Origin: Rhodobacterales bacterium
GTDB lineage: Bacteria > Pseudomonadota > Alphaproteobacteria > Rhizobiales > Stappiaceae
Direction: 5' to 3'
Assembly: GCA_008107755.1 (NCBI GenBank)
Contig: VIRH01000097.1
Span: forward strand, 62,001-126,000
DNA: 64,000 bases
Part shown: one piece after another, positions 1 through 64,000 of the stretch
Layout of the letters: each line of letters begins with the position of its first letter
How positions within the stretch are numbered: the stretch's first letter is position 1
Notes under the pieces: model-generated
Database searches by the model: none
The model's input: the letters and a program-made list of their open reading frames with translations, nothing else
What the model was told of the DNA's origin: nothing
Position numbers and translations under genes: made by a program

Positions 1-120
1 ATTCTCGACGACTTCAAGGCCCAGCTCAGGGAAGGCGTCGCCCGTCCCGTCTTCGATCCGGCCCGCTTCCCGGATCTCGATGTCGACGCCACCGCATGGA
101 CCGGGAAGGCGCCCGACTAG
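1..120 (+). CDS. C-terminal end of an unidentified protein (partial)
   Basis: The first reading frame is open from base 1 to a TAG at 118-120 and encodes the last 39 residues of a protein, ending in WTGKAPD. An intrinsic terminator follows directly, which supports a real gene end. The fragment is too short and too poor in motifs for me to name the family. It is acidic and proline-containing, with no membrane segment. Confidence 0.6.
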   Translation: MLDDFKAQLREGVARPVFDPARFPDLDVDATAWTGKAPD

Positions 121-148
121 CCTCAAGGTCCTGAAACCTGAAAGATCA

Positions 149-175
149 GCGCGGCCACCGGCCGCGCTTTTCTTT
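149..175 (+). terminator. Intrinsic terminator after the partial gene
   Basis: A perfect 8-bp stem (GCGCGGCC / GGCCGCGC, loop ACC) is followed by TTTTCTTTGTT. It lies 28 bases after the stop at 118-120 and before the MAPEG gene, so it separates the two transcription units. Confidence 0.8.
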
Positions 176-234
176 GTTCCTCTCCTGTGATCCTCTTGTA
201 ACCGCATTTCCGGCAGCCAGAAGAGGCGCGCATC

Positions 235-762
235 ATGTCCCTTTCCACGAAACAGGCCGGCGTCCTGAGAGGCATGATCGCCGCGGTCGTCCTTTGCATT
301 ACCGGCCTCGGTGCCGGAGCGTTGCTCTTTCCGGTGCAATGGCTGCCGGACGCCGCCGCCACGGCCCGCCTTGCCTTCGCCGGAAGGTGCCTGCTGGTGC
401 TCTCGTTCTGGCTGCTGATCTCGATTGGAAGCCTCGCGCGCCACCGCTTCTTCACCCCGGCCGATATCGACGGAAGCGGCCTGACTGCCGGAACACAGGA
501 CGCGAAGGTTCTTCAGGCCGTCCTTCAAAACACTCTTGAGCAGAGCATTCTGGCCGCGCTGGTCTATCTGTCTTTCGCGGTGCTCGCCCCCGCCGCTCTG
601 CTGGGTGCGCTTCCGGCGGCCGTCGTCCTGTTTTCCTGCGGCCGCATCCTTTTCTGGCGCGGTTACGCGCAAGGAGCGGCGGCACGGTCGGCCGGCTTTG
701 CCATGACCTTCTATTCCACGGCTGTTCTGTTCATCGCATGCGTCGCCCTCACACTGACCTGA
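235..762 (+). CDS. MAPEG family membrane protein
   Basis: A 175-residue protein with four predicted hydrophobic segments (about 10-35, 45-65, 105-135 and 150-173). The stretch QNTLEQSILAALVYL and the later FWRGYA segment are typical of MAPEG proteins (membrane-associated proteins in eicosanoid and glutathione metabolism). Bacterial members are integral membrane proteins, some with glutathione-transferase activity; the substrate here cannot be read from sequence. The ATG at 235 follows an AAGAGG ribosome binding site. The exonuclease gene starts 21 bases downstream, so the two are probably cotranscribed. Confidence 0.8.
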   Translation: MSLSTKQAGVLRGMIAAVVLCITGLGAGALLFPVQWLPDAAATARLAFAGRCLLVLSFWLLISIGSLARHRFFTPADIDGSGLTAGTQDAKVLQAVLQNTLEQSILAALVYLSFAVLAPAALLGALPAAVVLFSCGRILFWRGYAQGAAARSAGFAMTFYSTAVLFIACVALTLT

Positions 763-783
763 CCAGCGGAGAAAGCTGCCCCC

Positions 784-1422
784 ATGCGCCACACGATCAT
801 TTTCGACTGCGAATTCCTGACCGCCCCGGGAGCCATGGCGCGCGGCTGGTGCGGCCCCCTGGACCCGGACCCATCCGTTGTCCAGATCGGCGCGGTGAAA
901 CTGTCGCTCGAGGCTGATTATCCGGTCCTCGAAACGCACAGCACGCTCATTCAGCCAAAGGACCGGTTCGGCGGCCAACCGACCCTCGATCCCTTCTTCA
1001 TCGAGTTGACGGGAATCACACAGCAGGCCGTCGATCAAGAAGGCATCAGCCATGCGGAGGCGCTTCGCCGGCTCGACGACTTTTCCGAAGGCGCCTCCCT
1101 CTGGTCCTGGGGAAAGGACGAACTGACGCTGCTGGCGATCAGCTGCTATGTGGAGAGCATCGCCGCCTTGATCCCCGCCAGCCGGTTCGGCAATGCCTGC
1201 GGTCTCCTTCTCAACGCCGGCATGCCCTACGACATCCTCCAGAAGACCACGAGCGGAGAGCTGGCGAATTATTACGGCGTTCAGGGGACCGCCCGTCGGC
1301 ACCATGATGCGCTGGACGACGCGATGTCGGTCACACTGACCCTCCAGCATCTTCTGCGCACGGGACGTCTTGACGGGGGCTCCTTCCGCCTGCCGCTCAC
1401 GGTGGCGCCGCCGACCGCTTGA
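784..1422 (+). CDS. 3'-5' exonuclease, DEDDh (RNase T/DnaQ-like) family
   Basis: A 212-residue protein. Exo motif I is FDCEF near residue 8 (catalytic Asp and Glu). A mid-protein D lies in the LWSWGKDE region, and motif III is HHDALDDA near residue 176, giving the DEDDh arrangement. The family removes nucleotides from the 3' ends of DNA or RNA using two metal ions. No accessory domain is present, so it is a stand-alone nuclease rather than a polymerase subunit; whether it acts on RNA or DNA is not visible. It lies 21 bases after the MAPEG gene, probably in one operon. No clear terminator follows. Confidence 0.8.
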   Translation: MRHTIIFDCEFLTAPGAMARGWCGPLDPDPSVVQIGAVKLSLEADYPVLETHSTLIQPKDRFGGQPTLDPFFIELTGITQQAVDQEGISHAEALRRLDDFSEGASLWSWGKDELTLLAISCYVESIAALIPASRFGNACGLLLNAGMPYDILQKTTSGELANYYGVQGTARRHHDALDDAMSVTLTLQHLLRTGRLDGGSFRLPLTVAPPTA

Positions 1423-1570
1423 GCGGCTCCGCAGAGCCTGCCATTCCCGCCGCGGGTTCCGGCTGATTCGCTGGCCTCACGTTCTCTCGACAAATCTTTC
1501 AAGTGCCGATCTGAAGATACGCCCGATATCTTCGTTTTCCCCGCCAGATTGGCAGGCGGCGCCTCATTCC

Positions 1571-1621
1571 GTTAACCTTTTTGACCCCTCATTCGTTATT
1601 TTCTGCGGACAAAAGGTTAAC
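1571..1621. repeat. Perfect 11-bp inverted repeat, candidate operator
   Basis: GTTAACCTTTT (1571-1581) and AAAAGGTTAAC (1611-1621) are perfect reverse complements separated by 29 bases. The pair lies in the 284-base gap between the exonuclease and the next small gene. GTTAACC resembles half of the alphaproteobacterial CtrA box (TTAA-N7-TTAA), but no full box is present. There is no T-run after the second arm, so a terminator is unlikely. The rest of the gap holds nothing else I recognise. Confidence 0.5.
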
Positions 1622-1706
1622 ACATCCCTATATTGGCATGGTGATTGCGACGTTTCAGGACAGGCAGCCTGATGCGTGCCATTCCGAAACAACGAGGCGT
1701 TCGTTC

Positions 1707-2042
1707 GTGCGAATAGATCCACTTTTGCTGTCAATCCGTGCCAATTTGGAGCGTGAGCGTCCCTTTTCAGGAGAGCGCGAACCTCGGCGCAGGGCGAGCT
1801 TTGCCAAGCATCTGCCTGTGGCGGTCGACCCGCCTCTGGAGCGCGAGCCGCAGTACGGATATGTCAGCCAGTACCGTCCGAATGCCGTCTTCCTTGCCCA
1901 TCTGATCGCAACCCGCGACACGGTGATTTACGGCGGCGAGAGCGAGCACACCCAGTCGATGACCGGTGCGAGCCGGTATCGCGCGACGGCCGCTTTGCCG
2001 CGCCGCCGCACCGCCGGCCGCCTGATCAACACCGAGCGCTGA
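1707..2042 (+). CDS. Small conserved-type hypothetical protein
   Basis: I chose the GTG at 1707 (111 residues) because GAGG lies about 9 bases upstream. In-frame ATGs at 1638 and 1581 would extend the protein, but 1581 lies inside the inverted repeat. The middle carries YRPNAVFLAHLIATRD and the C-terminus carries RYRATAALPRRR. To my recollection such a pattern (fLAhLiAt, later Yra) occurs in small uncharacterised rhizobial proteins. There is no signal peptide or membrane segment, and the protein is strongly basic. Function unknown. The next small gene downstream shows a faint version of the same pattern. Confidence 0.6.
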   Translation: MRIDPLLLSIRANLERERPFSGEREPRRRASFAKHLPVAVDPPLEREPQYGYVSQYRPNAVFLAHLIATRDTVIYGGESEHTQSMTGASRYRATAALPRRRTAGRLINTER

Positions 2043-2338
2043 GACCGGCGCTCGCCTCAATGCCTCCCGTCCGGCTCTCCTGAGCCTTCACGCCCATTCC
2101 GCTCGTTCCCGAACAGCTACGCCATCGGCCATTTCACGGCGGTGCGGGCGGGCTATCCCGATGCGAAAAAGCCGCCCCATACGATTTTTGGGAACGTTTT
2201 GCGTCCTCGATCATTTCTACAATATGTGATCTCGGGCACATCGCCGTCCGCAAGCGGGGATTAGCCTGAAACCAGATCCTGCAATAGCCGGAACTTCCGA
2301 GAAATGGTCCACGGACTGGACCGACACGGAGACCCAAG
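2043..2338. other. Intergenic region without recognised gene
   Basis: These 296 bases separate two small orphan genes. I see no convincing ORF, tRNA or strong terminator. A GGAAC occurs at 2191-2195, but no CGTT lies at the right distance, so it is not an EcfG promoter. The last bases carry a GGAG ribosome binding site for the gene at 2339. Confidence 0.4.
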
Positions 2339-2650
2339 ATGCGCGTGAGACCTGCTACGACAATTCCGTCTCTCGACAACTGGCGCAGGCCGGATGTCGA
2401 CGACGATGAGGGTGAGCACAAGACTGGGTCCGGCTATTTCTTTGCTATGAATGCGGCCACGACGCAGGAAGTGGCCCATTCACTCAACCGCGACAATTAT
2501 CACGGCTCACAGGCCGAATACGCCACGCAGTTGCTGGCCGGCCATCAGACATTTGCAGAGTCACAGATGGAACGCCGTCAGCATATCGACCTGTACGCTG
2601 CGGCCCCAGACGAAGACACCCATTCCCACACGGTCTCCCTGACAGCCTGA
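2339..2650 (+). CDS. Small hypothetical protein
   Basis: A 103-residue protein whose ATG at 2339 follows CGGAGACCCAAG, a fair ribosome binding site. It is hydrophilic and acidic at the N-terminus (DVDDDEGEH) with no membrane segment. The segment EYATQLLAGHQTF followed by MERRQHIDLYAA resembles, loosely, the fLAhLiAt...Yra pattern of the upstream small protein, so the two may be diverged relatives. Function unknown. It converges on the multicopper oxidase gene, whose stop lies 29 bases away. Confidence 0.5.
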   Translation: MRVRPATTIPSLDNWRRPDVDDDEGEHKTGSGYFFAMNAATTQEVAHSLNRDNYHGSQAEYATQLLAGHQTFAESQMERRQHIDLYAAAPDEDTHSHTVSLTA

Positions 2651-2679
2651 CCGCGCTGGCGCTCATTGTGCCATGCATG

Positions 2680-4065
2680 TCAGCCCTCGATCCTCAGAAA
2701 GCCGGCAAGTCCGGTTTTCTGGTGCTCGATGACATGGCAATGAAACGCCCAGTCGCCAGGATTGTCAGCCACCAGCGCCACATCCATCGTTTCTTCCCTC
2801 TGGAGCAGAGCGGTATCCGTCACCAGCGGCGGCACCTCGCGCTTGTTGGAGCGCAACAGCCGGAACGACACACCATGCAGATGAATCGGGTGGTCGTTCG
2901 GCGTCTCGTTCCGCAAACGCAGGATGTAGGACTTACCGAGTTTCATCGTCGCCAGCGGATCGAGCGGGCCGGGCACGTCGCCGAGCCACGGCGTCCGGTT
3001 GATCGACCAGAAGGTATAGCCCAGGGACCCGCAAATGCTCGCCCGCGGAGCATCGCCGCCGGGCGACCAGCCGAACACGAATTCCAGCACGTCTGCATTG
3101 GCGAGATCCGGAAGAGGCACCGGATTGGCGGGCAGTGGCTTCAACTCGCGCAGATCCCGTCCGGCAGTTGCGCCGCGCGGCCGGAAGCGTGCGAGAACCT
3201 TCGGCCCGCTCGACTTCATCAACACCAGTTCTGCAACGCTGTCTTCCCCGTCCGGAACCCGCAGCGCCACATCCGCGCGCTGTCCGGGCGCAAGCTGGAT
3301 GTCGCGAGCCGGGACAGGCTGCGGCAACGGCATGGAATCGAGCGCGACCACCACAGCCTCCGCGCCGCGGATTGCATAGGTGCCGACGCGGGTCAGATCG
3401 GTAACAGCAAGACGCAGGCGCACGAGGCTGCCCGCCTCCAGCTCGTAGTCCGGCTCGACCTTCCAGTTGACGGTGGAAACCGTGCCGAGCGTCCCGCCCC
3501 GCGCGGCATTGCGGGGCTTGTAGAAATCGATGAACTGACCGTCCCCGCCGAGCCTGAAATCCCGGATGTTGAGCGGCAGGTCCCGATCAAAACCGGGATC
3601 CTCCGCCTCCTCAACCACCAGCACACCCGTCATGCCGCGCGCAATCTGCTCGAGCGTGTTGCAGTGAGGGTGATACCAGAATGTCCCGGCATCCGGCGGC
3701 GTGAACGCGTAGCGAAGCGTCTGCCCACCCTCGATCGGGTTCTGCGTCAGATAAGGCACGCCATCCATATGGTTGGGGATCCTGAGACCGTGCCAGTGCA
3801 CGGTCGAGGCTTCGTCCAGCGCATTGGTGACGTCAATCGCACATTCCGCGCCCTGCTTCAGACGAAGCACAGGTGGCACGCCGTCCGGCGTGAAACTCAT
3901 CATGTTGCGGGTGACCGTATCCGGGACGATCCCGTGATCAAGGGAAGACAGCGTCAGCGCATGATTGGCAGCCTGCGCGCTGCCTGCAACCAGCCCGCCA
4001 GCGGCAAATGCCGCCGCGGTTCCTGCACTGCCGAGCAGGAATTCTCTACGTGAAAGGCCGAACAT
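2680..4065 (-). CDS. Multicopper oxidase, Tat-exported
   Basis: A 461-residue periplasmic copper oxidase. The N-terminus carries a twin-arginine signal (SRREFLLG, residues 5-12, then a hydrophobic stretch to about 33). All four copper-binding blocks are present: HWHG (90-93), WYHPHC (130-135), HPIHLHG (392-398) and HCHVIEH (442-448), implying type 1, 2 and 3 coppers in three cupredoxin domains. The position usually held by the axial type-1 Met is Leu (about 453), as in high-potential laccases. The family oxidises phenols or metal ions and reduces O2 to water; no Met-rich loop typical of CueO is seen. The gene stands alone. Confidence 0.88.
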   Translation of the reverse strand: MFGLSRREFLLGSAGTAAAFAAGGLVAGSAQAANHALTLSSLDHGIVPDTVTRNMMSFTPDGVPPVLRLKQGAECAIDVTNALDEASTVHWHGLRIPNHMDGVPYLTQNPIEGGQTLRYAFTPPDAGTFWYHPHCNTLEQIARGMTGVLVVEEAEDPGFDRDLPLNIRDFRLGGDGQFIDFYKPRNAARGGTLGTVSTVNWKVEPDYELEAGSLVRLRLAVTDLTRVGTYAIRGAEAVVVALDSMPLPQPVPARDIQLAPGQRADVALRVPDGEDSVAELVLMKSSGPKVLARFRPRGATAGRDLRELKPLPANPVPLPDLANADVLEFVFGWSPGGDAPRASICGSLGYTFWSINRTPWLGDVPGPLDPLATMKLGKSYILRLRNETPNDHPIHLHGVSFRLLRSNKREVPPLVTDTALLQREETMDVALVADNPGDWAFHCHVIEHQKTGLAGFLRIEG

Positions 4066-4274
4066 TCTGGCACCTTCTGATATGGGCGCGTCCGGGGTGA
4101 AGTGAACACCCTCGACCCACTGGACTGCAACGTGCGTTTTGACGCGGGCAGATCCCCTGTCGCGCCGGGTGAGGGGTCAGAAATTGACTGACCTGTCGCA
4201 AGGCTTGCGCCCTCACCCTGGCTCTCTTTCATGCGCAGAAACAGCCGAACCGGCCGGACCTGCGCCAGCTATGG

Positions 4275-5870
4275 TCAATAGCCTGCCGCGTGGCCGTCCT
4301 TGCGGGGGTCGGATCCGGCCGTCAGGAGATGACGCGCTTTCTCGATCATGATGGCCTGGCTGCCGCCGATCGGGCCGGCGGCCGGAACAACCGTGTGGCC
4401 GAGTGCGCTCAAGCCCTGGATCGTTGAGGCGGGAATGAACTTTTCCGCTTCCAGATCGTGGCTCTTCAGGTCGAAGAACATGCGCGGGAAATCGATCGCC
4501 GCCTGAACATCCATGCCGTAGTCGATGATGTTGGTCAGCACATGGGCGTGACCGCACGCCTGGTAGTGACCGCCCATGACCCCGAAGGAGAGGAACGGCG
4601 AACCGTTTTTCAGCACCATCGCCGGAATGATCGTGTGCATCGGCCGCTTGCCGCCGTCGATGGAATTGGCAAAGCCGGGCGCTGCCCGGAACGACTTGCC
4701 GCGGCAGTGCAGAAGCACCCCACTTTCCGGAGCAACAATACCGCTGCCGAAGTCGCTGAAGAGCGAGTTGATGAAGGAGACCGCGAGGCCATCCTTGTCC
4801 ACCACCGAAATGTAGACGGTGTCGGTCTGCGGCGCGAGCGCCCCGTCCGGCACGCTCGCCATGCGCTTGTCGAGACTGACTTGCGCCGCGAGCTTGTCAA
4901 TGTAATCGCCGTTGATGAGCCGGGTATGGCAGACATCCATGTGGCCCGGGTCTGCGACGAAGCGGTCGCGCACCGCATAGGCCAGCCGCGCCGCTTCCAT
5001 TTCCAGGTGAAACCGCTCAGGCCCGATCGGATCGAGACTTTCCAGATCGAATTTTTCCAGAATCCCCAGCATGATCAGGGCAACGACGCCCTGGCCGTTG
5101 GGTGGAAGCTCCGCGACAGTGTGGCCCTTGTAGTCGCGCATCACGGGCGAAACCGCCGTGGTGTGGCAGGCGGCGAGATCCTCCTGCGTCATCACACCGC
5201 CATGCGATTTCAGCGTCGCGACGATGTCATCGGCAATCGGGCCGGTATAGAAGGCATCCGCGCCACCTTCGGCAATCGCCTCCAGCGTATCCGCAAGACG
5301 TGGGTACTTCAGGATCGTTCCGACGCTCGGCGCCGCGCCCTTGACCAGATAGGAGGCTGCGGATACGGGATCGGACGCCAGCTTGTCGACGGATTTCACC
5401 CAGTCGTGCGCGACGCGCGGGGACACCGGAAAACCGTCGCGCGCATATTGCACCGAGCGCTTGAAGAGGTCCTTGAAATTGCGGGTTCCGTGCGCCTTCA
5501 GCAGCGTTTCCCAAGCGCGCACCGCACCGGGCACCGTAACCGCATGAGGAGATGTATCGTCAATCTCGCTGACACCGAGGTCTGCGAGCTTTTGCGGCGT
5601 TGCGGCGCGCGGAGCCGCACCCGACCCGTTGAACCCCGTCAGACGGCCGTCGGGTTCCATCACGATGGCGAAGCAGTCGCCGCCGATGCCGGTCATATGA
5701 GGCTCGACCACGCACTGCACGGCAACGGCCGCTATGGCCGCGTCGACCGCATTGCCGCCGTTCTGAAGAACTTCGATCGCTGCACTTGTCGCAAGTGGAT
5801 GAGAGGTTGCCGCAGCTGCTTCGCGGGCAAAGACCGGAGACCGGCCAGGCACCTGAAAATCACGCTTCAC
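4275..5870 (-). CDS. ggt: Gamma-glutamyltransferase family protein
   Basis: A 531-residue Ntn-hydrolase of the gamma-glutamyltranspeptidase family, which cleaves gamma-glutamyl bonds such as that of glutathione. The N-terminal part carries SHPLATSAAIEVLQNGGNAVDAA and VEPHMTGIGGD. The autoprocessing nucleophile is the first Thr of TDTVYISVVD (about residue 348), followed by the conserved SLFSDFGSG block. I prefer the GTG at 5870 (VKRDFQVPGRSP), where family similarity begins and GGGGG precedes it; an ATG at 6014 would add 48 unlike residues. No signal peptide is evident from this start, so a cytoplasmic member is possible. It lies upstream of, and on the same strand as, the multicopper oxidase, with a 209-base gap holding no recognised feature. 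Confidence 0.88.
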   Translation of the reverse strand: MKRDFQVPGRSPVFAREAAAATSHPLATSAAIEVLQNGGNAVDAAIAAVAVQCVVEPHMTGIGGDCFAIVMEPDGRLTGFNGSGAAPRAATPQKLADLGVSEIDDTSPHAVTVPGAVRAWETLLKAHGTRNFKDLFKRSVQYARDGFPVSPRVAHDWVKSVDKLASDPVSAASYLVKGAAPSVGTILKYPRLADTLEAIAEGGADAFYTGPIADDIVATLKSHGGVMTQEDLAACHTTAVSPVMRDYKGHTVAELPPNGQGVVALIMLGILEKFDLESLDPIGPERFHLEMEAARLAYAVRDRFVADPGHMDVCHTRLINGDYIDKLAAQVSLDKRMASVPDGALAPQTDTVYISVVDKDGLAVSFINSLFSDFGSGIVAPESGVLLHCRGKSFRAAPGFANSIDGGKRPMHTIIPAMVLKNGSPFLSFGVMGGHYQACGHAHVLTNIIDYGMDVQAAIDFPRMFFDLKSHDLEAEKFIPASTIQGLSALGHTVVPAAGPIGGSQAIMIEKARHLLTAGSDPRKDGHAAGY

Positions 5871-6139
5871 CGAATTGCCCCCAGCCCTGATACATCCATT
5901 TTTTCCATTCCACTCTAGAAGCTTGTCGAGAAACGGGCCTATTCGACCCGACGCGGTTTTGATAGCAAAGCCCAATGCGGACAGCACATTAAGGAGAAGT
6001 CGGCAAATGCGCAAACCCGTCGCGACTTGCCGAAGGCCCCTTGCCGCATGTGCGGCCGCAGCTCGTCACGAGTTGCACGGCACCCGGATAGGGTGCAGGA
6101 CAGACACCCCGATATGAACCATCGGATGGGAGATAATCA

Positions 6140-6574
6140 ATGGCAATTGGCATGACACTTTCAACGGCAGAGACCATCATTGCTGCCGCTATCGAAAAGG
6201 CCGCGGACCTGAAACTGAAACCGCTGACGGTGGTGGTGCTCGATGCCGGGGGCCACGCGGTCGCCCTCAAGCGTCAGGACGGATCCTCGATCATGCGCCC
6301 GCAGATCGCGACCGGCAAGGCCGTGGGCGCCCTCGCCGTCGGCACCGGCACCCGCTGGCTGAACGCCAACGCGGAAACACGCCCGCATTTCGTCAACGCC
6401 CTCAACGGTGCTTCCGGCGGCGCGATCATTCCCGTACCGGGCGGCGTCCTGATCCGGGATGCCAGCGGTGAAACCGTTGGCGCGGTCGGCATCACCGGCG
6501 ACACGTCCGACAATGACGAAGCCTGCGCGGTAGCAGGTGTCGAGGCGGCCGGACTGACCGCCGACTGCGGCTAA
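6140..6574 (+). CDS. GlcG/HbpS family heme-binding-type protein
   Basis: A 144-residue single-domain protein of the GlcG/HbpS (formerly DUF336) family. Hallmarks are PLTVVVLDAGGHAVALKRQDG near the N-terminus, IATGKAVGAL, the glycine-rich IIPVPGGVLI and GAVGITGDTSDNDEACA. Some members bind heme or corrinoids and others sit in glycolate or diol operons; the ligand here is unknown. A GGGAGATAATCA ribosome binding site precedes the ATG. It is divergent from the gamma-glutamyltransferase gene and convergent with phaR. Confidence 0.85.
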   Translation: MAIGMTLSTAETIIAAAIEKAADLKLKPLTVVVLDAGGHAVALKRQDGSSIMRPQIATGKAVGALAVGTGTRWLNANAETRPHFVNALNGASGGAIIPVPGGVLIRDASGETVGAVGITGDTSDNDEACAVAGVEAAGLTADCG

Positions 6575-6589
6575 CTGCCGCTGAGCCTG

Positions 6590-6627
6590 AAAGAAAGTGC
6601 CCTAAGCCGGACGCTCCGGCATAGGGC
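6590..6627 (-). terminator. Hairpin between convergent glcG-like gene and phaR
   Basis: A long stem, GCCCTAAGCCGGA (6599-6611) pairing with TCCGGCATAGGGC (6615-6627), has one mismatch and a 3-base loop. On the minus strand it is followed by ACTTTCTTTC, so it probably ends phaR transcription. The T-run is weak, so it may simply insulate the two convergent genes. Confidence 0.6.
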
Positions 6628-6642
6628 CGACATCCCGCGGGA

Positions 6643-7227
6643 TTATTTGTCGGATAGCTTGTTGATCTTCTGCTGCATCTCGGCAAGCTGGCGCTTCATG
6701 TCGTCAAGATCCGTGGAAGCGGCGGGCGTATCGCTTTTCGCACCTGCCGTCGGAGCTGCACCGCCGGTCGCTTCGCCGGTCGGAAAGGGCATGAACATCT
6801 TCATTGCCCGCTCGAACATCTCGGTATTGCGCTTGACCTGATCCTCGATCGCTTCGAAGGCCGTTGCCCCGAAGGCATCGCTCATCTGGGAGCGGAGCTT
6901 TTCCTGCTCCTTGGTGAGCGAGGTCATCGAATACTCGAGAAAGCTGGGCACGAGGCCCTGCATGCTGTCACCGTAAAACCGGATCAGCTGGCGCAGGAAT
7001 GCGACCGGCAGCAGGTTCTGCCCCTTGCCTTCCTGTTCGAAAATGATCTGCGTCAGAACCGAGCGGGTGATGTCCTCGCCGGACTTCGCGTCGAATACGA
7101 CAAAATCCTCCTCCCCTTTCACCATCACCGCAAGGTCCTCAAGCGTGACATAGGTGCTGGTGCCCGTGTTGTAGAGTCGCCGGTTGGCGTATTTCTTGAT
7201 GATTGTTGGCTCGCTCGTCTTGGCCAT
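6643..7227 (-). CDS. phaR: Polyhydroxyalkanoate synthesis repressor PhaR
   Basis: A 194-residue transcription regulator. Residues 8-67 form the PHB/PHA accumulation regulator DNA-binding domain (IIKKYANRRLYNTGTSTYV), and about 72-112 form the second domain with FYGDSMQGLVPSFLEYSM. The C-terminus is an Ala/Pro linker followed by a predicted coiled coil (LDDMKRQLAEMQQKINKL). PhaR represses phasin and synthesis genes and is released by binding nascent polyhydroxybutyrate granules. It is divergent from phaA-phaB, the expected neighbours, with a shared 317-base control region. Confidence 0.96.
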   Translation of the reverse strand: MAKTSEPTIIKKYANRRLYNTGTSTYVTLEDLAVMVKGEEDFVVFDAKSGEDITRSVLTQIIFEQEGKGQNLLPVAFLRQLIRFYGDSMQGLVPSFLEYSMTSLTKEQEKLRSQMSDAFGATAFEAIEDQVKRNTEMFERAMKMFMPFPTGEATGGAAPTAGAKSDTPAASTDLDDMKRQLAEMQQKINKLSDK

Positions 7228-7544
7228 CCGTCACTTCCGCCTATCAGCCCTAAGGCACGAACGGGAACCGCTCCCGCTCTGGTTTCCCATTTGACGACAA
7301 AGCCTTCGCAGCCCTGTCATCTCCTCCACTCAAGAGACTAAGCCAATCGTATCGGATCGTGCCACCCTTTTTATGTGCAACGACGAAAGGATGACCACGC
7401 AGACGCGAAAACAAGCCGCATATAGGGAGTGATACTGTTGACACAACTGCGACCCCGGTTTCTAGTCCATGCATCATCAAGGACACAGATGCCCCAGCGG
7501 CTCCAGTCCTATAAGGCCCTAGCAGCCCAGTCCGGGAGAGTATC
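7228..7544. other. phaR-phaA divergent control region
   Basis: A 317-base non-coding gap between the divergent phaR and phaA starts. It contains a -35/-10-like pair directed at phaA (see 7438-7466). TGC- and GCA-containing words are scattered between 7374 and 7480, which is the kind of sequence PhaR contacts in other alphaproteobacteria, but I cannot define a precise operator. Confidence 0.4.
7438..7466 (+). promoter_or_regulatory. Possible housekeeping promoter for phaA
   Basis: TTGACA (7438-7443) is separated by 17 bases from TCTAGT (7461-7466). The -35 matches the sigma-70 consensus exactly and the -10 matches at four of six positions. It would give an 5' untranslated region of about 70-75 bases before the phaA ATG. 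This is prediction only. Confidence 0.4.
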
Positions 7545-8726
7545 ATGAGCGCTTCAACAGATATCGTAATCGTCAGTGCAACCCGCACACCCGTCGGCTC
7601 TTTCAACGGGGAATTTGCCTCCGTCCCGGCGCATGAACTGGGTGCTGCGGTCATGAAATCCGCAATGGAACAGGCAGGCGTGGACGCCGCAGACATCGAC
7701 GAAGTCGTCTTCGGCCAGGTCCTCACCGCAGCGCAGGGCCAGAACCCGGCGCGTCAGGCAGCGATCCTTGCAGGGATTCCTGACAGCGCGACCGCCTGGG
7801 TGCTCAACCAGGTCTGCGGTTCGGGCCTGCGCACGGTTGCCATCGCAGCGCAGCAGATCCAGACCGGCGACGCCACCATCATGATGGCCGGCGGCCAGGA
7901 AAACATGTCGATGTCCCCCCATGCCGCGCCCATGCGTAACGGCTACAAGATGGGCGACTACAAGATGATCGATACGATGATCAAGGACGGCCTGTGGGAC
8001 GCCTTCAACGGCTACCACATGGGCCAGACCGCCGAGAACGTCGCCGAAAAATGGCAGATCAGCCGGGAGCAGCAGGACGAATTCGCAGTGGCCTCCCAGA
8101 ACAAGGCAGAAGCTGCGCAGAAGGCCGGAAAGTTCAAGGACGAGATCACACCGGTCACGGTCAAGGAGCGCAAGGGCGAGCGTATCGTGGAAGACGATGA
8201 ATACATCCGCCACGGTGCAACCCTTGACAGTGTCACCAAGCTTCGCCCGGCCTTCACCAAGGACGGGTCCGTGACCGCCGCCAACGCCTCGGGCATCAAC
8301 GACGGCGCCGCGGCCATTCTGGTCATGAGCGCTGCCGAGGCGGAAAAACGCGGCCTGAAACCACTTGCCCGGATCGCATCCTGGGCAACCGCCGGTGTCG
8401 ACCCGGCCGTGATGGGGTCCGGCCCGATCCCGGCGTCCCGCAAGGCACTGGAAAAAGCCGGCTGGTCCGCATCGGACCTTGATCTGGTGGAAGCCAACGA
8501 GGCCTTTGCCGCACAGGCTTGCGCGGTCAACAAGGACATGGGCTGGAACCCGGACATCGTGAACGTCAATGGCGGCGCGATCGCCATCGGTCACCCGATC
8601 GGAGCCTCCGGCGCCCGCATCCTGACCACGCTGCTGCATGAGATGGGCCGCCGCGACGCCAAGAAAGGCCTTGCGACCCTGTGCATCGGCGGCGGCATGG
8701 GCGTTGCCATGTGTCTGGAGCGCTGA
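7545..8726 (+). CDS. phaA: Acetyl-CoA C-acetyltransferase (beta-ketothiolase)
   Basis: A 393-residue biosynthetic thiolase condensing two acetyl-CoA to acetoacetyl-CoA, the first step of polyhydroxybutyrate synthesis. The acyl-accepting cysteine is C91 in [10 protein letters not shown]350 lies in GHPIGASG and C380 in CIGGGMG, completing the Cys-His-Cys site. The length matches the family. The start at 7545 follows GGGAGAG. It is transcribed with phaB and is divergent from phaR. Confidence 0.96.
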
Positions 8727-8844
8727 TCATAAGCTTGAAGTGGCGCATGGCCGGAAGACCCCGGCCATGCGCCGAAGACGACATTTCATTCAGTCATTCA
8801 AGAGCTCGAAAGGGCCGCAACTTGTAGTCAGGAGGAGAAGGGTA

Positions 8845-9573
8845 ATGAGCAAGGTCGCATTGGTCACCGGAGGCACCCGCGGAATTGGAGAGGCAATTTC
8901 GCGCGGTCTGAAAGATGCAGGCTACGCCGTTGCCGCCACTTACGCGGGCAACACGGAAAAGGCGGAAGCCTTCAAGGCGGAAACGGGAATTTACGTCTTC
9001 AAGTGGGATGTTTCCGATCCCGATGCCTGCGCGGAGGGCATTGCACAGGTCGAAAAAGACCTCGGCCCCGTCGAGGTTCTGGTCAACAACGCCGGGATCA
9101 CTCGTGACGGCATGTTCCACAAGATGAGTTTCGAGCAGTGGCGGGCGGTCCTGTCCACCAACCTCGACTCGATGTTCACGATGACCAAGCCGGTCATCAA
9201 CGGCATGCGCGAGCGCGCCTCCGGCCGCATCATCAACATCTCCTCGATCAACGGCCAGAAGGGTCAGATGGGCCAGTCGAACTACTCCGCCGCCAAGGCC
9301 GGCGTAATCGGCTTCACCAAGGCGCTGGCACAGGAAAACGCCTTCAAGGGCATTACCGTCAACTGCGTCTGCCCCGGCTACATCAACACCGACATGGTCG
9401 CCGCAATGCCGGAAAAGGTTCTTGAAAGCATCGTCGCCAACATTCCTGTCGGCCGCCTCGGCCAGCCGGAAGAGATCGCGCAGACGGTTGTCTACCTCGC
9501 ATCGGACGCGGCAGCCTTCATGACCGGCGCCGTGATGACCATCAACGGCGGCCAGTACATCGCCAACGGCTGA
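8845..9573 (+). CDS. phaB: Acetoacetyl-CoA reductase
   Basis: A 242-residue short-chain dehydrogenase reducing acetoacetyl-CoA to (R)-3-hydroxybutyryl-CoA with NADPH, the second step of polyhydroxybutyrate synthesis. It shows the dinucleotide motif GGTRGIG (9-15), NNAG (81-84) and the catalytic triad S134, Y147, K151 in the typical PhaB context INGQKGQMGQSNYSAAK. The start at 8845 is set by a strong AGGAGG; the open frame runs back to 8638, into phaA. It lies 118 bases after phaA with no terminator between. No PHA synthase gene is in the window. Confidence 0.96.
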   Translation: MSKVALVTGGTRGIGEAISRGLKDAGYAVAATYAGNTEKAEAFKAETGIYVFKWDVSDPDACAEGIAQVEKDLGPVEVLVNNAGITRDGMFHKMSFEQWRAVLSTNLDSMFTMTKPVINGMRERASGRIINISSINGQKGQMGQSNYSAAKAGVIGFTKALAQENAFKGITVNCVCPGYINTDMVAAMPEKVLESIVANIPVGRLGQPEEIAQTVVYLASDAAAFMTGAVMTINGGQYIANG

Positions 9574-9602
9574 ACCGCTGTCCGACGAAGGGCAGAGTTC
9601 CG

Positions 9603-9631
9603 GGAGGCGCCTTCGGGCGCCTCCTTCTTTT
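9603..9631 (+). terminator. Intrinsic terminator of phaAB
   Basis: A perfect 9-bp stem (GGAGGCGCC / GGCGCCTCC) with a TTCG tetraloop is followed by TTCTTTT. It begins 30 bases after the phaB stop. Confidence 0.9.
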
Positions 9632-9793
9632 GACGACCGTCGCCGGGCAACTGGAAGACATCACCGAAGGGTGTCCTCCCCGGCCTGTGGCGCATCAATG
9701 GTTTCCTGCACGGTGACCGTACCGGACAAGCAACGCGTCATCCGGGCGCCGGACGGTTTTGAGACAACGGATTGAAAACGAGGTCCGCCGCTT

Positions 9794-10546
9794 CTACTGG
9801 CCGGCCTCCGCGGGACCATTTTTCGGGCGGCGAAAGAACTTCCACAAGCGAGACATGGGATTGGGAGAAGCCGCCTCCGAGCGTCCCTCGTCCAGGCTGC
9901 GCACCTCCTCGACCTCCATTTCAAAGGCGGCGATCATGTCGACACGGCCATCGAGCAGCATGATGTTCTGACGTGTCGGCTGGAGTTTCAGCCGTCCTGT
10001 CAGAACCACCGGTTCGTAGACGTAATCCGCCTGGTTTCCGGATTTCACCACGTAGCGGATCATCTGGTTGGGCGGAGGCGCCGGCATGTGGCTGCACATG
10101 CCCTGCTCGGGAACAAGATACCCGTTCGCCTCTCCGGCCCCGCCTGGGCCTTCGACAGGTATCGCGTAGCCTGTGATGGTGATTGCCTTGCCCGTCAGCG
10201 ACGAATTGCCGGACAGAGACGCGACAGCGCGCTTGCGGGCGATTTCCTCGCGATGGCTGAGCAGCCAGTCGACATTGACCCCTTCCGCCGCCAGCATCGC
10301 TTCCTCGCGCTGGAGCCGGGCACGTAGATCCGCGTCGCTTGCGCCGGATGTCCCGCTGTCCAGCGCCTCGCGCAGCCGAAGCACCATTCCGAGCGACTGG
10401 AGCTGCCGGATGCTCAGCGCCTCGAAGGGATCTTCAAAGGAGGTTGAAGCCGGCCCCTTGAGGTCCGGCCAGTTGACCGGCATCGCGGCAAGAGCTGGTG
10501 CGCAGGCCATACCGGTCAAAAGCACGAGCAGAAATACACGTTTCAT
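9794..10546 (-). CDS. DUF3299 domain protein, secreted
   Basis: A 250-residue protein with a Sec signal peptide (MKRVFLLVLLTGMACAPALAA, cleavage after about residue 20). The C-terminal half carries the DUF3299 signature: GYAIPVEG, then PEQGMCSHMPAPPPNQMI with conserved Cys and His, then a beta-rich region. This family is found in periplasmic proteins of unknown role; the Cys-His-Pro block suggests metal or cofactor binding, which is inference. I chose the start at 10546 because GGGAG precedes it and the signal peptide begins there; an upstream ATG at 10600 would bury the signal. Confidence 0.75.
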   Translation of the reverse strand: MKRVFLLVLLTGMACAPALAAMPVNWPDLKGPASTSFEDPFEALSIRQLQSLGMVLRLREALDSGTSGASDADLRARLQREEAMLAAEGVNVDWLLSHREEIARKRAVASLSGNSSLTGKAITITGYAIPVEGPGGAGEANGYLVPEQGMCSHMPAPPPNQMIRYVVKSGNQADYVYEPVVLTGRLKLQPTRQNIMLLDGRVDMIAAFEMEVEEVRSLDEGRSEAASPNPMSRLWKFFRRPKNGPAEAGQ

Positions 10547-10723
10547 CCGGCACACTCCCGTCTCCTGCCTGCAGGCTTTCGTGTTTGCGAATCGCTCCAA
10601 GCCTGCCGTCTGCCTGCCCGGCAGGAAAGAACATTTTCGCGATTTACCGCGAGAATACTTGACCCTTCCGGCCCGGGTCTCCTATGTCCTGCGTAAGAGG
10701 CCAGACAAGGAACAGCCGGACCG

Positions 10724-11365
10724 ATGGAATTCGAACACGCCCCGAACGACCCGACCCGCAAGGAACTGTCGCCGCTTCTGAAGCTGGCGCTGGAACTCGG
10801 ACCGCTTGGAGTCTTCTTTCTGTTCAACTCCAGGGGCGAGCAGATCTCCGCCGCTTTCCCGGTGTTGCAGACAGTCGGCAAGCCGATCTTCCTGGCCACG
10901 GCCGCCTTCATGGTCGCCATCGCGATCTCCCTCGTGGTCTCGCTGATCCTCACGAAACGGCTTCCTGTCATGCCGCTGGTGTCCGGCGCCGTGGTGCTGG
11001 TATTCGGCGCCTTGACGCTGTGGCTGCATGACGAACTGTTCATCAAGCTGAAACCGACCATCGTCAACTGCCTGTTCGGCACGGTGCTGCTCGGCGGCCT
11101 TCTCTTCGGCAAGTCATTGCTCGGCTATGTCTTCGACAGCGCCTTCCGCCTGACCGACGAAGGCTGGCGGAAGCTGACGTTTCGCTGGGGCATCTTCTTC
11201 TTCGTGCTGGCCATCATCAACGAGATCGTCTGGCGCAGCTTCTCGACCGATTTCTGGGTCAGCTTCAAGGTCTTCGGCATGATGCCGATCACTTTGCTGT
11301 TCACGCTGACGCAGCTTCCCCTGATCCACAAATATGCAGTGACAGACGAGACCGAAAAGGTCTGA
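10724..11365 (+). CDS. yciB: YciB-type inner membrane protein (septation protein A family)
   Basis: A 213-residue protein with five or six predicted membrane helices. It begins with the family hallmark [18 protein letters not shown], and the C-terminal half carries [14 protein letters not shown] and [23 protein letters not shown]. In other bacteria YciB (IspZ/IspA in Shigella) affects envelope integrity and division; its mechanism is unclear. An AAGGAAC ribosome binding site precedes the ATG at 10724. It is divergent from the DUF3299 gene and convergent with the next membrane protein gene. Confidence 0.92.
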
Positions 11366-11454
11366 CGCGCCTGTCTGCGCCGTGGACGCCGCCAGGGTTC
11401 ACGACCCTCGCAACGACATCGATCTCCTCGCCTGACGCCACCTGAACCTGTCGG

Positions 11455-11877
11455 TCAGTGCATTTCGCCATGCCCGAAGGAGACGTCCCGGCGCGCGCCG
11501 GTGATGGAGATCGAGAAACCGGCGATCACGTCGATCAGCGATATCACCATCAGGATGAAGAAAAGCGACGTTGCCGCCACCGGCACGATCAGGAATTCCA
11601 CCAGATAGGCGACAAAGATCAGGACCGAGAACATGTGGTCCAAAAGCGTGAAGGTGCCGACACGGGTCGCCTTGAGAATTTCGATGAACAGGAAGAACAG
11701 GCCAAGCGTGATCAGGATATCGCTGGCCAGAAGTTCGAAGGTCGCTCCGGACACCATGTTGACGGTGATCACCGCATGCGCCCAGAAATCCGGCTGTGCG
11801 ACGCCGACCGTGAAGGCAAAGGCGTTGTAGATCAGGAAAGCGAAAAAGGTGAAAGGAACGGCTGAAAATAGGCGCAT
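11455..11877 (-). CDS. Four-helix membrane protein of unknown function
   Basis: A 140-residue protein with four hydrophobic segments (about 3-25, 45-67, 78-100 and 104-126). No catalytic motif is visible. The segment DILITLGLFFLFIEILKATRVGT is distinctive and probably lies at a membrane boundary. I do not recognise a named family. It stands alone, convergent with yciB. Confidence 0.7.
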   Translation of the reverse strand: MRLFSAVPFTFFAFLIYNAFAFTVGVAQPDFWAHAVITVNMVSGATFELLASDILITLGLFFLFIEILKATRVGTFTLLDHMFSVLIFVAYLVEFLIVPVAATSLFFILMVISLIDVIAGFSISITGARRDVSFGHGEMH

Positions 11878-12166
11878 CTGGTACTCCCGACACAGGTTGT
11901 CTTCATCAGACGGTGGGCCACGGCCTCTCGACAGGTCTCAAGCGGATCTCGCGGCCATGATCCTCATCCTTGGCAAGCACGCGAACGGCGCCTGAAAGTA
12001 ATGGGGAGTGGAATGTGCCGGATTGACCGCCGAGCCATTCAGGCGCGCCTGCGCCCTCGGGAGGAGGTTTCTGTCCGGATCCGAACCGTTTAGTTCCGCA
12101 AGATCAACCTGAGGATGATCCGCAGCTGGTCGGGAGCTGACACGAACAAAGAAGCCATTTCAAGAC
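11878..12166. other. Intergenic region upstream of the membrane protein gene
   Basis: About 290 bases between the four-helix membrane protein start and the rpmF terminator. I find no plausible ORF, tRNA or known RNA motif. It presumably contains the promoter of the minus-strand gene at 11455-11877. Confidence 0.35.
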
Positions 12167-12204
12167 GAAAGAAAAAGGCCGGCCTGTCGGAACAAGGCCA
12201 GCCT
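12167..12204 (-). terminator. Intrinsic terminator of rpmF
   Basis: Read on the minus strand, AGGCTGGCCT and AGGCCGGCCT form a 10-bp stem (one G-U pair) around a 9-base loop, followed by TTTTTCTTTC. It lies about 65 bases after the rpmF stop. Confidence 0.85.
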
Positions 12205-12268
12205 CAATCTTGTCTTGCCATGCGGCGATCCATACGACGATCATCCTGCAATCAGAGGAAAGCAGAGA

Positions 12269-12454
12269 TTATGCGTCGTCCTTTGCGGACAGGATCTGAC
12301 GGCCCCGGTACATGCCGGTCTTCAGGTCAACGTGATGCGGACGGCGAAGTTCGCCCGTATCCTTGTCCTCGACGTAGGTCGGCTGCTTCAGGGCGTCCGT
12401 GGAACGGCGAAAACCGCGCTTGGAGCGCGACGTTTTTCTCTTTGGAACGGCCAT
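12269..12454 (-). CDS. rpmF: 50S ribosomal protein L32
   Basis: A 61-residue ribosomal protein beginning [18 protein letters not shown], the alphaproteobacterial L32 signature, and ending with QILSAKDDA. The start at 12454 is preceded by GGAGA. The open frame extends upstream to 12571, but that part has no family similarity. No zinc-binding cysteines are present, as is usual in this group. A strong terminator follows and the mtgA gene lies upstream on the same strand. Confidence 0.96.
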
Positions 12455-12634
12455 TTTGTTTTTCTCCGTGGTCCATAACCGCGCGGCCCGGACCGGGTTA
12501 GCCCGGGGCGTGGCGGCACGCAGCGTGTTGGAATGCGCGGGGTTATACAGGCAACACAAGCGTTTTGCCACCCCATAAACGAAAATTTCTTTGGCGGGCT
12601 CGCACAGCCGCCTGTGTCCCGTCGAGGAGACGCC

Positions 12635-13378
12635 TCAACCGGGCAGCACGCAGCCGAATATCGAGCCTGCCCCTTGTACCCTGGCGACATTGGTGGCCGC
12701 AAGGCGTCTGTGCCCTCCGGACGGCCTAGCAGGGTTGCGCACCAGCGGATTTGGCAGGGCGGTCGCAAGACGGGCGGCCTCGGTGCGGTTGAGGTCCTTC
12801 GCGGGTTTTCCGAACCAGGCCTGCGCAGCCGCCTCGGCACCAAAGATGCCTTCGCCCCATTCGGCAATGTTGAGATAGATCTCCAGAATGCGCCGCTTCG
12901 TCAAAATGGCGTCCAGCATCAGCGCCAGCGGCAGCTCCAGACCCTTGCGGATATAGGACCGCTCCCCCCACAGAAACAGGTTCTTGGCGGTCTGCATGGT
13001 GATGGTGCTTGCCCCGCGCGGGGTTTCGCCGTCGCTGAGCGCCTCGACCTGCTCCTGCAGGACATCCCATTCCACGCCGTGGTTCTCGCAAAAGCCGCTG
13101 TCCTCGGACGTTATCACCGCCCGCACCAGATTGGGGGAGATCTCGTCGAGCGACACCCATTGCCGGTCAACCCACAGGAACTGGACGTAACGCGAGATCA
13201 TCAGAGTGCTCACAGGCGGCACGAAGGAATAGATCACGGTCAGGATGGGCGGCAGGAGAATGAGAACGAGCAGAAGCTTGAACAGGCTCTTGCGCAGCAT
13301 CCGGAAGATGCTCCTGCCTTTTCCGGCGGACCGTCCGGACTCTGCCCTTTCTCCCGTCGGCGGCTTAACTCTTGCCAT
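12635..13378 (-). CDS. mtgA: Monofunctional biosynthetic peptidoglycan transglycosylase
   Basis: A 247-residue GT51 glycosyltransferase polymerising lipid II into glycan strands. A short basic cytoplasmic tail precedes one membrane anchor (about 32-54). The GT51 site follows: E92 in ITSEDSGFCENHG, then STITMQTAKNLFLW and KRRILEIYLNIAEWG with the second conserved Glu. No transpeptidase domain is present, so it is the monofunctional type. Its start overlaps the end of the upstream fatty-acid-synthase-like gene by 14 bases, so the two are translationally linked. Confidence 0.95.
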   Translation of the reverse strand: MARVKPPTGERAESGRSAGKGRSIFRMLRKSLFKLLLVLILLPPILTVIYSFVPPVSTLMISRYVQFLWVDRQWVSLDEISPNLVRAVITSEDSGFCENHGVEWDVLQEQVEALSDGETPRGASTITMQTAKNLFLWGERSYIRKGLELPLALMLDAILTKRRILEIYLNIAEWGEGIFGAEAAAQAWFGKPAKDLNRTEAARLATALPNPLVRNPARPSGGHRRLAATNVARVQGAGSIFGCVLPG

Positions 13379-14585
13379 TCAATTCCCGTTCATTGTCGAC
13401 AATAAAGTCGCGTCGTATCGGCACCGCATCCCGCTCCCGCGAGACCAGGAGCTGGAACACCATGTTGGACCCGTGCAGAAACCCGAGTTCAACCGCACAG
13501 AGATAAAACTCCCACATTCTGCAGAAAGTTTCATCGTAGAGCGTGACCGCCTCGTCCCGCCGTGCCTCGAACCTGCGCCGCCAGTCACGGATCGTGTAGT
13601 AATAGTGCAGCCGCAGGATCTCCGCATCGCAGACCCATAACCCGAGCCGTTCGGTCGAGGCAAAGACTTCCGACATTGCCGGAACGTAACCACCGGGAAA
13701 AATGTATTTGCGGATGAAGGGCCCGGTGGTCCCGGGAGGGGTCATGCGACCGATGGAATGAATGACCGCGTAGCCGCTCTCCGTCAGGCACCTGCGGATC
13801 TGGCCGAAATAGGCGTCCAGATGACCGATCCCGACATGTTCCATCATGCCGACCGAGATGATCCGGTCGAACTGCCCCTCGAACTCACGGTAATCCTTGA
13901 GAACAAAGGTCACCCGGTCCTCCACCCCTGCAGCCTTGACCCGCTCCTCGGCGATCTTCACCTGCTCCGGAGACACGTTCAGGGAGGTCACCCGTGCGCC
14001 GGCCTGGGCCATGCGGATGGCGAGGGATCCCCAGCCGCCCCCGATTTCCAGAACCTCCATGTCGGGCTTCAGGTCGAGCTTCGCCACAAGATGCGTCAGC
14101 TTCGCGGCCTGAGCCGCTTCCAGACTGTCGTCGCCAGTGTCGTAATAGGCGCAGGAATAATTCAGCCCCTCGTCCAGAAACAGCCGGTAGAGATCCGTCG
14201 AGAGATCATAGTGGTGACGTGCCTGCGACTTCGCGCGCTCGACGCTGTTCTTCTGGTGGTTCCGTCGAAACGCCTTCCAGCCCTTCCGCAGCAGCCCCTG
14301 CACCGGATTGGCGCCGAGGGGAGCACGGTTGATCGAGAACAGATACATGAAGTCGTAGCAGGTCGAGCCCTCCTCCATGGTCAGCGTGCCGTCCATATAA
14401 GCCTCGCCCGCGGCAAGTTCCGGATTGAAAAACAGCGACCGGTAGAGCTTCCTGTCATGCAGGCGGATGGTGACCGTCGGCCCGTCTTCGCCAGATCCGA
14501 ACTCATGGAGACCTCCGTCGACGTCATAAACGCGCATGCGGCCCCGTTTGACGAACGACCGCAGGAGGCTGGACAGCAATTTCAT
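13365..14585 (-). CDS. cfa: Cyclopropane-fatty-acyl-phospholipid synthase family methyltransferase
   Basis: A 406-residue SAM-dependent enzyme of the family that methylenates unsaturated acyl chains in membrane phospholipids. It has an N-terminal lipid-binding region (to about 120), the family hallmark HHYDLS (124-129), YSCAYY (143-148), the SAM site VLEIGGGWGSLA (178-189) and a C-terminal LRLHYYYTIRDWRRRFE block. The start at 14585 has GGAG upstream; the frame is open to 14663 without similarity. It overlaps mtgA by 14 bases. Alternative family activities exist (for example C-methylation giving methylated fatty acids), so the exact product is uncertain. Confidence 0.88.
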   Translation of the reverse strand: MKLLSSLLRSFVKRGRMRVYDVDGGLHEFGSGEDGPTVTIRLHDRKLYRSLFFNPELAAGEAYMDGTLTMEEGSTCYDFMYLFSINRAPLGANPVQGLLRKGWKAFRRNHQKNSVERAKSQARHHYDLSTDLYRLFLDEGLNYSCAYYDTGDDSLEAAQAAKLTHLVAKLDLKPDMEVLEIGGGWGSLAIRMAQAGARVTSLNVSPEQVKIAEERVKAAGVEDRVTFVLKDYREFEGQFDRIISVGMMEHVGIGHLDAYFGQIRRCLTESGYAVIHSIGRMTPPGTTGPFIRKYIFPGGYVPAMSEVFASTERLGLWVCDAEILRLHYYYTIRDWRRRFEARRDEAVTLYDETFCRMWEFYLCAVELGFLHGSNMVFQLLVSRERDAVPIRRDFIVDNERELNGKS

Positions 14586-14610
14586 CAGGCGTTTCTCCAG
14601 AAATGGACAG

Positions 14611-14660
14611 AATAAAAATTCGGCACCGCCCCGGTCACACCACCGGGACGGCGCATTTTT
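14611..14660. terminator. Bidirectional terminator-like hairpin in a divergent promoter region
   Basis: A stem from 14623-14635 to 14642-14654 (13 positions, two mismatches, 6-base loop) is flanked by ATTTTT on the plus strand and, read on the minus strand, by AATTTTTATT. It lies between two divergently transcribed starts (cfa-like and ispA), where a terminator is not expected. It could attenuate transcription or shield the two units from each other. Confidence 0.55.
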
Positions 14661-14746
14661 CAAATTCGAGCCTTGACGATACAGCGATTTGGTTTCAGGG
14701 AAACCCGGGCTTTCAAAAAGTTGTCGTCATCCGCCTGGAGCACACC

Positions 14747-15652
14747 GTGACCATTGACCTGAAGCAGCATCTGTCGACGCGGGCCGCGCGGATCGAAGCC
14801 GTGCTGACGTCCCTTCTCGACGGCGCCGCGCTTCCGGGGGAAACCGCTCGTCCGCCGCGCCTCGTTGCCGCCATGCGCCATGGCGCATTGAACGGCGGCA
14901 AGCGGCTGCGGCCCGTGCTGATGATCGAAACCGCCGCCATGTTCGGACGTTCCGACGACGGCGTCGTCCAGGCGGCTTGCGCGCTGGAACTGGTCCATTG
15001 CTATTCGCTCGTTCACGACGATCTTCCGGCCATGGATGACGACGATCTGCGCCGCGGCCTGCCGACAGTGCACAAGGCTTACGACGAGGCGAGCGCCATT
15101 CTGGCGGGTGATTCGCTCCTGACACTGGCCTTCGATGTCGTTGCCGAAGAAACCGTGCACGAGGACGCCGGCGTGCGGCTTCGCCTGTCGCGCGATCTCG
15201 CCCGCGCCTCCGGCCTCGGCGGTATGGCCGGCGGACAGATGCTGGACCTGGAATCGGAACATCGCGCGCGCAGCGAGGACGAGATCCGTCTTCTGCAGTC
15301 CATGAAGACCGGCGCTCTCCTGCGCTATGCCTGCCGCGCCGGAGCGGTGCTTGCCGATGCGGCCGAAGACGACATCGACCGCCTGACCCGTTTCGGCGAG
15401 GTCATCGGCCTTGCCTTCCAGCTTGCAGACGATCTTCTGGACGTTGAGGCGAGCCCGGAAACCATGGGCAAGGCAACCGGCAAGGATGCGGAAGCCGGCA
15501 AGGCAACCCTGGTCGGGCTCTGGGGCATCGAAAAGACTAGGGCCGAACTGAACAGACTGGTCAAGGAAGCCGCGGAGCTGCTGAAACCTTTCGACGAGCG
15601 TGCCGAAGTGCTTGCAGCCCTTGCGAGCTATATCGTCAGCCGGACAAACTGA
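14747..15652 (+). CDS. ispA: Polyprenyl (farnesyl) diphosphate synthase
   Basis: A 301-residue trans-prenyltransferase condensing isopentenyl diphosphate with allylic diphosphates. The first aspartate-rich motif is DDLPAMD (91-97), the bacterial FPP synthase type with four spacer residues. GGKRLRP (50-56) and the second motif FQLADDLLD (near 230) are intact, as is GKATGKDAEAGKAT. I chose the GTG at 14747 because GGAG precedes it at good spacing and the protein then has family length; the frame is open from 14603. Chain length (C15 or C20) cannot be set from sequence with certainty. It converges on the prephenate dehydrogenase gene. Confidence 0.9.
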   Translation: MTIDLKQHLSTRAARIEAVLTSLLDGAALPGETARPPRLVAAMRHGALNGGKRLRPVLMIETAAMFGRSDDGVVQAACALELVHCYSLVHDDLPAMDDDDLRRGLPTVHKAYDEASAILAGDSLLTLAFDVVAEETVHEDAGVRLRLSRDLARASGLGGMAGGQMLDLESEHRARSEDEIRLLQSMKTGALLRYACRAGAVLADAAEDDIDRLTRFGEVIGLAFQLADDLLDVEASPETMGKATGKDAEAGKATLVGLWGIEKTRAELNRLVKEAAELLKPFDERAEVLAALASYIVSRTN

Positions 15653-15664
15653 ACCGCAGAGCCG

Positions 15665-16609
15665 TTACTCCGCCGGCGCGTCGGCTCCGTCCTTGGCATG
15701 GCGCCCGAAATCCGGTTCGTCCGTTTCCTGACCCGCCTCGATGATCGAGCGGCGAATGCCGCGGGTGCGGGTGAACAGGTCGAACAGCATGTCTCCGTCC
15801 CCCCAGCGGATCGCCCGTTGAAGCGCCGACAGATCCTCGGAGAACCGGGACAGCATCTCCAGGATCGCATCCTTGTTGTGCAGACAGACATCCCGCCACA
15901 TGGTCGGATCCGAAGCTGCAAGTCGGGTGAAATCGCGGAAACCGGACGCGGAATACTTGATGACTTCCGACTTGGTGACCGTTTCCAGGTCGTCCGCCGT
16001 CCCGACGATGTTGTAGGCGATGAGATGGGGCAGATGCGAAACGATCGCCAGCACGAGATCGTGGTGCCGCGCGTCCATGGTGTCGACATCAGAGCCGCAG
16101 CCCTGCCAGAAGGCGGTCAGTTTATCGATTGCTTCCCGGTTCGCGCCTTCCGGCGGCGTCAGGATGCACCAGCGGTTTTCGAAGAGGGTCGGAAACCCCG
16201 CGTCGGGCCCGGACTGCTCCGTACCGGCAATCGGGTGGCCCGGGATGAAGTGAACGCCCTCGGGCACATGCGGACTGACCTGATCGACCACCGATCCCTT
16301 GGTTGAGCCCACATCGGTCAGCACCGCGCCCTTTTTGAGCGCTGGGGCGATCCATTTCGCAACCGCTTCGTTTGCCCCCACCGGGACGCACAGGATCACG
16401 AGATCGGCGCCTTCCACCGCGACGGCCGCATCCAGTTCATAGCGGTCACCAAGACCCAGTTCCTCCGCCCGCTGCAAGGTGGCGGGCGAACGGGTCGAAA
16501 TGGCAATTTCCTTCGCCAGACCGCGCTGACGCGCCGCCCGGGCAAGGGAGGATCCGATCAGGCCGATTCCGATAAGGGCCATGCGCTCGAAAATGGGAGC
16601 TCCGGTCAT
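15665..16609 (-). CDS. tyrC: Prephenate/arogenate dehydrogenase family protein
   Basis: A 314-residue NAD(P)-dependent dehydrogenase of tyrosine synthesis, converting prephenate (or arogenate) by oxidative decarboxylation. The Rossmann motif is GIGLIGSS (13-20). The family block GHPIAGTEQSGPDAG carries the substrate-contacting His, and AIVSHLPHL follows. No chorismate mutase or ACT domain is fused. It is the third gene of an operon with chorismate mutase and hisC; hisC stops 17 bases upstream. Confidence 0.93.
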   Translation of the reverse strand: MTGAPIFERMALIGIGLIGSSLARAARQRGLAKEIAISTRSPATLQRAEELGLGDRYELDAAVAVEGADLVILCVPVGANEAVAKWIAPALKKGAVLTDVGSTKGSVVDQVSPHVPEGVHFIPGHPIAGTEQSGPDAGFPTLFENRWCILTPPEGANREAIDKLTAFWQGCGSDVDTMDARHHDLVLAIVSHLPHLIAYNIVGTADDLETVTKSEVIKYSASGFRDFTRLAASDPTMWRDVCLHNKDAILEMLSRFSEDLSALQRAIRWGDGDMLFDLFTRTRGIRRSIIEAGQETDEPDFGRHAKDGADAPAE

Positions 16610-16626
16610 CAGCTCGTGGTCTTCTT

Positions 16627-17763
16627 TCAGTCTTTTTGCAGGAAATCTTTCAGATGCGCGACGACGGTCCGGTTCGCTTCTTCCGAGCCGACGCTCATCC
16701 TGAGGGCATTCGGCAGGCCGTAGTTGCCGACGAGGCGAAGCACGCAGCCCCGCTCCAGCAGATAGGCGTCGGCATCCGGCGCCCGCTTGCCGTCCTCGTC
16801 CGGGAAATGCATCAGAACGAAATTTCCGACGCTCGGCGTCACCTTGAGCCCGAGCGCTTCAAGCTCTCCCGTCAGCCACGGCAACCATTTTTCGTTGTGG
16901 TCGACCGAGCGTGCGACGAATTCCTTGTCCTTCACGGCGGCAACACCGGCGGCAATCGCCATGCCGGAAACATTGAACGGTCCGCGAATGCGGTTCATCG
17001 CGTCAATGACGTGCGCCGGGCCATAGCCCCAGCCAAGGCGAAGATTGGCCAGACCGTAGATCTTGGAGAAGGTCCGTGCCATGACGACGTTTTCCGACGT
17101 TGCGGCCAGTTCCATGCCGCTTTCATAGTCGTTGCGGCGGACATATTCCGCGTAGGCGGCATCCAGCACCAGAAGCACCGTCGACGGCAGCCCCTCGTGC
17201 AGCCGCTTGATCTCGTCAAACGGCAGATAGGTGCCGGTCGGATTGTTCGGATTGGCGAGGAAGACGACCTTGGTCTTGTCGCTCACCCGAGCCAGAATGG
17301 CATCCACATCGGTGGTGAGGTCCTGCTCGGGTGCGACCACCGGCGTCGCGCCGGCAGCCCGAATGGCGATGTCATAGACCAGGAAGCCGTGCTCGGAATA
17401 GATCGCCTCGTCGCCCGGGCCGAGATAGGCATAGGCGAGCATTGACAGGATTTCGTCCGACCCCGCGCCGCAGATGATGCGGTCGGCGCTGAGGCCGTAG
17501 GCTTCGCCGATCGCGGCCCGCAGCTCCGTTGCGGCTCCGTCCGGATAGAGTTCCAGATTGCGCGCGACACCTTCGACCGCCGCCTGCACCGAACGGCTGG
17601 TGCCGAGCGGCGTTTCGTTGGACGAAAGCTTGTGGATCGTCTTGCCGTGCGATCCCTTGGATTTTCCCGGGACATAGGCAGCGATGTCCAGCACGCCGGG
17701 TTTCGGCTGCGGACGATTGGCGTTTGCGTTTTTCACCTGATCCATCTTGCTCATCTCATTCAT
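16627..17763 (-). CDS. hisC: Histidinol-phosphate aminotransferase family (HisC2-type)
   Basis: A 378-residue fold-type I PLP enzyme. The Schiff-base lysine is K234 in [22 protein letters not shown] (171-178) and the DAAYAEYV block bind PLP. The family transaminates histidinol phosphate, and many members also act on aromatic keto acids. Placed between chorismate mutase and prephenate dehydrogenase genes, it more likely supplies phenylalanine or tyrosine transamination, which is inference from context. Its ATG overlaps the chorismate mutase stop by one base (TAATG), indicating translational coupling. Confidence 0.93.
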
Positions 17764-18659
17764 TACCGCAGCTCCTGCCCAGACCTTTCGTCACTGGCTT
17801 CCAGCCCATCTTCGCTTCCGAAACCGTCTTCCGGATCACCGTCGATCGGAGCGGCGTAGCCGCCGACCCGTCGCAGCACCACCGGCGCGGCGCCTGCGGC
17901 AAGGCAGGCTGTCATCACGTCTTCCTCGGTCTGGTCACCGGAGATGGCCAGCAGCGCGTCCACGCCACTGCCGGAGCGGAAAAAGCTCAGCACCTCGATG
18001 CCCTGATCCATCAGTTTTCCGGGAAGCAGGTCCGACCAGCGCGCGTCATAAACCGCCACGTCGACGTTGTCGACAAGGCTTTGGCTTTTTGCCAGGACCA
18101 GCGCCGGCAGGTCCGCCGGACGCTCGTCCAGAACCAGAAACGGCAAACGCGCCCGCACCTGTGCGCCGGTTTCGCTCAATCCGCGCCACCATGGCAGCTC
18201 CGCCCGATCCGTCAGGGCCACCAGTCCGAGATCCCCCTCGGAGGCGGCGACGGCGCCGACAACATCAGCGGCATCGCCGGCAGGCACCAGTTCAATGGAG
18301 AACCCGAAATAGAACCTCGCGAGATCGAGCATCTCGATCAGATCGGCAGTACCGTCCAGATGCACGGCGGCGGTGATGTCGAGACTGGTGCAGGCGCAGA
18401 TCAGATCCCGCCACAGGTGCTCGACGGTCGCCAGCGGCAGATCACCCTGGTGGCGCTCGACGAGCTGGCGCATGGAGTCTGCGTCTCGCTCGGGATGAAA
18501 CAGCCCGCCGGCCCCGCCGGCAGAGGCGTCCAGAGCGGCAATCGAGGCCTCGGCTTCCGCCCGTTCCATGAGCGCTGCGTGAATACGGGCATCGATCCCG
18601 TCGATATGCGCGCGCAACTGGTCGGGCGACATCCCGCTGCTATCCGGCAGTTGAGACAT
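17763..18659 (-). CDS. Chorismate mutase with divergent C-terminal domain
   Basis: A 298-residue protein. The first 90 or so residues form an AroQ-type helical chorismate mutase ([26 protein letters not shown], later [14 protein letters not shown]), which converts chorismate to prephenate. The remaining 200 residues resemble a degraded prephenate dehydratase fold (segment [18 protein letters not shown]), but the dehydratase Thr-Arg-Phe catalytic motif is not visible. The last 25 residues are acidic and low complexity. The start at 18659 is where similarity begins; an ATG at 18746 is in frame upstream. It is the first gene of the aromatic operon. Confidence 0.82.
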
Positions 18660-18929
18660 TTGGAAATCCAGCCTTGGTTTTTCTTTCAGCGGCGGATAGT
18701 CATAGGCACCTGATCGCACAAACGCAAAAGAAAACATTGACTCCAAAAGCGGCGCACGGCTACCTCGCCAGTCTGGATTGCTAAGGGCTGCGGAAAGTTG
18801 CTAGGGTCCTGAAACTGGCCCTCCTCCCTGGTCCGGCGCACGCTCACAACCGAAATTCGAAAGCCCCGGGTCTCCAGCCCGCCACCGGTCTGGAGCGCAG
18901 GGTTCAGGACGGGAAGTATATAGCGACAC

Positions 18930-20159
18930 ATGTCTGCAGACATCGACAATCCGGCTGCCTCCGCACCCGCCGACGCTGAAGAAGTGCAGGCGAACGAGGC
19001 CGTTTCTCCTTCAAGCAAGCTGGCGGAGTTTTCGGCAGAAGAAGCGCTGGAACTGGAATCAGGTGTCAAGCTTGCCCCGTGGCAGATCGCCTTTGAGACC
19101 TACGGCACGCTGAACGCGGACAAGTCGAATGCCGTCGTCGTCTGCCACGCCCTCACCGGCGACCAGTATGTCGCCTCGGACAATCCGGTCACGGGAAAGC
19201 CCGGCTGGTGGAGCCTGATGGTCGGCCCGGGCAAGCCGATCGATACCAACCACTACTTCGTCATCTGTTCCAACGTTCTTGGCGGCTGTCTTGGCACCAC
19301 CGGGCCGGCCACCATCAATCCCGATACAGGCAAGCCCTACGGCGTCGACTTTCCGGTCGTGACCATCCGCGACATCGTCCGCGCCCAGGCCCGGCTGGTC
19401 GACTACCTCGGCATCGACACGCTCTTCGCCGTGATCGGCGGGTCCATGGGCGGCATGCAGGTTCTGCAGTGGGCGGCCAGCTATCCCGAGCGGGTCTTTT
19501 CCGCAGTGCCGATTGCCGCCGCCGCGCGCCACACGTCACAGAACATTGCCTTTCACGAGGTTGGTCGCCAGGCGATCATGGCCGATCCGAACTGGCTCGG
19601 TGGCCACTACATCGAACACGACGTCCGCCCGACCAAGGGGCTCGCCATCGCGCGTATGGCGGCACACGTCACCTATATGTCGGACGAATCCCTGCACCAG
19701 AAATTCGGCCGGAACCTGCAGGATCGCGAAAATCTGACCTTCGGCTTCGACGCGGATTTCCAGATCGAGAGCTATCTGCGCCACCAGGGCATGACGTTCG
19801 TCGACCGGTTCGACGCCAATTCCTATCTCTATGTCACCCGCGCCATGGACTATTTCGACCTGGCGCGCGAATTCGGTTCGGTGACGAACGCGTTCAAGGA
19901 CACGAACACGCGTTTCTGCATCATGTCCTTCACCTCGGACTGGCTGTTTCCGACCTCGGAAAGCCGCAGCGTCGTCAAGGCGCTGAACGCGGCAGCGGCG
20001 AATGTTTCCTTTGTCGAGATCGAATGCGACCGGGGCCACGATTCCTTCCTTCTGGACGTGCCGGAAATGTTCGACACGATCCGCGGCTTCGTGACCGGCG
20101 CGGCCCGCGCCCGCGGCCTGCCCGCGCCCGGCGAAGAGATCAGCACGACGGATTCCTGA
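18930..20159 (+). CDS. metX: Homoserine O-acyltransferase (acetyltransferase type)
   Basis: A 409-residue alpha/beta hydrolase that acylates homoserine for methionine synthesis. The oxyanion and nucleophile regions are [12 protein letters not shown] (69-80), [14 protein letters not shown] and the elbow GGSMGGMQ with S172. The C-terminal Asp lies in SDWLFP and the His in [11 protein letters not shown]. The first 40 residues are a poorly conserved acidic extension. The protein is followed without a gap by metW, the usual partner. I saw no SAM-II riboswitch in the 270-base upstream gap, although one is common before such genes in this order. Confidence 0.94.
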
Positions 20160-20792
20160 ATGAACCTAGCACCCATACAGACCAAACCGGGACAGGTGCG
20201 CGGAGACCACAGCGTGGTCGCCTCGCTTGTGCCCCAGGGCGCCCGTGTCCTCGATATAGGCTCGGAAGACGGCGCGCTTCTGGACCTGCTGGTGCGCGAG
20301 CGTCAGGTGGACGGCCGCGGCATCGAACTGTCCCAGGAAGGCGTGAACCGCTGCGTTGCGCGCGGCCTCTCGGTGATCCAGGGCGATGCGGACACCGACC
20401 TGTCCGACTACCCGGATCAGGCCTTCGATGTCGCCATTCTCAGCCAGACGCTGCAGGCAACGCGCGCACCCAAGGAGGTGATGAGCGAGCTTCTGCGCAT
20501 CGGCAAGCAGGTCATCGTCTCCATTCCGAATTTCGCCCACTGGCGCAACCGGGCACAGGTCGTGTTTCGCGGCCGGATGCCGGTGACCAAGTACCTTCCC
20601 TACGAATGGTATGACACGCCGAACATCCACTTCTGCTCGCTGAGGGATTTCGTCGATCTGTGCCGCGAGCTGGATGCCACCGTCGAAAAGGCGGTCGCGC
20701 TCAGCGGCAAGGGAAACAAGATCCCGATCAATGCGCCCTGGTGGGTCTGGAACATCGTCGCCGAACAGGCTGTCTTCCTGCTGAAGCGCTGA
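20160..20792 (+). CDS. metW: Methionine biosynthesis protein MetW
   Basis: A 210-residue methyltransferase-fold protein that works with MetX; recent studies describe it as needed for homoserine acyltransferase activity. The SAM-type loop is VLDIGSEDG (about 31-39), and FDVAILSQTLQA and the C-terminal YEWYDTPNIHFCSLRDF are family hallmarks. The ATG directly follows the metX stop codon (TGAATG), so translation is probably coupled. It converges on the methyltransferase gene at 20802, nine bases away. Confidence 0.95.
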   Translation: MNLAPIQTKPGQVRGDHSVVASLVPQGARVLDIGSEDGALLDLLVRERQVDGRGIELSQEGVNRCVARGLSVIQGDADTDLSDYPDQAFDVAILSQTLQATRAPKEVMSELLRIGKQVIVSIPNFAHWRNRAQVVFRGRMPVTKYLPYEWYDTPNIHFCSLRDFVDLCRELDATVEKAVALSGKGNKIPINAPWWVWNIVAEQAVFLLKR

Positions 20793-20801
20793 AGACGCGG
20801 C

Positions 20802-21590
20802 TCATTGCGGCAGCAATGGCTGTTCGTGCGCGTGCACGGAACGGATGGGCTTCAGCCCGGTCGCCGCGCCTTCCGGGATGAAGACCGGGCGCAGTACCCG
20901 CAGGCTCTTCTTCTTGCCGCCTGCCGGCAGGCTCTGGAACACGACCTTTTCCGCTTCCATGATCAGGACGCCGCCGAAAGCCGGCCAGACGCGCCGGCCG
21001 ATCGCTTCCCAGGTGCGGGCTGCGCGCAGGATCGTGCGGGCCCGCGTCGGCGGCATGAACAGCGCCTCCGCATCGTTGACGACGTTGAACTGGCTGGATT
21101 TGAGCAGCTCCTTCAACTGACCACCGGAATAGGGGCGGCCATAGCCGAAGGGGGAGAGTTCCGACTGCGCCCACAAGCCCCGCCGGTTCGCCACCACGGC
21201 GATCAGCCTGCCGCCGGGCGCCAGAACCCGCCAGGCCTCCTTCAGCACCGCTTCGGCATCCTTGCAGTGGTCAAGGGCATGCACCAGCATGACCCGGTCG
21301 AAGGAGAGGTCCGGAAACGGGAGCGCGTCGTCCTCGACGAGCGCACAGGCGCTGTCGCGCTCGCGCGGCCAGGCAACGGCCCCCTGGGGTGCCGGCATGG
21401 CGGCAATCGCACGTTCCGCGCTGTCGAGATACGGCCGCATGAAAGGCCCCGAATATCCGATGCCAAGCAGCCTCTGGCCTTTCAGCTCGGGCCACATCTC
21501 GCGGATCGGCGCACCCACGAAGCTGCGCAACAGCCGTCCGAGCGGTAAATCATAAAATGCACGCAGATGGACGACGTCGAGATACATCAA
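20802..21590 (-). CDS. Class I SAM-dependent methyltransferase
   Basis: A 262-residue protein with a Methyltransf_11-like domain: LLGIGYSGPFM is the SAM loop, DALPFPDLSFDRVMLVHALDHC follows the second acidic residue, and LKEAWRVLAPGGRLIAVV is the post-motif. The C-terminal 70 residues include LRAARTWEAIGRRVWPAFGGVLI and are basic. The substrate is unknown. It is divergent from gloB, an arrangement I recall from other rhizobia. The start could be the first or second of two consecutive ATGs. Confidence 0.8.
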   Translation of the reverse strand: MMYLDVVHLRAFYDLPLGRLLRSFVGAPIREMWPELKGQRLLGIGYSGPFMRPYLDSAERAIAAMPAPQGAVAWPRERDSACALVEDDALPFPDLSFDRVMLVHALDHCKDAEAVLKEAWRVLAPGGRLIAVVANRRGLWAQSELSPFGYGRPYSGGQLKELLKSSQFNVVNDAEALFMPPTRARTILRAARTWEAIGRRVWPAFGGVLIMEAEKVVFQSLPAGGKKKSLRVLRPVFIPEGAATGLKPIRSVHAHEQPLLPQ

Positions 21591-21724
21591 GATTCACTCG
21601 GCGAATTCAGGTCAGGGCGATTGAACAGGCAACAGGCAAAATTCGCAAGGGCCCCGCCTTGCCCCCGGGTTCTCTCTTTGCCACTGTGCGATTCAACCTG
21701 TCAATCTCTCCAAGGAACCGTTTC

Positions 21725-22507
21725 ATGGCACTGGGCGATACAACCGCTATCCACCAATTCTCCTGTCTGGACGATAATTTCGGCGTTCTGATCCACGACA
21801 GCGAGAGCGGAACGACCGTCGCCGTGGACGTGCCCGAGGCTTCGGCCTATGCGTCGGCGCTTGAAGAAACCGGCTGGACCCTGACCCATATCCTGATCAC
21901 CCATCACCACTGGGATCACGTCGAGGGCCTCGGCGACCTGAAGACTTCGACCGGCGCCACCGTCATCGGCCCCGCGCGCTCGCGCATGAAGATCCCCGAG
22001 ATCGACAGAACGGTGGAGGACGGCGACACTGTCCATTGCGGCCCCTACAAGATCGACGCCATTTCAACGCCGGGGCACACGCTCGACCAGATCTCCTGGC
22101 ACCTGCCCGACATCGGCGTCGCGCACACCGGCGACACGTTGTTCTCGCTCGGCTGCGGCCGCGTGTTTGAGGGCGACATGGAGATGATGTGGTCCTCGCT
22201 TTCCAAGCTGCTGCGCAAGCTGCCCGATGAGACCCGCATTTATTGCGGCCATGAATATACGGCCGACAATGCGAAATTCGCGCTCACGATCGAGCCTGAC
22301 AATGCGGAATTGCAAAAGCGCGCCGCCGAGGTGGAAGATCTCCGCGCGGCAGGCAAGTCGACGCTGCCGACCAGCATGAAACTGGAAAAGGCGACCAACC
22401 CGTTCCTGCGGGCGGGTGAAGCGTCCGTCGCTGCAGCACTCGGTATGGACGGCAAGAATGCCGAGGAAGTCTTCGCCGAGATCCGCACACGCAAGGACAA
22501 TGCCTGA
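21725..22507 (+). CDS. gloB: Hydroxyacylglutathione hydrolase (glyoxalase II)
   Basis: A 260-residue metallo-beta-lactamase-fold enzyme hydrolysing S-D-lactoylglutathione in methylglyoxal detoxification. The metal motif is THHHWDH (59-65), and further ligands appear in TPGHT, HTGDTLFSLGCGR and YCGHEYT. The C-terminal glutathione-binding part has NPFLRAGE. The start at 21725 is preceded by AAGGAA. The frame is open to 21557 but without similarity there. Confidence 0.94.
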   Translation: MALGDTTAIHQFSCLDDNFGVLIHDSESGTTVAVDVPEASAYASALEETGWTLTHILITHHHWDHVEGLGDLKTSTGATVIGPARSRMKIPEIDRTVEDGDTVHCGPYKIDAISTPGHTLDQISWHLPDIGVAHTGDTLFSLGCGRVFEGDMEMMWSSLSKLLRKLPDETRIYCGHEYTADNAKFALTIEPDNAELQKRAAEVEDLRAAGKSTLPTSMKLEKATNPFLRAGEASVAAALGMDGKNAEEVFAEIRTRKDNA

Positions 22508-22630
22508 GCCAAACTCTTCGCCATCCGTGCAATCAGTCGTTTTAGGGATGGCAATTCTGCACGCCAAGCCTTTCATCTCACCGATCGCCCCCCATATGAT
22601 CTCCATCGTGGATATTCAGGGGCCCACACC

Positions 22631-22870
22631 ATGACATCTTCAGGGAGACCTCCCGCTTTGAATGCGGCGACCCGTCCGGCATCGGCCCGCTCTGCCGAAG
22701 ACCGCGCCAAGGACGTGGTCCACCGCGTTTTCACACAGGCGGAGCCCATTCCGGGTGCGGAGGGCGGCGGGCACAGGCTCGACATGCAGGTCCTATACGA
22801 GGAAGTCGTGGCGGCGCTGCGCGAAACCATCGATGACATGATATATTGCAACGAGACCAAACCGACCTGA
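22631..22870 (+). CDS. Small hypothetical protein
   Basis: A 79-residue protein with AGGGG about 8 bases before its ATG. The N-terminal third is disordered and rich in Ala, Arg and Ser. The rest is likely helical (RLDMQVLYEEVVAALRETIDDMIY). No known family. It lies 123 bases after gloB and 60 bases before the cupin gene, so it may share their transcript. Confidence 0.5.
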   Translation: MTSSGRPPALNAATRPASARSAEDRAKDVVHRVFTQAEPIPGAEGGGHRLDMQVLYEEVVAALRETIDDMIYCNETKPT

Positions 22871-22930
22871 CAGGCGGAGCGCAGCCTTTCGATCGATTTG
22901 AAACTGTTTCGCTTCAATACCAGGACTGCC

Positions 22931-23374
22931 ATGCCCGTTTCTCCTCAGCTCTCTGCCCATGACGTCATCGACTTGCTCGGCATGCAGCCGCATCCCGAAG
23001 GCGGCTATTTCGTCGAAACCTTCCGCGATACGCTGACGGATGCCGACGGGCGTGCGGCCTCGACGCAGATCTATTTCCTGCTTCCGGAGGGAATTACCTC
23101 GCGCTGGCACAAGGTGGACGCGGTCGAAACCTGGCATTGGTATGCCGGCAGCCCGCTGGAACTGTCCATCAGCTCGGATGGCAAGGGCCGCCTCTCTCTG
23201 ACCCTCGGCAACGACCTTGCCGCCGGCGAGCGCCCGCAAGGCATTGTCCCGCGAAACGGTTGGCAACAAGCGCGCTCTCTGGGCGCCTGGACACTGGTCG
23301 GCTGCACGGTCGCACCGGGTTTCATGTTCGAGGGATTCGAGCTTGCGCCCGAGGACTGGGAACCCGGCGCCTGA
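22931..23374 (+). CDS. Cupin protein of the DUF985 (cupin_5) family
   Basis: A 147-residue cupin. The family opening is VIDLLGMQPHPEGGYFVETFRD, followed by STQIYFLLPEGITSRWHKVDAVETWHWYAGSPLEL with the cupin His residues, and the closing VGCTVAPGFMFEGFELA. Members are single-domain beta barrels of unknown or varied function, some sugar-binding. I chose the ATG at 22931, where similarity begins; a TTG at 22898 is in frame. Confidence 0.87.
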   Translation: MPVSPQLSAHDVIDLLGMQPHPEGGYFVETFRDTLTDADGRAASTQIYFLLPEGITSRWHKVDAVETWHWYAGSPLELSISSDGKGRLSLTLGNDLAAGERPQGIVPRNGWQQARSLGAWTLVGCTVAPGFMFEGFELAPEDWEPGA

Positions 23375-23564
23375 GCGCCGCCAGTACCCGATTTTTTCGC
23401 TGAACAGTCGAAGCGTCCAGCGCACCCCGGAAGCATCCTTTCGGCGGCTCTAAAGTATTGAATTGCGAGTAGATCCGTTACAGCGCGCCACCGCAGAGAT
23501 TGAGACAGCACATGCACGCGCATGAGCCCACGGGCACGCTGCAGCGAAATTCGCATTATTTCCG

Positions 23565-23589
23565 GGAACCATCTTTTATTTGGCGAGTT
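23565..23589 (+). promoter_or_regulatory. EcfG (general stress sigma) type promoter
   Basis: GGAAC (23565-23569), a 16-base spacer, then AGTT (23586-23589). The alphaproteobacterial EcfG consensus is GGAAC-N16/17-CGTT, so nine of ten non-spacer expectations are nearly met, with one mismatch in the -10. It lies 25 bases before the start of a tiny membrane-protein gene. Confidence 0.6.
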
Positions 23590-23614
23590 CTCTTTTCAAC
23601 ACATGGAGAGAGAC

Positions 23615-23737
23615 ATGCAGGACCTCATTATCCTGGTCGGCCCGGCCGTTCTCGTGAGTGCAATCGTGTCCGGAATCGGACTGTTTGAACCGGCCCGCAC
23701 CACTCGCCCGTCGTGGCGCGAGGGCCCGAAACACTGA
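23615..23737 (+). CDS. 40-residue single-span membrane protein
   Basis: A small protein beginning MQDLIILVGPAVLVSAIV, with one hydrophobic helix (about 3-23) and a short basic tail ending in WREGPKH. I chose the ATG at 23615 because GGAGAG lies 5-10 bases upstream; earlier in-frame ATGs lie at 23522 and 23603. An EcfG-type promoter sits immediately upstream, so stress induction is likely. Function unknown. Confidence 0.55.
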   Translation: MQDLIILVGPAVLVSAIVSGIGLFEPARTTRPSWREGPKH

Positions 23738-23794
23738 TCGGACATTCCGGTCCGAACCAAGTCGGTTCAGTACATTTCGTGAAAGGACATTGTC

Positions 23795-23869
23795 ATGCAC
23801 AGCATCATCTATCTCGTCGGACTTATTGTCGTCGTCGGTGCCGTTCTGTCGCTGCTCGGGCTCGTCTGA
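23795..23869 (+). CDS. 24-residue membrane microprotein
   Basis: An ORF of 24 codons encoding a protein that starts MHSIIYLVGLIVVVGAVL and ends SLLGLV. Nearly the whole product is one membrane helix. AAAGGA precedes the ATG at proper spacing. As I recall, rhizobial genomes carry near-identical tiny proteins of this pattern (IIYxVGLIVVxxAxLSxxGL), which argues that it is real. It is 57 bases after the 40-residue protein gene and probably on the same EcfG-driven transcript. Confidence 0.65.
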   Translation: MHSIIYLVGLIVVVGAVLSLLGLV

Positions 23870-23899
23870 AGCCAGCCTGACACATAAAGCGACACCCCC

Positions 23900-23984
23900 T
23901 TCGAGCCGGCTGCAACGCCCCACCCCACACCCGCAAGGTTACCTCCCGCCCCTGAGCTACCTTGCCCGTTGCAGCCGGCTCGAA
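23900..23984. repeat. Perfect 18-bp inverted repeat with nested inner stem
   Basis: TTCGAGCCGGCTGCAACG (23900-23917) is the exact reverse complement of 23967-23984. A second pair, GCAAGGT (23933-23939) and ACCTTGC (23959-23965), lies inside, so transcripts from either strand would fold into a long two-tier hairpin. No T-run follows on either side. It lies between the microprotein gene and the DUF1206 gene. It may be a transcript-end structure, a repetitive palindromic element or a small RNA; sequence alone does not decide. Confidence 0.7.
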
Positions 23985-24063
23985 CACTTTTTCAAAGAAG
24001 ATCGGCCATTTCGCCAATGCGGCACCTATAGTCGCCGACCGGGCAACGCCCAAAAGGGGTTCC

Positions 24064-24867
24064 ATGGATAAATCCAGAAAAGCCATACAGGCAGCTGCTC
24101 GCGCCGGATATTTCTCGCGCGGTCTCGTCTATACGATCATTTCCCTCTTTGCCCTCCTCGCAGCCTTCGGCTCAGGGTCCAACAAGGACACGAAGGGCGC
24201 TCTCGAAACCATTCTCCAACAGCCCTTCGGCATGGTCCTGATCGCAGCCCTTATCCTGGGGTTGGTGGGTTTTGTTGTCTGGAGGCTGATCCAGTCGCTT
24301 TTGGACGCCGATGACCATGGCACTGGAATCAAGGGCCTTACCGTGCGCTTGGCCCTGTTCGTCAGTGCCCTCACCTATGGAGCGCTTGCCCTTTACGCCC
24401 TGCGCCTGATCGGCCTGTGGGGCTCGTCGGGCGGCGACGGCGGTTCGTCGAAAAGCCCGCTTTCCCCCCTTGTGCATTTCGTCGGACCGCAAATCCTGGC
24501 TGGCGGCGTCTCGCTGGTGTTTCTCGGTATCGCTCTGGCCCATTGGTGGAAGGCATTCAGCGGCAAATATGAAAAGCACTTTGACGAAAACGAAGCGCCG
24601 ATGACGGCGCTGCACGTGGTCGCGATTGCGGGCCTTGCCGCACGCGGCGTGGTGTTTCTCGTTCTGTCGATCATGATCTGGATTGGAGTCGCCGAAGCCG
24701 ATTCACCGGAAAGCGACATGCCCGGCGTGAAAGACGCTCTGCAATACGTGCAGGACCTCCCGTTCGGCGCCTACCTGCTTGGCGGGCTTGCGGTCGGCCT
24801 CTTCCTGTTTTCCTGCTATTCCTTTTTCGAGGCGCGCTGGCGCCGCGTGAAGGCAGGAAACTTCTAG
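24064..24867 (+). CDS. DUF1206 membrane protein
   Basis: A 267-residue protein with six predicted membrane helices arranged as three repeats of the DUF1206 unit; each repeat opens with a pattern like ARAGYFSRGLVY, LTYGALALYAL or LAARGVVFLVL. No catalytic residues are recognised and the function is unknown. The start at 24064 has AAAGGGG upstream; the open frame from 23962 runs through the inverted repeat and is not conserved-looking. Confidence 0.82.
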   Translation: MDKSRKAIQAAARAGYFSRGLVYTIISLFALLAAFGSGSNKDTKGALETILQQPFGMVLIAALILGLVGFVVWRLIQSLLDADDHGTGIKGLTVRLALFVSALTYGALALYALRLIGLWGSSGGDGGSSKSPLSPLVHFVGPQILAGGVSLVFLGIALAHWWKAFSGKYEKHFDENEAPMTALHVVAIAGLAARGVVFLVLSIMIWIGVAEADSPESDMPGVKDALQYVQDLPFGAYLLGGLAVGLFLFSCYSFFEARWRRVKAGNF

Positions 24868-24916
24868 CGCCTGGAACAGGTGCAGGCGCGCATCGCAATA
24901 TGCGCCTGCGCCAAAG

Positions 24917-26365
24917 TCACGACGAGCTTCTGTCCCTCGAACCGAATTCCTTCGGCGCGCTTTCGTCCAGAAGATCCTCAGAGCCGGTTGCCTCGCGCTC
25001 CTCATCGATCCGGCGCTCCAGATCCCTGTCGACACTTGTGTCCTTAGGTTCGTCCGTCTTCGGCTCACGCGGTGGGGGAGAAGATGCTTTTTCCGCAGCA
25101 CCGGCCCCCTCGGACTTCGCAGAGACCGGCAAATCGGAATCGAACCGCAGACGGTAGATCGGCTCGGGCAGCGAGAACCCGCTGGATTCCAGCGCCTGCT
25201 TGACCAGCCGCATGGATTCGGATCGGGCTCGCAGAAAATCCGTCTCGTCCTGATCGATCCAGCCGACGAAGGACAGGACAACGTTGGAATCCCCCAGATT
25301 GTCGATCCATGCATCCGGCGACGGCTCATTCAGAACGAAGGGCAGGACCCTGATCGTGTCCAGTCCGACCTGAAGCGCATTTGCCAGATCGCTGTCGGCA
25401 TCCACCCCGACATTGAAACAGAACCGACGCTGGGGATTGATGGTGTAATTGATGATCGTGCTCTTGAAGACGATCGAATTCGGAATGCGGATATGGTTGC
25501 CGTCGGGCTCCATAAGGATCGTCGCCCTGGACGTCAGCCGGATGACATTGCCCTCATACCCTTCGATCTTGATGAAATCCTTGGGACTGAAGGGCTGGCG
25601 AATGCTGAGCATGATACTGGCAATGTAGTTTTCGACCGTGTCACGCACTGCGAAACCAACCGCCAGGCCGACAATCCCCGCCGCGCCCAGCAACGTGCCG
25701 ATAACGGCGGTCGCGCCCAGAACGTCGAGCGCCAGTACGGCGCCCATGACGATGAAGACGATCCTGACGAGCTGCCGCAGGAGATCGGCCACAAAGGCAT
25801 TCGGCGTGACCCGGTCCCAGGGCCACTGGGCACCGGCAATCAGGACACCGATCAACCCAACGACGAACCAGACGAACAGCGCCACGAGCATCAGCGGCAC
25901 ATAGTTGAATGCCTGCAGGGTCCGGTCATGCAGTCTTTCATAGACCGGACCGAGCCTCTCGCTGAGCGCGGTTTCCTCCACGATCTCATTGTTGACGGCA
26001 ACGACACCGTCGACTCGCTCCGCCAGGGTTACTGCCCGCTCGGACAGAGCGACTTCGGTCACGGTTCCGCCGAGGGTGACGACACCTGCCTTTACGTCCA
26101 CGGAGATCTTTCCCAGACCCTCGAGCTCTTCGTAGATCCCCACGATCCGCCTCTGGATGGCGCGGTCGGTCGTGGCATTGGTCTCGGCTGCAATCTTGGG
26201 AGCCGTTGTCTCTGTCTGGGCATGCAGACCGGTCGATCCGACCGCGGAAAACGCCACCAGGAGTGCGCAAAGAACGAGCCCGACCCTGCTGATACCTGAC
26301 CATTTTGAAAAAAAGAAAACGGCGGCCGCAATTGAACGCAACGACAGCAATACAACTATCCCCAA
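24917..26365 (-). CDS. MscS-family mechanosensitive channel with N-terminal BON domain
   Basis: A protein of up to 482 residues. A signal or anchor segment (about 5-45) precedes a periplasmic BON domain (about 68-130, with GVVTLGGTVTE). Membrane helices lie at about 155-180, 195-215 and the pore helix AAGIVGLAVGFAVRDTVENYIASI. The MscS beta domain follows (FSPKDFIKIEGYEGNVIRLTSR, then PNSIVFKSTIINYT). The last 60 residues are acidic and charged. The start is uncertain: TTG at 26365 is the longest option, and TTG at 26350 has GGGG 9 bases upstream. BON domains bind lipid; with a channel this suggests envelope attachment. It is divergent from another MscS gene. Confidence 0.85.
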   Translation of the reverse strand: MGIVVLLSLRSIAAAVFFFSKWSGISRVGLVLCALLVAFSAVGSTGLHAQTETTAPKIAAETNATTDRAIQRRIVGIYEELEGLGKISVDVKAGVVTLGGTVTEVALSERAVTLAERVDGVVAVNNEIVEETALSERLGPVYERLHDRTLQAFNYVPLMLVALFVWFVVGLIGVLIAGAQWPWDRVTPNAFVADLLRQLVRIVFIVMGAVLALDVLGATAVIGTLLGAAGIVGLAVGFAVRDTVENYIASIMLSIRQPFSPKDFIKIEGYEGNVIRLTSRATILMEPDGNHIRIPNSIVFKSTIINYTINPQRRFCFNVGVDADSDLANALQVGLDTIRVLPFVLNEPSPDAWIDNLGDSNVVLSFVGWIDQDETDFLRARSESMRLVKQALESSGFSLPEPIYRLRFDSDLPVSAKSEGAGAAEKASSPPPREPKTDEPKDTSVDRDLERRIDEEREATGSEDLLDESAPKEFGSRDRSSS

Positions 26366-26427
26366 GCAGAAGAAAAGACGCTGACTGCTGTTCTTTTCAG
26401 GAGAAAAATCACAAAATCAGCTTTAGG

Positions 26428-26452
26428 GGAACCACAGTATAATTCAACCGTT
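26428..26452 (+). promoter_or_regulatory. Consensus EcfG promoter for the mscS gene
   Basis: GGAAC (26428-26432), 16-base spacer, CGTT (26449-26452): an exact match to the alphaproteobacterial general-stress sigma EcfG consensus. It lies 36 bases upstream of the MscS-type channel gene, a normal distance. Confidence 0.8.
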
Positions 26453-26488
26453 AAATCAGGTATATTTCACCTCTTTCCGGATGAATTT

Positions 26489-27418
26489 ATGGATTCCAAT
26501 ATAGAACCGCTAAATATCATTTACGGGCAATTCAACGAGATAATCCGGCACACGATCGCTCTTGCGCCGAATTTTCTGTCGGGCTCGATCGTCCTGATAC
26601 TGACATGGATCGTCGCGCTCATTCTCGGGCGCGTATCGCTGATGATCTTGCGGCGATCGAGATCACGTCCATCGCTTCAGGTCGCGCTGGTCAAGGTCAC
26701 GCATCTGTCGGTCTGGCTGTTGGGCGGCATGATCGCGCTGACGATCCTCTTTCCCAATCTCACCCCGACGAAGCTTCTTGCGGGGCTCGGCATCGGCTCC
26801 ATCGCCATTGGATTGGCCTTTAAGGATATTTTCGAGAACTTCCTGGCCGGTTTTCTCATTCTTCTCAGAAAGCCCATGCGGATCGGCGACGATATTGAAT
26901 GCAACGACCTCAGCGGGCGGGTGGAAAACATCTCGATCCGCGATACGTTTCTGCGCAAACGGTCGGGCGAGCTTTTTCTCGTCCCCAACAGCTACCTTTA
27001 CAAGAACCCGGTCAAGATCCTGACGGATCGCCATCTGCGCCGGATATCTCTGGTGGTGGGCGTCGCCTACGGTGAAAACGCCGCGGCAGCGCAAGAGGTC
27101 ATCTCCAAAACGGTCGAGGCGCTTGAAACGCGGGACAAGTCGAAGCCTTTCGATGTCTTCGCCAAGGAATTCGGCTCATCTTCCATAGACTTTCTAGTGC
27201 GCTGGTGGACCGAGAGCCCGCCGCGCCAGGAGCATGCATCGCGCAGCGAGGCGGTCATCAGCATCAAGGCGGCCCTTGATCGCGAAGGCATAGAGATCCC
27301 GTTCCCGTACCGCACACTGACGTTTGCCGAACCGATGAGGGTCGTGACGGAGCCGGGGGGCAGCGACGAGGATGCCGAGGACACAGACCAGAAAACAGAC
27401 CCGGAGACTGGCAGCTAG
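26489..27418 (+). CDS. Small-conductance mechanosensitive channel, MscS family
   Basis: A 309-residue channel that opens on membrane tension to release solutes under hypo-osmotic shock. Helices lie at about 25-50 and 75-95, and the pore helix is LLAGLGIGSIAIGLAFKDIFENFLAG. The beta domain has PMRIGDDIECNDLSGRVENISIRDT and the C-terminal domain RWWTESPP. The acidic tail has no special motif. An exact EcfG promoter lies upstream. Its TAG overlaps the convergent ftsY stop within the palindrome CTAG. Confidence 0.92.
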   Translation: MDSNIEPLNIIYGQFNEIIRHTIALAPNFLSGSIVLILTWIVALILGRVSLMILRRSRSRPSLQVALVKVTHLSVWLLGGMIALTILFPNLTPTKLLAGLGIGSIAIGLAFKDIFENFLAGFLILLRKPMRIGDDIECNDLSGRVENISIRDTFLRKRSGELFLVPNSYLYKNPVKILTDRHLRRISLVVGVAYGENAAAAQEVISKTVEALETRDKSKPFDVFAKEFGSSSIDFLVRWWTESPPRQEHASRSEAVISIKAALDREGIEIPFPYRTLTFAEPMRVVTEPGGSDEDAEDTDQKTDPETGS

Positions 27419-28749
27419 GCCAGTCCGGCAATCGCGCTGGCGAAGTCCTTTGCGGAGAACGGCTCGAGGTCGGCCACGCCTTCACCCACGCCGATGAAGT
27501 GAACGGGCAAGCCGTACTTCGCGGCAATGGCGACGAGAATGCCGCCGCGCGCGGTACCGTCGAGCTTGGTCATCACCAGGCCCGTGACACCGGCCACCTT
27601 GCCGAAGATCTCGACCTGGTTGAGCGCATTCTGTCCGGTGGTCGCATCGAGCGTCAGGAGAACATCATGCGGGGCGTCCGGGTCATGTTTCTTGATGACG
27701 CGGATGACCTTTTCCAGCTCATCCATCAGCTCGGCCTTGTTCTGAAGGCGGCCGGCGGTGTCGATCAGAAGAACGTCGACCTGCTTTTCTCTGGCTTCCT
27801 TCATGGCGTCGAAGGCAAGCCCGGCCGCATCCGCTCCGGTCGCACGGGCCACGACCTCCGCACCGGTGCGATCGCCCCAGATCTTGAGCTGTTCGACGGC
27901 AGCGGCGCGGAAGGTGTCGCCGGCCGCCAGCATCACTGATTTTCCTTCCGAGCGCAGTTTCTGCGACAGCTTGCCGATAGTGGTGGTCTTGCCGGTGCCG
28001 TTGACACCGACCATAAGGACGACATGGGTCTTGTGACCCTTGTCCAGATCGAGCGGGCGCGCGACCGGAAGGAGAACCTTCTCGACTTCCTCCGACAGGA
28101 TGGACCTGACTTCTTCGGGCGAGATTTCCTTGTCGTAGCGACCGTCTGACAGGCGATCGGTGATCGCCATCGCGGTTTCGACACCAAGGTCCGCCTGGAT
28201 CAGGATATCCTCCAGCTCCTCCAGCATCGCCGCATCGAGCTTGCGCTTGGTGAAGATCGAGGTGATGCCTTCGGTCAGCGAGGCGGAAGAGCGCGAAAGG
28301 CCGTGCCTCAGGCGCTGGAACCAGGAAAGCTTCGGCTCCTCCGCCGGCGTCTCGTCCGCCGGCTCCGGTGGCACTTCGGGAATATCCTCGGGATCCGGCG
28401 CGACATCCGTGGAATGGAAGACTTCGGGCTCGCTCAAGGGCGGCGGCTCGCGAAAGCCCCCGACGAGATCCGCACTCGGTCCGGTCGCCAGAGGCCCGAA
28501 GGGATCATGCGTCGGCGCACTCGGCGCGATCGGCGCAACCTCGATCTCCGGCTCAGGCTCTGAAACTGGCGCAGGGTCGGTCAGCGGCGTTTTGGAGGCT
28601 TCCTGCGTTTTGTCCGCAGGATGCTCCGCCACATCACCCGAGGCTGCGGTTTCCTCGCTCTGCGTTTCCGAATGCGTGTCGGGCTTCTTGTCCGTATCGT
28701 CCTTGCCGCCGAACAGCCGACCCAGAAACCCGCGCTTTTTCTCGCTCAT
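27415..28749 (-). CDS. ftsY: Signal recognition particle receptor FtsY
   Basis: A 444-residue SRP receptor GTPase delivering ribosome-nascent chains to the membrane translocon. After a basic start (MSEKKRGFLGRLFGG) comes a 110-residue acidic, proline-rich A domain, the helical N domain, then the G domain: GVNGTGKTTTIGKL (G1), DTFRAAAVEQL (G2), DTAGR (G3), TKLDGTARGG (G4) and GVGEGVADLEPF. The start at 28749 is the family start; the frame is open to 29100. It forms an operon with mtaB and dapF. Confidence 0.96.
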   Translation of the reverse strand: MSEKKRGFLGRLFGGKDDTDKKPDTHSETQSEETAASGDVAEHPADKTQEASKTPLTDPAPVSEPEPEIEVAPIAPSAPTHDPFGPLATGPSADLVGGFREPPPLSEPEVFHSTDVAPDPEDIPEVPPEPADETPAEEPKLSWFQRLRHGLSRSSASLTEGITSIFTKRKLDAAMLEELEDILIQADLGVETAMAITDRLSDGRYDKEISPEEVRSILSEEVEKVLLPVARPLDLDKGHKTHVVLMVGVNGTGKTTTIGKLSQKLRSEGKSVMLAAGDTFRAAAVEQLKIWGDRTGAEVVARATGADAAGLAFDAMKEAREKQVDVLLIDTAGRLQNKAELMDELEKVIRVIKKHDPDAPHDVLLTLDATTGQNALNQVEIFGKVAGVTGLVMTKLDGTARGGILVAIAAKYGLPVHFIGVGEGVADLEPFSAKDFASAIAGLA

Positions 28750-28775
28750 GAAACCGCCTTGAAGAATTCGGCCGC

Positions 28776-30044
28776 TCAGGCGGCCTTGGTAAGGGCTTCG
28801 CCCAGAAGATGGCGACCGGTATGGCCGATAATTCTGGTTTCGACAATCTCGCCGGACATGCCGCCATCCAGTTCCACCTGCGTGAACTGCTCGGTGCGTC
28901 CGATGCCTTCCTTTTCGATGAGGATCGGGCGCAGCTTGCCGACTTCCGACGACAGGTGACGAACCAGCGCTTCTTCGCCCTTGGCGCGCAGTCGGGCACC
29001 GCGTTCCTTCACCAGCGCGCGGGGCAATTGCGGCATGCGGGCTGCCGGTGTGCCCTTGCGGGCGGAGAACGGAAACACATGCAGATGCGTCAGGCCGCAC
29101 TCGTCGACGATCATCAGGGAGTTCTCGAACATCTCCTCCGTTTCCGTCGGGAAGCCGGCGATGATGTCGGCGCCGAAAACGACGTCCGGACGCAGGCGGC
29201 GAACCTCCTCGCAGAAACGGATGGTATCTGCGCGCAGGTGCCGCCGCTTCATTCGCTTCAGGATCATGTCGTCACCAGCCTGCAGGGACAGGTGGAAATG
29301 AGGCATGAGGCGTTCGTCCTCCGCGATCACCCGCATGAGATCCGCATCTGCCTCGATGGAGTCGATGGAGGACAGACGCAACCGCTTCAGATCCGGAACC
29401 ATCTTGAGGATCTTCGCCGTCAGACTGCCGAGCTTCGGGCTGCCGGGAAGATCCGCGCCGTAGGACGTGATGTCGACACCGGTCAGAACGATCTCGTTGT
29501 AGCCGTTTTCAACGAGACGGCGGATCTGCTCGATCACGACTCCCATCGGCACCGACCGCGAATTGCCGCGGCCATAGGGAATGATGCAGAAGGTGCAGCG
29601 GTGATCGCAGCCGTTCTGGACCTGAACGAAGGCACGTGCCCGGCCGGTCAGCCCGTCAATCAGGTGCCCTGCGGTCTCTTCGACGCTCATGATGTCGTTG
29701 ACGCGCACCTTCTCGCTCTCGGAAATACCGAATGCAGCGACGTCCGAATAGGACTTGCGCTCGAGCTTTTCCGTGTTGCCGAGAACAAGGTCCACTTCGT
29801 CCATCGCGGAGAAGGTTTCGGCCTCGGTCTGGGCCGCACAGCCGGTCACGATGACACGGGCGCCCGGATTGTCACGCTTGGCCTTGCGCACGGCCTGCCG
29901 TGCCTGGCGAACCGCTTCGCCGGTGACCGCACAGGTATTGATCAGGATGGCGTCCTTGAGGCCCGCGGCTTCCGCCTCACGCTTCATCACCTCCGACTCG
30001 TAGGAATTAAGCCGGCATCCGAAAGTCACGACATCGACGCTCAT
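28776..30044 (-). CDS. mtaB: tRNA t6A37 methylthiotransferase MtaB
   Basis: A 422-residue radical SAM enzyme converting t6A37 of tRNA to ms2t6A. The N-terminal UPF0004 domain has the three cluster cysteines C10, C38 and C69. The radical SAM cluster is CDHRCTFC (C146, C150, C153). The C-terminal TRAM region is short (PILIEKEG to TGRHLLGE). The ATG at 30044 overlaps the dapF stop by four bases (ATGA), and ftsY starts 26 bases after its stop. Confidence 0.94.
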
Positions 30045-30952
30045 TGGGCCGCTCCGGCCTCCAGAGGCGCATCTCCGTCTTCGGTCCTGCGCCAGGCGAG
30101 CGTCTCCAGATCGACTTCGCCTTCGAACTCGATTTCCGTCAGGCCGGTCATCAGCACATGGCCGTCGCTCTCGCGCCACTCGATCCCAAGGGGTCCGCCG
30201 GGAAGATGGACCGTGGTCTTTCTGCCTGTCCTGCCGTCGCGCGCCGCAGCAACCCCGACCGCGCAGGCCGCAGTTCCGCATGCGAGCGTCAGCCCCACGC
30301 CGCGCTCCCAGACCTTCACGCGGATCTGGTCCTCGTCGAAAATATGCGCAAGCGATATATTGGCGCCTTCCGGGAAGATCGGATGATGTTCCAGCAACGG
30401 CCCAACCCGCGCCAGATCATAGGCCTCGACATCATCGACCCAGAAGATCGCGTGCGGATTGCCCACATTGACCACGGCTGGGGTATGCAGGATCGGATCG
30501 TCGATCGGACCGATCTGCAACTCGATGGCGCGGGTATCGGCAAATTCTTCTGCCAGCGGGATCGCCTCCCAGTCGAACCGCGGCGTCCCCATGTCGACGG
30601 TCAGAGACCGTGGAGCATTGCCACTTGCGGCACGCAGCAGACCGGCGCGGGTTTCTATCGTGACGACGTCCTTGCCGGTTTCCTCCATCAGCAGACGTCC
30701 GATGCAGCGGGTGGCGTTGCCGCAGGCCGACACCTCGCCACCATCCCGGTTATGGATGCGCATGAAAGCATCGACACCAAGGCTCGAGCGCTCGACGGTG
30801 ATCATCTGATCGAAGCCGATGCCGGTCTCGCGATCCCCCAGCCGGGCGATCGCGTCCGTGCCGAGGCGCAGCGGCTCGGACCGCGCGTCCCAGACGACAA
30901 AATCGTTGCCGAGGCCGTTCATTTTCAAAAAGGGTCTGGTTTCAGACGCCAT
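30041..30952 (-). CDS. dapF: Diaminopimelate epimerase
   Basis: A 303-residue cofactor-independent epimerase interconverting LL- and meso-diaminopimelate for lysine and peptidoglycan synthesis. The two catalytic cysteines are C77 in SACGNATR and C225 in LACGTAACA, each in its half of the symmetric fold. The N-terminal [13 protein letters not shown] is the family start. First gene of the dapF-mtaB-ftsY operon, with a four-base overlap to mtaB. Confidence 0.96.
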
Positions 30953-31113
30953 GCCGCACGCACTTCTTCAAAGCTACAAGGAAAACTGCCCGCCATCTTG
31001 CGGACATTTGCCCCTATATGGCGGAAAACGCCGCGAATTACCAGTGGGGCAACCTGTCAAACCGGAGATGCCCTCCTGCGACACCATGCCGGAATCGCCC
31101 CTTGCCTCCTGCC

Positions 31114-32004
31114 TCAGAGCTGTGCCGCATTGAAGGTGTCGCAGACATTCAGGTCGCCCGATTGAAACCCGGTCCGGAACCAGCGCGCACGCTGCGCCGA
31201 GGTGCCGTGATTGAAACTGTCCGGAACGACATATCCCTGGGTCTGCTTCTGCAGCGTATCGTCGCCGATGCGGCTTGCCGCGTTCAGCGCCTCATCGATA
31301 TCACCCTCTTCCACGAAGCCTTTCTGACGCGCTGCATAATGCGCCCAGATGCCGGCATAGCAGTCGGCCTGCAGCTCGACGCGCACGGACAGCGCATTGG
31401 CCTCCGTCCGGCTCATGGACTGCCGAACCCGGTGAAACTTGGGCAAAATGCCGAGGACATTCTGGATGTGATGGCCGACTTCATGCGCCAGTACGTAGGC
31501 CTGGGCGAAATCCCCCGGCGCATTCAGCTGGTTCGCAAGTTCGCGATAGAACGAGAGATCGATATAGAGCTTGTTGTCGGCTGAACAGTAGAAAGGCCCT
31601 GTCGCCGCGCTGGCATAGCCGCAGGCAGAAGAGACCGAACCGGAGAAGAGCACAAGAGTCGGCTCGGGATAGCTGGCGCCGTTCTGCTCGAAAATGGTGC
31701 TCCAGGTGTTTTCCGTATCGGCGAGAACGACCGATACGAACTGCGCCGTCTCGTCGTTCGCGGCGCTTTGCGCGGTCTGCCGGTCGAACTGCGGCTGCTG
31801 GAAACTGCCCCCGTCAAGCTGCCCGAGAAGCGCCAGCGGATTGATGCCCATCAACCATGCGATCCCGACCACGACCAGAATTCCGGTAAGACCGAGACCG
31901 CCGCCGGCGGTAGCCCGCCGTCCGATCGGCATGCGCATGCGCGGTCCGCCCCTCCCGCGCCTGTCCTCGATGTTGCTGCTTCCCCGTCGACCTCTCCAGC
32001 GCAT
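31114..32004 (-). CDS. Neutral zinc metallopeptidase (YpfJ/KPN_02809 family)
   Basis: A 296-residue membrane-anchored zincin-like protein. The basic N-terminus (RWRGRRGSSNIEDRRG) is a family hallmark and is followed by one membrane helix (about 38-55). The zinc site is HEVGHH (174-179), with downstream ELQADCYAGIWAHY supplying the third ligand. The C-terminus has the family ending SFNHGTSAQRARWF. The physiological substrate is unknown. The start at 32004 has GAGGGG upstream; the frame is open to 32199. Confidence 0.92.
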   Translation of the reverse strand: MRWRGRRGSSNIEDRRGRGGPRMRMPIGRRATAGGGLGLTGILVVVGIAWLMGINPLALLGQLDGGSFQQPQFDRQTAQSAANDETAQFVSVVLADTENTWSTIFEQNGASYPEPTLVLFSGSVSSACGYASAATGPFYCSADNKLYIDLSFYRELANQLNAPGDFAQAYVLAHEVGHHIQNVLGILPKFHRVRQSMSRTEANALSVRVELQADCYAGIWAHYAARQKGFVEEGDIDEALNAASRIGDDTLQKQTQGYVVPDSFNHGTSAQRARWFRTGFQSGDLNVCDTFNAAQL

Positions 32005-32378
32005 GTGCCGGTCACCCCTCTGCTGAGAATTGCGCGCCTCGAACCGTTCTCGTGAAACCCGAGCCGGTATGGCGCAGCAATCCGTTTTGAACTGCAAGCA
32101 AAAACGCCGGCGCGGCTGAGCCGACCGGCAAAAAGCGTCCTGCCGCAACCGGCAGCCTGTGTTCCCCGCCGGCCTGAGCAGCGTCTGGCAGGACGGCACT
32201 CGTCCTGCAACATGTGACCTGCATTACAGAAGCCGAGTGAGAAGAAGAGCATTCTATTGATGCCGCTACGTAAATTTTCGATGTAATCTGCCCTTCGCGG
32301 GACATCGCTTCCGTTTTCGGCGATTTTGAAACCTGCTTCGTGACGGTCAAATGCGGCCCCTTGCTCCGGAGATAACCT
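32005..32378. other. Divergent promoter region without recognised gene
   Basis: A 374-base gap between the divergent zinc peptidase and the NlpC/P60-like gene. I see no credible ORF, RNA gene or known operator. GC falls around 32225-32290, where promoters are most likely. Confidence 0.35.
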
Positions 32379-32837
32379 ATGCCTACCGATACCACCGCGC
32401 AGGAAGCGCAAAAACTTATCGATTTCGCAGTCGCAAGGCTCGGCCGCGTCGAAGGGAATGGCCAATGCTGGACTCTCGTGAATAACGGCTTTCAGAGCCT
32501 CGGGTTCCACAAGCCTTCAGCAACTTACAGCTGGGGCAGAACCATCGCGCAGCTCAGCAACGCACGGCCGGGCGACGTCTTTCAGTTCACCCGTTTCACG
32601 GTTCGCGTCGAGAACGAGGATGGCAGCTGGACGGAAGAGACGCGCGGAGAACCGAGGCACACGGCGATCCTGGAGAGCATCGACGCCAACGGCTATGCGA
32701 CCTTCCTGGAATCCAATGTCTATAACGATCGAAGCGTTCAGCGGCGAAGCTATTACGTGAAAACAGCCGATCTGGAGGGCGGCACGACTGTGCGCATCAG
32801 CGGCAGCTTCGTGATCCAGCGGCCGCAAATGCCCTGA
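32379..32837 (+). CDS. NlpC/P60-like (BBC1/AIM3-type) putative cysteine hydrolase
   Basis: A 152-residue protein without signal peptide. A Cys in NGQCWTLVNNGFQ (C30) heads a helix, PGDVFQF (64-70) starts the barrel, and RHTAIL supplies H94, followed by FLESNVYND with N113. This C-H-N order matches the papain-like NlpC/P60/CHAP superfamily and resembles the fungal BBC1/AIM3 domain. Hydrolysis or trans-acylation of an amide is possible; the substrate is unknown. The SD is weak (CCGGAGATAACCT). The ligand-like context suggests a stand-alone, possibly secreted or effector-like protein, which is inference. Confidence 0.6.
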   Translation: MPTDTTAQEAQKLIDFAVARLGRVEGNGQCWTLVNNGFQSLGFHKPSATYSWGRTIAQLSNARPGDVFQFTRFTVRVENEDGSWTEETRGEPRHTAILESIDANGYATFLESNVYNDRSVQRRSYYVKTADLEGGTTVRISGSFVIQRPQMP

Positions 32838-32854
32838 GAACCGATGCCGAGGGA

Positions 32855-33391
32855 CTAAAGAACGGTCATGACCGCGCCCGGACGAACGGACGCAAGCACC
32901 AGCCGCATATGGGCGGGGGAGACGGCGATGCAGCCTTCCGTCGGCCGGTAGTCCTCCCTTGCGATGTGAAAGAAGATCGCGCTTCCCCGGCCTTTCACGG
33001 CGGGAAACAGGTTGCAGTCAAGCACCACGACCACGTCATAGAGCCGGTCGTCCCGCCACATCTTCTCGTGGCCGGCGTCGAACGGAAGCTCCACGGGCCG
33101 ATTGTAAAGCCGGTGACCGGGATCATCGCACCAGCCCGAACGGGGTGTGATCGGTTCCAGGGGCAGCCGAGTCGTCGGCGGCAGCCCCTTGTCCGGACGG
33201 TAGAAGACCTGAAGCAACTCGAAGGTGCCGCGCGGGGTCGCTCCGTCGCCTTCCTTCTTGCGCGTTACAACCCCTGAGCGACCGAGGGCACACGGAACCG
33301 TGATCTCGCCGAAGCGGAGAATTCCCCGAGAGCGGTCACGGGGCAGCGCTCGAACTTCCAGCAGATCCGCGGGTTTTGTGCCTTGTCTCAT
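32855..33391 (-). CDS. L,D-transpeptidase (YkuD) family protein without signal peptide
   Basis: A 178-residue protein of the YkuD-fold family. The active site is in the C-terminal part: FHIARED (H142) and the nucleophile in PTEGCIAVS (C154). The family block KEGDGATPRGTFEL is near residue 50. Members cross-link peptidoglycan or act as related amide transferases. No signal peptide is visible from the start at 33391 (AAAAGGGGCAGG upstream), as in many of the short L,D-transpeptidase-like proteins. An upstream start at 33556 is unlikely. Confidence 0.85.
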   Translation of the reverse strand: MRQGTKPADLLEVRALPRDRSRGILRFGEITVPCALGRSGVVTRKKEGDGATPRGTFELLQVFYRPDKGLPPTTRLPLEPITPRSGWCDDPGHRLYNRPVELPFDAGHEKMWRDDRLYDVVVVLDCNLFPAVKGRGSAIFFHIAREDYRPTEGCIAVSPAHMRLVLASVRPGAVMTVL

Positions 33392-33583
33392 CCTGCCCCT
33401 TTTCCTTTTCGCCTTGTCAAAGACACTCCCTTGATAAACCGGCCCTGACCCTCGCGTGAAGAAGAATTGACGAGCCCATGCTTGTGCGGCAACACTTTCC
33501 CGCGCACATAGTGGCAGGAACAAGCTTGTGTGGTTTGCACAAGTCTGCGTGATCACTTCAGGACTTTATGGCGAGGACCGAAA

Positions 33584-34267
33584 ATGACTGCCCGTACGAT
33601 ACTGATTGTCGATGACGACAAGGAATTGCGCGAAGCCCTGGTCGAACAGCTTTCTCTTTACGACGAGTTCGAGACCATCCAGGCAGATACCGCGTCCTCC
33701 GGTATCGGACTTGCCAAGGACGAACATATTGATCTCCTGCTGATGGATGTGGGCTTGCCCGATATCGACGGGCGGGAAGCGGTAAAGCTCCTGCGCAAGA
33801 ACGGTTTCAAGGCTCCGATCATCATGCTGACCGGCCACGACGGCGACAGCGATACCATTCTGGGGCTCGAGGCCGGCGCCAACGACTATGTCGCCAAGCC
33901 TTTCAAGTTCGCGGTCCTCCTCGCCCGCATCCGCGCCCATCTGCGCCAGCACGAGCAGAGCGAGGATGCCACCTTCGCCATCGGCCGCTATTCCTTTCGT
34001 CCCGCCGCCAAGGTCATGCAGGACGACAACGGCTCGAAGGTCCGCCTGACGGAGAAGGAAACCTCGATCCTGAAATTTCTCTACCGCGCGGGAGAAAAAC
34101 CGGTCACCCGGGATGTCCTGCTGCACGAGGTTTGGGGCTACAATTCCGGCGTCACCACCCACACGCTGGAAACCCACATTTACCGGCTCCGGCAAAAAAT
34201 CGAACGCGATCCCTCGAATGCCGAACTTCTTGTGACAGAAGCCGGTGGATATAAGCTTGTGCCCTAG
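33584..34267 (+). CDS. OmpR/PhoB-type response regulator
   Basis: A 227-residue regulator. The receiver domain has VDDD (9-12), the phosphoacceptor D55 in LLMDVGLPD and the conserved Lys in YVAKPFKF. The winged helix follows (VRLTEKETSILKFLYRAGEKPVTRDVL, ETHIYRLRQKIERDP). No kinase gene is adjacent, so its partner is elsewhere. The start at 33584 follows GCGAGGACCG. A cyclic-nucleotide-binding protein gene starts 25 bases downstream and may be cotranscribed. Confidence 0.9.
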   Translation: MTARTILIVDDDKELREALVEQLSLYDEFETIQADTASSGIGLAKDEHIDLLLMDVGLPDIDGREAVKLLRKNGFKAPIIMLTGHDGDSDTILGLEAGANDYVAKPFKFAVLLARIRAHLRQHEQSEDATFAIGRYSFRPAAKVMQDDNGSKVRLTEKETSILKFLYRAGEKPVTRDVLLHEVWGYNSGVTTHTLETHIYRLRQKIERDPSNAELLVTEAGGYKLVP

Positions 34268-34292
34268 AGCGTATTCATCGTAAATCTGGGGC

Positions 34293-34799
34293 ATGAGCCT
34301 TGCCCAAGACATTGCGATTCTCAAGCAAATCCCGACGCTTTCGGACTTTTCCGAGGACCAGCTGCGCCTGCTGGCCTTCAGCGCCGAGAGCATGGATTAC
34401 CGGAAGGGTCAGCGCCTGTTCGATCAGGGGGACAGGGCCGACGGCGGCCTTGTCGTGACCAGCGGCACCGTCAGCCTTCAGATCAAGGGTGAAGACGGCT
34501 TCAATGAAGTCGATCGCATCGGCGCGGGCACGCTTCTGGGCGAGACTGCGCTTCTGTCCGAAAACCGGCGCCCCTGCCGGGCCGAAGCGGTGGACGCGGT
34601 GCGTATCATCCGCATCCGGCGAGCGCTCTTCAAACGCATGATCCAGGAATATCCGGACCTGGCCCAACGTCTTCTCGATGTGCGTGCCAGCCAGTTCCGT
34701 CAGACGGTGGCGTCCTTGCGCCCCATCGGCGAAAAGATGGCCGAACTGGAACAGATCAACGCCGAACGCCGCGTGCACGACGATAGCAAGCGCTCCTGA
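34293..34799 (+). CDS. Cyclic nucleotide-binding domain protein without HTH
   Basis: A 168-residue protein that consists of one CRP-like beta-roll domain: LKQIPTLSDFSEDQLRLLA, GQRLFDQGDRADGG and FGAGTLLGE-like LLGETALL with the phosphate-binding cassette (GETALLSENRRPCRAEAV). A C-terminal helix replaces the usual DNA-binding domain, so it likely acts as a signal receiver rather than a transcription factor. Cyclic mono- or dinucleotide binding is a family expectation. It is converged on by the msrQ-like gene. Confidence 0.85.
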   Translation: MSLAQDIAILKQIPTLSDFSEDQLRLLAFSAESMDYRKGQRLFDQGDRADGGLVVTSGTVSLQIKGEDGFNEVDRIGAGTLLGETALLSENRRPCRAEAVDAVRIIRIRRALFKRMIQEYPDLAQRLLDVRASQFRQTVASLRPIGEKMAELEQINAERRVHDDSKRS

Positions 34800-34835
34800 G
34801 GCCTCTGTCGAGCCAACCCTTCTCCCGATATCCCA

Positions 34836-35723
34836 CTAGTTGGGCAGCATTTTTCGGCCCGCATGCCGTGCGAGGATCTGGAGAAGCGAAGCAGCGGCGA
34901 CGCCAAGGCCGATGATGCCCACCCATACGGCCGGTCGGATCGCCGTCGCGACATCGAAATTTGCGAGAAAGACCAGCCGCGCGGGAACGCCGGTCGCGAG
35001 CGCATACCACGCATATTCGATCCCTGCCGTTGCCGCCGCGCCGAGCCCTCCACAGACCGCGAGAACCGCAGGGCTGGATAGCGGCAGGCCAATCTTGCCT
35101 CCCAACCTGACGGCAACGCGATAGATCATCAGAAGGGCAAAGATCCCCGCCATCAGCGTCGCTTCTGTGACATCCGATTTTGACTGCAGGAAGAAGTGAA
35201 ACAGCGCCAGCGCCGCAATCGGATAGATCAGCATGTGCAGGCGCTGCCAGGTGCGCCCGAGACGGCGGATCGCGCTGTCGAAGGACGTGGCGCCCAGCAC
35301 CGCCAGCCCTACCAGCGCGGTGAAACCGATGAGCAGATAGAAGCGCAGGACAATCTCGGAGACGACCTTGGCGAGGTTCCAGTTCTCCTGCGCCGCGTAA
35401 AGTCCGAGATGGAGCAGAGCATAGGCAAGCACGGACACCCCGATCATCCGGCGGAGACCGACAATCCTGTTCCAGCCGAAGATCCGCCGCACAGGCGTCA
35501 CGGCAAGCGTCAGCAGCAGGAAGCGCACCGCCCAGTTGCCGCTCTGGTGGAGCGCCTGCTCGTAGGGTTCGGGAAACACCGGGCCGAAGGCAAGATCGTA
35601 GAAGATCCTTGCCGCTGGAAACAGCAGAAGGAGGAAGACTGTGAGCCGAAGCCGGGAGAGATTTCCCCTTCGGTCGGTCCAGGGAAGATACGGTGCGTAG
35701 GAAGACATTGCCATGGCAAGCAT
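34836..35723 (-). CDS. msrQ: MsrQ-like heme-binding membrane protein
   Basis: A 295-residue protein of the ferric-reductase-like transmembrane family, with about eight membrane helices. The MsrQ-like block GNWAVRFLLLTLAVTPVRRIFGW and MIGVSVLAYALLHLGLYAAQE (heme His) are clear, as is RLHMLIYPIAALALFHFF with a second His. MsrQ passes electrons to the periplasmic methionine-sulfoxide reductase MsrP. No msrP lies beside it in this window, and the protein is longer at the C-terminus than E. coli MsrQ, so the partner is uncertain. The start could also be an ATG at 35714 or 35708. Confidence 0.82.
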   Translation of the reverse strand: MLAMAMSSYAPYLPWTDRRGNLSRLRLTVFLLLLFPAARIFYDLAFGPVFPEPYEQALHQSGNWAVRFLLLTLAVTPVRRIFGWNRIVGLRRMIGVSVLAYALLHLGLYAAQENWNLAKVVSEIVLRFYLLIGFTALVGLAVLGATSFDSAIRRLGRTWQRLHMLIYPIAALALFHFFLQSKSDVTEATLMAGIFALLMIYRVAVRLGGKIGLPLSSPAVLAVCGGLGAAATAGIEYAWYALATGVPARLVFLANFDVATAIRPAVWVGIIGLGVAAASLLQILARHAGRKMLPN

Positions 35724-35852
35724 TTATGCCACGGTCATGCGCAATTCACTGCACGGATTTTCAAGACCGTGTGAGGAGATGCAAAAAAGACCGCATCGCC
35801 CAACGGACAAGATGCAGCCTTTCGGAGCTTTTCTGGGTGTCTAAGCTGACAC

Positions 35853-36458
35853 TCAGACCCAGGGGCGATCGTTGCCCATCTTGCCTTCGAACGTATCGAT
35901 CTGCTCCGCCTTGTTCAGTGTCAGGCCGATGTCGTCGAGACCGTTGAGCAGGCAATGCTTGCGGAAGCTGTCGATGTCGAACGAGATGCTGCCGCTTTCA
36001 AGGCCCTGGATCTCCTGGTTTTCCAGATCGATCGTCAGGGTGAAGTTGGAGCCGCGCTCGGACGCCTGCAGGAGCGATTCCAGTTCGTCTTCCGAAACCT
36101 GAATCGGCAGAATGCCGTTCTTGAAGCAGTTGTTGTAGAAGATGTCGGCGAAGGACGTGGAGATCACGCAGCGGATCCCGAAGTCGAGCAGCGCCCAGGG
36201 AGCATGCTCGCGGGAGGAACCGCAGCCGAAGTTGTCGCCGGCGATGAGAATCTTCGCATCGCGGTAGGCCGGCTTGTTCAGGACGAAATCCTCGTTTTCA
36301 GAGCCGTCGTCATTGGTGCGCATCTCGTGGAACAGCGCGGTGCCGAGACCGGTGCGCTTGATCGTTTTCAGAAACTGCTTCGGAATGATCATGTCCGTGT
36401 CGATGTTCACGATCGGCATCGGCGCGGCAACGCCCGTAAGGGTTTCGAACTTTTCCAT
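35853..36458 (-). CDS. leuD: 3-isopropylmalate dehydratase small subunit
   Basis: A 201-residue subunit of the isopropylmalate isomerase of leucine synthesis. Hallmarks are [19 protein letters not shown] at the start, [17 protein letters not shown] in the middle and [12 protein letters not shown]. The start at 36458 has GGGAGA at good spacing. It lies 37 bases after argC on the same strand, so the two may form an operon; leuC is not in the window. Confidence 0.95.
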
Positions 36459-36495
36459 TTGGTATCTCCCGGATTGTTCCTGGGGGCCGATCACC

Positions 36496-37446
36496 TCAAG
36501 CCGCGAGGCTTGTGGTCTGGTCGACTCCGAGCATCAGATTGAGGTTCTGGACGGCGGCGCCGGAGGCCCCTTTGCCCAGATTGTCGTAGACGGCCACGAT
36601 GGCGGCCTGGGCGCGCGCATCATTGGCAAAGACGTGTAGGCTCATGCGATTGGTGTCGTTGAGCGCCTGCGGATCGAGGTCTTCGGAGCGATTGATCGCC
36701 TCGAACGGCGCGACCTCCACGAAGCTGCCGGGCACCGCGGCGAAATGATCTGCAAGCGCTTCGTGGATCTGAGCGCCCGTCGGCACCTTGTCCAGCACTG
36801 CGAGATTCAGCGGCACGACCGTCAACATGCCCTTGTAGTAGTTGCCCACGGACGGCGTGAACAGCGGCGCATCGTCGATCAGCGCATATTCCGTCATTTC
36901 AGGCAGGTGCTTGTGATTGAAGGTCAGCGCATAGGGTGCGAACGTGTTGGCGCTGTTGCCGCGTCCCTCATAGTCCGCGATCATGCCCTTGCCGCCGCCG
37001 GAATACCCGGAAATGCCGTGGTAGTTCACTTTGAACCCTGCCGGCAGGATCTCTGCGGCAACCAGCGGGCGCACGGCCGCGATCAGCCCCTGCGGCCAGC
37101 AGCCGGGATTGGCAACGCGCGCGGCGGCGGCGATGATGTCTCCCTGGTCAGGATCCATTTCGGCAAAGCCGTAGGCCCAGCCCTCGGCAACCCGGTGGGC
37201 GGAGGAGGCGTCGATGACGCGCGTGGTGTCGTTGGTGATGAACTCGACGCTTTCCTTCGCCGCTTCGTCGGGCAGGCAAAGGATCGCGACGTCGGCCATG
37301 TTCAGATAGTCGGCCCGGGCGGCCGGATCCTTCCGGCTTTCCTCGGGAATGGAGATCAGCTCAAGATCCGTACGCAGCGCGAGACGCTCACGGATCTGCA
37401 GACCCGTTGTTCCGGCTTCACCATCGATGAACACGCGCGCGGTCAT
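36496..37446 (-). CDS. argC: N-acetyl-gamma-glutamyl-phosphate reductase
   Basis: A 316-residue NADPH-dependent enzyme of arginine synthesis, of the shorter (type 2) subgroup. The nucleotide-binding start is [13 protein letters not shown] and the catalytic cysteine is C116 in [19 protein letters not shown] is typical of this subgroup. The start at 37446 follows GGAGAGGAGC. The adjacent leuD gene links it loosely to amino-acid synthesis. Confidence 0.94.
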
Positions 37447-37529
37447 GACCCGCTCCTCTCCTCTATGAAATCGCCGCCGTCATACACCCAATCGACGGCC
37501 TTGTCACCGCCGCCGAGCGCATCAAGATT

Positions 37530-38096
37530 TCAACGTGCGCTTGAGTGATACTCATCATTGGGACGCATGTCGGAGGCCGCGGCCACGCGGTTCGTCATGT
37601 TGAAAAACGCCGCCACGGAGGCAATGTCCCAGATATCGCGATCCGAAAACCCCGCTGAACGCAGCGTCTCCCGGTCGTCTTCCAGGATTTCCGCGGGGCG
37701 CTCCGTCAGCTTGACGGCAAAGTCCAGCATGGCGCGCTGGCGGTCGCTGAGGTCGGCAACGCGGTAGTTCATCACCATCAGCTCGCCCAGCACCGGATCG
37801 CCGGATATCTCCCGCACCGCAGCACCATGAGCTGTGAGGCAATAAAAACAGCGATTGACGGCAGATACCGCAACGGCAATCATTTCCCTTTCAAGTTTGG
37901 TGATGCCGCTCTCGCCAAGCATGAGATCGTTGTACATGTCTGTGAAGGCACGCAATTTCGCCTCATCAAAGGAATAGGCCTTGAGCACATTGGGTACGAG
38001 CCCCAGCTTTTCCTCACACAAGTCAAAATATGCCTGCGTCTTGTCACTTAACCGTTCAGACGACTTGATATCCAAAGCCGTGACTTTACTTGACAA
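37530..38096 (-). CDS. Peroxidase-related enzyme, AhpD-like (carboxymuconolactone decarboxylase fold)
   Basis: A 188-residue all-helical protein. The redox motif is CFYCLTAH (C83, C86, H90), as in alkylhydroperoxidase AhpD relatives. The preceding LEREMIAVAVSAVN is the usual family context. I chose a TTG at 38096 because GGGAGG lies 6 bases upstream; an ATG at 38120 is in frame but has no ribosome binding site. The reductant and substrate are unknown. It is divergent from the glutamate dehydrogenase gene. Confidence 0.85.
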   Translation of the reverse strand: MSSKVTALDIKSSERLSDKTQAYFDLCEEKLGLVPNVLKAYSFDEAKLRAFTDMYNDLMLGESGITKLEREMIAVAVSAVNRCFYCLTAHGAAVREISGDPVLGELMVMNYRVADLSDRQRAMLDFAVKLTERPAEILEDDRETLRSAGFSDRDIWDIASVAAFFNMTNRVAAASDMRPNDEYHSSAR

Positions 38097-38189
38097 TTTG
38101 CACCTCCCGTCATGAAACATTAAGTCGCTTGAACAATAATCCTACCACGCGACAGAGCCACATCATAAGATCGCCTAAGGGGATGGAAA

Positions 38190-41100
38190 ATGCCGGACAA
38201 ACACGACGTCGAGAAACTCAAGCTGATCGACGCTGTCCACGCTGATTTTGCTCGAACAGATCCCGCCCTCGCGGAATTTGCCAAGGCCTTTTACGAAAGA
38301 GCTGCTGCGGAAGACCTTGTCACCTATTCCGTCGAGGAGCTGAAAGGCTTTGCAAGCGATGCCTGGCAGGACTTCCAGAATCATGAGCTGGGCACGCACC
38401 GAGTGTCGATCACCGATCCCTCGTTCAAGGCGAAGGGCGGCAAGGCGGGAAGCCTGACAGTCATCGAGATCGTCAACGACAACATGCCTTTCCTGGTCGA
38501 TTCCGTCATGGACGAACTGCAGGAAAGCAAGCTCGAGGTACATCTCGTCCTCCATCCGATCTTTGTCGTCGAACGCGATGAGGACGGCAAACTCGCCAGT
38601 GCGGCCGCACGCAAGAAAGCGCTGAAACGCACGGACCGCCAGGAAAGCCTGATCCACATTCACGTCACCCGGCTCGATGACCATGCGGAACGCGCCGATC
38701 TCGAGGCGCGCATGAACAGGGTTCTGAGTTCGGTCCGGTCCGTGGTCACGGACTTCAAGCCGATGCAGGAGCGGCTCGCCGAGGCCATCGACACCTACAA
38801 GACCACGCAAATCTCCGGCAGCAGCGACGAACTTTGGGAGGCGATCCATTTTCTGGAATGGATGGGCAACGACAACTTCATTTTCCTCGGCATGCGCGAA
38901 TACAAGTTCGAGGGCGGCGTCGAGGAAGGCGAGCTGTCTCCCCACGAGGGCACCGGCCTCGGACTACTGACGGACCCGGACGTGCGCGTTCTGCGCCGCG
39001 GCTCTGAATTCGTGCTGATAACCCCGGAAATCCGCGAGTTCCTGAAAAAGCCGGAACCGCTGATCATCGCCAAGGCCAACGTGAAGAGCAACGTCCACCG
39101 GCGCGTCCACATGGACTATGTCGGTGCGAAACTCTACGACGACGACGGCAACATGATCGGCGAACTCCGTATCGTCGGCCTGTTCGCCTCCACCGCCTAT
39201 ACCGAGCCGACCAGCACCATTCCCTTTCTGCGGCGCAAGGTCGCCGGCGTTCTGGCCAAGGCCGGCTATGGCTCTGAAAGCCATTCCGGCCGTGCGCTGA
39301 AGAATGTTCTGGAAGCCTTCCCGCGTGACGAGCTGTTCCAGATCGACCGCGAGCGCCTTTACGATTTCGCCATCGCGATCCTGCAGCTGGACGAGCGCCC
39401 GCGCGTGCGCGTTCTGGCTCGTCCGGACAAGTTCGACCGATACGTCTCCATTCTGGTGTTCGTGCCGCGGGACCGCTACACGACCGAGGTTCGCCTGAAC
39501 GTCGGCACCTATCTGGCCTCCGTCTACGAAGGCCGGGTCTCCGCGTGGTACGTCACTTATCTGGAAGGCCCGCTTGCGCGGGTGCATTACATCGTCGGCC
39601 GCGACAAGGGCGAAACCCCGACGCCGGACCAGGAGGAACTGGAAGCTGCCGTCTCCGACATGATTCGCACCTGGTCGGACAGTGTTCGCGACGCGTTGCA
39701 GAAGGAGTTTCCGGCCGGAGAGGCCCGCCGCCTTGCGGACCGCTATGCCCTGTCCTTCCACGGCGGCTACAAGGAAGTCTACAACGCCCAGTCGGCCCTG
39801 TTCGACATCGTCAAGCTGGAGACGCTGAACAATCTTCAGGACACGACGATCACCTTCCACCGCATGCAGGAGTCCAAGGCCAGCCGGCTGGCGCTGAAGG
39901 TCTACCACAGCGGCGCACCCATCCCCCTGTCCGCACGCGTGCCCCTTCTGGAAAACATGGGCTTCCGCGTCATCAACGAACGGACCTACCGGATTACACC
40001 AGCCGACCGGCCGCTCGCCTATCTTCACGAGATGACGCTGGAAACACGTGGTGAAGACGACATTACCTTCTCGGACGAACTGCAGACCCGGCTGGAAAGC
40101 CTGTTCATGGCCGTCTGGACCGGCCAGGCCGAGGACGACGGCTACAATCGGCTGGCGCTGACCGCCGATCTGGCCTGGCGCGATGTCGCCGTGGTCCGCG
40201 CCCTGTCCAAATATCTGCGGCAGGCGGGCATCCGGTTTTCCGAAGACTACATGTGGTCGACGCTGAACAACTATCCGAAGATCGCTGCCAAGCTGGTGGA
40301 AATGTTCCATCTGCGCTTCAACCCTGACGTGACCGATCAGGACCGCACGCTGGGGATGGAGCGCCTTCAGGGCGAGCTGACCGCTGATCTGGAAGACGTG
40401 TCCAGCCTTGATGACGACCGCATTCTGCGCCGGTTCCAGAACGTCATCGAATCCATCCTGCGCACCAACTTCTATCAGCTCGACAAGGACGGCCAGCCGA
40501 AGTCGACCTTCGCTTTCAAGATCAACAGCCGGCGCATCGACGATCTGCCCCAGCCCCGACCCTTCCGCGAGATCTCGGTCTACAGCCCAAGGGTCGAGGG
40601 TGTTCACCTGCGCTTCGGAATGGTCGCACGCGGCGGCCTGCGCTGGTCGGACCGGCCGCAGGATTTCCGCACCGAAGTGCTGGGTCTGGTCAAGGCGCAG
40701 CAGGTCAAGAACGCGGTGATCGTTCCGGTCGGCGCCAAGGGCGGCTTCGTGCCGAAGAACCTGCCGCCGATATCGGACAGGGAAGCCTGGTTCCGCGAAG
40801 GCACCGAGAGCTACAAGATCTTCATCAACGCCCTTCTGGACGTGACTGACAACCTTCTGGATGACGAGGTCGTTCCGCCCGCCCGGGTGCAGCGCTTCGA
40901 CAAGGACGATCCCTATCTGGTGGTTGCGGCGGACAAGGGCACGGCGACCTTCTCAGACACGGCCAATGCCATTTCCGAAAGCCGCAATTTCTGGCTCGGC
41001 GACGCCTTCGCCTCCGGTGGATCGGCAGGCTATGACCACAAGAAGATGGGCATCACCGCCCGCGGGGCATGGGAAGCGGTCAAGCGCCACTTCCGCGAGA

Positions 41101-43001
41101 TGAACCGCGACATCCAGACCGAGCCGTTCACGGCAGCCGGGGTTGGCGACATGTCCGGCGACGTCTTCGGCAACGGCATGCTTCTGTCGAAGGCGACACG
41201 GCTGGTCGCCGCGTTCGATCATCGGGACATCTTCATCGACCCCGATCCGGACCCCGACCGGACCTGGGAAGAACGCAAGCGCATGTTCGATCTCGGCCGC
41301 TCGTCCTGGAAGGACTACAACACCGACCTGATCTCGAAGGGTGGCGGCATCTTCTCGCGTCAGCTCAAGTCGATCCCGCTGTCCAACGAGATCCAGAGCC
41401 TGCTCGATCTGCAAAAACCGAGCGCGACGCCTCAGGAAGTGATGACGGCGATCCTCAAGATGCAGGTCGACCTGCTCTGGTTCGGCGGCATCGGCACCTA
41501 TATCCGCGCCAGCGCGGAGAGCGACGCGGAGGCGGGCGACCGGGCCAACGACCCGATCCGTATCACCGCATCGCAGGTCGGAGCCAAGGTCATCGGCGAA
41601 GGCGCCAATCTCGGCCTGACCCAGCGCGCCCGTATCGAGTTCAACAAGAAGGGTGGCCGCTGCAACTCCGATGCGATCGACAATTCCGCCGGCGTGAACT
41701 CCTCGGACATGGAGGTCAACATCAAGATCGCCCTCGGTGCCGCGGTCAAGTCCGGCAAGCTGACGATCGAGCAGCGCAACACGCTTCTGGCGGAAATGAC
41801 CGACGAGGTCGCCGAACTGGTGCTGCGCAACAACTACCTGCAGACGCTGGCCATTTCCGTTACCCAGCTTCGCGGCATGGAGGATTTCGGTTACCAGGTG
41901 CGCATGATGCGCCAGCTCGAGCAGGCCGGGCTTCTGGACCGCACGGTCGAACAGCTGCCTGACGAAGCCCAGCTCGACGAGATGCGCAAGGCCGGCCAGC
42001 TTCTGACACGTGCCGAACTCGGCGTGCTGCTCGCCTATGCCAAGATCACCCTGTTCGACGAACTCCTGAGCAGCTCCGTTCCAGACGACGATTATCTGCT
42101 GCGCGAGCTGTTCCGCTACTTCCCGGACCAGATGGCGGACACCTATCAGGACGAGATCAACGGCCACCGGCTGCACCGCGAGATCATTGCGACCATGCTC
42201 GCAAACTCCATGATCAATCGCGGCGGACCGACCTTCCTGACCCGTCTGATGGACCAGACCGGCGCGAAGCCGAGCGAGATCGCGCGCGGTTTCGTCGCCG
42301 TTCGCAACAGCTTCGACCTGACGGATCTCAACAGCGAGATCGACGCTCTGGACACGAAGATCGACGGCGGGCTGCAGCTGGAACTTTACCAGGAGGTCCA
42401 GACGCTGCTGCTTGAACGGGTCCTGTGGTTCAAGCGAAACGTCTCCTTCGACAAAGGCCTGTCCGCGGTCGTCGAGCGCTTCTCCTCCGGCATCACCGCA
42501 CTCCGCGGCCGTCTGGAGAGCGTGCTCCCGGAAGAGCCCGCGGCATTCCTGCGGGACCGGATGGACGAATACATGTCGCGCGGCATTCCGGAAGATCTGG
42601 CAAGGCGCATCGCCTGGCTGCCGGCGGAAAGCGCCATACCGGATATCGTCATCGTTTCGGAAGTTACCGGCGCAGATCTGACCTCTGCCGCCACCGCCTT
42701 CTTCGAGGTGGCGCATCATTTCCGTATCGGTGCGATGCAGGAACTTGCCGGGGATTTCAACGTTCAGGACTATTACGATGGCCTTGCGCTCGACAGGGCC
42801 CGTGCCACCCTCGTGTCCGCGCACCGCGCATTGGCCATCGAAGCCATCAAGGACGGCGGCTTCTCGGCCTGGCTGGAAAAGCACGGCAACGAGGTCAGCC
42901 GTCGCCAGCGTGCGATCGCCGAAATCCTGGACGGCGCCATCAGCGTCTCCAAGTTCTCTGTCGCCGCCAGCCTGCTGTCGGAAATCTGCGGAACCGCCTG
43001 A
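38190..43001 (+). CDS. NAD-specific glutamate dehydrogenase, large (180-kDa) type
   Basis: A 1603-residue enzyme deaminating glutamate to 2-oxoglutarate with NAD+, mainly catabolic; relatives are called gdhB or gdhZ. The first 700 residues carry ACT-like regulatory domains (NDNMPFLVDSVMDELQ near 95). The catalytic core begins near 810 with GGLRWSDRPQDFRTEVLG, then the Lys in PVGAKGGFVPKNL (near 848), AAGVGDMSGDVFGNGML and GEGANLGLTQRARIEF in the nucleotide domain. The C-terminal 350 residues are helical. GGGGATGG precedes the ATG. A strong terminator follows. Confidence 0.97.
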   Translation: MPDKHDVEKLKLIDAVHADFARTDPALAEFAKAFYERAAAEDLVTYSVEELKGFASDAWQDFQNHELGTHRVSITDPSFKAKGGKAGSLTVIEIVNDNMPFLVDSVMDELQESKLEVHLVLHPIFVVERDEDGKLASAAARKKALKRTDRQESLIHIHVTRLDDHAERADLEARMNRVLSSVRSVVTDFKPMQERLAEAIDTYKTTQISGSSDELWEAIHFLEWMGNDNFIFLGMREYKFEGGVEEGELSPHEGTGLGLLTDPDVRVLRRGSEFVLITPEIREFLKKPEPLIIAKANVKSNVHRRVHMDYVGAKLYDDDGNMIGELRIVGLFASTAYTEPTSTIPFLRRKVAGVLAKAGYGSESHSGRALKNVLEAFPRDELFQIDRERLYDFAIAILQLDERPRVRVLARPDKFDRYVSILVFVPRDRYTTEVRLNVGTYLASVYEGRVSAWYVTYLEGPLARVHYIVGRDKGETPTPDQEELEAAVSDMIRTWSDSVRDALQKEFPAGEARRLADRYALSFHGGYKEVYNAQSALFDIVKLETLNNLQDTTITFHRMQESKASRLALKVYHSGAPIPLSARVPLLENMGFRVINERTYRITPADRPLAYLHEMTLETRGEDDITFSDELQTRLESLFMAVWTGQAEDDGYNRLALTADLAWRDVAVVRALSKYLRQAGIRFSEDYMWSTLNNYPKIAAKLVEMFHLRFNPDVTDQDRTLGMERLQGELTADLEDVSSLDDDRILRRFQNVIESILRTNFYQLDKDGQPKSTFAFKINSRRIDDLPQPRPFREISVYSPRVEGVHLRFGMVARGGLRWSDRPQDFRTEVLGLVKAQQVKNAVIVPVGAKGGFVPKNLPPISDREAWFREGTESYKIFINALLDVTDNLLDDEVVPPARVQRFDKDDPYLVVAADKGTATFSDTANAISESRNFWLGDAFASGGSAGYDHKKMGITARGAWEAVKRHFREMNRDIQTEPFTAAGVGDMSGDVFGNGMLLSKATRLVAAFDHRDIFIDPDPDPDRTWEERKRMFDLGRSSWKDYNTDLISKGGGIFSRQLKSIPLSNEIQSLLDLQKPSATPQEVMTAILKMQVDLLWFGGIGTYIRASAESDAEAGDRANDPIRITASQVGAKVIGEGANLGLTQRARIEFNKKGGRCNSDAIDNSAGVNSSDMEVNIKIALGAAVKSGKLTIEQRNTLLAEMTDEVAELVLRNNYLQTLAISVTQLRGMEDFGYQVRMMRQLEQAGLLDRTVEQLPDEAQLDEMRKAGQLLTRAELGVLLAYAKITLFDELLSSSVPDDDYLLRELFRYFPDQMADTYQDEINGHRLHREIIATMLANSMINRGGPTFLTRLMDQTGAKPSEIARGFVAVRNSFDLTDLNSEIDALDTKIDGGLQLELYQEVQTLLLERVLWFKRNVSFDKGLSAVVERFSSGITALRGRLESVLPEEPAAFLRDRMDEYMSRGIPEDLARRIAWLPAESAIPDIVIVSEVTGADLTSAATAFFEVAHHFRIGAMQELAGDFNVQDYYDGLALDRARATLVSAHRALAIEAIKDGGFSAWLEKHGNEVSRRQRAIAEILDGAISVSKFSVAASLLSEICGTA

Positions 43002-43024
43002 CAGGATGACTGATCCGAAGCACG

Positions 43025-43058
43025 GAAGACCGGCAGGTTGCTGCCGGTCTTCTCTTTA
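43025..43058 (+). terminator. Intrinsic terminator of the glutamate dehydrogenase gene
   Basis: A perfect 12-bp stem (GAAGACCGGCAG / CTGCCGGTCTTC, 43025-43036 and 43041-43052) with a GTTG loop is followed by TCTTT. It begins 24 bases after the stop, directly before the MFS gene. Confidence 0.9.
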
Positions 43059-43077
43059 GGGTGTGGACAAGAAAGCA

Positions 43078-44460
43078 ATGTCAGCCGTCTCAGACGTTTC
43101 CCCTCACCGGACAGACATGCGCGCCGTTCTGTCGTGGGCCCTGTTCGACTGGGCGGCGCAGCCGTTCTTCACGCTGGTCACCACCTTCGTCTTCGCACCC
43201 TACTTCGCCTCCACCCTTGCGGCAACGCCTGAAGAGGGGCAGTCGCTTTGGGGCTATGCGACGGCTGCGGCGGGGCTTGGCATTGCCGTGCTTGCGCCCG
43301 TGCTCGGGTCGGTCACCGATGCCACCGGCCGCCGGAAACTCTGGATAGCCGCCCTCTCCATTCCCTTCGTCATCTGCTGCTGGGCCCTCTGGTACGCAGC
43401 GCCCGGCAGCACCCATGGCATATGGATCGCCCTCGTTGCCTTTGCGCTCGGCACATTCACCATCGAAATCGCGACCGTCTTCAACAATGCGATGATGCCT
43501 GGTCTCGTCCCGCCTTCGCGGGTCGGCAGGCTGTCCAGCTTCGGCTGGGCGCTTGGCTACGCCAGCGGCCTGGTCACGCTGATCATCGCGCTCGGTTTCC
43601 TTTCCGCCGATCCGGAGACGGGCAGGACGCTGCTGGGATATGTGCCGCTCTTCGGACTGGACGCCTCCGCCAGCGAAGGCGACCGGGCCATTGGTCCCTT
43701 CTCGGCCCTCTGGTACATGGTTTTCGTCCTGCCGATGTTCCTGTTCGTTCCGGATGCCGAGCCCCGGGCGAAGGTCGGCGCCGCGGTCCGCCAGGGACTG
43801 AGCCAACTGGCGGCAAGCCTTGCCGAGGCCAGGGAAAACCGGAACATCTTCCTGTTCCTGCTCTCCAACATGATCTTCAAGGACGGTCTCGTCGCCCTGT
43901 TCGCCTTTGGCGGCATCTATTCGGCGGGACAGCTTGGCTGGAGTTCGATCGAAATCGGCACCTTCGGCATCATCATCACGATCACCGGCACGCTTGGGCT
44001 GATACTCGGCGGCCCGATGGACGACCGTTTGGGCGCGAAGCCGGTGATCGTCTTCACACTCGTCGTTCTGATGATCTGCGGCCTTGGCATAATCTCTGTC
44101 GACCGCACGACGATCCTGTTCTTCATCGAAACGGAAGCCGCGCCCCCCGGTGCGCTGTTCGCCTCTCTTCCCGAAAAGGTCTTCATCGGCCTCGGTGCGA
44201 TCATCGGCGCGGTCGCCGGCCCGCTTCAGGCATCCTGCCGCTCCCTTCTCATCCGTCTCGCACCGGCGGACCGCATGACCCAGTATTTCGGCCTGCTGGC
44301 CCTGTCGGGAAAGCTGACCAGCTTTCTGGCCCCGCTCACCGTCGGCATCCTGACAGCGATCACCGGCAGTCAGGCAGCAGGAATGTCCGCCATACTGGTC
44401 TTCTTCGCCGTCGGCCTGTTGCTGCTGACGCGTGTCCGCGAGGAATGGCGAAGCGCGTAG
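43078..44460 (+). CDS. MFS transporter, Atg22-like (UMF) family
   Basis: A 460-residue transporter with 12 predicted membrane helices. The start LSWALFDWAAQPFFTLVTTFVFAPYF and the DATGRRK loop after helix 3 are typical of the Atg22/UMF branch of the major facilitator superfamily, related to yeast vacuolar amino-acid effluxers. Substrate unknown. I chose the ATG at 43078 over the in-frame GTG at 43063, because the GTG would lie too close to the terminator. It is convergent with the histidine kinase gene, with a 10-base gap. Confidence 0.87.
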   Translation: MSAVSDVSPHRTDMRAVLSWALFDWAAQPFFTLVTTFVFAPYFASTLAATPEEGQSLWGYATAAAGLGIAVLAPVLGSVTDATGRRKLWIAALSIPFVICCWALWYAAPGSTHGIWIALVAFALGTFTIEIATVFNNAMMPGLVPPSRVGRLSSFGWALGYASGLVTLIIALGFLSADPETGRTLLGYVPLFGLDASASEGDRAIGPFSALWYMVFVLPMFLFVPDAEPRAKVGAAVRQGLSQLAASLAEARENRNIFLFLLSNMIFKDGLVALFAFGGIYSAGQLGWSSIEIGTFGIIITITGTLGLILGGPMDDRLGAKPVIVFTLVVLMICGLGIISVDRTTILFFIETEAAPPGALFASLPEKVFIGLGAIIGAVAGPLQASCRSLLIRLAPADRMTQYFGLLALSGKLTSFLAPLTVGILTAITGSQAAGMSAILVFFAVGLLLLTRVREEWRSA

Positions 44461-44470
44461 GGTGTTGCCC

Positions 44471-46615
44471 CTATGAGGCGATCTCTAGAGAAGCGGATTG
44501 GTCCTGCCGAACCGGACCTTCAAGCGGAAACCGCAATTCGACCGTCGTTCCGGCCCCCGGCTCCGACAGGATGGTTGCCGTGCCGCCGCTCTGGCGGACA
44601 AAGCCGTAGACGACCGCCAGTCCGAGCCCGGCGCCCCCTTCGCCCGTTCGCGTCGTGAAATAGGGCTCGAACGCCTTGTCCACCTCTTCCCGCGACATGC
44701 CGACGCCGTCATCCTGGACGGCGACGACGATCCCGTCCTCCCCTCGCCGCGCGATCAGCCTGACGTCGCCGCCATCGGGCAGCGCGGCAGCCGAATTGAG
44801 ACACAGATTGAGGACGGACTGCTCGAAAAGCTCCGGATCAAGCGCAAGCCGGGGCAGCCCTTCCTCCAGATCGAGCGTCAGCCTGCATTTCTCGCCGATG
44901 GCGATTTCCAGAATGTCGGCCATGGCCGTGAGGACCGAGGACGGTTCGATCCGCGTCGGATTGACCGGCTGCTGGCGTCCGATGGTCAGCATGCTGCTGG
45001 CAAGCGACCGCCCCCTGTCCGCCGCCTTGCGGATGCGGGCGATGTTGCGCCGCTGCTTGTCGCTGAACCCGCCTTCGCCCTCCAGCAGCCCGAGACTGCC
45101 GGTGATGATGCCGATGGTATTGCCGACCTCGTGACTGAGCTGGTGGGTGAGGCGCATGATGCCGTCGAGGCGCAGCGCCTTGGCAGCTTCCGCTTCCTGC
45201 CGGTCCAGCAGCGTGACGTCGCGGGCAAGCAGCACCACGCCATCATCGCTCTGGGTCGACAGCGAAATCTCCGTCACAGTGCCGTCTCGCGCCCTGTGGC
45301 GCACGGAGACCGGTTCGCTGAGCGGCTGCGCCGCCTGGCCACCCGGCAAGGTTTCCGTCCGGATTTCGGGGATGGGCGCCAGAAACCGGACCAGAGGCAG
45401 CTTGCGCGCCGCGCCCTTGTGACCGAGCAGCTCGATCACCCGCCGGTTCATCGTCACCGGTTGGCCCGCCGCGTCGAAAATGGCAATGCCCTCGTTCATG
45501 CTGCGGAAGGTTGAGCGGATCGTCCGCGCGGCAGCTTCCGCCGTACGCCGAAGCCGCGTCACCCGGTCGGAACTTTCCTTGAAGGCCAGGAATGCCTGCT
45601 GGAGGTTCAAAAGCTCCGTCTCGTCGCCCTGATATTCCGGCAAGGCAACATCCTTCTGACCTTTCGCCAGGGCGTTCATGCCGCTGGACAGCGAAACGAT
45701 GCCGCGCGAAACCCGGAAAGCGGAGCGGATGGAAAAAGCGGCGATCCCCAGCACCAGAACCGAGGCGACAGCGACGATCACAAGCAGCTGCTGGAGCGTT
45801 TCCGACGTCTGCCGAAAGTCCCTGTTGAGCGATTGCGTGACGATGGCAGACTGGGTTTCCGTCGCATCTGATAGTTCCCGCGCCACATTGTGGAGCCGGG
45901 CAATCGCGGCGCGCACGTCGAACATCTCCAGAAGATAGGCGGTCTGCGCGTCGAAGACCTTCTCATACGGCTCAAGTTCCACGGCAAGAGCTGCGGCATC
46001 ACTTGGCTGCGCGGACGGCTCCGGCACCGTCTCGGCCACGAACCGCCGGCGCAACTCGCCAAGCTGGAACAGACTCCCCGCGCTCGACACCGAATGCACG
46101 AGCGCATTCAGCCGCTGGCGCATGTCCTTGTTCGCGGAATTGTCGCCGACGGCAATCACGCCCAGGGCAGAGGAAACCGCTTCCTTGTGCTTCTGGGCTG
46201 TCTCGGCCTTGAGCGACAGCGCCAGCGTCTGCTGCCGGATCTGCCTGAGCAGCGCGAAGATATGCGCATTGGCCGCGCGGTAGGCTTCCTTGCCCGGCGG
46301 ATATTCCGGAATGCTGCGCAACAGGACATCCACCTGTTCGACCAGCGCGTGGCTCTTTCCCGCCACCGTATAAGGCGAGGTCGCATTCATCAGAAAGGGC
46401 GCGCTGGAGACGAGGTCCGACACCTGCCGCGACACCAGCGACGCATCCGCGAGGCTGGAATAGGCCTGAAGCCCGTAGGCCGACGTCTCCGCCCGCGCCT
46501 TCAGAAGACCATAGATGGCAATCGCCGACAGGGCGAAGGCGACAGCACAGATCAACGCGATGGCGAGCGGAAGCCGAAACGCGATTGAGGACAGGAGCGG
46601 CCGGTTGATGATCAC
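44471..46615 (-). CDS. Membrane sensor histidine kinase
   Basis: A 714-residue kinase. TM1 is near 14-36, a long helical periplasmic sensor follows, TM2 is near 272-294, then HAMP, a PAS-like domain (STFRSMNEGIAIFDAAGQPV) and the kinase core. The phosphoacceptor H lies in QLSHEVGN (near 492), and the ATPase lid has NLCLNSAAAL (near 605) and GAGLGLAVVYGFVRQSGG (near 665). The GTG start overlaps the regulator stop (GTGA). Next to a binding-protein operon it resembles PgtB, which senses phosphoglycerates; this is inference. The periplasmic domain has no named family that I recognise. Confidence 0.88.
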   Translation of the reverse strand: MIINRPLLSSIAFRLPLAIALICAVAFALSAIAIYGLLKARAETSAYGLQAYSSLADASLVSRQVSDLVSSAPFLMNATSPYTVAGKSHALVEQVDVLLRSIPEYPPGKEAYRAANAHIFALLRQIRQQTLALSLKAETAQKHKEAVSSALGVIAVGDNSANKDMRQRLNALVHSVSSAGSLFQLGELRRRFVAETVPEPSAQPSDAAALAVELEPYEKVFDAQTAYLLEMFDVRAAIARLHNVARELSDATETQSAIVTQSLNRDFRQTSETLQQLLVIVAVASVLVLGIAAFSIRSAFRVSRGIVSLSSGMNALAKGQKDVALPEYQGDETELLNLQQAFLAFKESSDRVTRLRRTAEAAARTIRSTFRSMNEGIAIFDAAGQPVTMNRRVIELLGHKGAARKLPLVRFLAPIPEIRTETLPGGQAAQPLSEPVSVRHRARDGTVTEISLSTQSDDGVVLLARDVTLLDRQEAEAAKALRLDGIMRLTHQLSHEVGNTIGIITGSLGLLEGEGGFSDKQRRNIARIRKAADRGRSLASSMLTIGRQQPVNPTRIEPSSVLTAMADILEIAIGEKCRLTLDLEEGLPRLALDPELFEQSVLNLCLNSAAALPDGGDVRLIARRGEDGIVVAVQDDGVGMSREEVDKAFEPYFTTRTGEGGAGLGLAVVYGFVRQSGGTATILSEPGAGTTVELRFPLEGPVRQDQSASLEIAS

Positions 46616-47358
46616 GGCAGCGCACCCTGGTCGCGATGCAGGATGTAGCCCTTGCCTCTGCGTGTCTTGATATGCCGGGGGAGATCCGGATTGCGCTCGA
46701 TCTTGCGGCGCAGACGCAGCACGAGCACGTCGACATTGCGGTCGATCAGCCGGTCGGTCTCCGCCCCGAGCCGTTCCAGGATCGTCGTCCTGCTGACCGG
46801 CTCGTTGGGCGTTTCGGCCAGGATCTCCAGCAGAGAGAATTCCGAAGACGTCAGGGTGCGCGACGGGTGTGACCGACACATGGCCTTGCGGTTGACGAGA
46901 TCGATCACCCAGTCGCCAAGCAAGAGACCCGCCGGATCGCCAGACGATGCCTGGCCCTGCGCCTCCTTCTCGCTCTTGAGCGCCGGGTGAAGCCGCCTCA
47001 GCACCGCCTTGATGCGCGCGGTCAGCTCGATCGGCTCGAAGGGTTTGACCACATAATCGTCCGCCGCCGTTTCCAGCCCGAGAACGCGTTCGGCGGCACT
47101 TCCGGCCGCCGTGACCATGACGATGCCGATCTCGGTGCTGGCGCGCAGCTTCTGGGCAAAGACCCGCCCCGACATGCCGGGCAGATTGTGATCGACCAGC
47201 ACGAGGTGAAAGGTGGCGCGCGCGAGTACGCCGGCGGCTTCTTCTGCGGAGCTGGCGGTGCGGGGCTGCCAGCCCTCCGCCTCTATCAGATCGGAGATGA
47301 GCTCCGCCATGTCCTGATCGTCCTCCACAATCAGGATCCTGATGCCATCATTGAGCAA
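46612..47358 (-). CDS. OmpR-type response regulator of the organophosphate-uptake-like system
   Basis: A 248-residue regulator: receiver with IVEDD (10-14), phosphoacceptor D56 in VLVDHNLPG, Lys in YVVKPFEP, then a winged helix (RTLTSSEFSLLEILAE, DVLVLRLRRKIERNPDLP, RRGKGYIL). I chose the TTG at 47358 because GGGAGG lies 8 bases upstream and the receiver begins there; ATG at 47403 and GTG at 47412 are in frame. It shares a four-base overlap with the kinase gene. Upstream lie four tandem 9-bp repeats, its likely operator. Confidence 0.88.
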   Translation of the reverse strand: MLNDGIRILIVEDDQDMAELISDLIEAEGWQPRTASSAEEAAGVLARATFHLVLVDHNLPGMSGRVFAQKLRASTEIGIVMVTAAGSAAERVLGLETAADDYVVKPFEPIELTARIKAVLRRLHPALKSEKEAQGQASSGDPAGLLLGDWVIDLVNRKAMCRSHPSRTLTSSEFSLLEILAETPNEPVSRTTILERLGAETDRLIDRNVDVLVLRLRRKIERNPDLPRHIKTRRGKGYILHRDQGALP

Positions 47359-47426
47359 ATCCGTGTCCTCCCGAAACACATCATATGCAGCCTGCTCCAA
47401 CATGCAAATCACTGGTTTTTCTAGAG

Positions 47427-47462
47427 TTTGTCACATTTGTAAGGCTTGTAATATTTGTAACT
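47427..47462. promoter_or_regulatory. Four tandem 9-bp direct repeats, candidate response-regulator operator
   Basis: TTTGTCACA, TTTGTAAGG, CTTGTAATA and TTTGTAACT start at 47427, 47436, 47445 and 47454, exactly nine bases apart, sharing the core TTGTMA. OmpR-family regulators bind direct repeats as head-to-tail dimers; two pairs would suit two dimers. The array sits between the regulator start (47358) and the first binding-protein gene (47571), so it could control both directions. The 108 bases between the repeats and the gene hold its untranslated leader. Confidence 0.65.
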
Positions 47463-47570
47463 TCTTTTCTTCGCCGACGAAACAACGGTAACGAAACACG
47501 AGTTGCCAAGGCCGTTGGATCTGCCATGGTGGATGACAACCCGAAGCAAGACTTCGGGCCGGGAGGAACA

Positions 47571-48611
47571 ATGAAACTTGTCACGCCACTCGCAGCGAGT
47601 GCGGCCGTCTGGCTGTGCGCATCGCTCGCCGGTGCCTCGGCGCAGGACCTCAATGTCCTATGCGGCGTTGATGAGGACTGGTGCGCCACGATGGAAAGGA
47701 CCTTCGAGGCGGAAACCGGCCTCGATGTTTCCATGAGCCGCAGAAGCACCGGCGAAATCCTCGACCAGATCCGTATCGAAAAGGACGATCCGCGGATCGA
47801 CGTCTGGTGGGGTGGCACCGGCGATACGCATCTGCAGGCGGCGGGCGAGGATCTTCTGGAACCCTACCGACCTGAAAACGCGGGGGATGCCCTGCCATGG
47901 GCCCAGAATTTCTACCGTCTGTCCGGGGGAACCGCCTCCGGGGTCTACGCCGGCGCCCTGGGCTTTGCCTACAACTCCGACATTCTGGAAAAGCGCGGAA
48001 TTCCCGCGCCGTCCTGCTGGAAGGACCTGACGGACCCGCACTACCGCGGTCTGGTCCAAGTGGCCAATCCGAATTCCTCCGGCACCGCGTTCACCTTTCT
48101 CGCGACGCTCGTGCAGCTTCTCGGCGAAGAGGAAGCCTTCGAGTATCTGGCCGCGCTGTCGGCGAATATCGCCCATTTCACGACCTCGGGTGCGGCACCG
48201 GTCAAGACAGCCGCGCGCGGTGAAACCGGCATCGGCATTTCCTTCATCCATGACGCGGTAACGCAGAAGCTGGCCGGTGCGCCGCTTGTGATCGTCGCCC
48301 CGTGCGAGGGCACCGGCTACGAGATCGGTGCCGTCAGCATCGTCAAGGGCGCCCGCAATCTTGAAGCCGCAAGGCGCTTCGTCGATTTTGCCCTGAGCCC
48401 CGAAGGCCAGGCGACCGGAGCCGCCGCCGGGCAGAACCAGATCCCGTCCAACGCGCGCGCCGCCCTGCCGCCCGCAGCGCCGGACATTTCACTCATCCGG
48501 ATGGTCGACTACGACTTTGCGACCTTCGGTTCACCGGACCGCCGCCTGAGGCTGCTGGACCGTTTCGACAGCGAGGTGCTCGGAAATGCCGAACCCTTAG
48601 CGACCCACTGA
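47571..48611 (+). CDS. ABC transporter substrate-binding protein, AfuA-like (copy 1)
   Basis: A 346-residue periplasmic binding protein. The signal peptide ends after ASA (24). The segment RRSTGEILDQIR (58-69), WWGGTGDTHLQAA (79-91) and the binding region FIHDAV with H227 and D228, then CEGTGYE with E251, match the family often called iron(III)-binding. AfuA of this group instead binds sugar phosphates, using a His-Asp pair and a Glu 24 residues after the His, as I recall; that spacing is present here. It lacks the two adjacent Tyr of ferric-binding proteins. GGGAGGA precedes the ATG. It probably serves transport, signalling to the kinase, or both. Confidence 0.85.
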   Translation: MKLVTPLAASAAVWLCASLAGASAQDLNVLCGVDEDWCATMERTFEAETGLDVSMSRRSTGEILDQIRIEKDDPRIDVWWGGTGDTHLQAAGEDLLEPYRPENAGDALPWAQNFYRLSGGTASGVYAGALGFAYNSDILEKRGIPAPSCWKDLTDPHYRGLVQVANPNSSGTAFTFLATLVQLLGEEEAFEYLAALSANIAHFTTSGAAPVKTAARGETGIGISFIHDAVTQKLAGAPLVIVAPCEGTGYEIGAVSIVKGARNLEAARRFVDFALSPEGQATGAAAGQNQIPSNARAALPPAAPDISLIRMVDYDFATFGSPDRRLRLLDRFDSEVLGNAEPLATH

Positions 48612-48768
48612 AGGATCGAATTCGACATCGCGAATCTGGCCGGCAACGGAGCGCACCGCGCCTCCGAACGGGGAAGCCATGGCTTCCGCCGGCCAAGAGC
48701 GGCCGCAAGGCCGCAAAAACGTCCGTTTCGGCGGACACCGGGCTGAAAAGCCACAAGTGGAGGAAAAC

Positions 48769-49797
48769 ATGTCAATGAAAACCATTTCGGTCGCACTGCT
48801 TGCGTCCGCCGCCGCATTCACGGTCTCCGCGGCGCATGCCGAAGGCGACCTGAACGTCATCTGCTCCGCCGACGTCGTGATATGCGAACAGCTGGAGACC
48901 GAATTCGAAGCCAACCATGATATCCAGGTCAACATGGTTCGCCTGTCGTCGGGCGAAAGCTACGCCAAGATCCGCGCTGAATCCCGCAACCCGAAGACCG
49001 ATATCTGGTGGGGCGGCACCGGCGATCCGCATCTTCAGGCTGCCTCCGAAAACCTGACCCAGGAATACAAGTCGCCGAAGCTGGGCGACCTTCATGAATG
49101 GGCACAGAAGCAGGCGGAAAGCTCGGGCTACAAGACGGTCGGCGTCTATGCCGGCGCGCTCGGCTGGGGCTACAACACCGACATCTTCAAGGACAAGGGC
49201 TACAAGGAACCGCTTTGCTGGGCCGATCTTCTGAACGACGAACTGAAGGCCGAGATCCAGGTCGCAAACCCGAATTCGTCCGGCACGGCCTACACCGCGC
49301 TTGCCTCGCTCGTGCAGATCATGGGCGAAGACGAAGCCTTCGAGTATCTCAAGAACCTGAATGCAAACGTCTCGCAATACACCAAGTCGGGCTCCGCGCC
49401 GGTGAAGGCAGCCGCCCGCGGCGAATCGGGCCTTGGCATCGTCTTCATGCATGACGCCATCGCGCAGGCCGCCTCCGGCTTCCCGATCAAGGCCATCGCC
49501 CCGTGCGAGGGCACCGGCTACGAGATCGGCTCCATGTCGATCGTCAAGGGCAGCCGCAACCTGGAAAACGCCAAGATCTGGTACGATTGGGCCCTTTCGC
49601 CCGAGGTCCAGTCGCGGATGAAGGAGGCCAAGTCCTTCCAGCTTCCGTCGAACAAGTCCGCCGAGGTTCCGCCCGAAGCGCCGAAGTTCGAGGACATCAA
49701 GCTGATCGACTACGACTTCAAGACCTACGGCGACCCTGCGACGCGCAAGAGCCTCCTGGAGCGTTGGGATAAAGAAATTGGCGCGATAGCCAACTGA
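48769..49797 (+). CDS. ABC transporter substrate-binding protein, AfuA-like (copy 2)
   Basis: A 342-residue paralogue of the preceding gene. The signal peptide ends after AHA (24). The same key positions occur: SSGE (60-63), WWGGTGDPHLQAA, HDA with H228 and D229, and CEGTGYE with E252, again 24 residues after the His. It differs at the N-terminal ligand loop (SSGE versus STGE), so the two may differ in ligand. The 157-base gap after copy 1 holds weak hairpins but no clear terminator. GTGGAGG precedes the ATG. A strong terminator follows, so this gene may be expressed above the permease. Confidence 0.86.
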   Translation: MSMKTISVALLASAAAFTVSAAHAEGDLNVICSADVVICEQLETEFEANHDIQVNMVRLSSGESYAKIRAESRNPKTDIWWGGTGDPHLQAASENLTQEYKSPKLGDLHEWAQKQAESSGYKTVGVYAGALGWGYNTDIFKDKGYKEPLCWADLLNDELKAEIQVANPNSSGTAYTALASLVQIMGEDEAFEYLKNLNANVSQYTKSGSAPVKAAARGESGLGIVFMHDAIAQAASGFPIKAIAPCEGTGYEIGSMSIVKGSRNLENAKIWYDWALSPEVQSRMKEAKSFQLPSNKSAEVPPEAPKFEDIKLIDYDFKTYGDPATRKSLLERWDKEIGAIAN

Positions 49798-49812
49798 TCC
49801 CGACACCCGAAA

Positions 49813-49862
49813 GGGTCCGCGCCGGTTCCCCGAAGATCGGGCGCGGACCCACCCTTCTTTCA
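49813..49862 (+). terminator. Terminator/attenuator between binding protein and permease
   Basis: A perfect 11-bp stem (GGGTCCGCGCC 49813-49823, GGCGCGGACCC 49840-49850) with a 16-base loop is followed by ACCCTTCTTTC. It lies within the operon, before the permease gene, and would lower transporter expression relative to the binding protein, as in many ABC operons. Confidence 0.75.
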
Positions 49863-49887
49863 TAGACAACACAAGACAGGGGTGGCC

Positions 49888-52119
49888 ATGAAGAATGGCA
49901 ACAAACGGCTGAATGCCCTGATCGGCATCGGGCTGGCCGCATTCGTTTTCGTGCCCTGGTACAGGGTGGACAGCGGTTTCTTCGCCTTCGAATGGATCTC
50001 GCGCTTTCCGTTCAACGCCGATCTCGCGCCCGGGCTTCTGCAGATCGCCCTTGAGGGACGCATCTGGCTAACGGCGGCGCTCGCCCTGTTCCTGCTGGGA
50101 TGCTGCGCACGTTTCATGTCCGACGCGGATGCGCGGGGCAAGCTGCTCGTTGCCAGCGGAGTTGCCGGCATCATCTTCATGGCGCTGCAGGGTCTGGCCA
50201 TCACCTTCATCGGATGGTCGTGGGCCCTTCCCGAAACTCTGTTCGGCCCTCTTTCCATCGGTCAGCCCGCGATGGGCGCCGGGGCCATAACCATCTCCCT
50301 GATCTTCGTCCTCTTCATCGCCTTCGGACTGGCGGAACGAGGCTTCATGAAGGGCGACGCCTTCGTGGTCGGGTCGATCTCGGTTCTGATCTTTCTGGTC
50401 ACCGTCTTCATCTTCTACCCCATCGGCAGCATGTTCATCGGCTCGGTGCAGGACTTTGACGGCTCGTTCAAGCCGGACGGCCTCATCAGCAACATTCAGG
50501 ATCCCTCGATCTGGAGCCTTGATTGCCTCATCGGCGGCAACCGCTGCGGTGTTGCCTGGCGCACGCTCTTCCTTGCGGTCATGACCGGCCTCGGCTCGAC
50601 CCTCCTTGGACTGTGCTTCGCGCTTGTCGCCACACGCACGAATTTCCCGTTCAAGAAGGGACTGCGCCTCCTCACGGTTCTGCCGATCATCACGCCGCCC
50701 TTCGTCATCGGCCTTGCCCTGACCCTGCTGTTCGGCCGCTCGGGCGTCGTCACCGAAGCGCTCGATACCGTGTTCGGCATCGAACCCAGCCGCTGGCTCT
50801 ACGGTCTGACCGGCATCTGGATCGCGCAGGTCCTGTCCTTCACCCCGATTTCCTTCCTTGTCCTGATCGGCGTCGTCGAAGGTGTCAGTCCGTCCATGGA
50901 GGAGGCCTCGCAGACCCTGAGGGCCGACCGCTGGCGCACCTTCTGGCGCATTTCGCTGCCGCTGATGAAACCGGGCCTAGCCAACGCGTTTCTCATCGGC
51001 TTCATCGAAAGCATGGCCGATTTCGGCAATCCGCTGGTGCTGGGTGGCAGCCACGGCGTGCTGTCGACCGAGATCTTCTTTGCGGTCGTCGGCTCGCAGG
51101 TCGACCCGTCCCGCGCAGCAGTGCTTGCCATGATCCTGCTCAGCTTCACGCTGACCGCGTTTATGGCACAGCGTGTCTGGCTGTCGGGCAAGAACTTCGC
51201 CACCGTGACCGGCAAGGGCGACAGCGGCGCGCATGCCGGGTTGCCGAAGAGCATTTCGCTCACGGTTCACGGCATTGTCGTTCCCTGGATGGGCTTCACC
51301 ATCGTCGTCTACGGCATGATCCTGTTCGGCGGCTTCGTGAAGACCTGGGGCCTCGACAACTCCCTGACGCTGGAGCACTACGCCCGCGCCTTCTCGATCG
51401 ACATTCAGGACGGCGCTCTGGTCTGGTCCGGCGTCGCGTGGGATTCCTTCTGGACCACGATGGAAATCGCCCTGATTTCCGCGCCCCTGACCGCGGCCGT
51501 GGGCCTGCTGACGGCCTATATCATCGTGCGCCAGAAATTCGCGGGCAAGAATGCCTTCGAATTCGCCCTGATGATGAGCTTTGCGATCCCCGGCACGGTC
51601 ATCGGTATCAGCTACATCATGGCCTTCAACATGCCGCCGATCGAGATGACCGGCTCGGCCCTGATCCTGGTCGCCTGTTTCGTCTTCCGCAACATGCCGG
51701 TTGGCGTCCGGGGCGGGATCGCGGCGATGAGCCAGCTCGACAAGAGCCTGGACGAGGCCTCCCTGACCCTGAAGGCGAACAGCGCCCGGACCCTGCGCAA
51801 GGTGATCCTGCCGCTGCTGCGTCCCGCCATCACCGCGGCGCTGGTCTACTCCTTCGTCCGGGCGATCACCTCCATCAGCGCGGTCATCTTCCTCGTCAGC
51901 GCCGAATACAACATGGCGACGTCCTACATCGTCGGCCTGGTCGAGAACGGCGAATACGGCATCGCAATCGCCTATTCCTCGATGCTGATCTTCGTGATGA
52001 TCACCGTGATCGCCGGCTTCCAGCTGATCGTCGGCGAGCGGCGACTGCGCCGGGAAAACCGCGTCTCGGGTCTCGACCCCCAACGAAAAATCCGTTTCTC
52101 GCAGGAGAAAACCGCATGA
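49888..52119 (+). CDS. ABC transporter permease with two transmembrane domains (AfuB/FbpB type)
   Basis: A 743-residue permease. The N-terminal 170 residues add several hydrophobic segments before two fused BPD_transp_1 domains. Each has an EAA loop for the ATPase: EEASQTLRADRWRTFWRISLPLMKPG (near 340) and DEASLTLKANSARTLRKVILPLLRPA (near 620). The fused two-domain form is typical of FbpB/AfuB permeases. The start at 49888 is preceded by AGGGG at six bases. Its stop overlaps the ATPase start by four bases (ATGA). Confidence 0.9.
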   Translation: MKNGNKRLNALIGIGLAAFVFVPWYRVDSGFFAFEWISRFPFNADLAPGLLQIALEGRIWLTAALALFLLGCCARFMSDADARGKLLVASGVAGIIFMALQGLAITFIGWSWALPETLFGPLSIGQPAMGAGAITISLIFVLFIAFGLAERGFMKGDAFVVGSISVLIFLVTVFIFYPIGSMFIGSVQDFDGSFKPDGLISNIQDPSIWSLDCLIGGNRCGVAWRTLFLAVMTGLGSTLLGLCFALVATRTNFPFKKGLRLLTVLPIITPPFVIGLALTLLFGRSGVVTEALDTVFGIEPSRWLYGLTGIWIAQVLSFTPISFLVLIGVVEGVSPSMEEASQTLRADRWRTFWRISLPLMKPGLANAFLIGFIESMADFGNPLVLGGSHGVLSTEIFFAVVGSQVDPSRAAVLAMILLSFTLTAFMAQRVWLSGKNFATVTGKGDSGAHAGLPKSISLTVHGIVVPWMGFTIVVYGMILFGGFVKTWGLDNSLTLEHYARAFSIDIQDGALVWSGVAWDSFWTTMEIALISAPLTAAVGLLTAYIIVRQKFAGKNAFEFALMMSFAIPGTVIGISYIMAFNMPPIEMTGSALILVACFVFRNMPVGVRGGIAAMSQLDKSLDEASLTLKANSARTLRKVILPLLRPAITAALVYSFVRAITSISAVIFLVSAEYNMATSYIVGLVENGEYGIAIAYSSMLIFVMITVIAGFQLIVGERRLRRENRVSGLDPQRKIRFSQEKTA

Positions 52120-53177
52120 CCGACTTGAAACCCGGATCCGTCGTCTTCGAAAACATCCGCAAGGATTTCGGTGCCTTCACCGCCATACCGGATCTTTCGC
52201 TCACCATAGAGCCCGGCACACTCGTCACGCTTCTGGGCCCCTCGGGTTGCGGCAAGACGACGACGCTGCGCATGCTGGCAGGGCTGGAGCATCCCTCATC
52301 CGGACGCATCCTGATCGGTGGCCGCGATGTCACCATGACGCCGGCGCATGAACGCGACGTCTCGATGGTGTTCCAGTCCTATGCGCTCTTCCCGCATATG
52401 AATGCCCTGGAGAACGTCGCCTACGGCCTCGAGTCCTCCGGATACAACAAGCGGGAGGTCAGGGAGCGGGCGGAAGAAGGCCTTGCGCAGGTCGGTCTTG
52501 GCGGCATGGGGCATCGTCTTCCGGCGGAACTTTCCGGCGGCCAGCAGCAGCGCGTCGCGGTCGCCCGTGCGCTCGTTCTCAATCCCCAGGTGCTTCTGCT
52601 CGATGAACCGCTCTCGAATCTCGATGCGCGCCTGCGCCGAAAGGTCCGGACGGAGATCCGCGAACTCCAGCAAAGGCTCGGGTTCACCGCCGTCTATGTG
52701 ACCCACGATCAGGACGAGGCGCTGGCCGTCTCCGACAGGATCGTCGTGATGAAAGAGGGAAAGATCGCCCAGGAAGGTGCGCCAAGAGTGCTCTACGAGG
52801 AACCGGTCTCCGAATTCATCGCCGATTTCATGGGCGAGGCGAACGTGATCCCCTGCGAGGTGCTGTCGCGCGAGGGCGACGTGGCCCTGATCGATGTCGG
52901 CGGCCTGCAGCATCGTCTCCCAGCCCGGCAATCCTCCGCGGGAAAGGCGAAGCTGGCGGTCCGGCCCGGGTCGGTCGTGCTCAATCCGGATGCCGGAGGA
53001 GGCCTTGACGGCGAAATCCTGACCTCCGCCTATCTCGGAGATCACGTCGAATACGAGATCGAGACCCCGGTCGGAACGTTCTTCGTCATCGACCATTCGG
53101 TCGACCGGTCCCTGCCGGCCCACACCCGCGTCTCGCTGGGGTTCCGCAACAAGGGCCTGGCCCTTATCGAAAGCTGA
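52116..53177 (+). CDS. ABC transporter ATP-binding protein (AfuC/FbpC type)
   Basis: A 353-residue ATPase. Walker A is GPSGCGKTT (41-49), Q-loop FQSYALFPHM (86-95), signature LSGGQQQ (139-145), Walker B VLLLDEP (159-165) and the switch His in YVTHDQDEA. A C-terminal TOBE-like regulatory domain spans about 275-350. It energises the permease, with which it is translationally coupled. The phosphatase gene begins one base after its stop. Confidence 0.93.
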   Translation: MTDLKPGSVVFENIRKDFGAFTAIPDLSLTIEPGTLVTLLGPSGCGKTTTLRMLAGLEHPSSGRILIGGRDVTMTPAHERDVSMVFQSYALFPHMNALENVAYGLESSGYNKREVRERAEEGLAQVGLGGMGHRLPAELSGGQQQRVAVARALVLNPQVLLLDEPLSNLDARLRRKVRTEIRELQQRLGFTAVYVTHDQDEALAVSDRIVVMKEGKIAQEGAPRVLYEEPVSEFIADFMGEANVIPCEVLSREGDVALIDVGGLQHRLPARQSSAGKAKLAVRPGSVVLNPDAGGGLDGEILTSAYLGDHVEYEIETPVGTFFVIDHSVDRSLPAHTRVSLGFRNKGLALIES

Positions 53178-53178
53178 C

Positions 53179-54024
53179 ATGACATCACCAACGAGTACCG
53201 ATAAAGCGGTCCTATCCCGCCACGACCTTGAGACCCGCCGCCTGGCAGCGGAAACGATCGCCGAAGAGGCAGGTGCCCTCGCGATCGACTACTTCCGCCG
53301 CCGCGACGAGCTGACAATCGAGATGAAGCGCGATCCGCAGGATGTCGTGTCCGTGGCCGACAAGTCGGTCGAGGACCTGATCCGCAAACGCATCGCGGAA
53401 GCCTTTCCCGAGGACGGCATCCTCGGGGAGGAGCACGGGCTGCAACACGGCACAAGTGGCTTCACATGGGTGGTCGATCCGATCGACGGCACCTCCGCCT
53501 TCCTGCACGGTCTCGGCAACTGGTGCGTTTCCATCGCGGTCATCGAAGCGGAGGATCCGGTCGTCGGCGTCGTCAGGCTTCCCTGTGACGACGAGACCTT
53601 CTCGGCCATGCGGGACGCCGGCGCGACCCTCAATGGCCGGCCGCTGCACCTCGACAGCAGGAAGACCCTGAAAAACGCCCTGACCGGCATCGGCGCGAAC
53701 TCGCACATTCCGCCGAAGATGGCCGGGGCGCTGATCGAGGGACTGATGGCGACAGGCGGAAACTATGTCCGTACGGGCTCCGGCGCACAGATGCTGGCCT
53801 TCGTCGCCGCCGGCCGCCTCGTCGGCTACTACGAGCCCTACATGCATGCATGGGATTGTCTTGCCGGCTACTGCCTCGTGCGCGAAGCAGGCGGCAGTTT
53901 CACCGACTTTCCGGTGGCCGGTGATGCCATCCTGAAAGGCGGGCCGGTTCTCGCGGCCGGTCCGGGCGCCTTCGATGACCTCAAGGCGCTTGCCGACCGC
54001 TGCGAACCGCTGCGTCACGGCTGA
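53179..54024 (+). CDS. Inositol monophosphatase family phosphatase
   Basis: A 281-residue metal-dependent phosphatase. Metal ligands are GEEHG (83-87), DPIDGTSAF (100-108) and WD in AWDCLAGYC (near 223). The family hydrolyses inositol phosphates, fructose-1,6-bisphosphate, histidinol phosphate or 3'-phosphoadenosine-5'-phosphate. The gene is one base after the ATPase stop and thus the last gene of the uptake operon, which suggests that it dephosphorylates the imported compound inside the cell. That role is inference. Confidence 0.88.
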   Translation: MTSPTSTDKAVLSRHDLETRRLAAETIAEEAGALAIDYFRRRDELTIEMKRDPQDVVSVADKSVEDLIRKRIAEAFPEDGILGEEHGLQHGTSGFTWVVDPIDGTSAFLHGLGNWCVSIAVIEAEDPVVGVVRLPCDDETFSAMRDAGATLNGRPLHLDSRKTLKNALTGIGANSHIPPKMAGALIEGLMATGGNYVRTGSGAQMLAFVAAGRLVGYYEPYMHAWDCLAGYCLVREAGGSFTDFPVAGDAILKGGPVLAAGPGAFDDLKALADRCEPLRHG

Positions 54025-54064
54025 TTTCCGGCGAGGCGCTTTGACGTTTCATCTCGTCTGCAGA

Positions 54065-54102
54065 CAAAAAACCCGGCGTTTCGTCTGAACGAAACGCCGG
54101 GT
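54065..54102 (-). terminator. Intrinsic terminator between convergent units
   Basis: A perfect 14-bp stem (54071-54084 with 54089-54102) with a CTGA loop. On the minus strand it is followed by TTTTTTGTC, so it ends the chemoreceptor gene; the same hairpin would also help to end the phosphatase operon, though no T-run lies on the plus side. Confidence 0.88.
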
Positions 54103-54128
54103 GTCCGGGATGACAATATACCTGTGTG

Positions 54129-56240
54129 TCAGCCGACCTGCCGGACATTGTTCAGGAAGTCTTCGACTTCCTGACGCAGCCGGTTGGCCTCACGCTGGAG
54201 AACATGGGCGGAGGACGAGACCTGGCGGGCGGTCGTGCCCGTTTCGTCGGCGGAGGCGGAAACCTTGACGATGTTCATCGCGACTTCCTGAGTACCGTTC
54301 GAGGCCTCCTGGATGTTGCGCGCGATTTCGGTCGTCGCCATCCCCTGCTGTTCCACAGAAGCCTGAATGCTGGTGGAAATCTCGTTCATTTGCTCGATCG
54401 TCTCGGAAATGCCGCGGATCGCTTCCACCGAACCGGTGGTCTCCGTCTGGACCGACTGGATCTGCAGCGAAATCTCTTCCGTTGCCCGGGCGGTCTGGTT
54501 GGCGAGTTCCTTCACCTCGGCAGCGACAACCGCAAAGCCCCTGCCGGCTTCGCCGGCGCGAGCCGCCTCGATGGTCGCGTTCAGCGCCAGAAGGTTGGTC
54601 TGTTCGGCAATATCGGTAATCAGCTTGAGCACTTCGCTGATTCGCGTCGCGGCCTTGGCAAGACCCTCGATCTTGTCGTTGGTGGACTGCGCCTGACTAA
54701 CCGCGTTGGAGGCAATTTCCGAGGACTGGGTCATCTGACGGGAAATCTCGCCCACCGAGGCCATGAGCTCCTCCGCCGCAGACGCAACCGTCTCGACGTT
54801 CGAGGATGCTTCCTCGGAGGCTGCGGCAACAGCGGTGCTTTTCTCGCTCGTGTCGTCGGCACCTGTCGTCAGGGTCTCCGCGGCAACATTCAGGTCCTCG
54901 ACCTGCGTCAGCACCGTACGGGTAAGTTCGGAAATCTGCCGGTCGAAACTCTGGGAAAGGTCGCTGATGCGCTCCGCGCGGGCGAGCTGCTGACGCTGGA
55001 CCTCCTCCTGCTCGGCCGCCAGGGCTTCGGCTTGCTGCGCCTTCTCGCGGAAGACTTCAAGCGCCTTGCTGATCTCGCCGATTTCGTCGTGACGGTCCGT
55101 ATCCTTGATCGGCTCGTCATAACGGCGGTCGATCAGCGCCTGAATGCTGCCAACGGCACGTTCCAGCGGACGACGGACAATGGCGTTGCCGACGAGGTAG
55201 ATGGACAAGGCCACGACGATGAGAAGCACGACACCAACGATGACAATCATGGTGGTGATCGAGGACGATGCCGCGTTGAGGGTCGACAGCGGCACGTTGA
55301 CCACAACGGCAAGCTTGGCATCGGTACCGGTCACGTCGACCGGCATGACGATGCGGTGCACCTCGGTGTCGAGCGTGTTGGAATATCCGTCGTAGGCGAA
55401 GGGTTCGCCGTTCTTGACTGCGGCCAGCAGCTTGTCCTGCACGGCGAGATCGGCCTCGGACCGGCCTTCCGCCCAGGGTTTTCCGAGAACTGCTGAATCC
55501 GGATGAGCGATCCAGACGCCGTTCTGAGACAGGAGGTGGACCGACCCCGTATCCAGCGGGCTCAGTTCGCCCAGCGCTTCGGAAAGAGGTGTCAGGAGAA
55601 TGTCGCCGCCAGCGACACCGATCACGGTATCGCCGTCGCGGATTGGCGACGAGAAAGAGACACCGGTCACGACCTTCCCGTCGGCGTCCCAGTTGTAGGG
55701 TTCTGTCATGTAATCCTTGCCGGATACATAGGCGCCGTTGAACCAGAGGTCGCTGGCGATGCTCATGTCGCCGACAGTGAGCTCATCGATCGGCCGATAG
55801 GACAGGGTGCCGTCCGGCTTGCGGAAGTAGTAAGGCTGCCACTCTCCGCCGGGGGCCCATCTCTCGTTGCCCTTCAACTCCGCGTCCCTGCCGTCGAGCT
55901 TGTCACCAGTGACAACGCCCCATGTGCCAGCAACATCCATGTTGGTCAGGGTCACGTTTTCAACGACGGAGTTCCAAGCTTCACGGTCATCCACACCGGC
56001 TTTTTTCAAGCCGCTCAGAGAACTTGCCATTGTTTGCGCGGTCTTGAGGCCGTTTTCGAGGCCACGCTGAACAAACTCCGCCTGCTCACGCGCCACGGCC
56101 TCGGCTTCCGAGCGCGCAAGGTCCCCGGTGATCTGGGAAGCTTCCCATGCGATGAAACTGATGCCGACCACGAGGGCGGCCGTGAGGGTAGCCGCACTGG
56201 CTCCTATGAGCTTTGTTGTGACCTTTGCTCTTTTTAACAC
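54129..56240 (-). CDS. Methyl-accepting chemotaxis protein with dCACHE sensor
   Basis: A 703-residue chemoreceptor. TM1 (about 14-35), a periplasmic double-CACHE sensor ([45 protein letters not shown]), TM2 (near 345-365), HAMP, and a cytoplasmic signalling domain with the hairpin tip [38 protein letters not shown] domains bind small molecules such as amino or organic acids. I chose the GTG at 56240 ([11 protein letters not shown]) because GGAG lies seven bases upstream. No other chemotaxis gene is near. Confidence 0.9.
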
Positions 56241-56416
56241 CGGTAATCTCCGCAACTCGCAAGAATAGGCAGGCGAATACACGCCAAATTTCGCGTCACA
56301 TTACATACGTTGCGTTAACAAGGTATTCAGAGGGACATCTTTTAAGAGTTGTAGCGGTGATTTCATATACAATTACAGGTTTTTATTTAGATAGCATGTA
56401 ACGCAGGAAGGTCTGC

Positions 56417-56453
56417 AAAAGAAAAAGGCCGGTCCTTGCGGAAACCGGCCTTT
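56417..56453 (-). terminator. Intrinsic terminator of purH
   Basis: Read on the minus strand, AAGGCCGGT and ACCGGCCTT form a 9-bp stem around a 10-base loop, followed by TTTTTCTTTTG. It begins about 22 bases after the purH stop. Confidence 0.88.
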
Positions 56454-56474
56454 CAAATCGGTGAAGGTGAGACC

Positions 56475-58091
56475 TTAGTGCCTGAAATGGCGCATGCCAG
56501 TCATCACCATGGCAAGACCGGCCTCGTCGGCGGCCGCAATGACATCGTCATCGCGCATGGACCCACCCGGCTGAATGACTGCCGTCGCACCCGCTTCGGC
56601 AGCCGACAGAAGACCGTCGGCAAACGGAAAGAAGGCATCGGAGGCGACCACGCAGCCCTTCGTGAGCGGCTCGCTCAGCCCTGCGGCCTCGGATGCGTCC
56701 AGAGCCTTGCGGGCAGCGATGCGTGCGGAATCGACCCGGCTCATCTGGCCTGCGCCGACACCGACCGTTGCGCCGTCCTTGGCATAGACGATCGCGTTGG
56801 ATTTCACATGCTTGGCAACGCGGAAGGCAAACTTGAGATCAGCCAGCTCCTGCTCGCTCGGCGCGCGCTTGGTGACGACCTTGAGGTCCTGGTCATCGAC
56901 CACACCGTTGTCGCGTGACTGGACCAGAAGGCCGCCGGCAACGGATTTGACGAACAGGCCCTTGGCACGTGCATCGGCAAGGCCTCCGGTGACCAGAAGG
57001 CGCAGGTTTTTCTTGGCCGCGATGATCTCCCGCGCCGCCTCATCCGCGTCCGGCGCGATGATGACCTCGGTGAAGATCTTGACGATTTCTTCCGCCGCGG
57101 CCGCGTCAAGGGTCTTGTTGAGGGCGACAATGCCGCCGAAGGCCGAGACCGGATCGCAGCGCAGGGCCAGCTCGTAGGCTTCCTTCAGGCTGGCACCCTC
57201 CGCCACACCGCACGGGTTCGCGTGCTTGATGATGGCAACGGCGCTGGTGCGCTCCGGATCAAACTCGCTGACGAGTTCAAAGGCGGCGTCCGTGTCGTTG
57301 ATGTTGTTGTAGGACAGGGTCTTGCCCTGAAGCTGCTTCGCCGTGGCGACGCCCGGGCGGCTCTCGCCGGTCTTGTAGAAACCGGCAGTCTGGTGCGGGT
57401 TCTCGCCGTAGCGCATGACTTCGGCCAGCTGGCCGCCGACAGCGCGATGGGCCGGCGTTGCGTCATCCAGCTGATCGGCCATCCAGTTGGAGACCGCTGC
57501 ATCATAGGCAGCTGTCCGGGCGAAGGCCTTCAGAGCGAGCGTCTTGCGCAAGGCGATCGGAGACTTGCCGCCGTTGGCGTCCATCTCGGTGATGACCTTG
57601 TCGTAATCCGCCGGATCGGTGACGACGGTGACATAGGCATGGTTCTTGGCTGCGGCACGCGTCATGGCCGGTCCGCCGATGTCGATATTCTCGATGCCGG
57701 TCGCATAGTCCGCGCCTGATGCGACGACCTGTTCGAACGGATAGAGATTGCCGCAGAAAAGATCGATGCCGGTGATGCCGTGCTCGCTCATGGCAGTTTG
57801 ATGGTCGGCGTCGTCACGGATCGACAGCAGACCGCCATGGACCATCGGGTGCAGCGTCTTGACCCGGCCGTCCATGATTTCCGGAAAGCCCGTGACTTCG
57901 GAAATGTCCAGAACCGTCAGCCCGGCATCCTTGAGCGCCTTGTAGGAGCCGCCGGTGGAAACCAGCTCCACCCCACGCTCGGCAAGCGCGCTGGCAAACT
58001 CGACAAGACCCGTCTTGTCGAACACCGACAAGAGCGCGCGCTTGACGGGAACCAGCTCGGGAACGGGAACGGCTTTGGACACAATGGCCAT
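56475..58091 (-). CDS. purH: Bifunctional AICAR formyltransferase/IMP cyclohydrolase
   Basis: A 538-residue enzyme for the last two steps of purine synthesis. The N-terminal cyclohydrolase (MGS-like) domain starts [17 protein letters not shown], with STGGSYKAL and [22 protein letters not shown]. The formyltransferase domain has [19 protein letters not shown] and [10 protein letters not shown] with the catalytic Lys-His. It ends [34 protein letters not shown] and MRHFRH. Complete and of usual length. Confidence 0.97.
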
Positions 58092-58238
58092 GAGATTGCC
58101 TCGCGATTGGGAACGATCGGGGAGAGTTGGCGTCGCCCTATCACGTCTTCGGCAAAATCGGAAGTCGTTTACCGCCCGTCATGGCGAGAGCGCTCGCTTG
58201 CGGCCCTTGTCCCCGGGAACCGGCAGCGCCCGGCCTCG

Positions 58239-59996
58239 CTACTCTTCCAGAGGCAGTTCGCCGATGTCGTCGAAATCGCTGGTTCCGCGCCGGCTCAGCC
58301 TGGCGGTTGCGGTCTTGCGGAACTGCCAGCCGACGGAAGGGTTCTCCTGCAGGGACCCGACGATCACGATCTGTTCGGACTTTCGATGCCCGTAGACATC
58401 GGAAAGATAGATGCTTTCCTCCAGTCCCAGCTCGGTGCCCGGCGCCTCGAATTCCCAGGCCTCGCCGTCCCGGCAAACGATCAGGACCGCCGACCCTCCG
58501 CGGATCAGGGACGTCCTGAGGCTCGGATGCAGGTGGAAGCGCAGGGCATAGTGATGGTCAGGATCAATGGCACCGACGGCGGCCAGCGTGTCGATGCCGT
58601 CGAGCACGGTGCCATCGCTGGACAGGCGCATGTCGCGCTCGTGAATGACGCCGAACTCGGTTGCGTAGCCATCGTGGGACGCCGTGATCCGGCTTCCGGC
58701 GCGATCATCCTCCCGCGCCAGCGGCACCCGCTGCGGTCCGGAGAGGATCGGCACCCCGAGCAACGGACCAAACGGCCTTTCCGACAGGAAGCGGCAGGAG
58801 GAGGTATCCTCAATCGTCACGGTCGAATGTGCGGCGGTGGATCGGCTGACTTTGCGCCACAGCGGATTGGACTTGGGCGAGACCCCGCAATTCACCACAA
58901 GACGGTTGCCGCCGGAGGAGAATTCGAACGAAAGGCATCCGGCATGGGCGTTGCCGGAAACGCCCAGTTGCGGCGCCGGACCTGTATCGACCAGCACGAC
59001 GGAGCCGCCGCCGGACAGCCGCTGATACCCCGAGTGCGGGGCATTGGTGGGCGGCGCGCCACGGGCGTCGTCATAGGCCAGGATCGTCGCCACGAGATCG
59101 CTCGGCGTCGAGCCCATGCCGTTGAAATGCGCAAGGGCGCCATCGCCGTGCCGGAAGAAGCGCAGAAGCGGCATCATGCGGTCGACCGACTGCAGCATCG
59201 CCGGCGGAATTTCCAGCCCCTGGGAGACGAAGGCCTGCCGGACCGGCAGAAGATCGGTCAGGATATCGATCAGCGCCCGCGGATTTCGGGAAATATGGCC
59301 GCCATCGGGAAGGATCTGCCGGTTCAGCTCATGCTCCAGCCGGCGGATGCTCTGGCGCGCGAAACGGCCTTGGCCGGCCATGGAGATGCAGGCGGACGCA
59401 ATCGCAAGGGACGCCTGCAGCCGTTCCACGCCGTCATCCGTTTCGTTGATCGTCTGGCGCAGGTACCGGACCTGCCGTGCCAGCGACTTGACGAACCGGC
59501 GGTAATAATCGTGGTCGCCGTCCTGCAGAATGAACGGCGAGTGCGCCAGCCAGGACAGGATCCGCCGGGTCACCACGCCGGCCTCCCAGCCGATGTCGTG
59601 CCAGCGGCCGCAGAACCTGATCCAGTCTTCCACCAGGACGCGCGCGTTCTGCCGCGCGATCTGGCTATCGGACGCCCGAAGGTCGCGGAGCCAGCCGAAA
59701 CTGTGCAGCTCGCGCTGCCAATCTTCGTGAACGGCCTTCAATTCGAACGGGGAACGTCCCTGCGTTTCCACCAGATGACCGGAGAACAGAAAACGGCCGC
59801 CGTAGATATCGGCAGCATTCGTCGCATCCGCAGTCCGTATATCCTGCGGAGCAATAAGTAATCGCGCGGGCACGGCAGAAAATGGCTGCATGCGGAACAA
59901 TGGTCCGCCATGCATCCACTTCAGGGAACGTTGCCAAACATGCAAAGCCACGAGCCGCCAGATGCGGCTTCTTTCATTGAGACTCGCAATATTCAC
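58239..59996 (-). CDS. Heparinase II/III family protein
   Basis: A 585-residue protein with an N-terminal alpha-toroid (about 60-330; FELKAVHEDWQRELHSFGWLRDL, LPDGGHISRNPRAL) and a C-terminal beta-sandwich (SGGGSVVLVDTGP, then WRKVSRSTAAHSTVTIEDTSS). This is the fold of polysaccharide lyases of the heparinase II/III group. No signal peptide is visible, so a cytoplasmic location is possible. The substrate is unknown. The GTG at 59996 and the TTG at 59999 are both possible starts. It lies between rsmB and purH on one strand. Confidence 0.88.
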   Translation of the reverse strand: MNIASLNERSRIWRLVALHVWQRSLKWMHGGPLFRMQPFSAVPARLLIAPQDIRTADATNAADIYGGRFLFSGHLVETQGRSPFELKAVHEDWQRELHSFGWLRDLRASDSQIARQNARVLVEDWIRFCGRWHDIGWEAGVVTRRILSWLAHSPFILQDGDHDYYRRFVKSLARQVRYLRQTINETDDGVERLQASLAIASACISMAGQGRFARQSIRRLEHELNRQILPDGGHISRNPRALIDILTDLLPVRQAFVSQGLEIPPAMLQSVDRMMPLLRFFRHGDGALAHFNGMGSTPSDLVATILAYDDARGAPPTNAPHSGYQRLSGGGSVVLVDTGPAPQLGVSGNAHAGCLSFEFSSGGNRLVVNCGVSPKSNPLWRKVSRSTAAHSTVTIEDTSSCRFLSERPFGPLLGVPILSGPQRVPLAREDDRAGSRITASHDGYATEFGVIHERDMRLSSDGTVLDGIDTLAAVGAIDPDHHYALRFHLHPSLRTSLIRGGSAVLIVCRDGEAWEFEAPGTELGLEESIYLSDVYGHRKSEQIVIVGSLQENPSVGWQFRKTATARLSRRGTSDFDDIGELPLEE

Positions 59997-60125
59997 CAAA
60001 CCATCCCCAATACCGATGGTTGTCGCGTCGTGATCAGACTTCTCCGCGTGTCGAAAGTGGGAAAGATCCCGTTAAGGTTAGCATTTCATTTAAAGAATCA
60101 TTGCAAATGAACGGTTTATGCAGCG

Positions 60126-61502
60126 TTAAGAAATGCGGAATCTGGCTGCGAAAAACCCGTCCATACCGCCTGCGCCCTGTTCGCCAGCGACTTCATGGCA
60201 CGGCAGGCAGCGCAAAAAACCGTCTTTGGTGACACAGTCCGCGAGGCCGCCAATTTCCCCTGCGTCAACGGGGACGAGTTCAGCTTTCCCCGCCTGACGT
60301 TCCAGAAAGTCACGGGCCTGAGCCTCGCCTTCAGCCTGCTCGAGGGAACACGTGCAATAGACGATCAGCCCGCCCGGCTTCACCCAGGCCACCGCCCTGT
60401 CGAGCAGGTCCCGCTGGATTTCCGTCAGCTTTTCGATGTCATAGGGCTTCTTGATCCAGGGCACGTCGGGGTGGCGCCGGATCGTGCCGGTCGCGCTGCA
60501 CGGGGCATCAAGCAATATGGCGTCGAAAGGCTCGGCGGGTTCATACGCCCGAAGGTCCGAAGTGATCGTCATGACGATGAGGCCAAGCCTGTTCATGTTT
60601 TCCTCCAGCCGGCGAAGCCGTGATCCGGAGATATCGACCGCGGCAACATCCGCCCCGGCTGCGGCAAGCTGTGCGGTTTTGCCACCCGGCGCAGCGCACA
60701 GGTCCGCAACCTTCAGGCCGCCGACGTCACCCAGTAGACGTGCGGGCAGCGCAGCGGCCGCATCCTGCACCCACCAGCGGCCGTCCTCGAACCCGTCCAG
60801 CGCCTCCACTGCGCCCTTGCGGACAAGACGAACGCTGCCGGCGCCGACCACCTGGCCGCCGAGGGTTTCGGCCCATCCGGCCGGATCTTCCTTGACGGTC
60901 AGGTCGAGCGCAGCCTCGCTCTGATGCGCCTTGGCAATCGCCCTCGCAGTTTCCTCGCCATAGGAGGCCTGCCAGCTTTCGAACATCCAGTCGGGCGTGT
61001 TCAGCCGGTCGGCATCAAGACCGGCCAGGACCTCCTCCTGCTCACGCCCGAGACGGCGCAGCACCCCGTTGACCAACCCCTTGTAGGGCCGCGCGCGGCG
61101 GTCGAAAGCCGCATGATCGACGGCAAGCGACACGGCGGCACGGTCCGGAATATCCAGAAAAAGCATCTGGGCAATCGCCACGTGCAGGATATCGAGTACC
61201 CGGCCCGTCTTTTCCGGGATCGCCCGATCGAGCAGCCTGTCGAGAATCTCGGAGATCTCGCCCCGGTGCCGAAGCGCAGCCCCAAGGATGGCGCGGACCA
61301 GCGCCCGGTCGTTGCCGGCGAGCGCGCGAAAACCGGAATGGCCGGAGGACGTGTCGAGTTCGCCGTCGAGCGGCCTTTTCTTGTGAACGACGTTGCCCAG
61401 GATATCGGCTGCGACCTTGCGCGCCGCGAACCCCGGCTTTTCGGTTGGCTCCGCCTTGCCCGCCCCTCCGGGCTTTCCGGATTTCTGTGGCCGTTTGTTC
61501 AC
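60126..61502 (-). CDS. rsmB: 16S rRNA m5C967 methyltransferase (RsmB/Fmu family)
   Basis: A 458-residue enzyme methylating C967 of 16S rRNA. The N-terminal NusB-like RNA-binding domain spans about 25-160, then the RsmF-like linker. The Rossmann methyltransferase domain starts at KVADLCAAPGGKTAQLA, with DAPCSATGTIRRHPD and the catalytic Cys in YCTCSLEQAEGE. The start is a GTG at 61502. The basic N-terminal tail (NKRPQKSGKPGGAGK) is disordered. It lies downstream of htpX on the same strand, with a terminator between. Confidence 0.93.
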   Translation of the reverse strand: MNKRPQKSGKPGGAGKAEPTEKPGFAARKVAADILGNVVHKKRPLDGELDTSSGHSGFRALAGNDRALVRAILGAALRHRGEISEILDRLLDRAIPEKTGRVLDILHVAIAQMLFLDIPDRAAVSLAVDHAAFDRRARPYKGLVNGVLRRLGREQEEVLAGLDADRLNTPDWMFESWQASYGEETARAIAKAHQSEAALDLTVKEDPAGWAETLGGQVVGAGSVRLVRKGAVEALDGFEDGRWWVQDAAAALPARLLGDVGGLKVADLCAAPGGKTAQLAAAGADVAAVDISGSRLRRLEENMNRLGLIVMTITSDLRAYEPAEPFDAILLDAPCSATGTIRRHPDVPWIKKPYDIEKLTEIQRDLLDRAVAWVKPGGLIVYCTCSLEQAEGEAQARDFLERQAGKAELVPVDAGEIGGLADCVTKDGFLRCLPCHEVAGEQGAGGMDGFFAARFRIS

Positions 61503-61539
61503 TGGACTGTCCCGAGATTTCCCGCATTTTCGGCGGGGC

Positions 61540-61578
61540 CTAAAACCAAACGCCGCAACCGGTTGTCCGGCCGCGGCG
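61540..61578 (-). terminator. Probable terminator of htpX
   Basis: Read on the minus strand, CGCCGC...GCGGCG with an inner CCGG pair and an AC mismatch form an interrupted stem (61551-61578), followed by TTTGGTTTTA. It lies between the htpX stop and the rsmB start. Confidence 0.65.
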
Positions 61579-61649
61579 CGTCTTACTGCTTTTCTAGTTC
61601 GATTGGCGCCGGTGGAAAAGCGAATTCTGCCCGGCCTGGCGCCGCGGCC

Positions 61650-62621
61650 TTACCCCCACGGGCCCTTCGGGTGACGCGGAACCGACGTCTGCGTCGGGCG
61701 GCTGGAGCCGGTTGCCCAGGGACCCCGTCCCGATGCTGCAGGCCCTTCGTCCTGCCCGTAAGCCGCACGGCCACCTGTGCCGAGGCCGGAATCGGCCAGC
61801 TTGCGCAATTCGTTGATCCGGTTCTCCGTGTTGGGGTGCGTGGAGAACAGATTGTCCATGCGCTCGCCCGACAGCGGGTTCATGATGAACATGTGCGCAG
61901 TCGCCGGATTTGCTTCCGCATCCGGGTTGTGAATGCGCTTGACGCCGCCTGCGATCTTCGACAGGGCAGAGGCCAGCCACATCGGCTCACCACAGATCTG
62001 CGCTCCCATCCGGTCCGCGGCATATTCGCGGGTTCTGGAAATCGCCATCTGCACGACCATTGCGGCCAGAGGCGCCACCACCATCATCAGGATGACACCG
62101 ACGAAGCCCAGCGGGTTGTTGCGGTTGCCGCCAAAAAAGAACGCAAAATTCGCCAACATGGAGATCGCACCGGCAATCGTTGCCGTGATCGTCATGATCA
62201 GGGTGTCGTGGTTCTTCACATGCGCCAGTTCATGGGCCATGACGCCGGCGACTTCCTCCGCCGACAACATGTTCAGCAGCCCGGTGGTCGCCGCAACTGC
62301 AGCATTTTCCGGATTCCGGCCGGTTGCGAAGGCATTCGGCTGCGGGTTGTTGATGACATAGACCTTGGGCATCGGCAGGTCGGCGTTGCGGGCGAGGCGC
62401 TCGACGATACCGTAATATTCGGGCGCCGTTCGAGCATCCACTTCCTGCGCATGGTGCATGCGCAGCACCATCTTGTCCGCGTTCCAGTAGCTGAAAAGGT
62501 TCATGGCCGCCGCGATCAGAAGCGCAATCACCATGCCCGACTGTCCGCCGATCATGAACCCGATACCCATGAAGAGGGCGGTCATCGCCGCCAGAAGCAT
62601 CGCTGTGCGAATATAGTTCAT
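61650..62621 (-). CDS. htpX: Membrane zinc metalloprotease HtpX
   Basis: A 323-residue M48 protease of membrane quality control. Helices lie at about 5-40 and later 145-200; the zinc site is HELAH (130-134) with a Glu further on in [13 protein letters not shown]. The [25 protein letters not shown] block before the site is typical. The C-terminal 50 residues are Gly/Pro-rich and not conserved. The start [21 protein letters not shown] is the usual one. Confidence 0.95.
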
Positions 62622-62764
62622 CGCCGCGTCAATCCGTTTGCTGTTCCGTTGTCCGTCACGAGGAAACGCCTTACGGTCCTTCTCGATCCAGATAATGAGA
62701 TGGGGACTGCTGCCATTTTTGGCAAGTTATCCTATATTGCGTGACAAATGCGTAATCGAACTTT

Positions 62765-63040
62765 ATGGCCTCTCTCATGACGGACAAACCGACCGACCCG
62801 ACCGCCGCCTACAGCCAGAGCGACGCCCCTTCCCTGAAGGCCGATACTGACAAGGCTGAGGCGAAGCGGTTCGAGGACCTGCCCCCGCCCGCCCAGCGCG
62901 CGCTTCGCGAAGCCGAGGAACGCCGCCGGCAGATCGACGCAAAACAGGACGCAATGGCGAAGGAATTCAACGGCCGCGGCGGCCTGGAGCCGACGCGCTA
63001 CGACGACTGGGAAGTCAAGGGACTGACCTCGGATTTCTGA
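62765..63040 (+). CDS. DUF1674 (SdhAF4-like) protein
   Basis: A 91-residue protein whose C-terminus has the DUF1674 signature GRGGLEPTRYDDWEVKGLTSDF. The mitochondrial relative SdhAF4 chaperones flavinylated succinate dehydrogenase subunit A. The N-terminal half is disordered and charged. The start at 62765 or the ATG at 62777 is possible; neither has a strong ribosome binding site. It is divergent from htpX, an arrangement I recall from rhizobia. Confidence 0.88.
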   Translation: MASLMTDKPTDPTAAYSQSDAPSLKADTDKAEAKRFEDLPPPAQRALREAEERRRQIDAKQDAMAKEFNGRGGLEPTRYDDWEVKGLTSDF

Positions 63041-63047
63041 GCACCGG

Positions 63048-63698
63048 TCAGAGCGCGGCCAGCTTGCGCACTTCTCCGGCAACCGCCCTTGCCAGATCGG
63101 CCTGCGGTTCGGCGTCGAAATGGATCGCATCCACCGGACTTGCGGAAATGACAGAGCCGGCATCGAAGAATGCCGCGCCGTATTCGGCTGCCTTTTGCCG
63201 GTAGCAAGCCGCCAGTTTGTGCGACTCCGCCTCGCTGGCAGCCGAGAACATGCCGGCGAAGGGCGTTTTCTCCAGCTTGCCGAGCGGCGGCGGTGACATC
63301 AGCAGCACCTTCGGCGCGCGGCCTTCCACATCGTCGGTCGACCGGCGCGCGAAATCCAGAAGGCGCCCCATGGCGGTCGCTATGGTCTCCGCATTCATGC
63401 CGAAACGCGCCTGAAGATCGTTTGTGCCGAGCATGATGACAAGGATATCGATCGGCATATGGCTCTTGCGGATCATCCCGAGGTGCTGAAGCCCGCTCTT
63501 GTCCCCCTTGACCGGATCCTCGAAGACGGTGGTGCGGCTGTTGAGGCCTTCCTCGATCACGTGGAAACCGGCCCCCAGCTCCTTTTGCAGCAGCCTTGTC
63601 CAGCGCACGTCGTGACCATAGCGCGACCTGTCCACCGGATCGAAGCCCCAGGTCAGGCTGTCTCCGAAACACACTACGGATACTGGGTCGTCGCTCAC
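63048..63698 (-). CDS. SGNH/GDSL hydrolase (arylesterase family)
   Basis: A 216-residue esterase of the SGNH fold. Block I is CFGDSLTWG with S14, block III is GTNDLQ, and the C-terminal DAIHFD supplies Asp and His. The family cleaves ester bonds of aryl or acyl substrates. No signal peptide from this start. I chose the GTG at 63698 because GGAGG lies seven bases upstream; an ATG at 63719 is in frame. It converges on the DUF1674 gene with a seven-base gap. Confidence 0.9.
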   Translation of the reverse strand: MSDDPVSVVCFGDSLTWGFDPVDRSRYGHDVRWTRLLQKELGAGFHVIEEGLNSRTTVFEDPVKGDKSGLQHLGMIRKSHMPIDILVIMLGTNDLQARFGMNAETIATAMGRLLDFARRSTDDVEGRAPKVLLMSPPPLGKLEKTPFAGMFSAASEAESHKLAACYRQKAAEYGAAFFDAGSVISASPVDAIHFDAEPQADLARAVAGEVRKLAAL

Positions 63699-63844
63699 AC
63701 TTTCGCCTCCGGTTGGCACTTTCCTGCCACCTGCCTAACTCCATTGAATCGTTTTGAAAAGTGCGTCGAACTGCGGAGCGGACCTCCCGTGCCGAGCCTC
63801 CTTGTGGACGATGCGACAGAAAAGCGTCCGAACGGTTGCTTGGT

Positions 63845-63861
63845 TAATAAGAGATTTACCA
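63845..63861 (+). promoter_or_regulatory. Possible CtrA-type box
   Basis: TTAA-N7-TTTA near 63844-63858 (TTAATAAGAGATTTACC) differs from the CtrA consensus TTAA-N7-TTAA at one position. It is about 55 bases upstream of the last gene's start. Single near-matches are common, so this is weak. Confidence 0.3.
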
Positions 63862-63913
63862 TGCAGGCGCTAGATTCCGGTCAAAGTTCTGCGTAACGAC
63901 TGCCGGATCATTG

Positions 63914-64000
63914 ATGACTGCCAGCCACCTGACCTACACGCGCGGCGCCTCCCTGCCGAGCTCCAATCCGTTTCAGCGCCTTGCCGATCTCCTCGACGGC
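63914..64000 (+). CDS. N-terminal fragment of a protein, possibly an aminotransferase (partial)
   Basis: An ATG at 63914 opens a frame that runs off the window after 29 codons, with PSSNPFQRLADLLDG near its end. This resembles the start of class I/II aminotransferases such as DapC, where a helix of the form PFxRLxxLLxG follows a short N-terminal tail. The fragment is too short to confirm. The protein's first residues are MTASHLTYTRGASL. Confidence 0.4.
   Translation, partial: MTASHLTYTRGASLPSSNPFQRLADLLDG

Follow-up and report, generated by a model that had tools for sequence, protein, structure and literature searches.

A predicted sugar-phosphate ABC importer locus in which one of two AfuA-type binding proteins is inherited with a divergent two-component system

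The window analyzed here is a 64,000-nucleotide stretch of contig VIRH01000097.1 (assembly GCA_008107755.1); its host is a relative of Roseibium. Two of the seven genes of interest lie on the minus strand, a sensor histidine kinase (714 aa; 44471-46615) and an OmpR-family response regulator (263 aa; 46612-47403). The kinase comprises a helical periplasmic region at about residues 35 to 280, as read from its structural model, followed by PAS-like, HisKA and HATPase domains. Divergently, on the plus strand, are two AfuA-type binding proteins with signal peptides recognized by eye, SBP1 (346 aa; 47571-48611) and SBP2 (342 aa; 48769-49797), a fused AfuB-like permease with two BPD_transp_1 stretches (745 aa; 49882-52119), an AfuC-like ABC ATPase (353 aa; 52116-53177) and an IMPase-family phosphatase (281 aa; 53179-54024). 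The phosphatase carries GEE, DPIDGT and WDxxAG, which we take to be motifs of its family. Regulator and kinase overlap by 4 bases, as do permease and ATPase, and a single base separates ATPase from phosphatase. Each of the seven proteins matched its expected family in Pfam, the HisKA match of the kinase falling slightly under the cutoff and the HATPase match far over it. Coordinates and Pfam families thus confirmed the gene set of the original prediction, close or overlapping genes with a divergent kinase/regulator pair. The span it gave, 46612-54024, began at the regulator and held the other genes but omitted the kinase.

Two further candidates were set aside. A chemoreceptor gene 3′ of the phosphatase (54129-56282) had a similar gene only in L003 and L096 among 100 loci (E of 1e-60) and was placed outside the system. 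A structured RNA in the SBP1-SBP2 gap gave a z score of -3.63 in the window, but scores below -2 were obtained in only 2 of 67 relatives, and it was dropped.

Both binding proteins are close relatives of AfuA, which belongs to AfuABC, an importer of hexose and heptose phosphates in Actinobacillus pleuropneumoniae and Citrobacter rodentium (PMC4546632). Each is about 46% identical to AfuA. In phmmer searches of PDB sequences, SBP1 matched AfuA with an E value of 5.6e-87, and SBP2 matched chain 8x1a (7.5e-92) and AfuA (1.4e-89); AfuA, P5PA and VcA0625 scored 238 to 312 bits against the two proteins. Structures were compared using the SBP1 model (pLDDT 92), SBP2 being compared by sequence. The nearest solved structure was glucose-6-phosphate (G6P)-bound AfuA (4r73; TM 0.93, 1.3 Å), followed by VcA0625, a G6P-binding protein according to its entry title, and P5PA.

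The original prediction placed a His-Asp-Glu trio at residues 227/228/251 of SBP1 and 228/229/252 of SBP2 and equated it with His205, Asp206 and Glu229 of AfuA. The numbering proved correct in both proteins, the alignment bore out the equivalence, and the residues named for AfuA agree with those published (PMC4546632). These three residues, essential in AfuA, are invariant across the 155 orthologues compared, and S148, T60, Y103 and the phosphate-holding T150 are likewise kept in 71/71 SBP1 and 84/84 SBP2 proteins. Position 37, which also holds phosphate, is Ser in 84/84 SBP2 and Thr in 70/71 SBP1 proteins; P5PA too holds phosphate through Thr37. Y103 and Q269 are kept in both proteins of the window. 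Two AfuA contacts are changed in both (Thr11 to Asp and Gly36 to Ser), and SBP1 has an S9-to-G change. Together with the kinship to AfuA, these pockets indicate that the operon very probably imports phosphorylated sugars.

The original prediction overlooked that SBP1 segregates with the kinase and regulator and not with the importer. SBP1, kinase and regulator were all present in 71 of 84 loci and all missing from the other 13; SBP1 without the kinase, or the reverse, was never seen. An earlier count gave the same pattern (67 with all three and 13 with none, of 80 loci). The 13 loci carry a LacI regulator instead. Each of these genomes has a single binding-protein match, 48 to 50% identical to SBP1 and corresponding to SBP2, and no kinase match was found in them at an E value of 1e-60 with a query that recovers its target elsewhere. 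Among 297 genomes drawn across the order, a set that includes the window's own genome and overlaps the 84 loci, the five with SBP1 at ≥69% were the same five with the kinase at ≥62%, and the two genes were adjacent; the sensing block is therefore rarer than the importer locus. A class-wide search of 289 genomes (E of 1e-50) found no kinase copy outside the window's own genome. The importer tree requires at least four block switches, forced by supported branches, and SBP1 and the kinase move jointly in 4/4; a sign test over these four pairs gives a P value of 0.125, four pairs being too few to reach 0.05. The locus is composed of two modules, an importer (SBP2, permease, ATPase and usually phosphatase) and a putative sensing block (SBP1, regulator and kinase). 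This organization, and the assignment of SBP1 to the second block, are new here.

The candidate operator for the response regulator lies 5′ of SBP1 and consists of four TGT(A/C)A boxes with an exact 9-bp period (47429-47460, plus strand). The exact three-box form of the array occurs at one site in the 6.1-Mb genome, before SBP1. Box pairs were present in 48 of 68 regions 5′ of SBP1, against an expectation of 0.0012 per region, and the exact pair was not found in the other 20. None was found in the 13 LacI loci or in 67 regions 5′ of SBP2.

The top Foldseek matches of the kinase sensor model included PilJ (2.4e-3), TorS (6.3e-3) and McpS (4.9e-2), with TorS-TorT also among them; none had an E value below 0.001, and unrelated long-helix proteins (MukB and microtubule proteins) were interspersed. 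A profile of the kinase N terminus returned one match among PDB sequences, meaningless at an E value of 2.2. In the binding-protein tree, SBP1 clusters (SH-aLRT 98) with binding proteins from five genomes belonging to another family, where they adjoin a TorS-like kinase distinct from the one in the window. L113 falls inside this clade, yet no kinase is among its listed open reading frames, and the L124 binding protein adjoins such a TorS-like kinase yet falls outside the clade. In the five loci and L124 a single binding protein adjoins a kinase, and these loci thus need no additional copy devoted to sensing.

On balance, these data suggest that the locus probably encodes an ABC importer for sugar phosphates together with a dedicated two-component system that senses the ligand, SBP1 being the sensor protein and SBP2 the transport protein. 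SBP2 would capture a phosphorylated sugar in the periplasm and deliver it to the permease and ATPase, and the phosphatase would strip the phosphate in the cytoplasm. SBP1 would bind that ligand or one much like it and relay the signal through the kinase's helical periplasmic domain; the kinase would then phosphorylate the regulator, which would act at the 9-bp-spaced boxes to turn the operon on. We see a shade better than even prospects for the more specific form of this model, a split receptor in which one AfuA-type protein is now the dedicated co-receptor of a TorS-like kinase controlling a single genomic promoter, the block having repeatedly traded places with a LacI regulator next to an unchanged importer.

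A sugar-phosphate importer could also be built differently, with both binding proteins feeding the permease at different specificity or affinity, the kinase using its helical domain to sense ligand itself, and SBP1 lost alongside the kinase through adjacency only. AfuA-like pockets in both proteins fit this arrangement, as does the resemblance of the kinase sensor to the McpS/PilJ class (the McpS sensor in the Foldseek list binds its own ligand directly, by its entry title). Nine distant loci (L099-L101, L118-L121, L125 and L126) have two or three binding proteins and no kinase match in the gene tally. Because kinase, regulator and SBP1 are contiguous, one replacement reaching up to SBP2 could remove all three without functional coupling. 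Co-divergence, computed for 60 of 67 loci, was not used as support for a sensing role: after removal of ATPase distances, the kinase sensor correlated with SBP1 at 0.74 and with SBP2 at 0.42, but the permease control went the wrong way, following SBP1 (0.74) more than SBP2 (0.48), which favors two feeder proteins. Against two feeder proteins stand the lack of any mixed locus among the 84 and the clustering of SBP1, and not SBP2, with the five kinase-associated proteins. Constraint differs as well. At positions conserved in 29 single-copy homologues, SBP2 kept 12/12 in the pocket and 92/100 elsewhere and SBP1 kept 11/12 and 73/100; the looser constraint on SBP1 could reflect faster evolution alone. 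We regard the two-feeder arrangement as possible and rather unlikely.

A separate matter, compatible with either role for SBP1, is the ligand. The substrate appears to be of the hexose-, heptose- or polyol-phosphate type; given T11D and G36S, it need not be G6P or F6P. These same departures from AfuA contacts would suit another phosphorylated small molecule, such as pyridoxal phosphate, 2-aminoethylphosphonate or a phosphorylated polyol, in place of a hexose or heptose phosphate. P5PA is related to both binding proteins, and PhnS2 was their best NCBIfam model, at half its cutoff (197 and 195.5 versus 392.75 bits). PhnU2 (265.6 versus 593.25) and PhnT2 (365.8 versus 457.7) also fell short, however, and the Ala residues at 206 and 229 that mark P5PA were not found, Asp and Glu being present in all 71 SBP1 and 84 SBP2 proteins. 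A phosphonate is also a poor match for the phosphatase, an enzyme unsuited to such substrates. That enzyme fell under the NCBIfam cutoffs for HisN (168 versus 275) and inositol-1-monophosphatase (122 versus 332). No homologue was found in nine Agrobacterium or Rhizobium loci. An IMPase homologue recurs in 14 of 36 more distant loci, which supports the predicted coupling of phosphatase to import. Pfam was run on 20 proteins picked by hand from many, namely, the L041 LacI protein, the L124 kinase and 18 neighbors of distant loci. Eleven of these neighbors suggest a link with the metabolism of sugars or phosphate (two HAD, two GFO/IDH/MocA, two short-chain dehydrogenases, a glucokinase, an IlvD/EDD, an RpiR-SIS and two glycerol-3-phosphate dehydrogenases), and the other seven suggest no such link (tRNA synthetase-like, amidohydrolase, DUF1045, guanylate cyclase, patatin, TonB receptor and Ldh_2). 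LacI regulators, the RpiR-SIS regulator and sugar-type enzymes near some relatives also argue against a different kind of ligand, which we consider doubtful.

FbpA-type proteins bind iron through an adjacent Tyr pair. Ferric import of the FbpABC kind is very improbable: a common superfamily, the 365 bits that the ATPase scores with the model for ferric ATPases (below its cutoff of 496) and iron-transport names on the AfuA and VcA0625 chains in PDB would favor it, but neither binding protein has a Tyr-Tyr pair, as originally noted, the top ferric-binding protein (Thermus FbpA, 3wae) reached 47 bits with SBP1 against 295 to 312 for the best matches, and ferric-binding proteins ranked below AfuA, VcA0625 and P5PA for the SBP1 model (TM 0.67 to 0.81). 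The predicted sugar-phosphate importer, as opposed to iron uptake, is supported by AfuA kinship, the kept residues and the nearest structures.

The locus occurs in many genomes of Rhizobium, Agrobacterium, Shinella, Neorhizobium, Roseibium and Pannonibacter, and searches of an open-license paper library turned up no account of such an arrangement. Sugar-phosphate import is thereby extended to a kind of locus easily read, and often labelled, as iron uptake. Adjacent transport and sensing copies with the same ligand residues would offer a clean system for following the shift of a binding protein from transporter to kinase, and the single box array makes the locus a candidate sugar-phosphate biosensor.

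In TorT-TorS-TorR, a kinase with a helical sensor works together with a binding protein of the periplasm. Our kinase sensor had TorS and TorS-TorT near the head of its list of fold matches, with weak similarity (E of 6e-3); the Tor ligand is different, and Pfam found no receiver domain in the kinase of the window. P5PA, from a pyridoxal-phosphate importer (PMC8427247), is a binding protein with 39% identity but carries Ala where AfuA has Asp206 and Glu229. AfuABC shares a binding protein with every residue found essential, a permease and an ATPase; unlike it, the present locus has two binding proteins, the T11D and G36S changes, a phosphatase in the operon and a divergent two-component system. 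In Staphylococcus aureus HptASR, the G6P-binding protein HptA signals to the histidine kinase HptS (PMC8774646). HptA shares a fold with SBP1 (6lkg; TM 0.79) with weak sequence similarity (36 bits). The HptS sensor is a double-PDC domain (PMC8534201) and the system drives the UhpT antiporter, whereas the sensor here is helical and the transporter an ABC importer. In Salmonella PgtC-PgtB-PgtA (PMC11077982), a protein that senses a phosphorylated metabolite acts on the gene of a transporter by way of a kinase and a regulator; its ligand is 3-phosphoglycerate and its transporter PgtP, and the likeness lies in the arrangement. By analogy with HptA and PgtC, the best reading of SBP1 is that it may sense a sugar phosphate on behalf of its kinase.

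The locus lies in a genome of 6.1 Mb and comprises seven genes. A kinase (44471-46615) and an OmpR-type regulator (46612-47403) are encoded on the minus strand. The plus strand carries two AfuA-type binding proteins, SBP1 (47571-48611) and SBP2 (48769-49797), then a fused permease (49882-52119), the ATPase (52116-53177) and, last, a phosphatase of the IMPase family (53179-54024). The operon description and residue numbers of the original prediction were correct, but its interval excludes the kinase. Among the SBP2 relatives listed, Roseibium aggregatum and Stappia sp. BW2 are the closest at this locus that bear a name (SBP2 identity, 89%). The segment between SBP1 and SBP2 (48612-48768) has an unusually stable predicted RNA fold (z, -3.63); z fell below -2 in 2 of 67 relatives, and most lack such a fold. 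Convergent with the phosphatase gene is a minus-strand gene for a methyl-accepting chemotaxis protein with a dCache domain (54129-56282). Since a similar gene was found at just 2 of the 100 related loci, chemotaxis toward the importer's ligand is unsupported.

Both binding proteins resemble AfuA, the hexose/heptose-phosphate-binding protein of AfuABC. SBP1 scored 295 bits against AfuA, 278 against VcA0625 (8x1a) and 238 against P5PA, versus 47 for the top ferric-binding protein (Thermus, 3wae); SBP2 scored 304, 312 and 250 against the same three relatives. Identity to AfuA is 45.5% for SBP1 and 46.1% for SBP2, and the two share 49.6%. The nearest structure to the SBP1 model (pLDDT, 91.7) was glucose-6-phosphate (G6P)-bound AfuA (TM, 0.93), followed by VcA0625 and P5PA, after which came 4r6y, an SBP from Salmonella, and iron proteins. 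A Tyr-Tyr pair was looked for in both sequences and is absent from both. An iron label for the operon would be unsupported.

The AfuA site, as published (PMC4546632; P5PA paper, PMC8427247), was mapped onto 71 SBP1 and 84 SBP2 sequences. H205, D206, E229, S148, T150, T60 and Y103 (AfuA mature numbering) are invariant in all of them, and Q269 is present in 70/71 SBP1 and 84/84 SBP2. Position 37 is Ser in 84/84 SBP2 and Thr in 70/71 SBP1. In contrast with AfuA, Thr11 is replaced by Asp (69/71 SBP1 and 84/84 SBP2), Gly36 by Ser (all 71 and 84) and, in most SBP1, Ser9 by Gly. Because position 11 is widely variable in remoter relatives, where Gln is commonest, it is a candidate specificity position. 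Four other loci (L099, L100, L101 and L126) carry tandem AfuA-like SBPs, one copy having Met-Glu for His205-Asp206 and Ser for Tyr103; judged by these residues, that copy probably binds a different ligand.

We consider it very likely that the system imports a phosphorylated sugar or a close analogue. The 281-residue phosphatase carries the IMPase metal motifs, falls under the cut-offs for HisN and inositol-1-monophosphatase models and has five relatives elsewhere in its own genome (nearest, 46% identity); it therefore seems to be an accessory. Of 36 remoter loci, 14 have an IMPase homologue alongside their AfuA-like genes, with varying gene order, and in the two loci tested (L094 and L043) the gene after that for the ATPase encodes a HAD hydrolase. 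Some relatives have LacI or RpiR-SIS regulators and sugar-type enzymes nearby; 7 of 18 neighbours tested gave no direction on substrate. The recurrent hydrolases and sugar-type neighbours favour a sugar or polyol phosphate that would be dephosphorylated after entry. The HAD gene of L043 (Rhizobium anhuiense; 12490-13131, plus strand) lies between the ATPase and IMPase-type phosphatase genes and is a candidate second sugar phosphatase of that operon.

Conservation divides the locus in two. In a set of 80 loci taken from named genomes (the 80 best among 532 SBP2 relatives), 57 carry all seven genes. Ten lack the phosphatase alone, nine of them labelled Agrobacterium or Rhizobium and the tenth (L060) cut by a contig end, and 13 have SBP2, permease, ATPase and phosphatase without kinase, regulator or SBP1. 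With four further loci (one, L089, duplicating L014), kinase, regulator and SBP1 occur together in 71 of 84 and are all missing from 13, with no mixed case (identity thresholds, 45%, 55% and 62%, respectively). A LacI homologue replaces the three in 13/13 loci; in the ORF lists of 12 it lies on the opposite strand about 0.1 to 1.2 kb upstream of SBP2, L079, where the frame merges, being the exception. Pfam confirmed LacI in the one tested (L041). Whole-genome searches of these 13 genomes found a single SBP match each, SBP2, at 48 to 50% identity to SBP1, and no kinase match; the same kinase query recovered its target among order-wide genomes. Across 297 genomes of the order (own included), the five in which SBP1 reached at least 69% were also the five in which the kinase reached at least 62%, the genes adjoining; four of them supplied the added loci. 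The window's own genome encodes a second kinase (G000:C131:92566-94632), 28% identical to the window kinase over almost the full length of the latter. In a quick-method tree of importer proteins from 78 of the 80 loci, supported branches force four switches between states, and SBP1 and kinase move together in 4/4 switch pairs (sign test P, 0.125; four pairs cannot attain 0.05). Since kinase, regulator and SBP1 form one contiguous block, linkage alone could account for this co-occurrence.

Four TGT(A/C)A boxes with exact 9-bp spacing lie upstream of SBP1 (47429-47460). At least two boxes at this period precede SBP1 in 48 of 68 regions (three in 36; an exact pair is missing from 20), against a Markov-model expectation of 0.0012 per region. 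No pairs occurred there at other periods from 6 to 13, and no 9-bp pairs were found in the 13 LacI loci or in 67 regions before SBP2. The three-box pattern was found nowhere else in the window with one mismatch permitted (expected, 0.01), nor, as an exact match, elsewhere in the genome (reversed control, 0). A two-component system with one promoter is the simplest reading, and we infer that the regulator binds this candidate operator.

Compared with 29 homologues, for each of which no second SBP was found at the locus (AfuA, VcA0625 and 27 related loci, six with the SBP beside a kinase), SBP1 retains 11/12 conserved pocket positions and 73/100 others, and SBP2 retains 12/12 and 92/100. A ligand site kept while other constraint relaxes is as expected if SBP1 no longer serves the permease; faster evolution alone would also produce the relaxed non-pocket constraint. 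SBP1 groups with SBPs from five genomes of another family (SH-aLRT, 98; no bootstrap) and is thus not a recent SBP2 copy. Those five adjoin a different, longer TorS-like kinase, 26 to 28% identical to the window kinase. The SBP of L113, with no kinase among its listed ORFs, also joins the group; that of L124, beside such a TorS-like kinase too, falls outside. Loci L093 to L097 and L124 have AfuA-like importers with a single SBP beside the longer kinase and a regulator; the L124 kinase, the one tested, is a hybrid, and the L093 to L097 pockets have Glu11, His103 and Asn269. The N-terminal region of the window kinase gave an all-helical model (pLDDT, 83; pTM, 0.63) whose top solved matches included PilJ, TorS, TorS-TorT and McpS as well as unrelated long-helix proteins, all with E of at least 0.001. 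On balance, we lean toward SBP1 being a sensor and kinase co-receptor.

Such sensing has published precedents: in HptA-HptS (PMC8774646) and PgtC-PgtB (PMC11077982), a phosphorylated metabolite is detected by a sensor protein that acts through a kinase. The substrate class is likewise of a known kind, since AfuA's authors already listed 121 alpha- and betaproteobacterial homologues (PMC4546632). The system is ordinary in kind, belonging to the AfuABC family; the variant worth testing is an SBP pair divided between transport and sensing.
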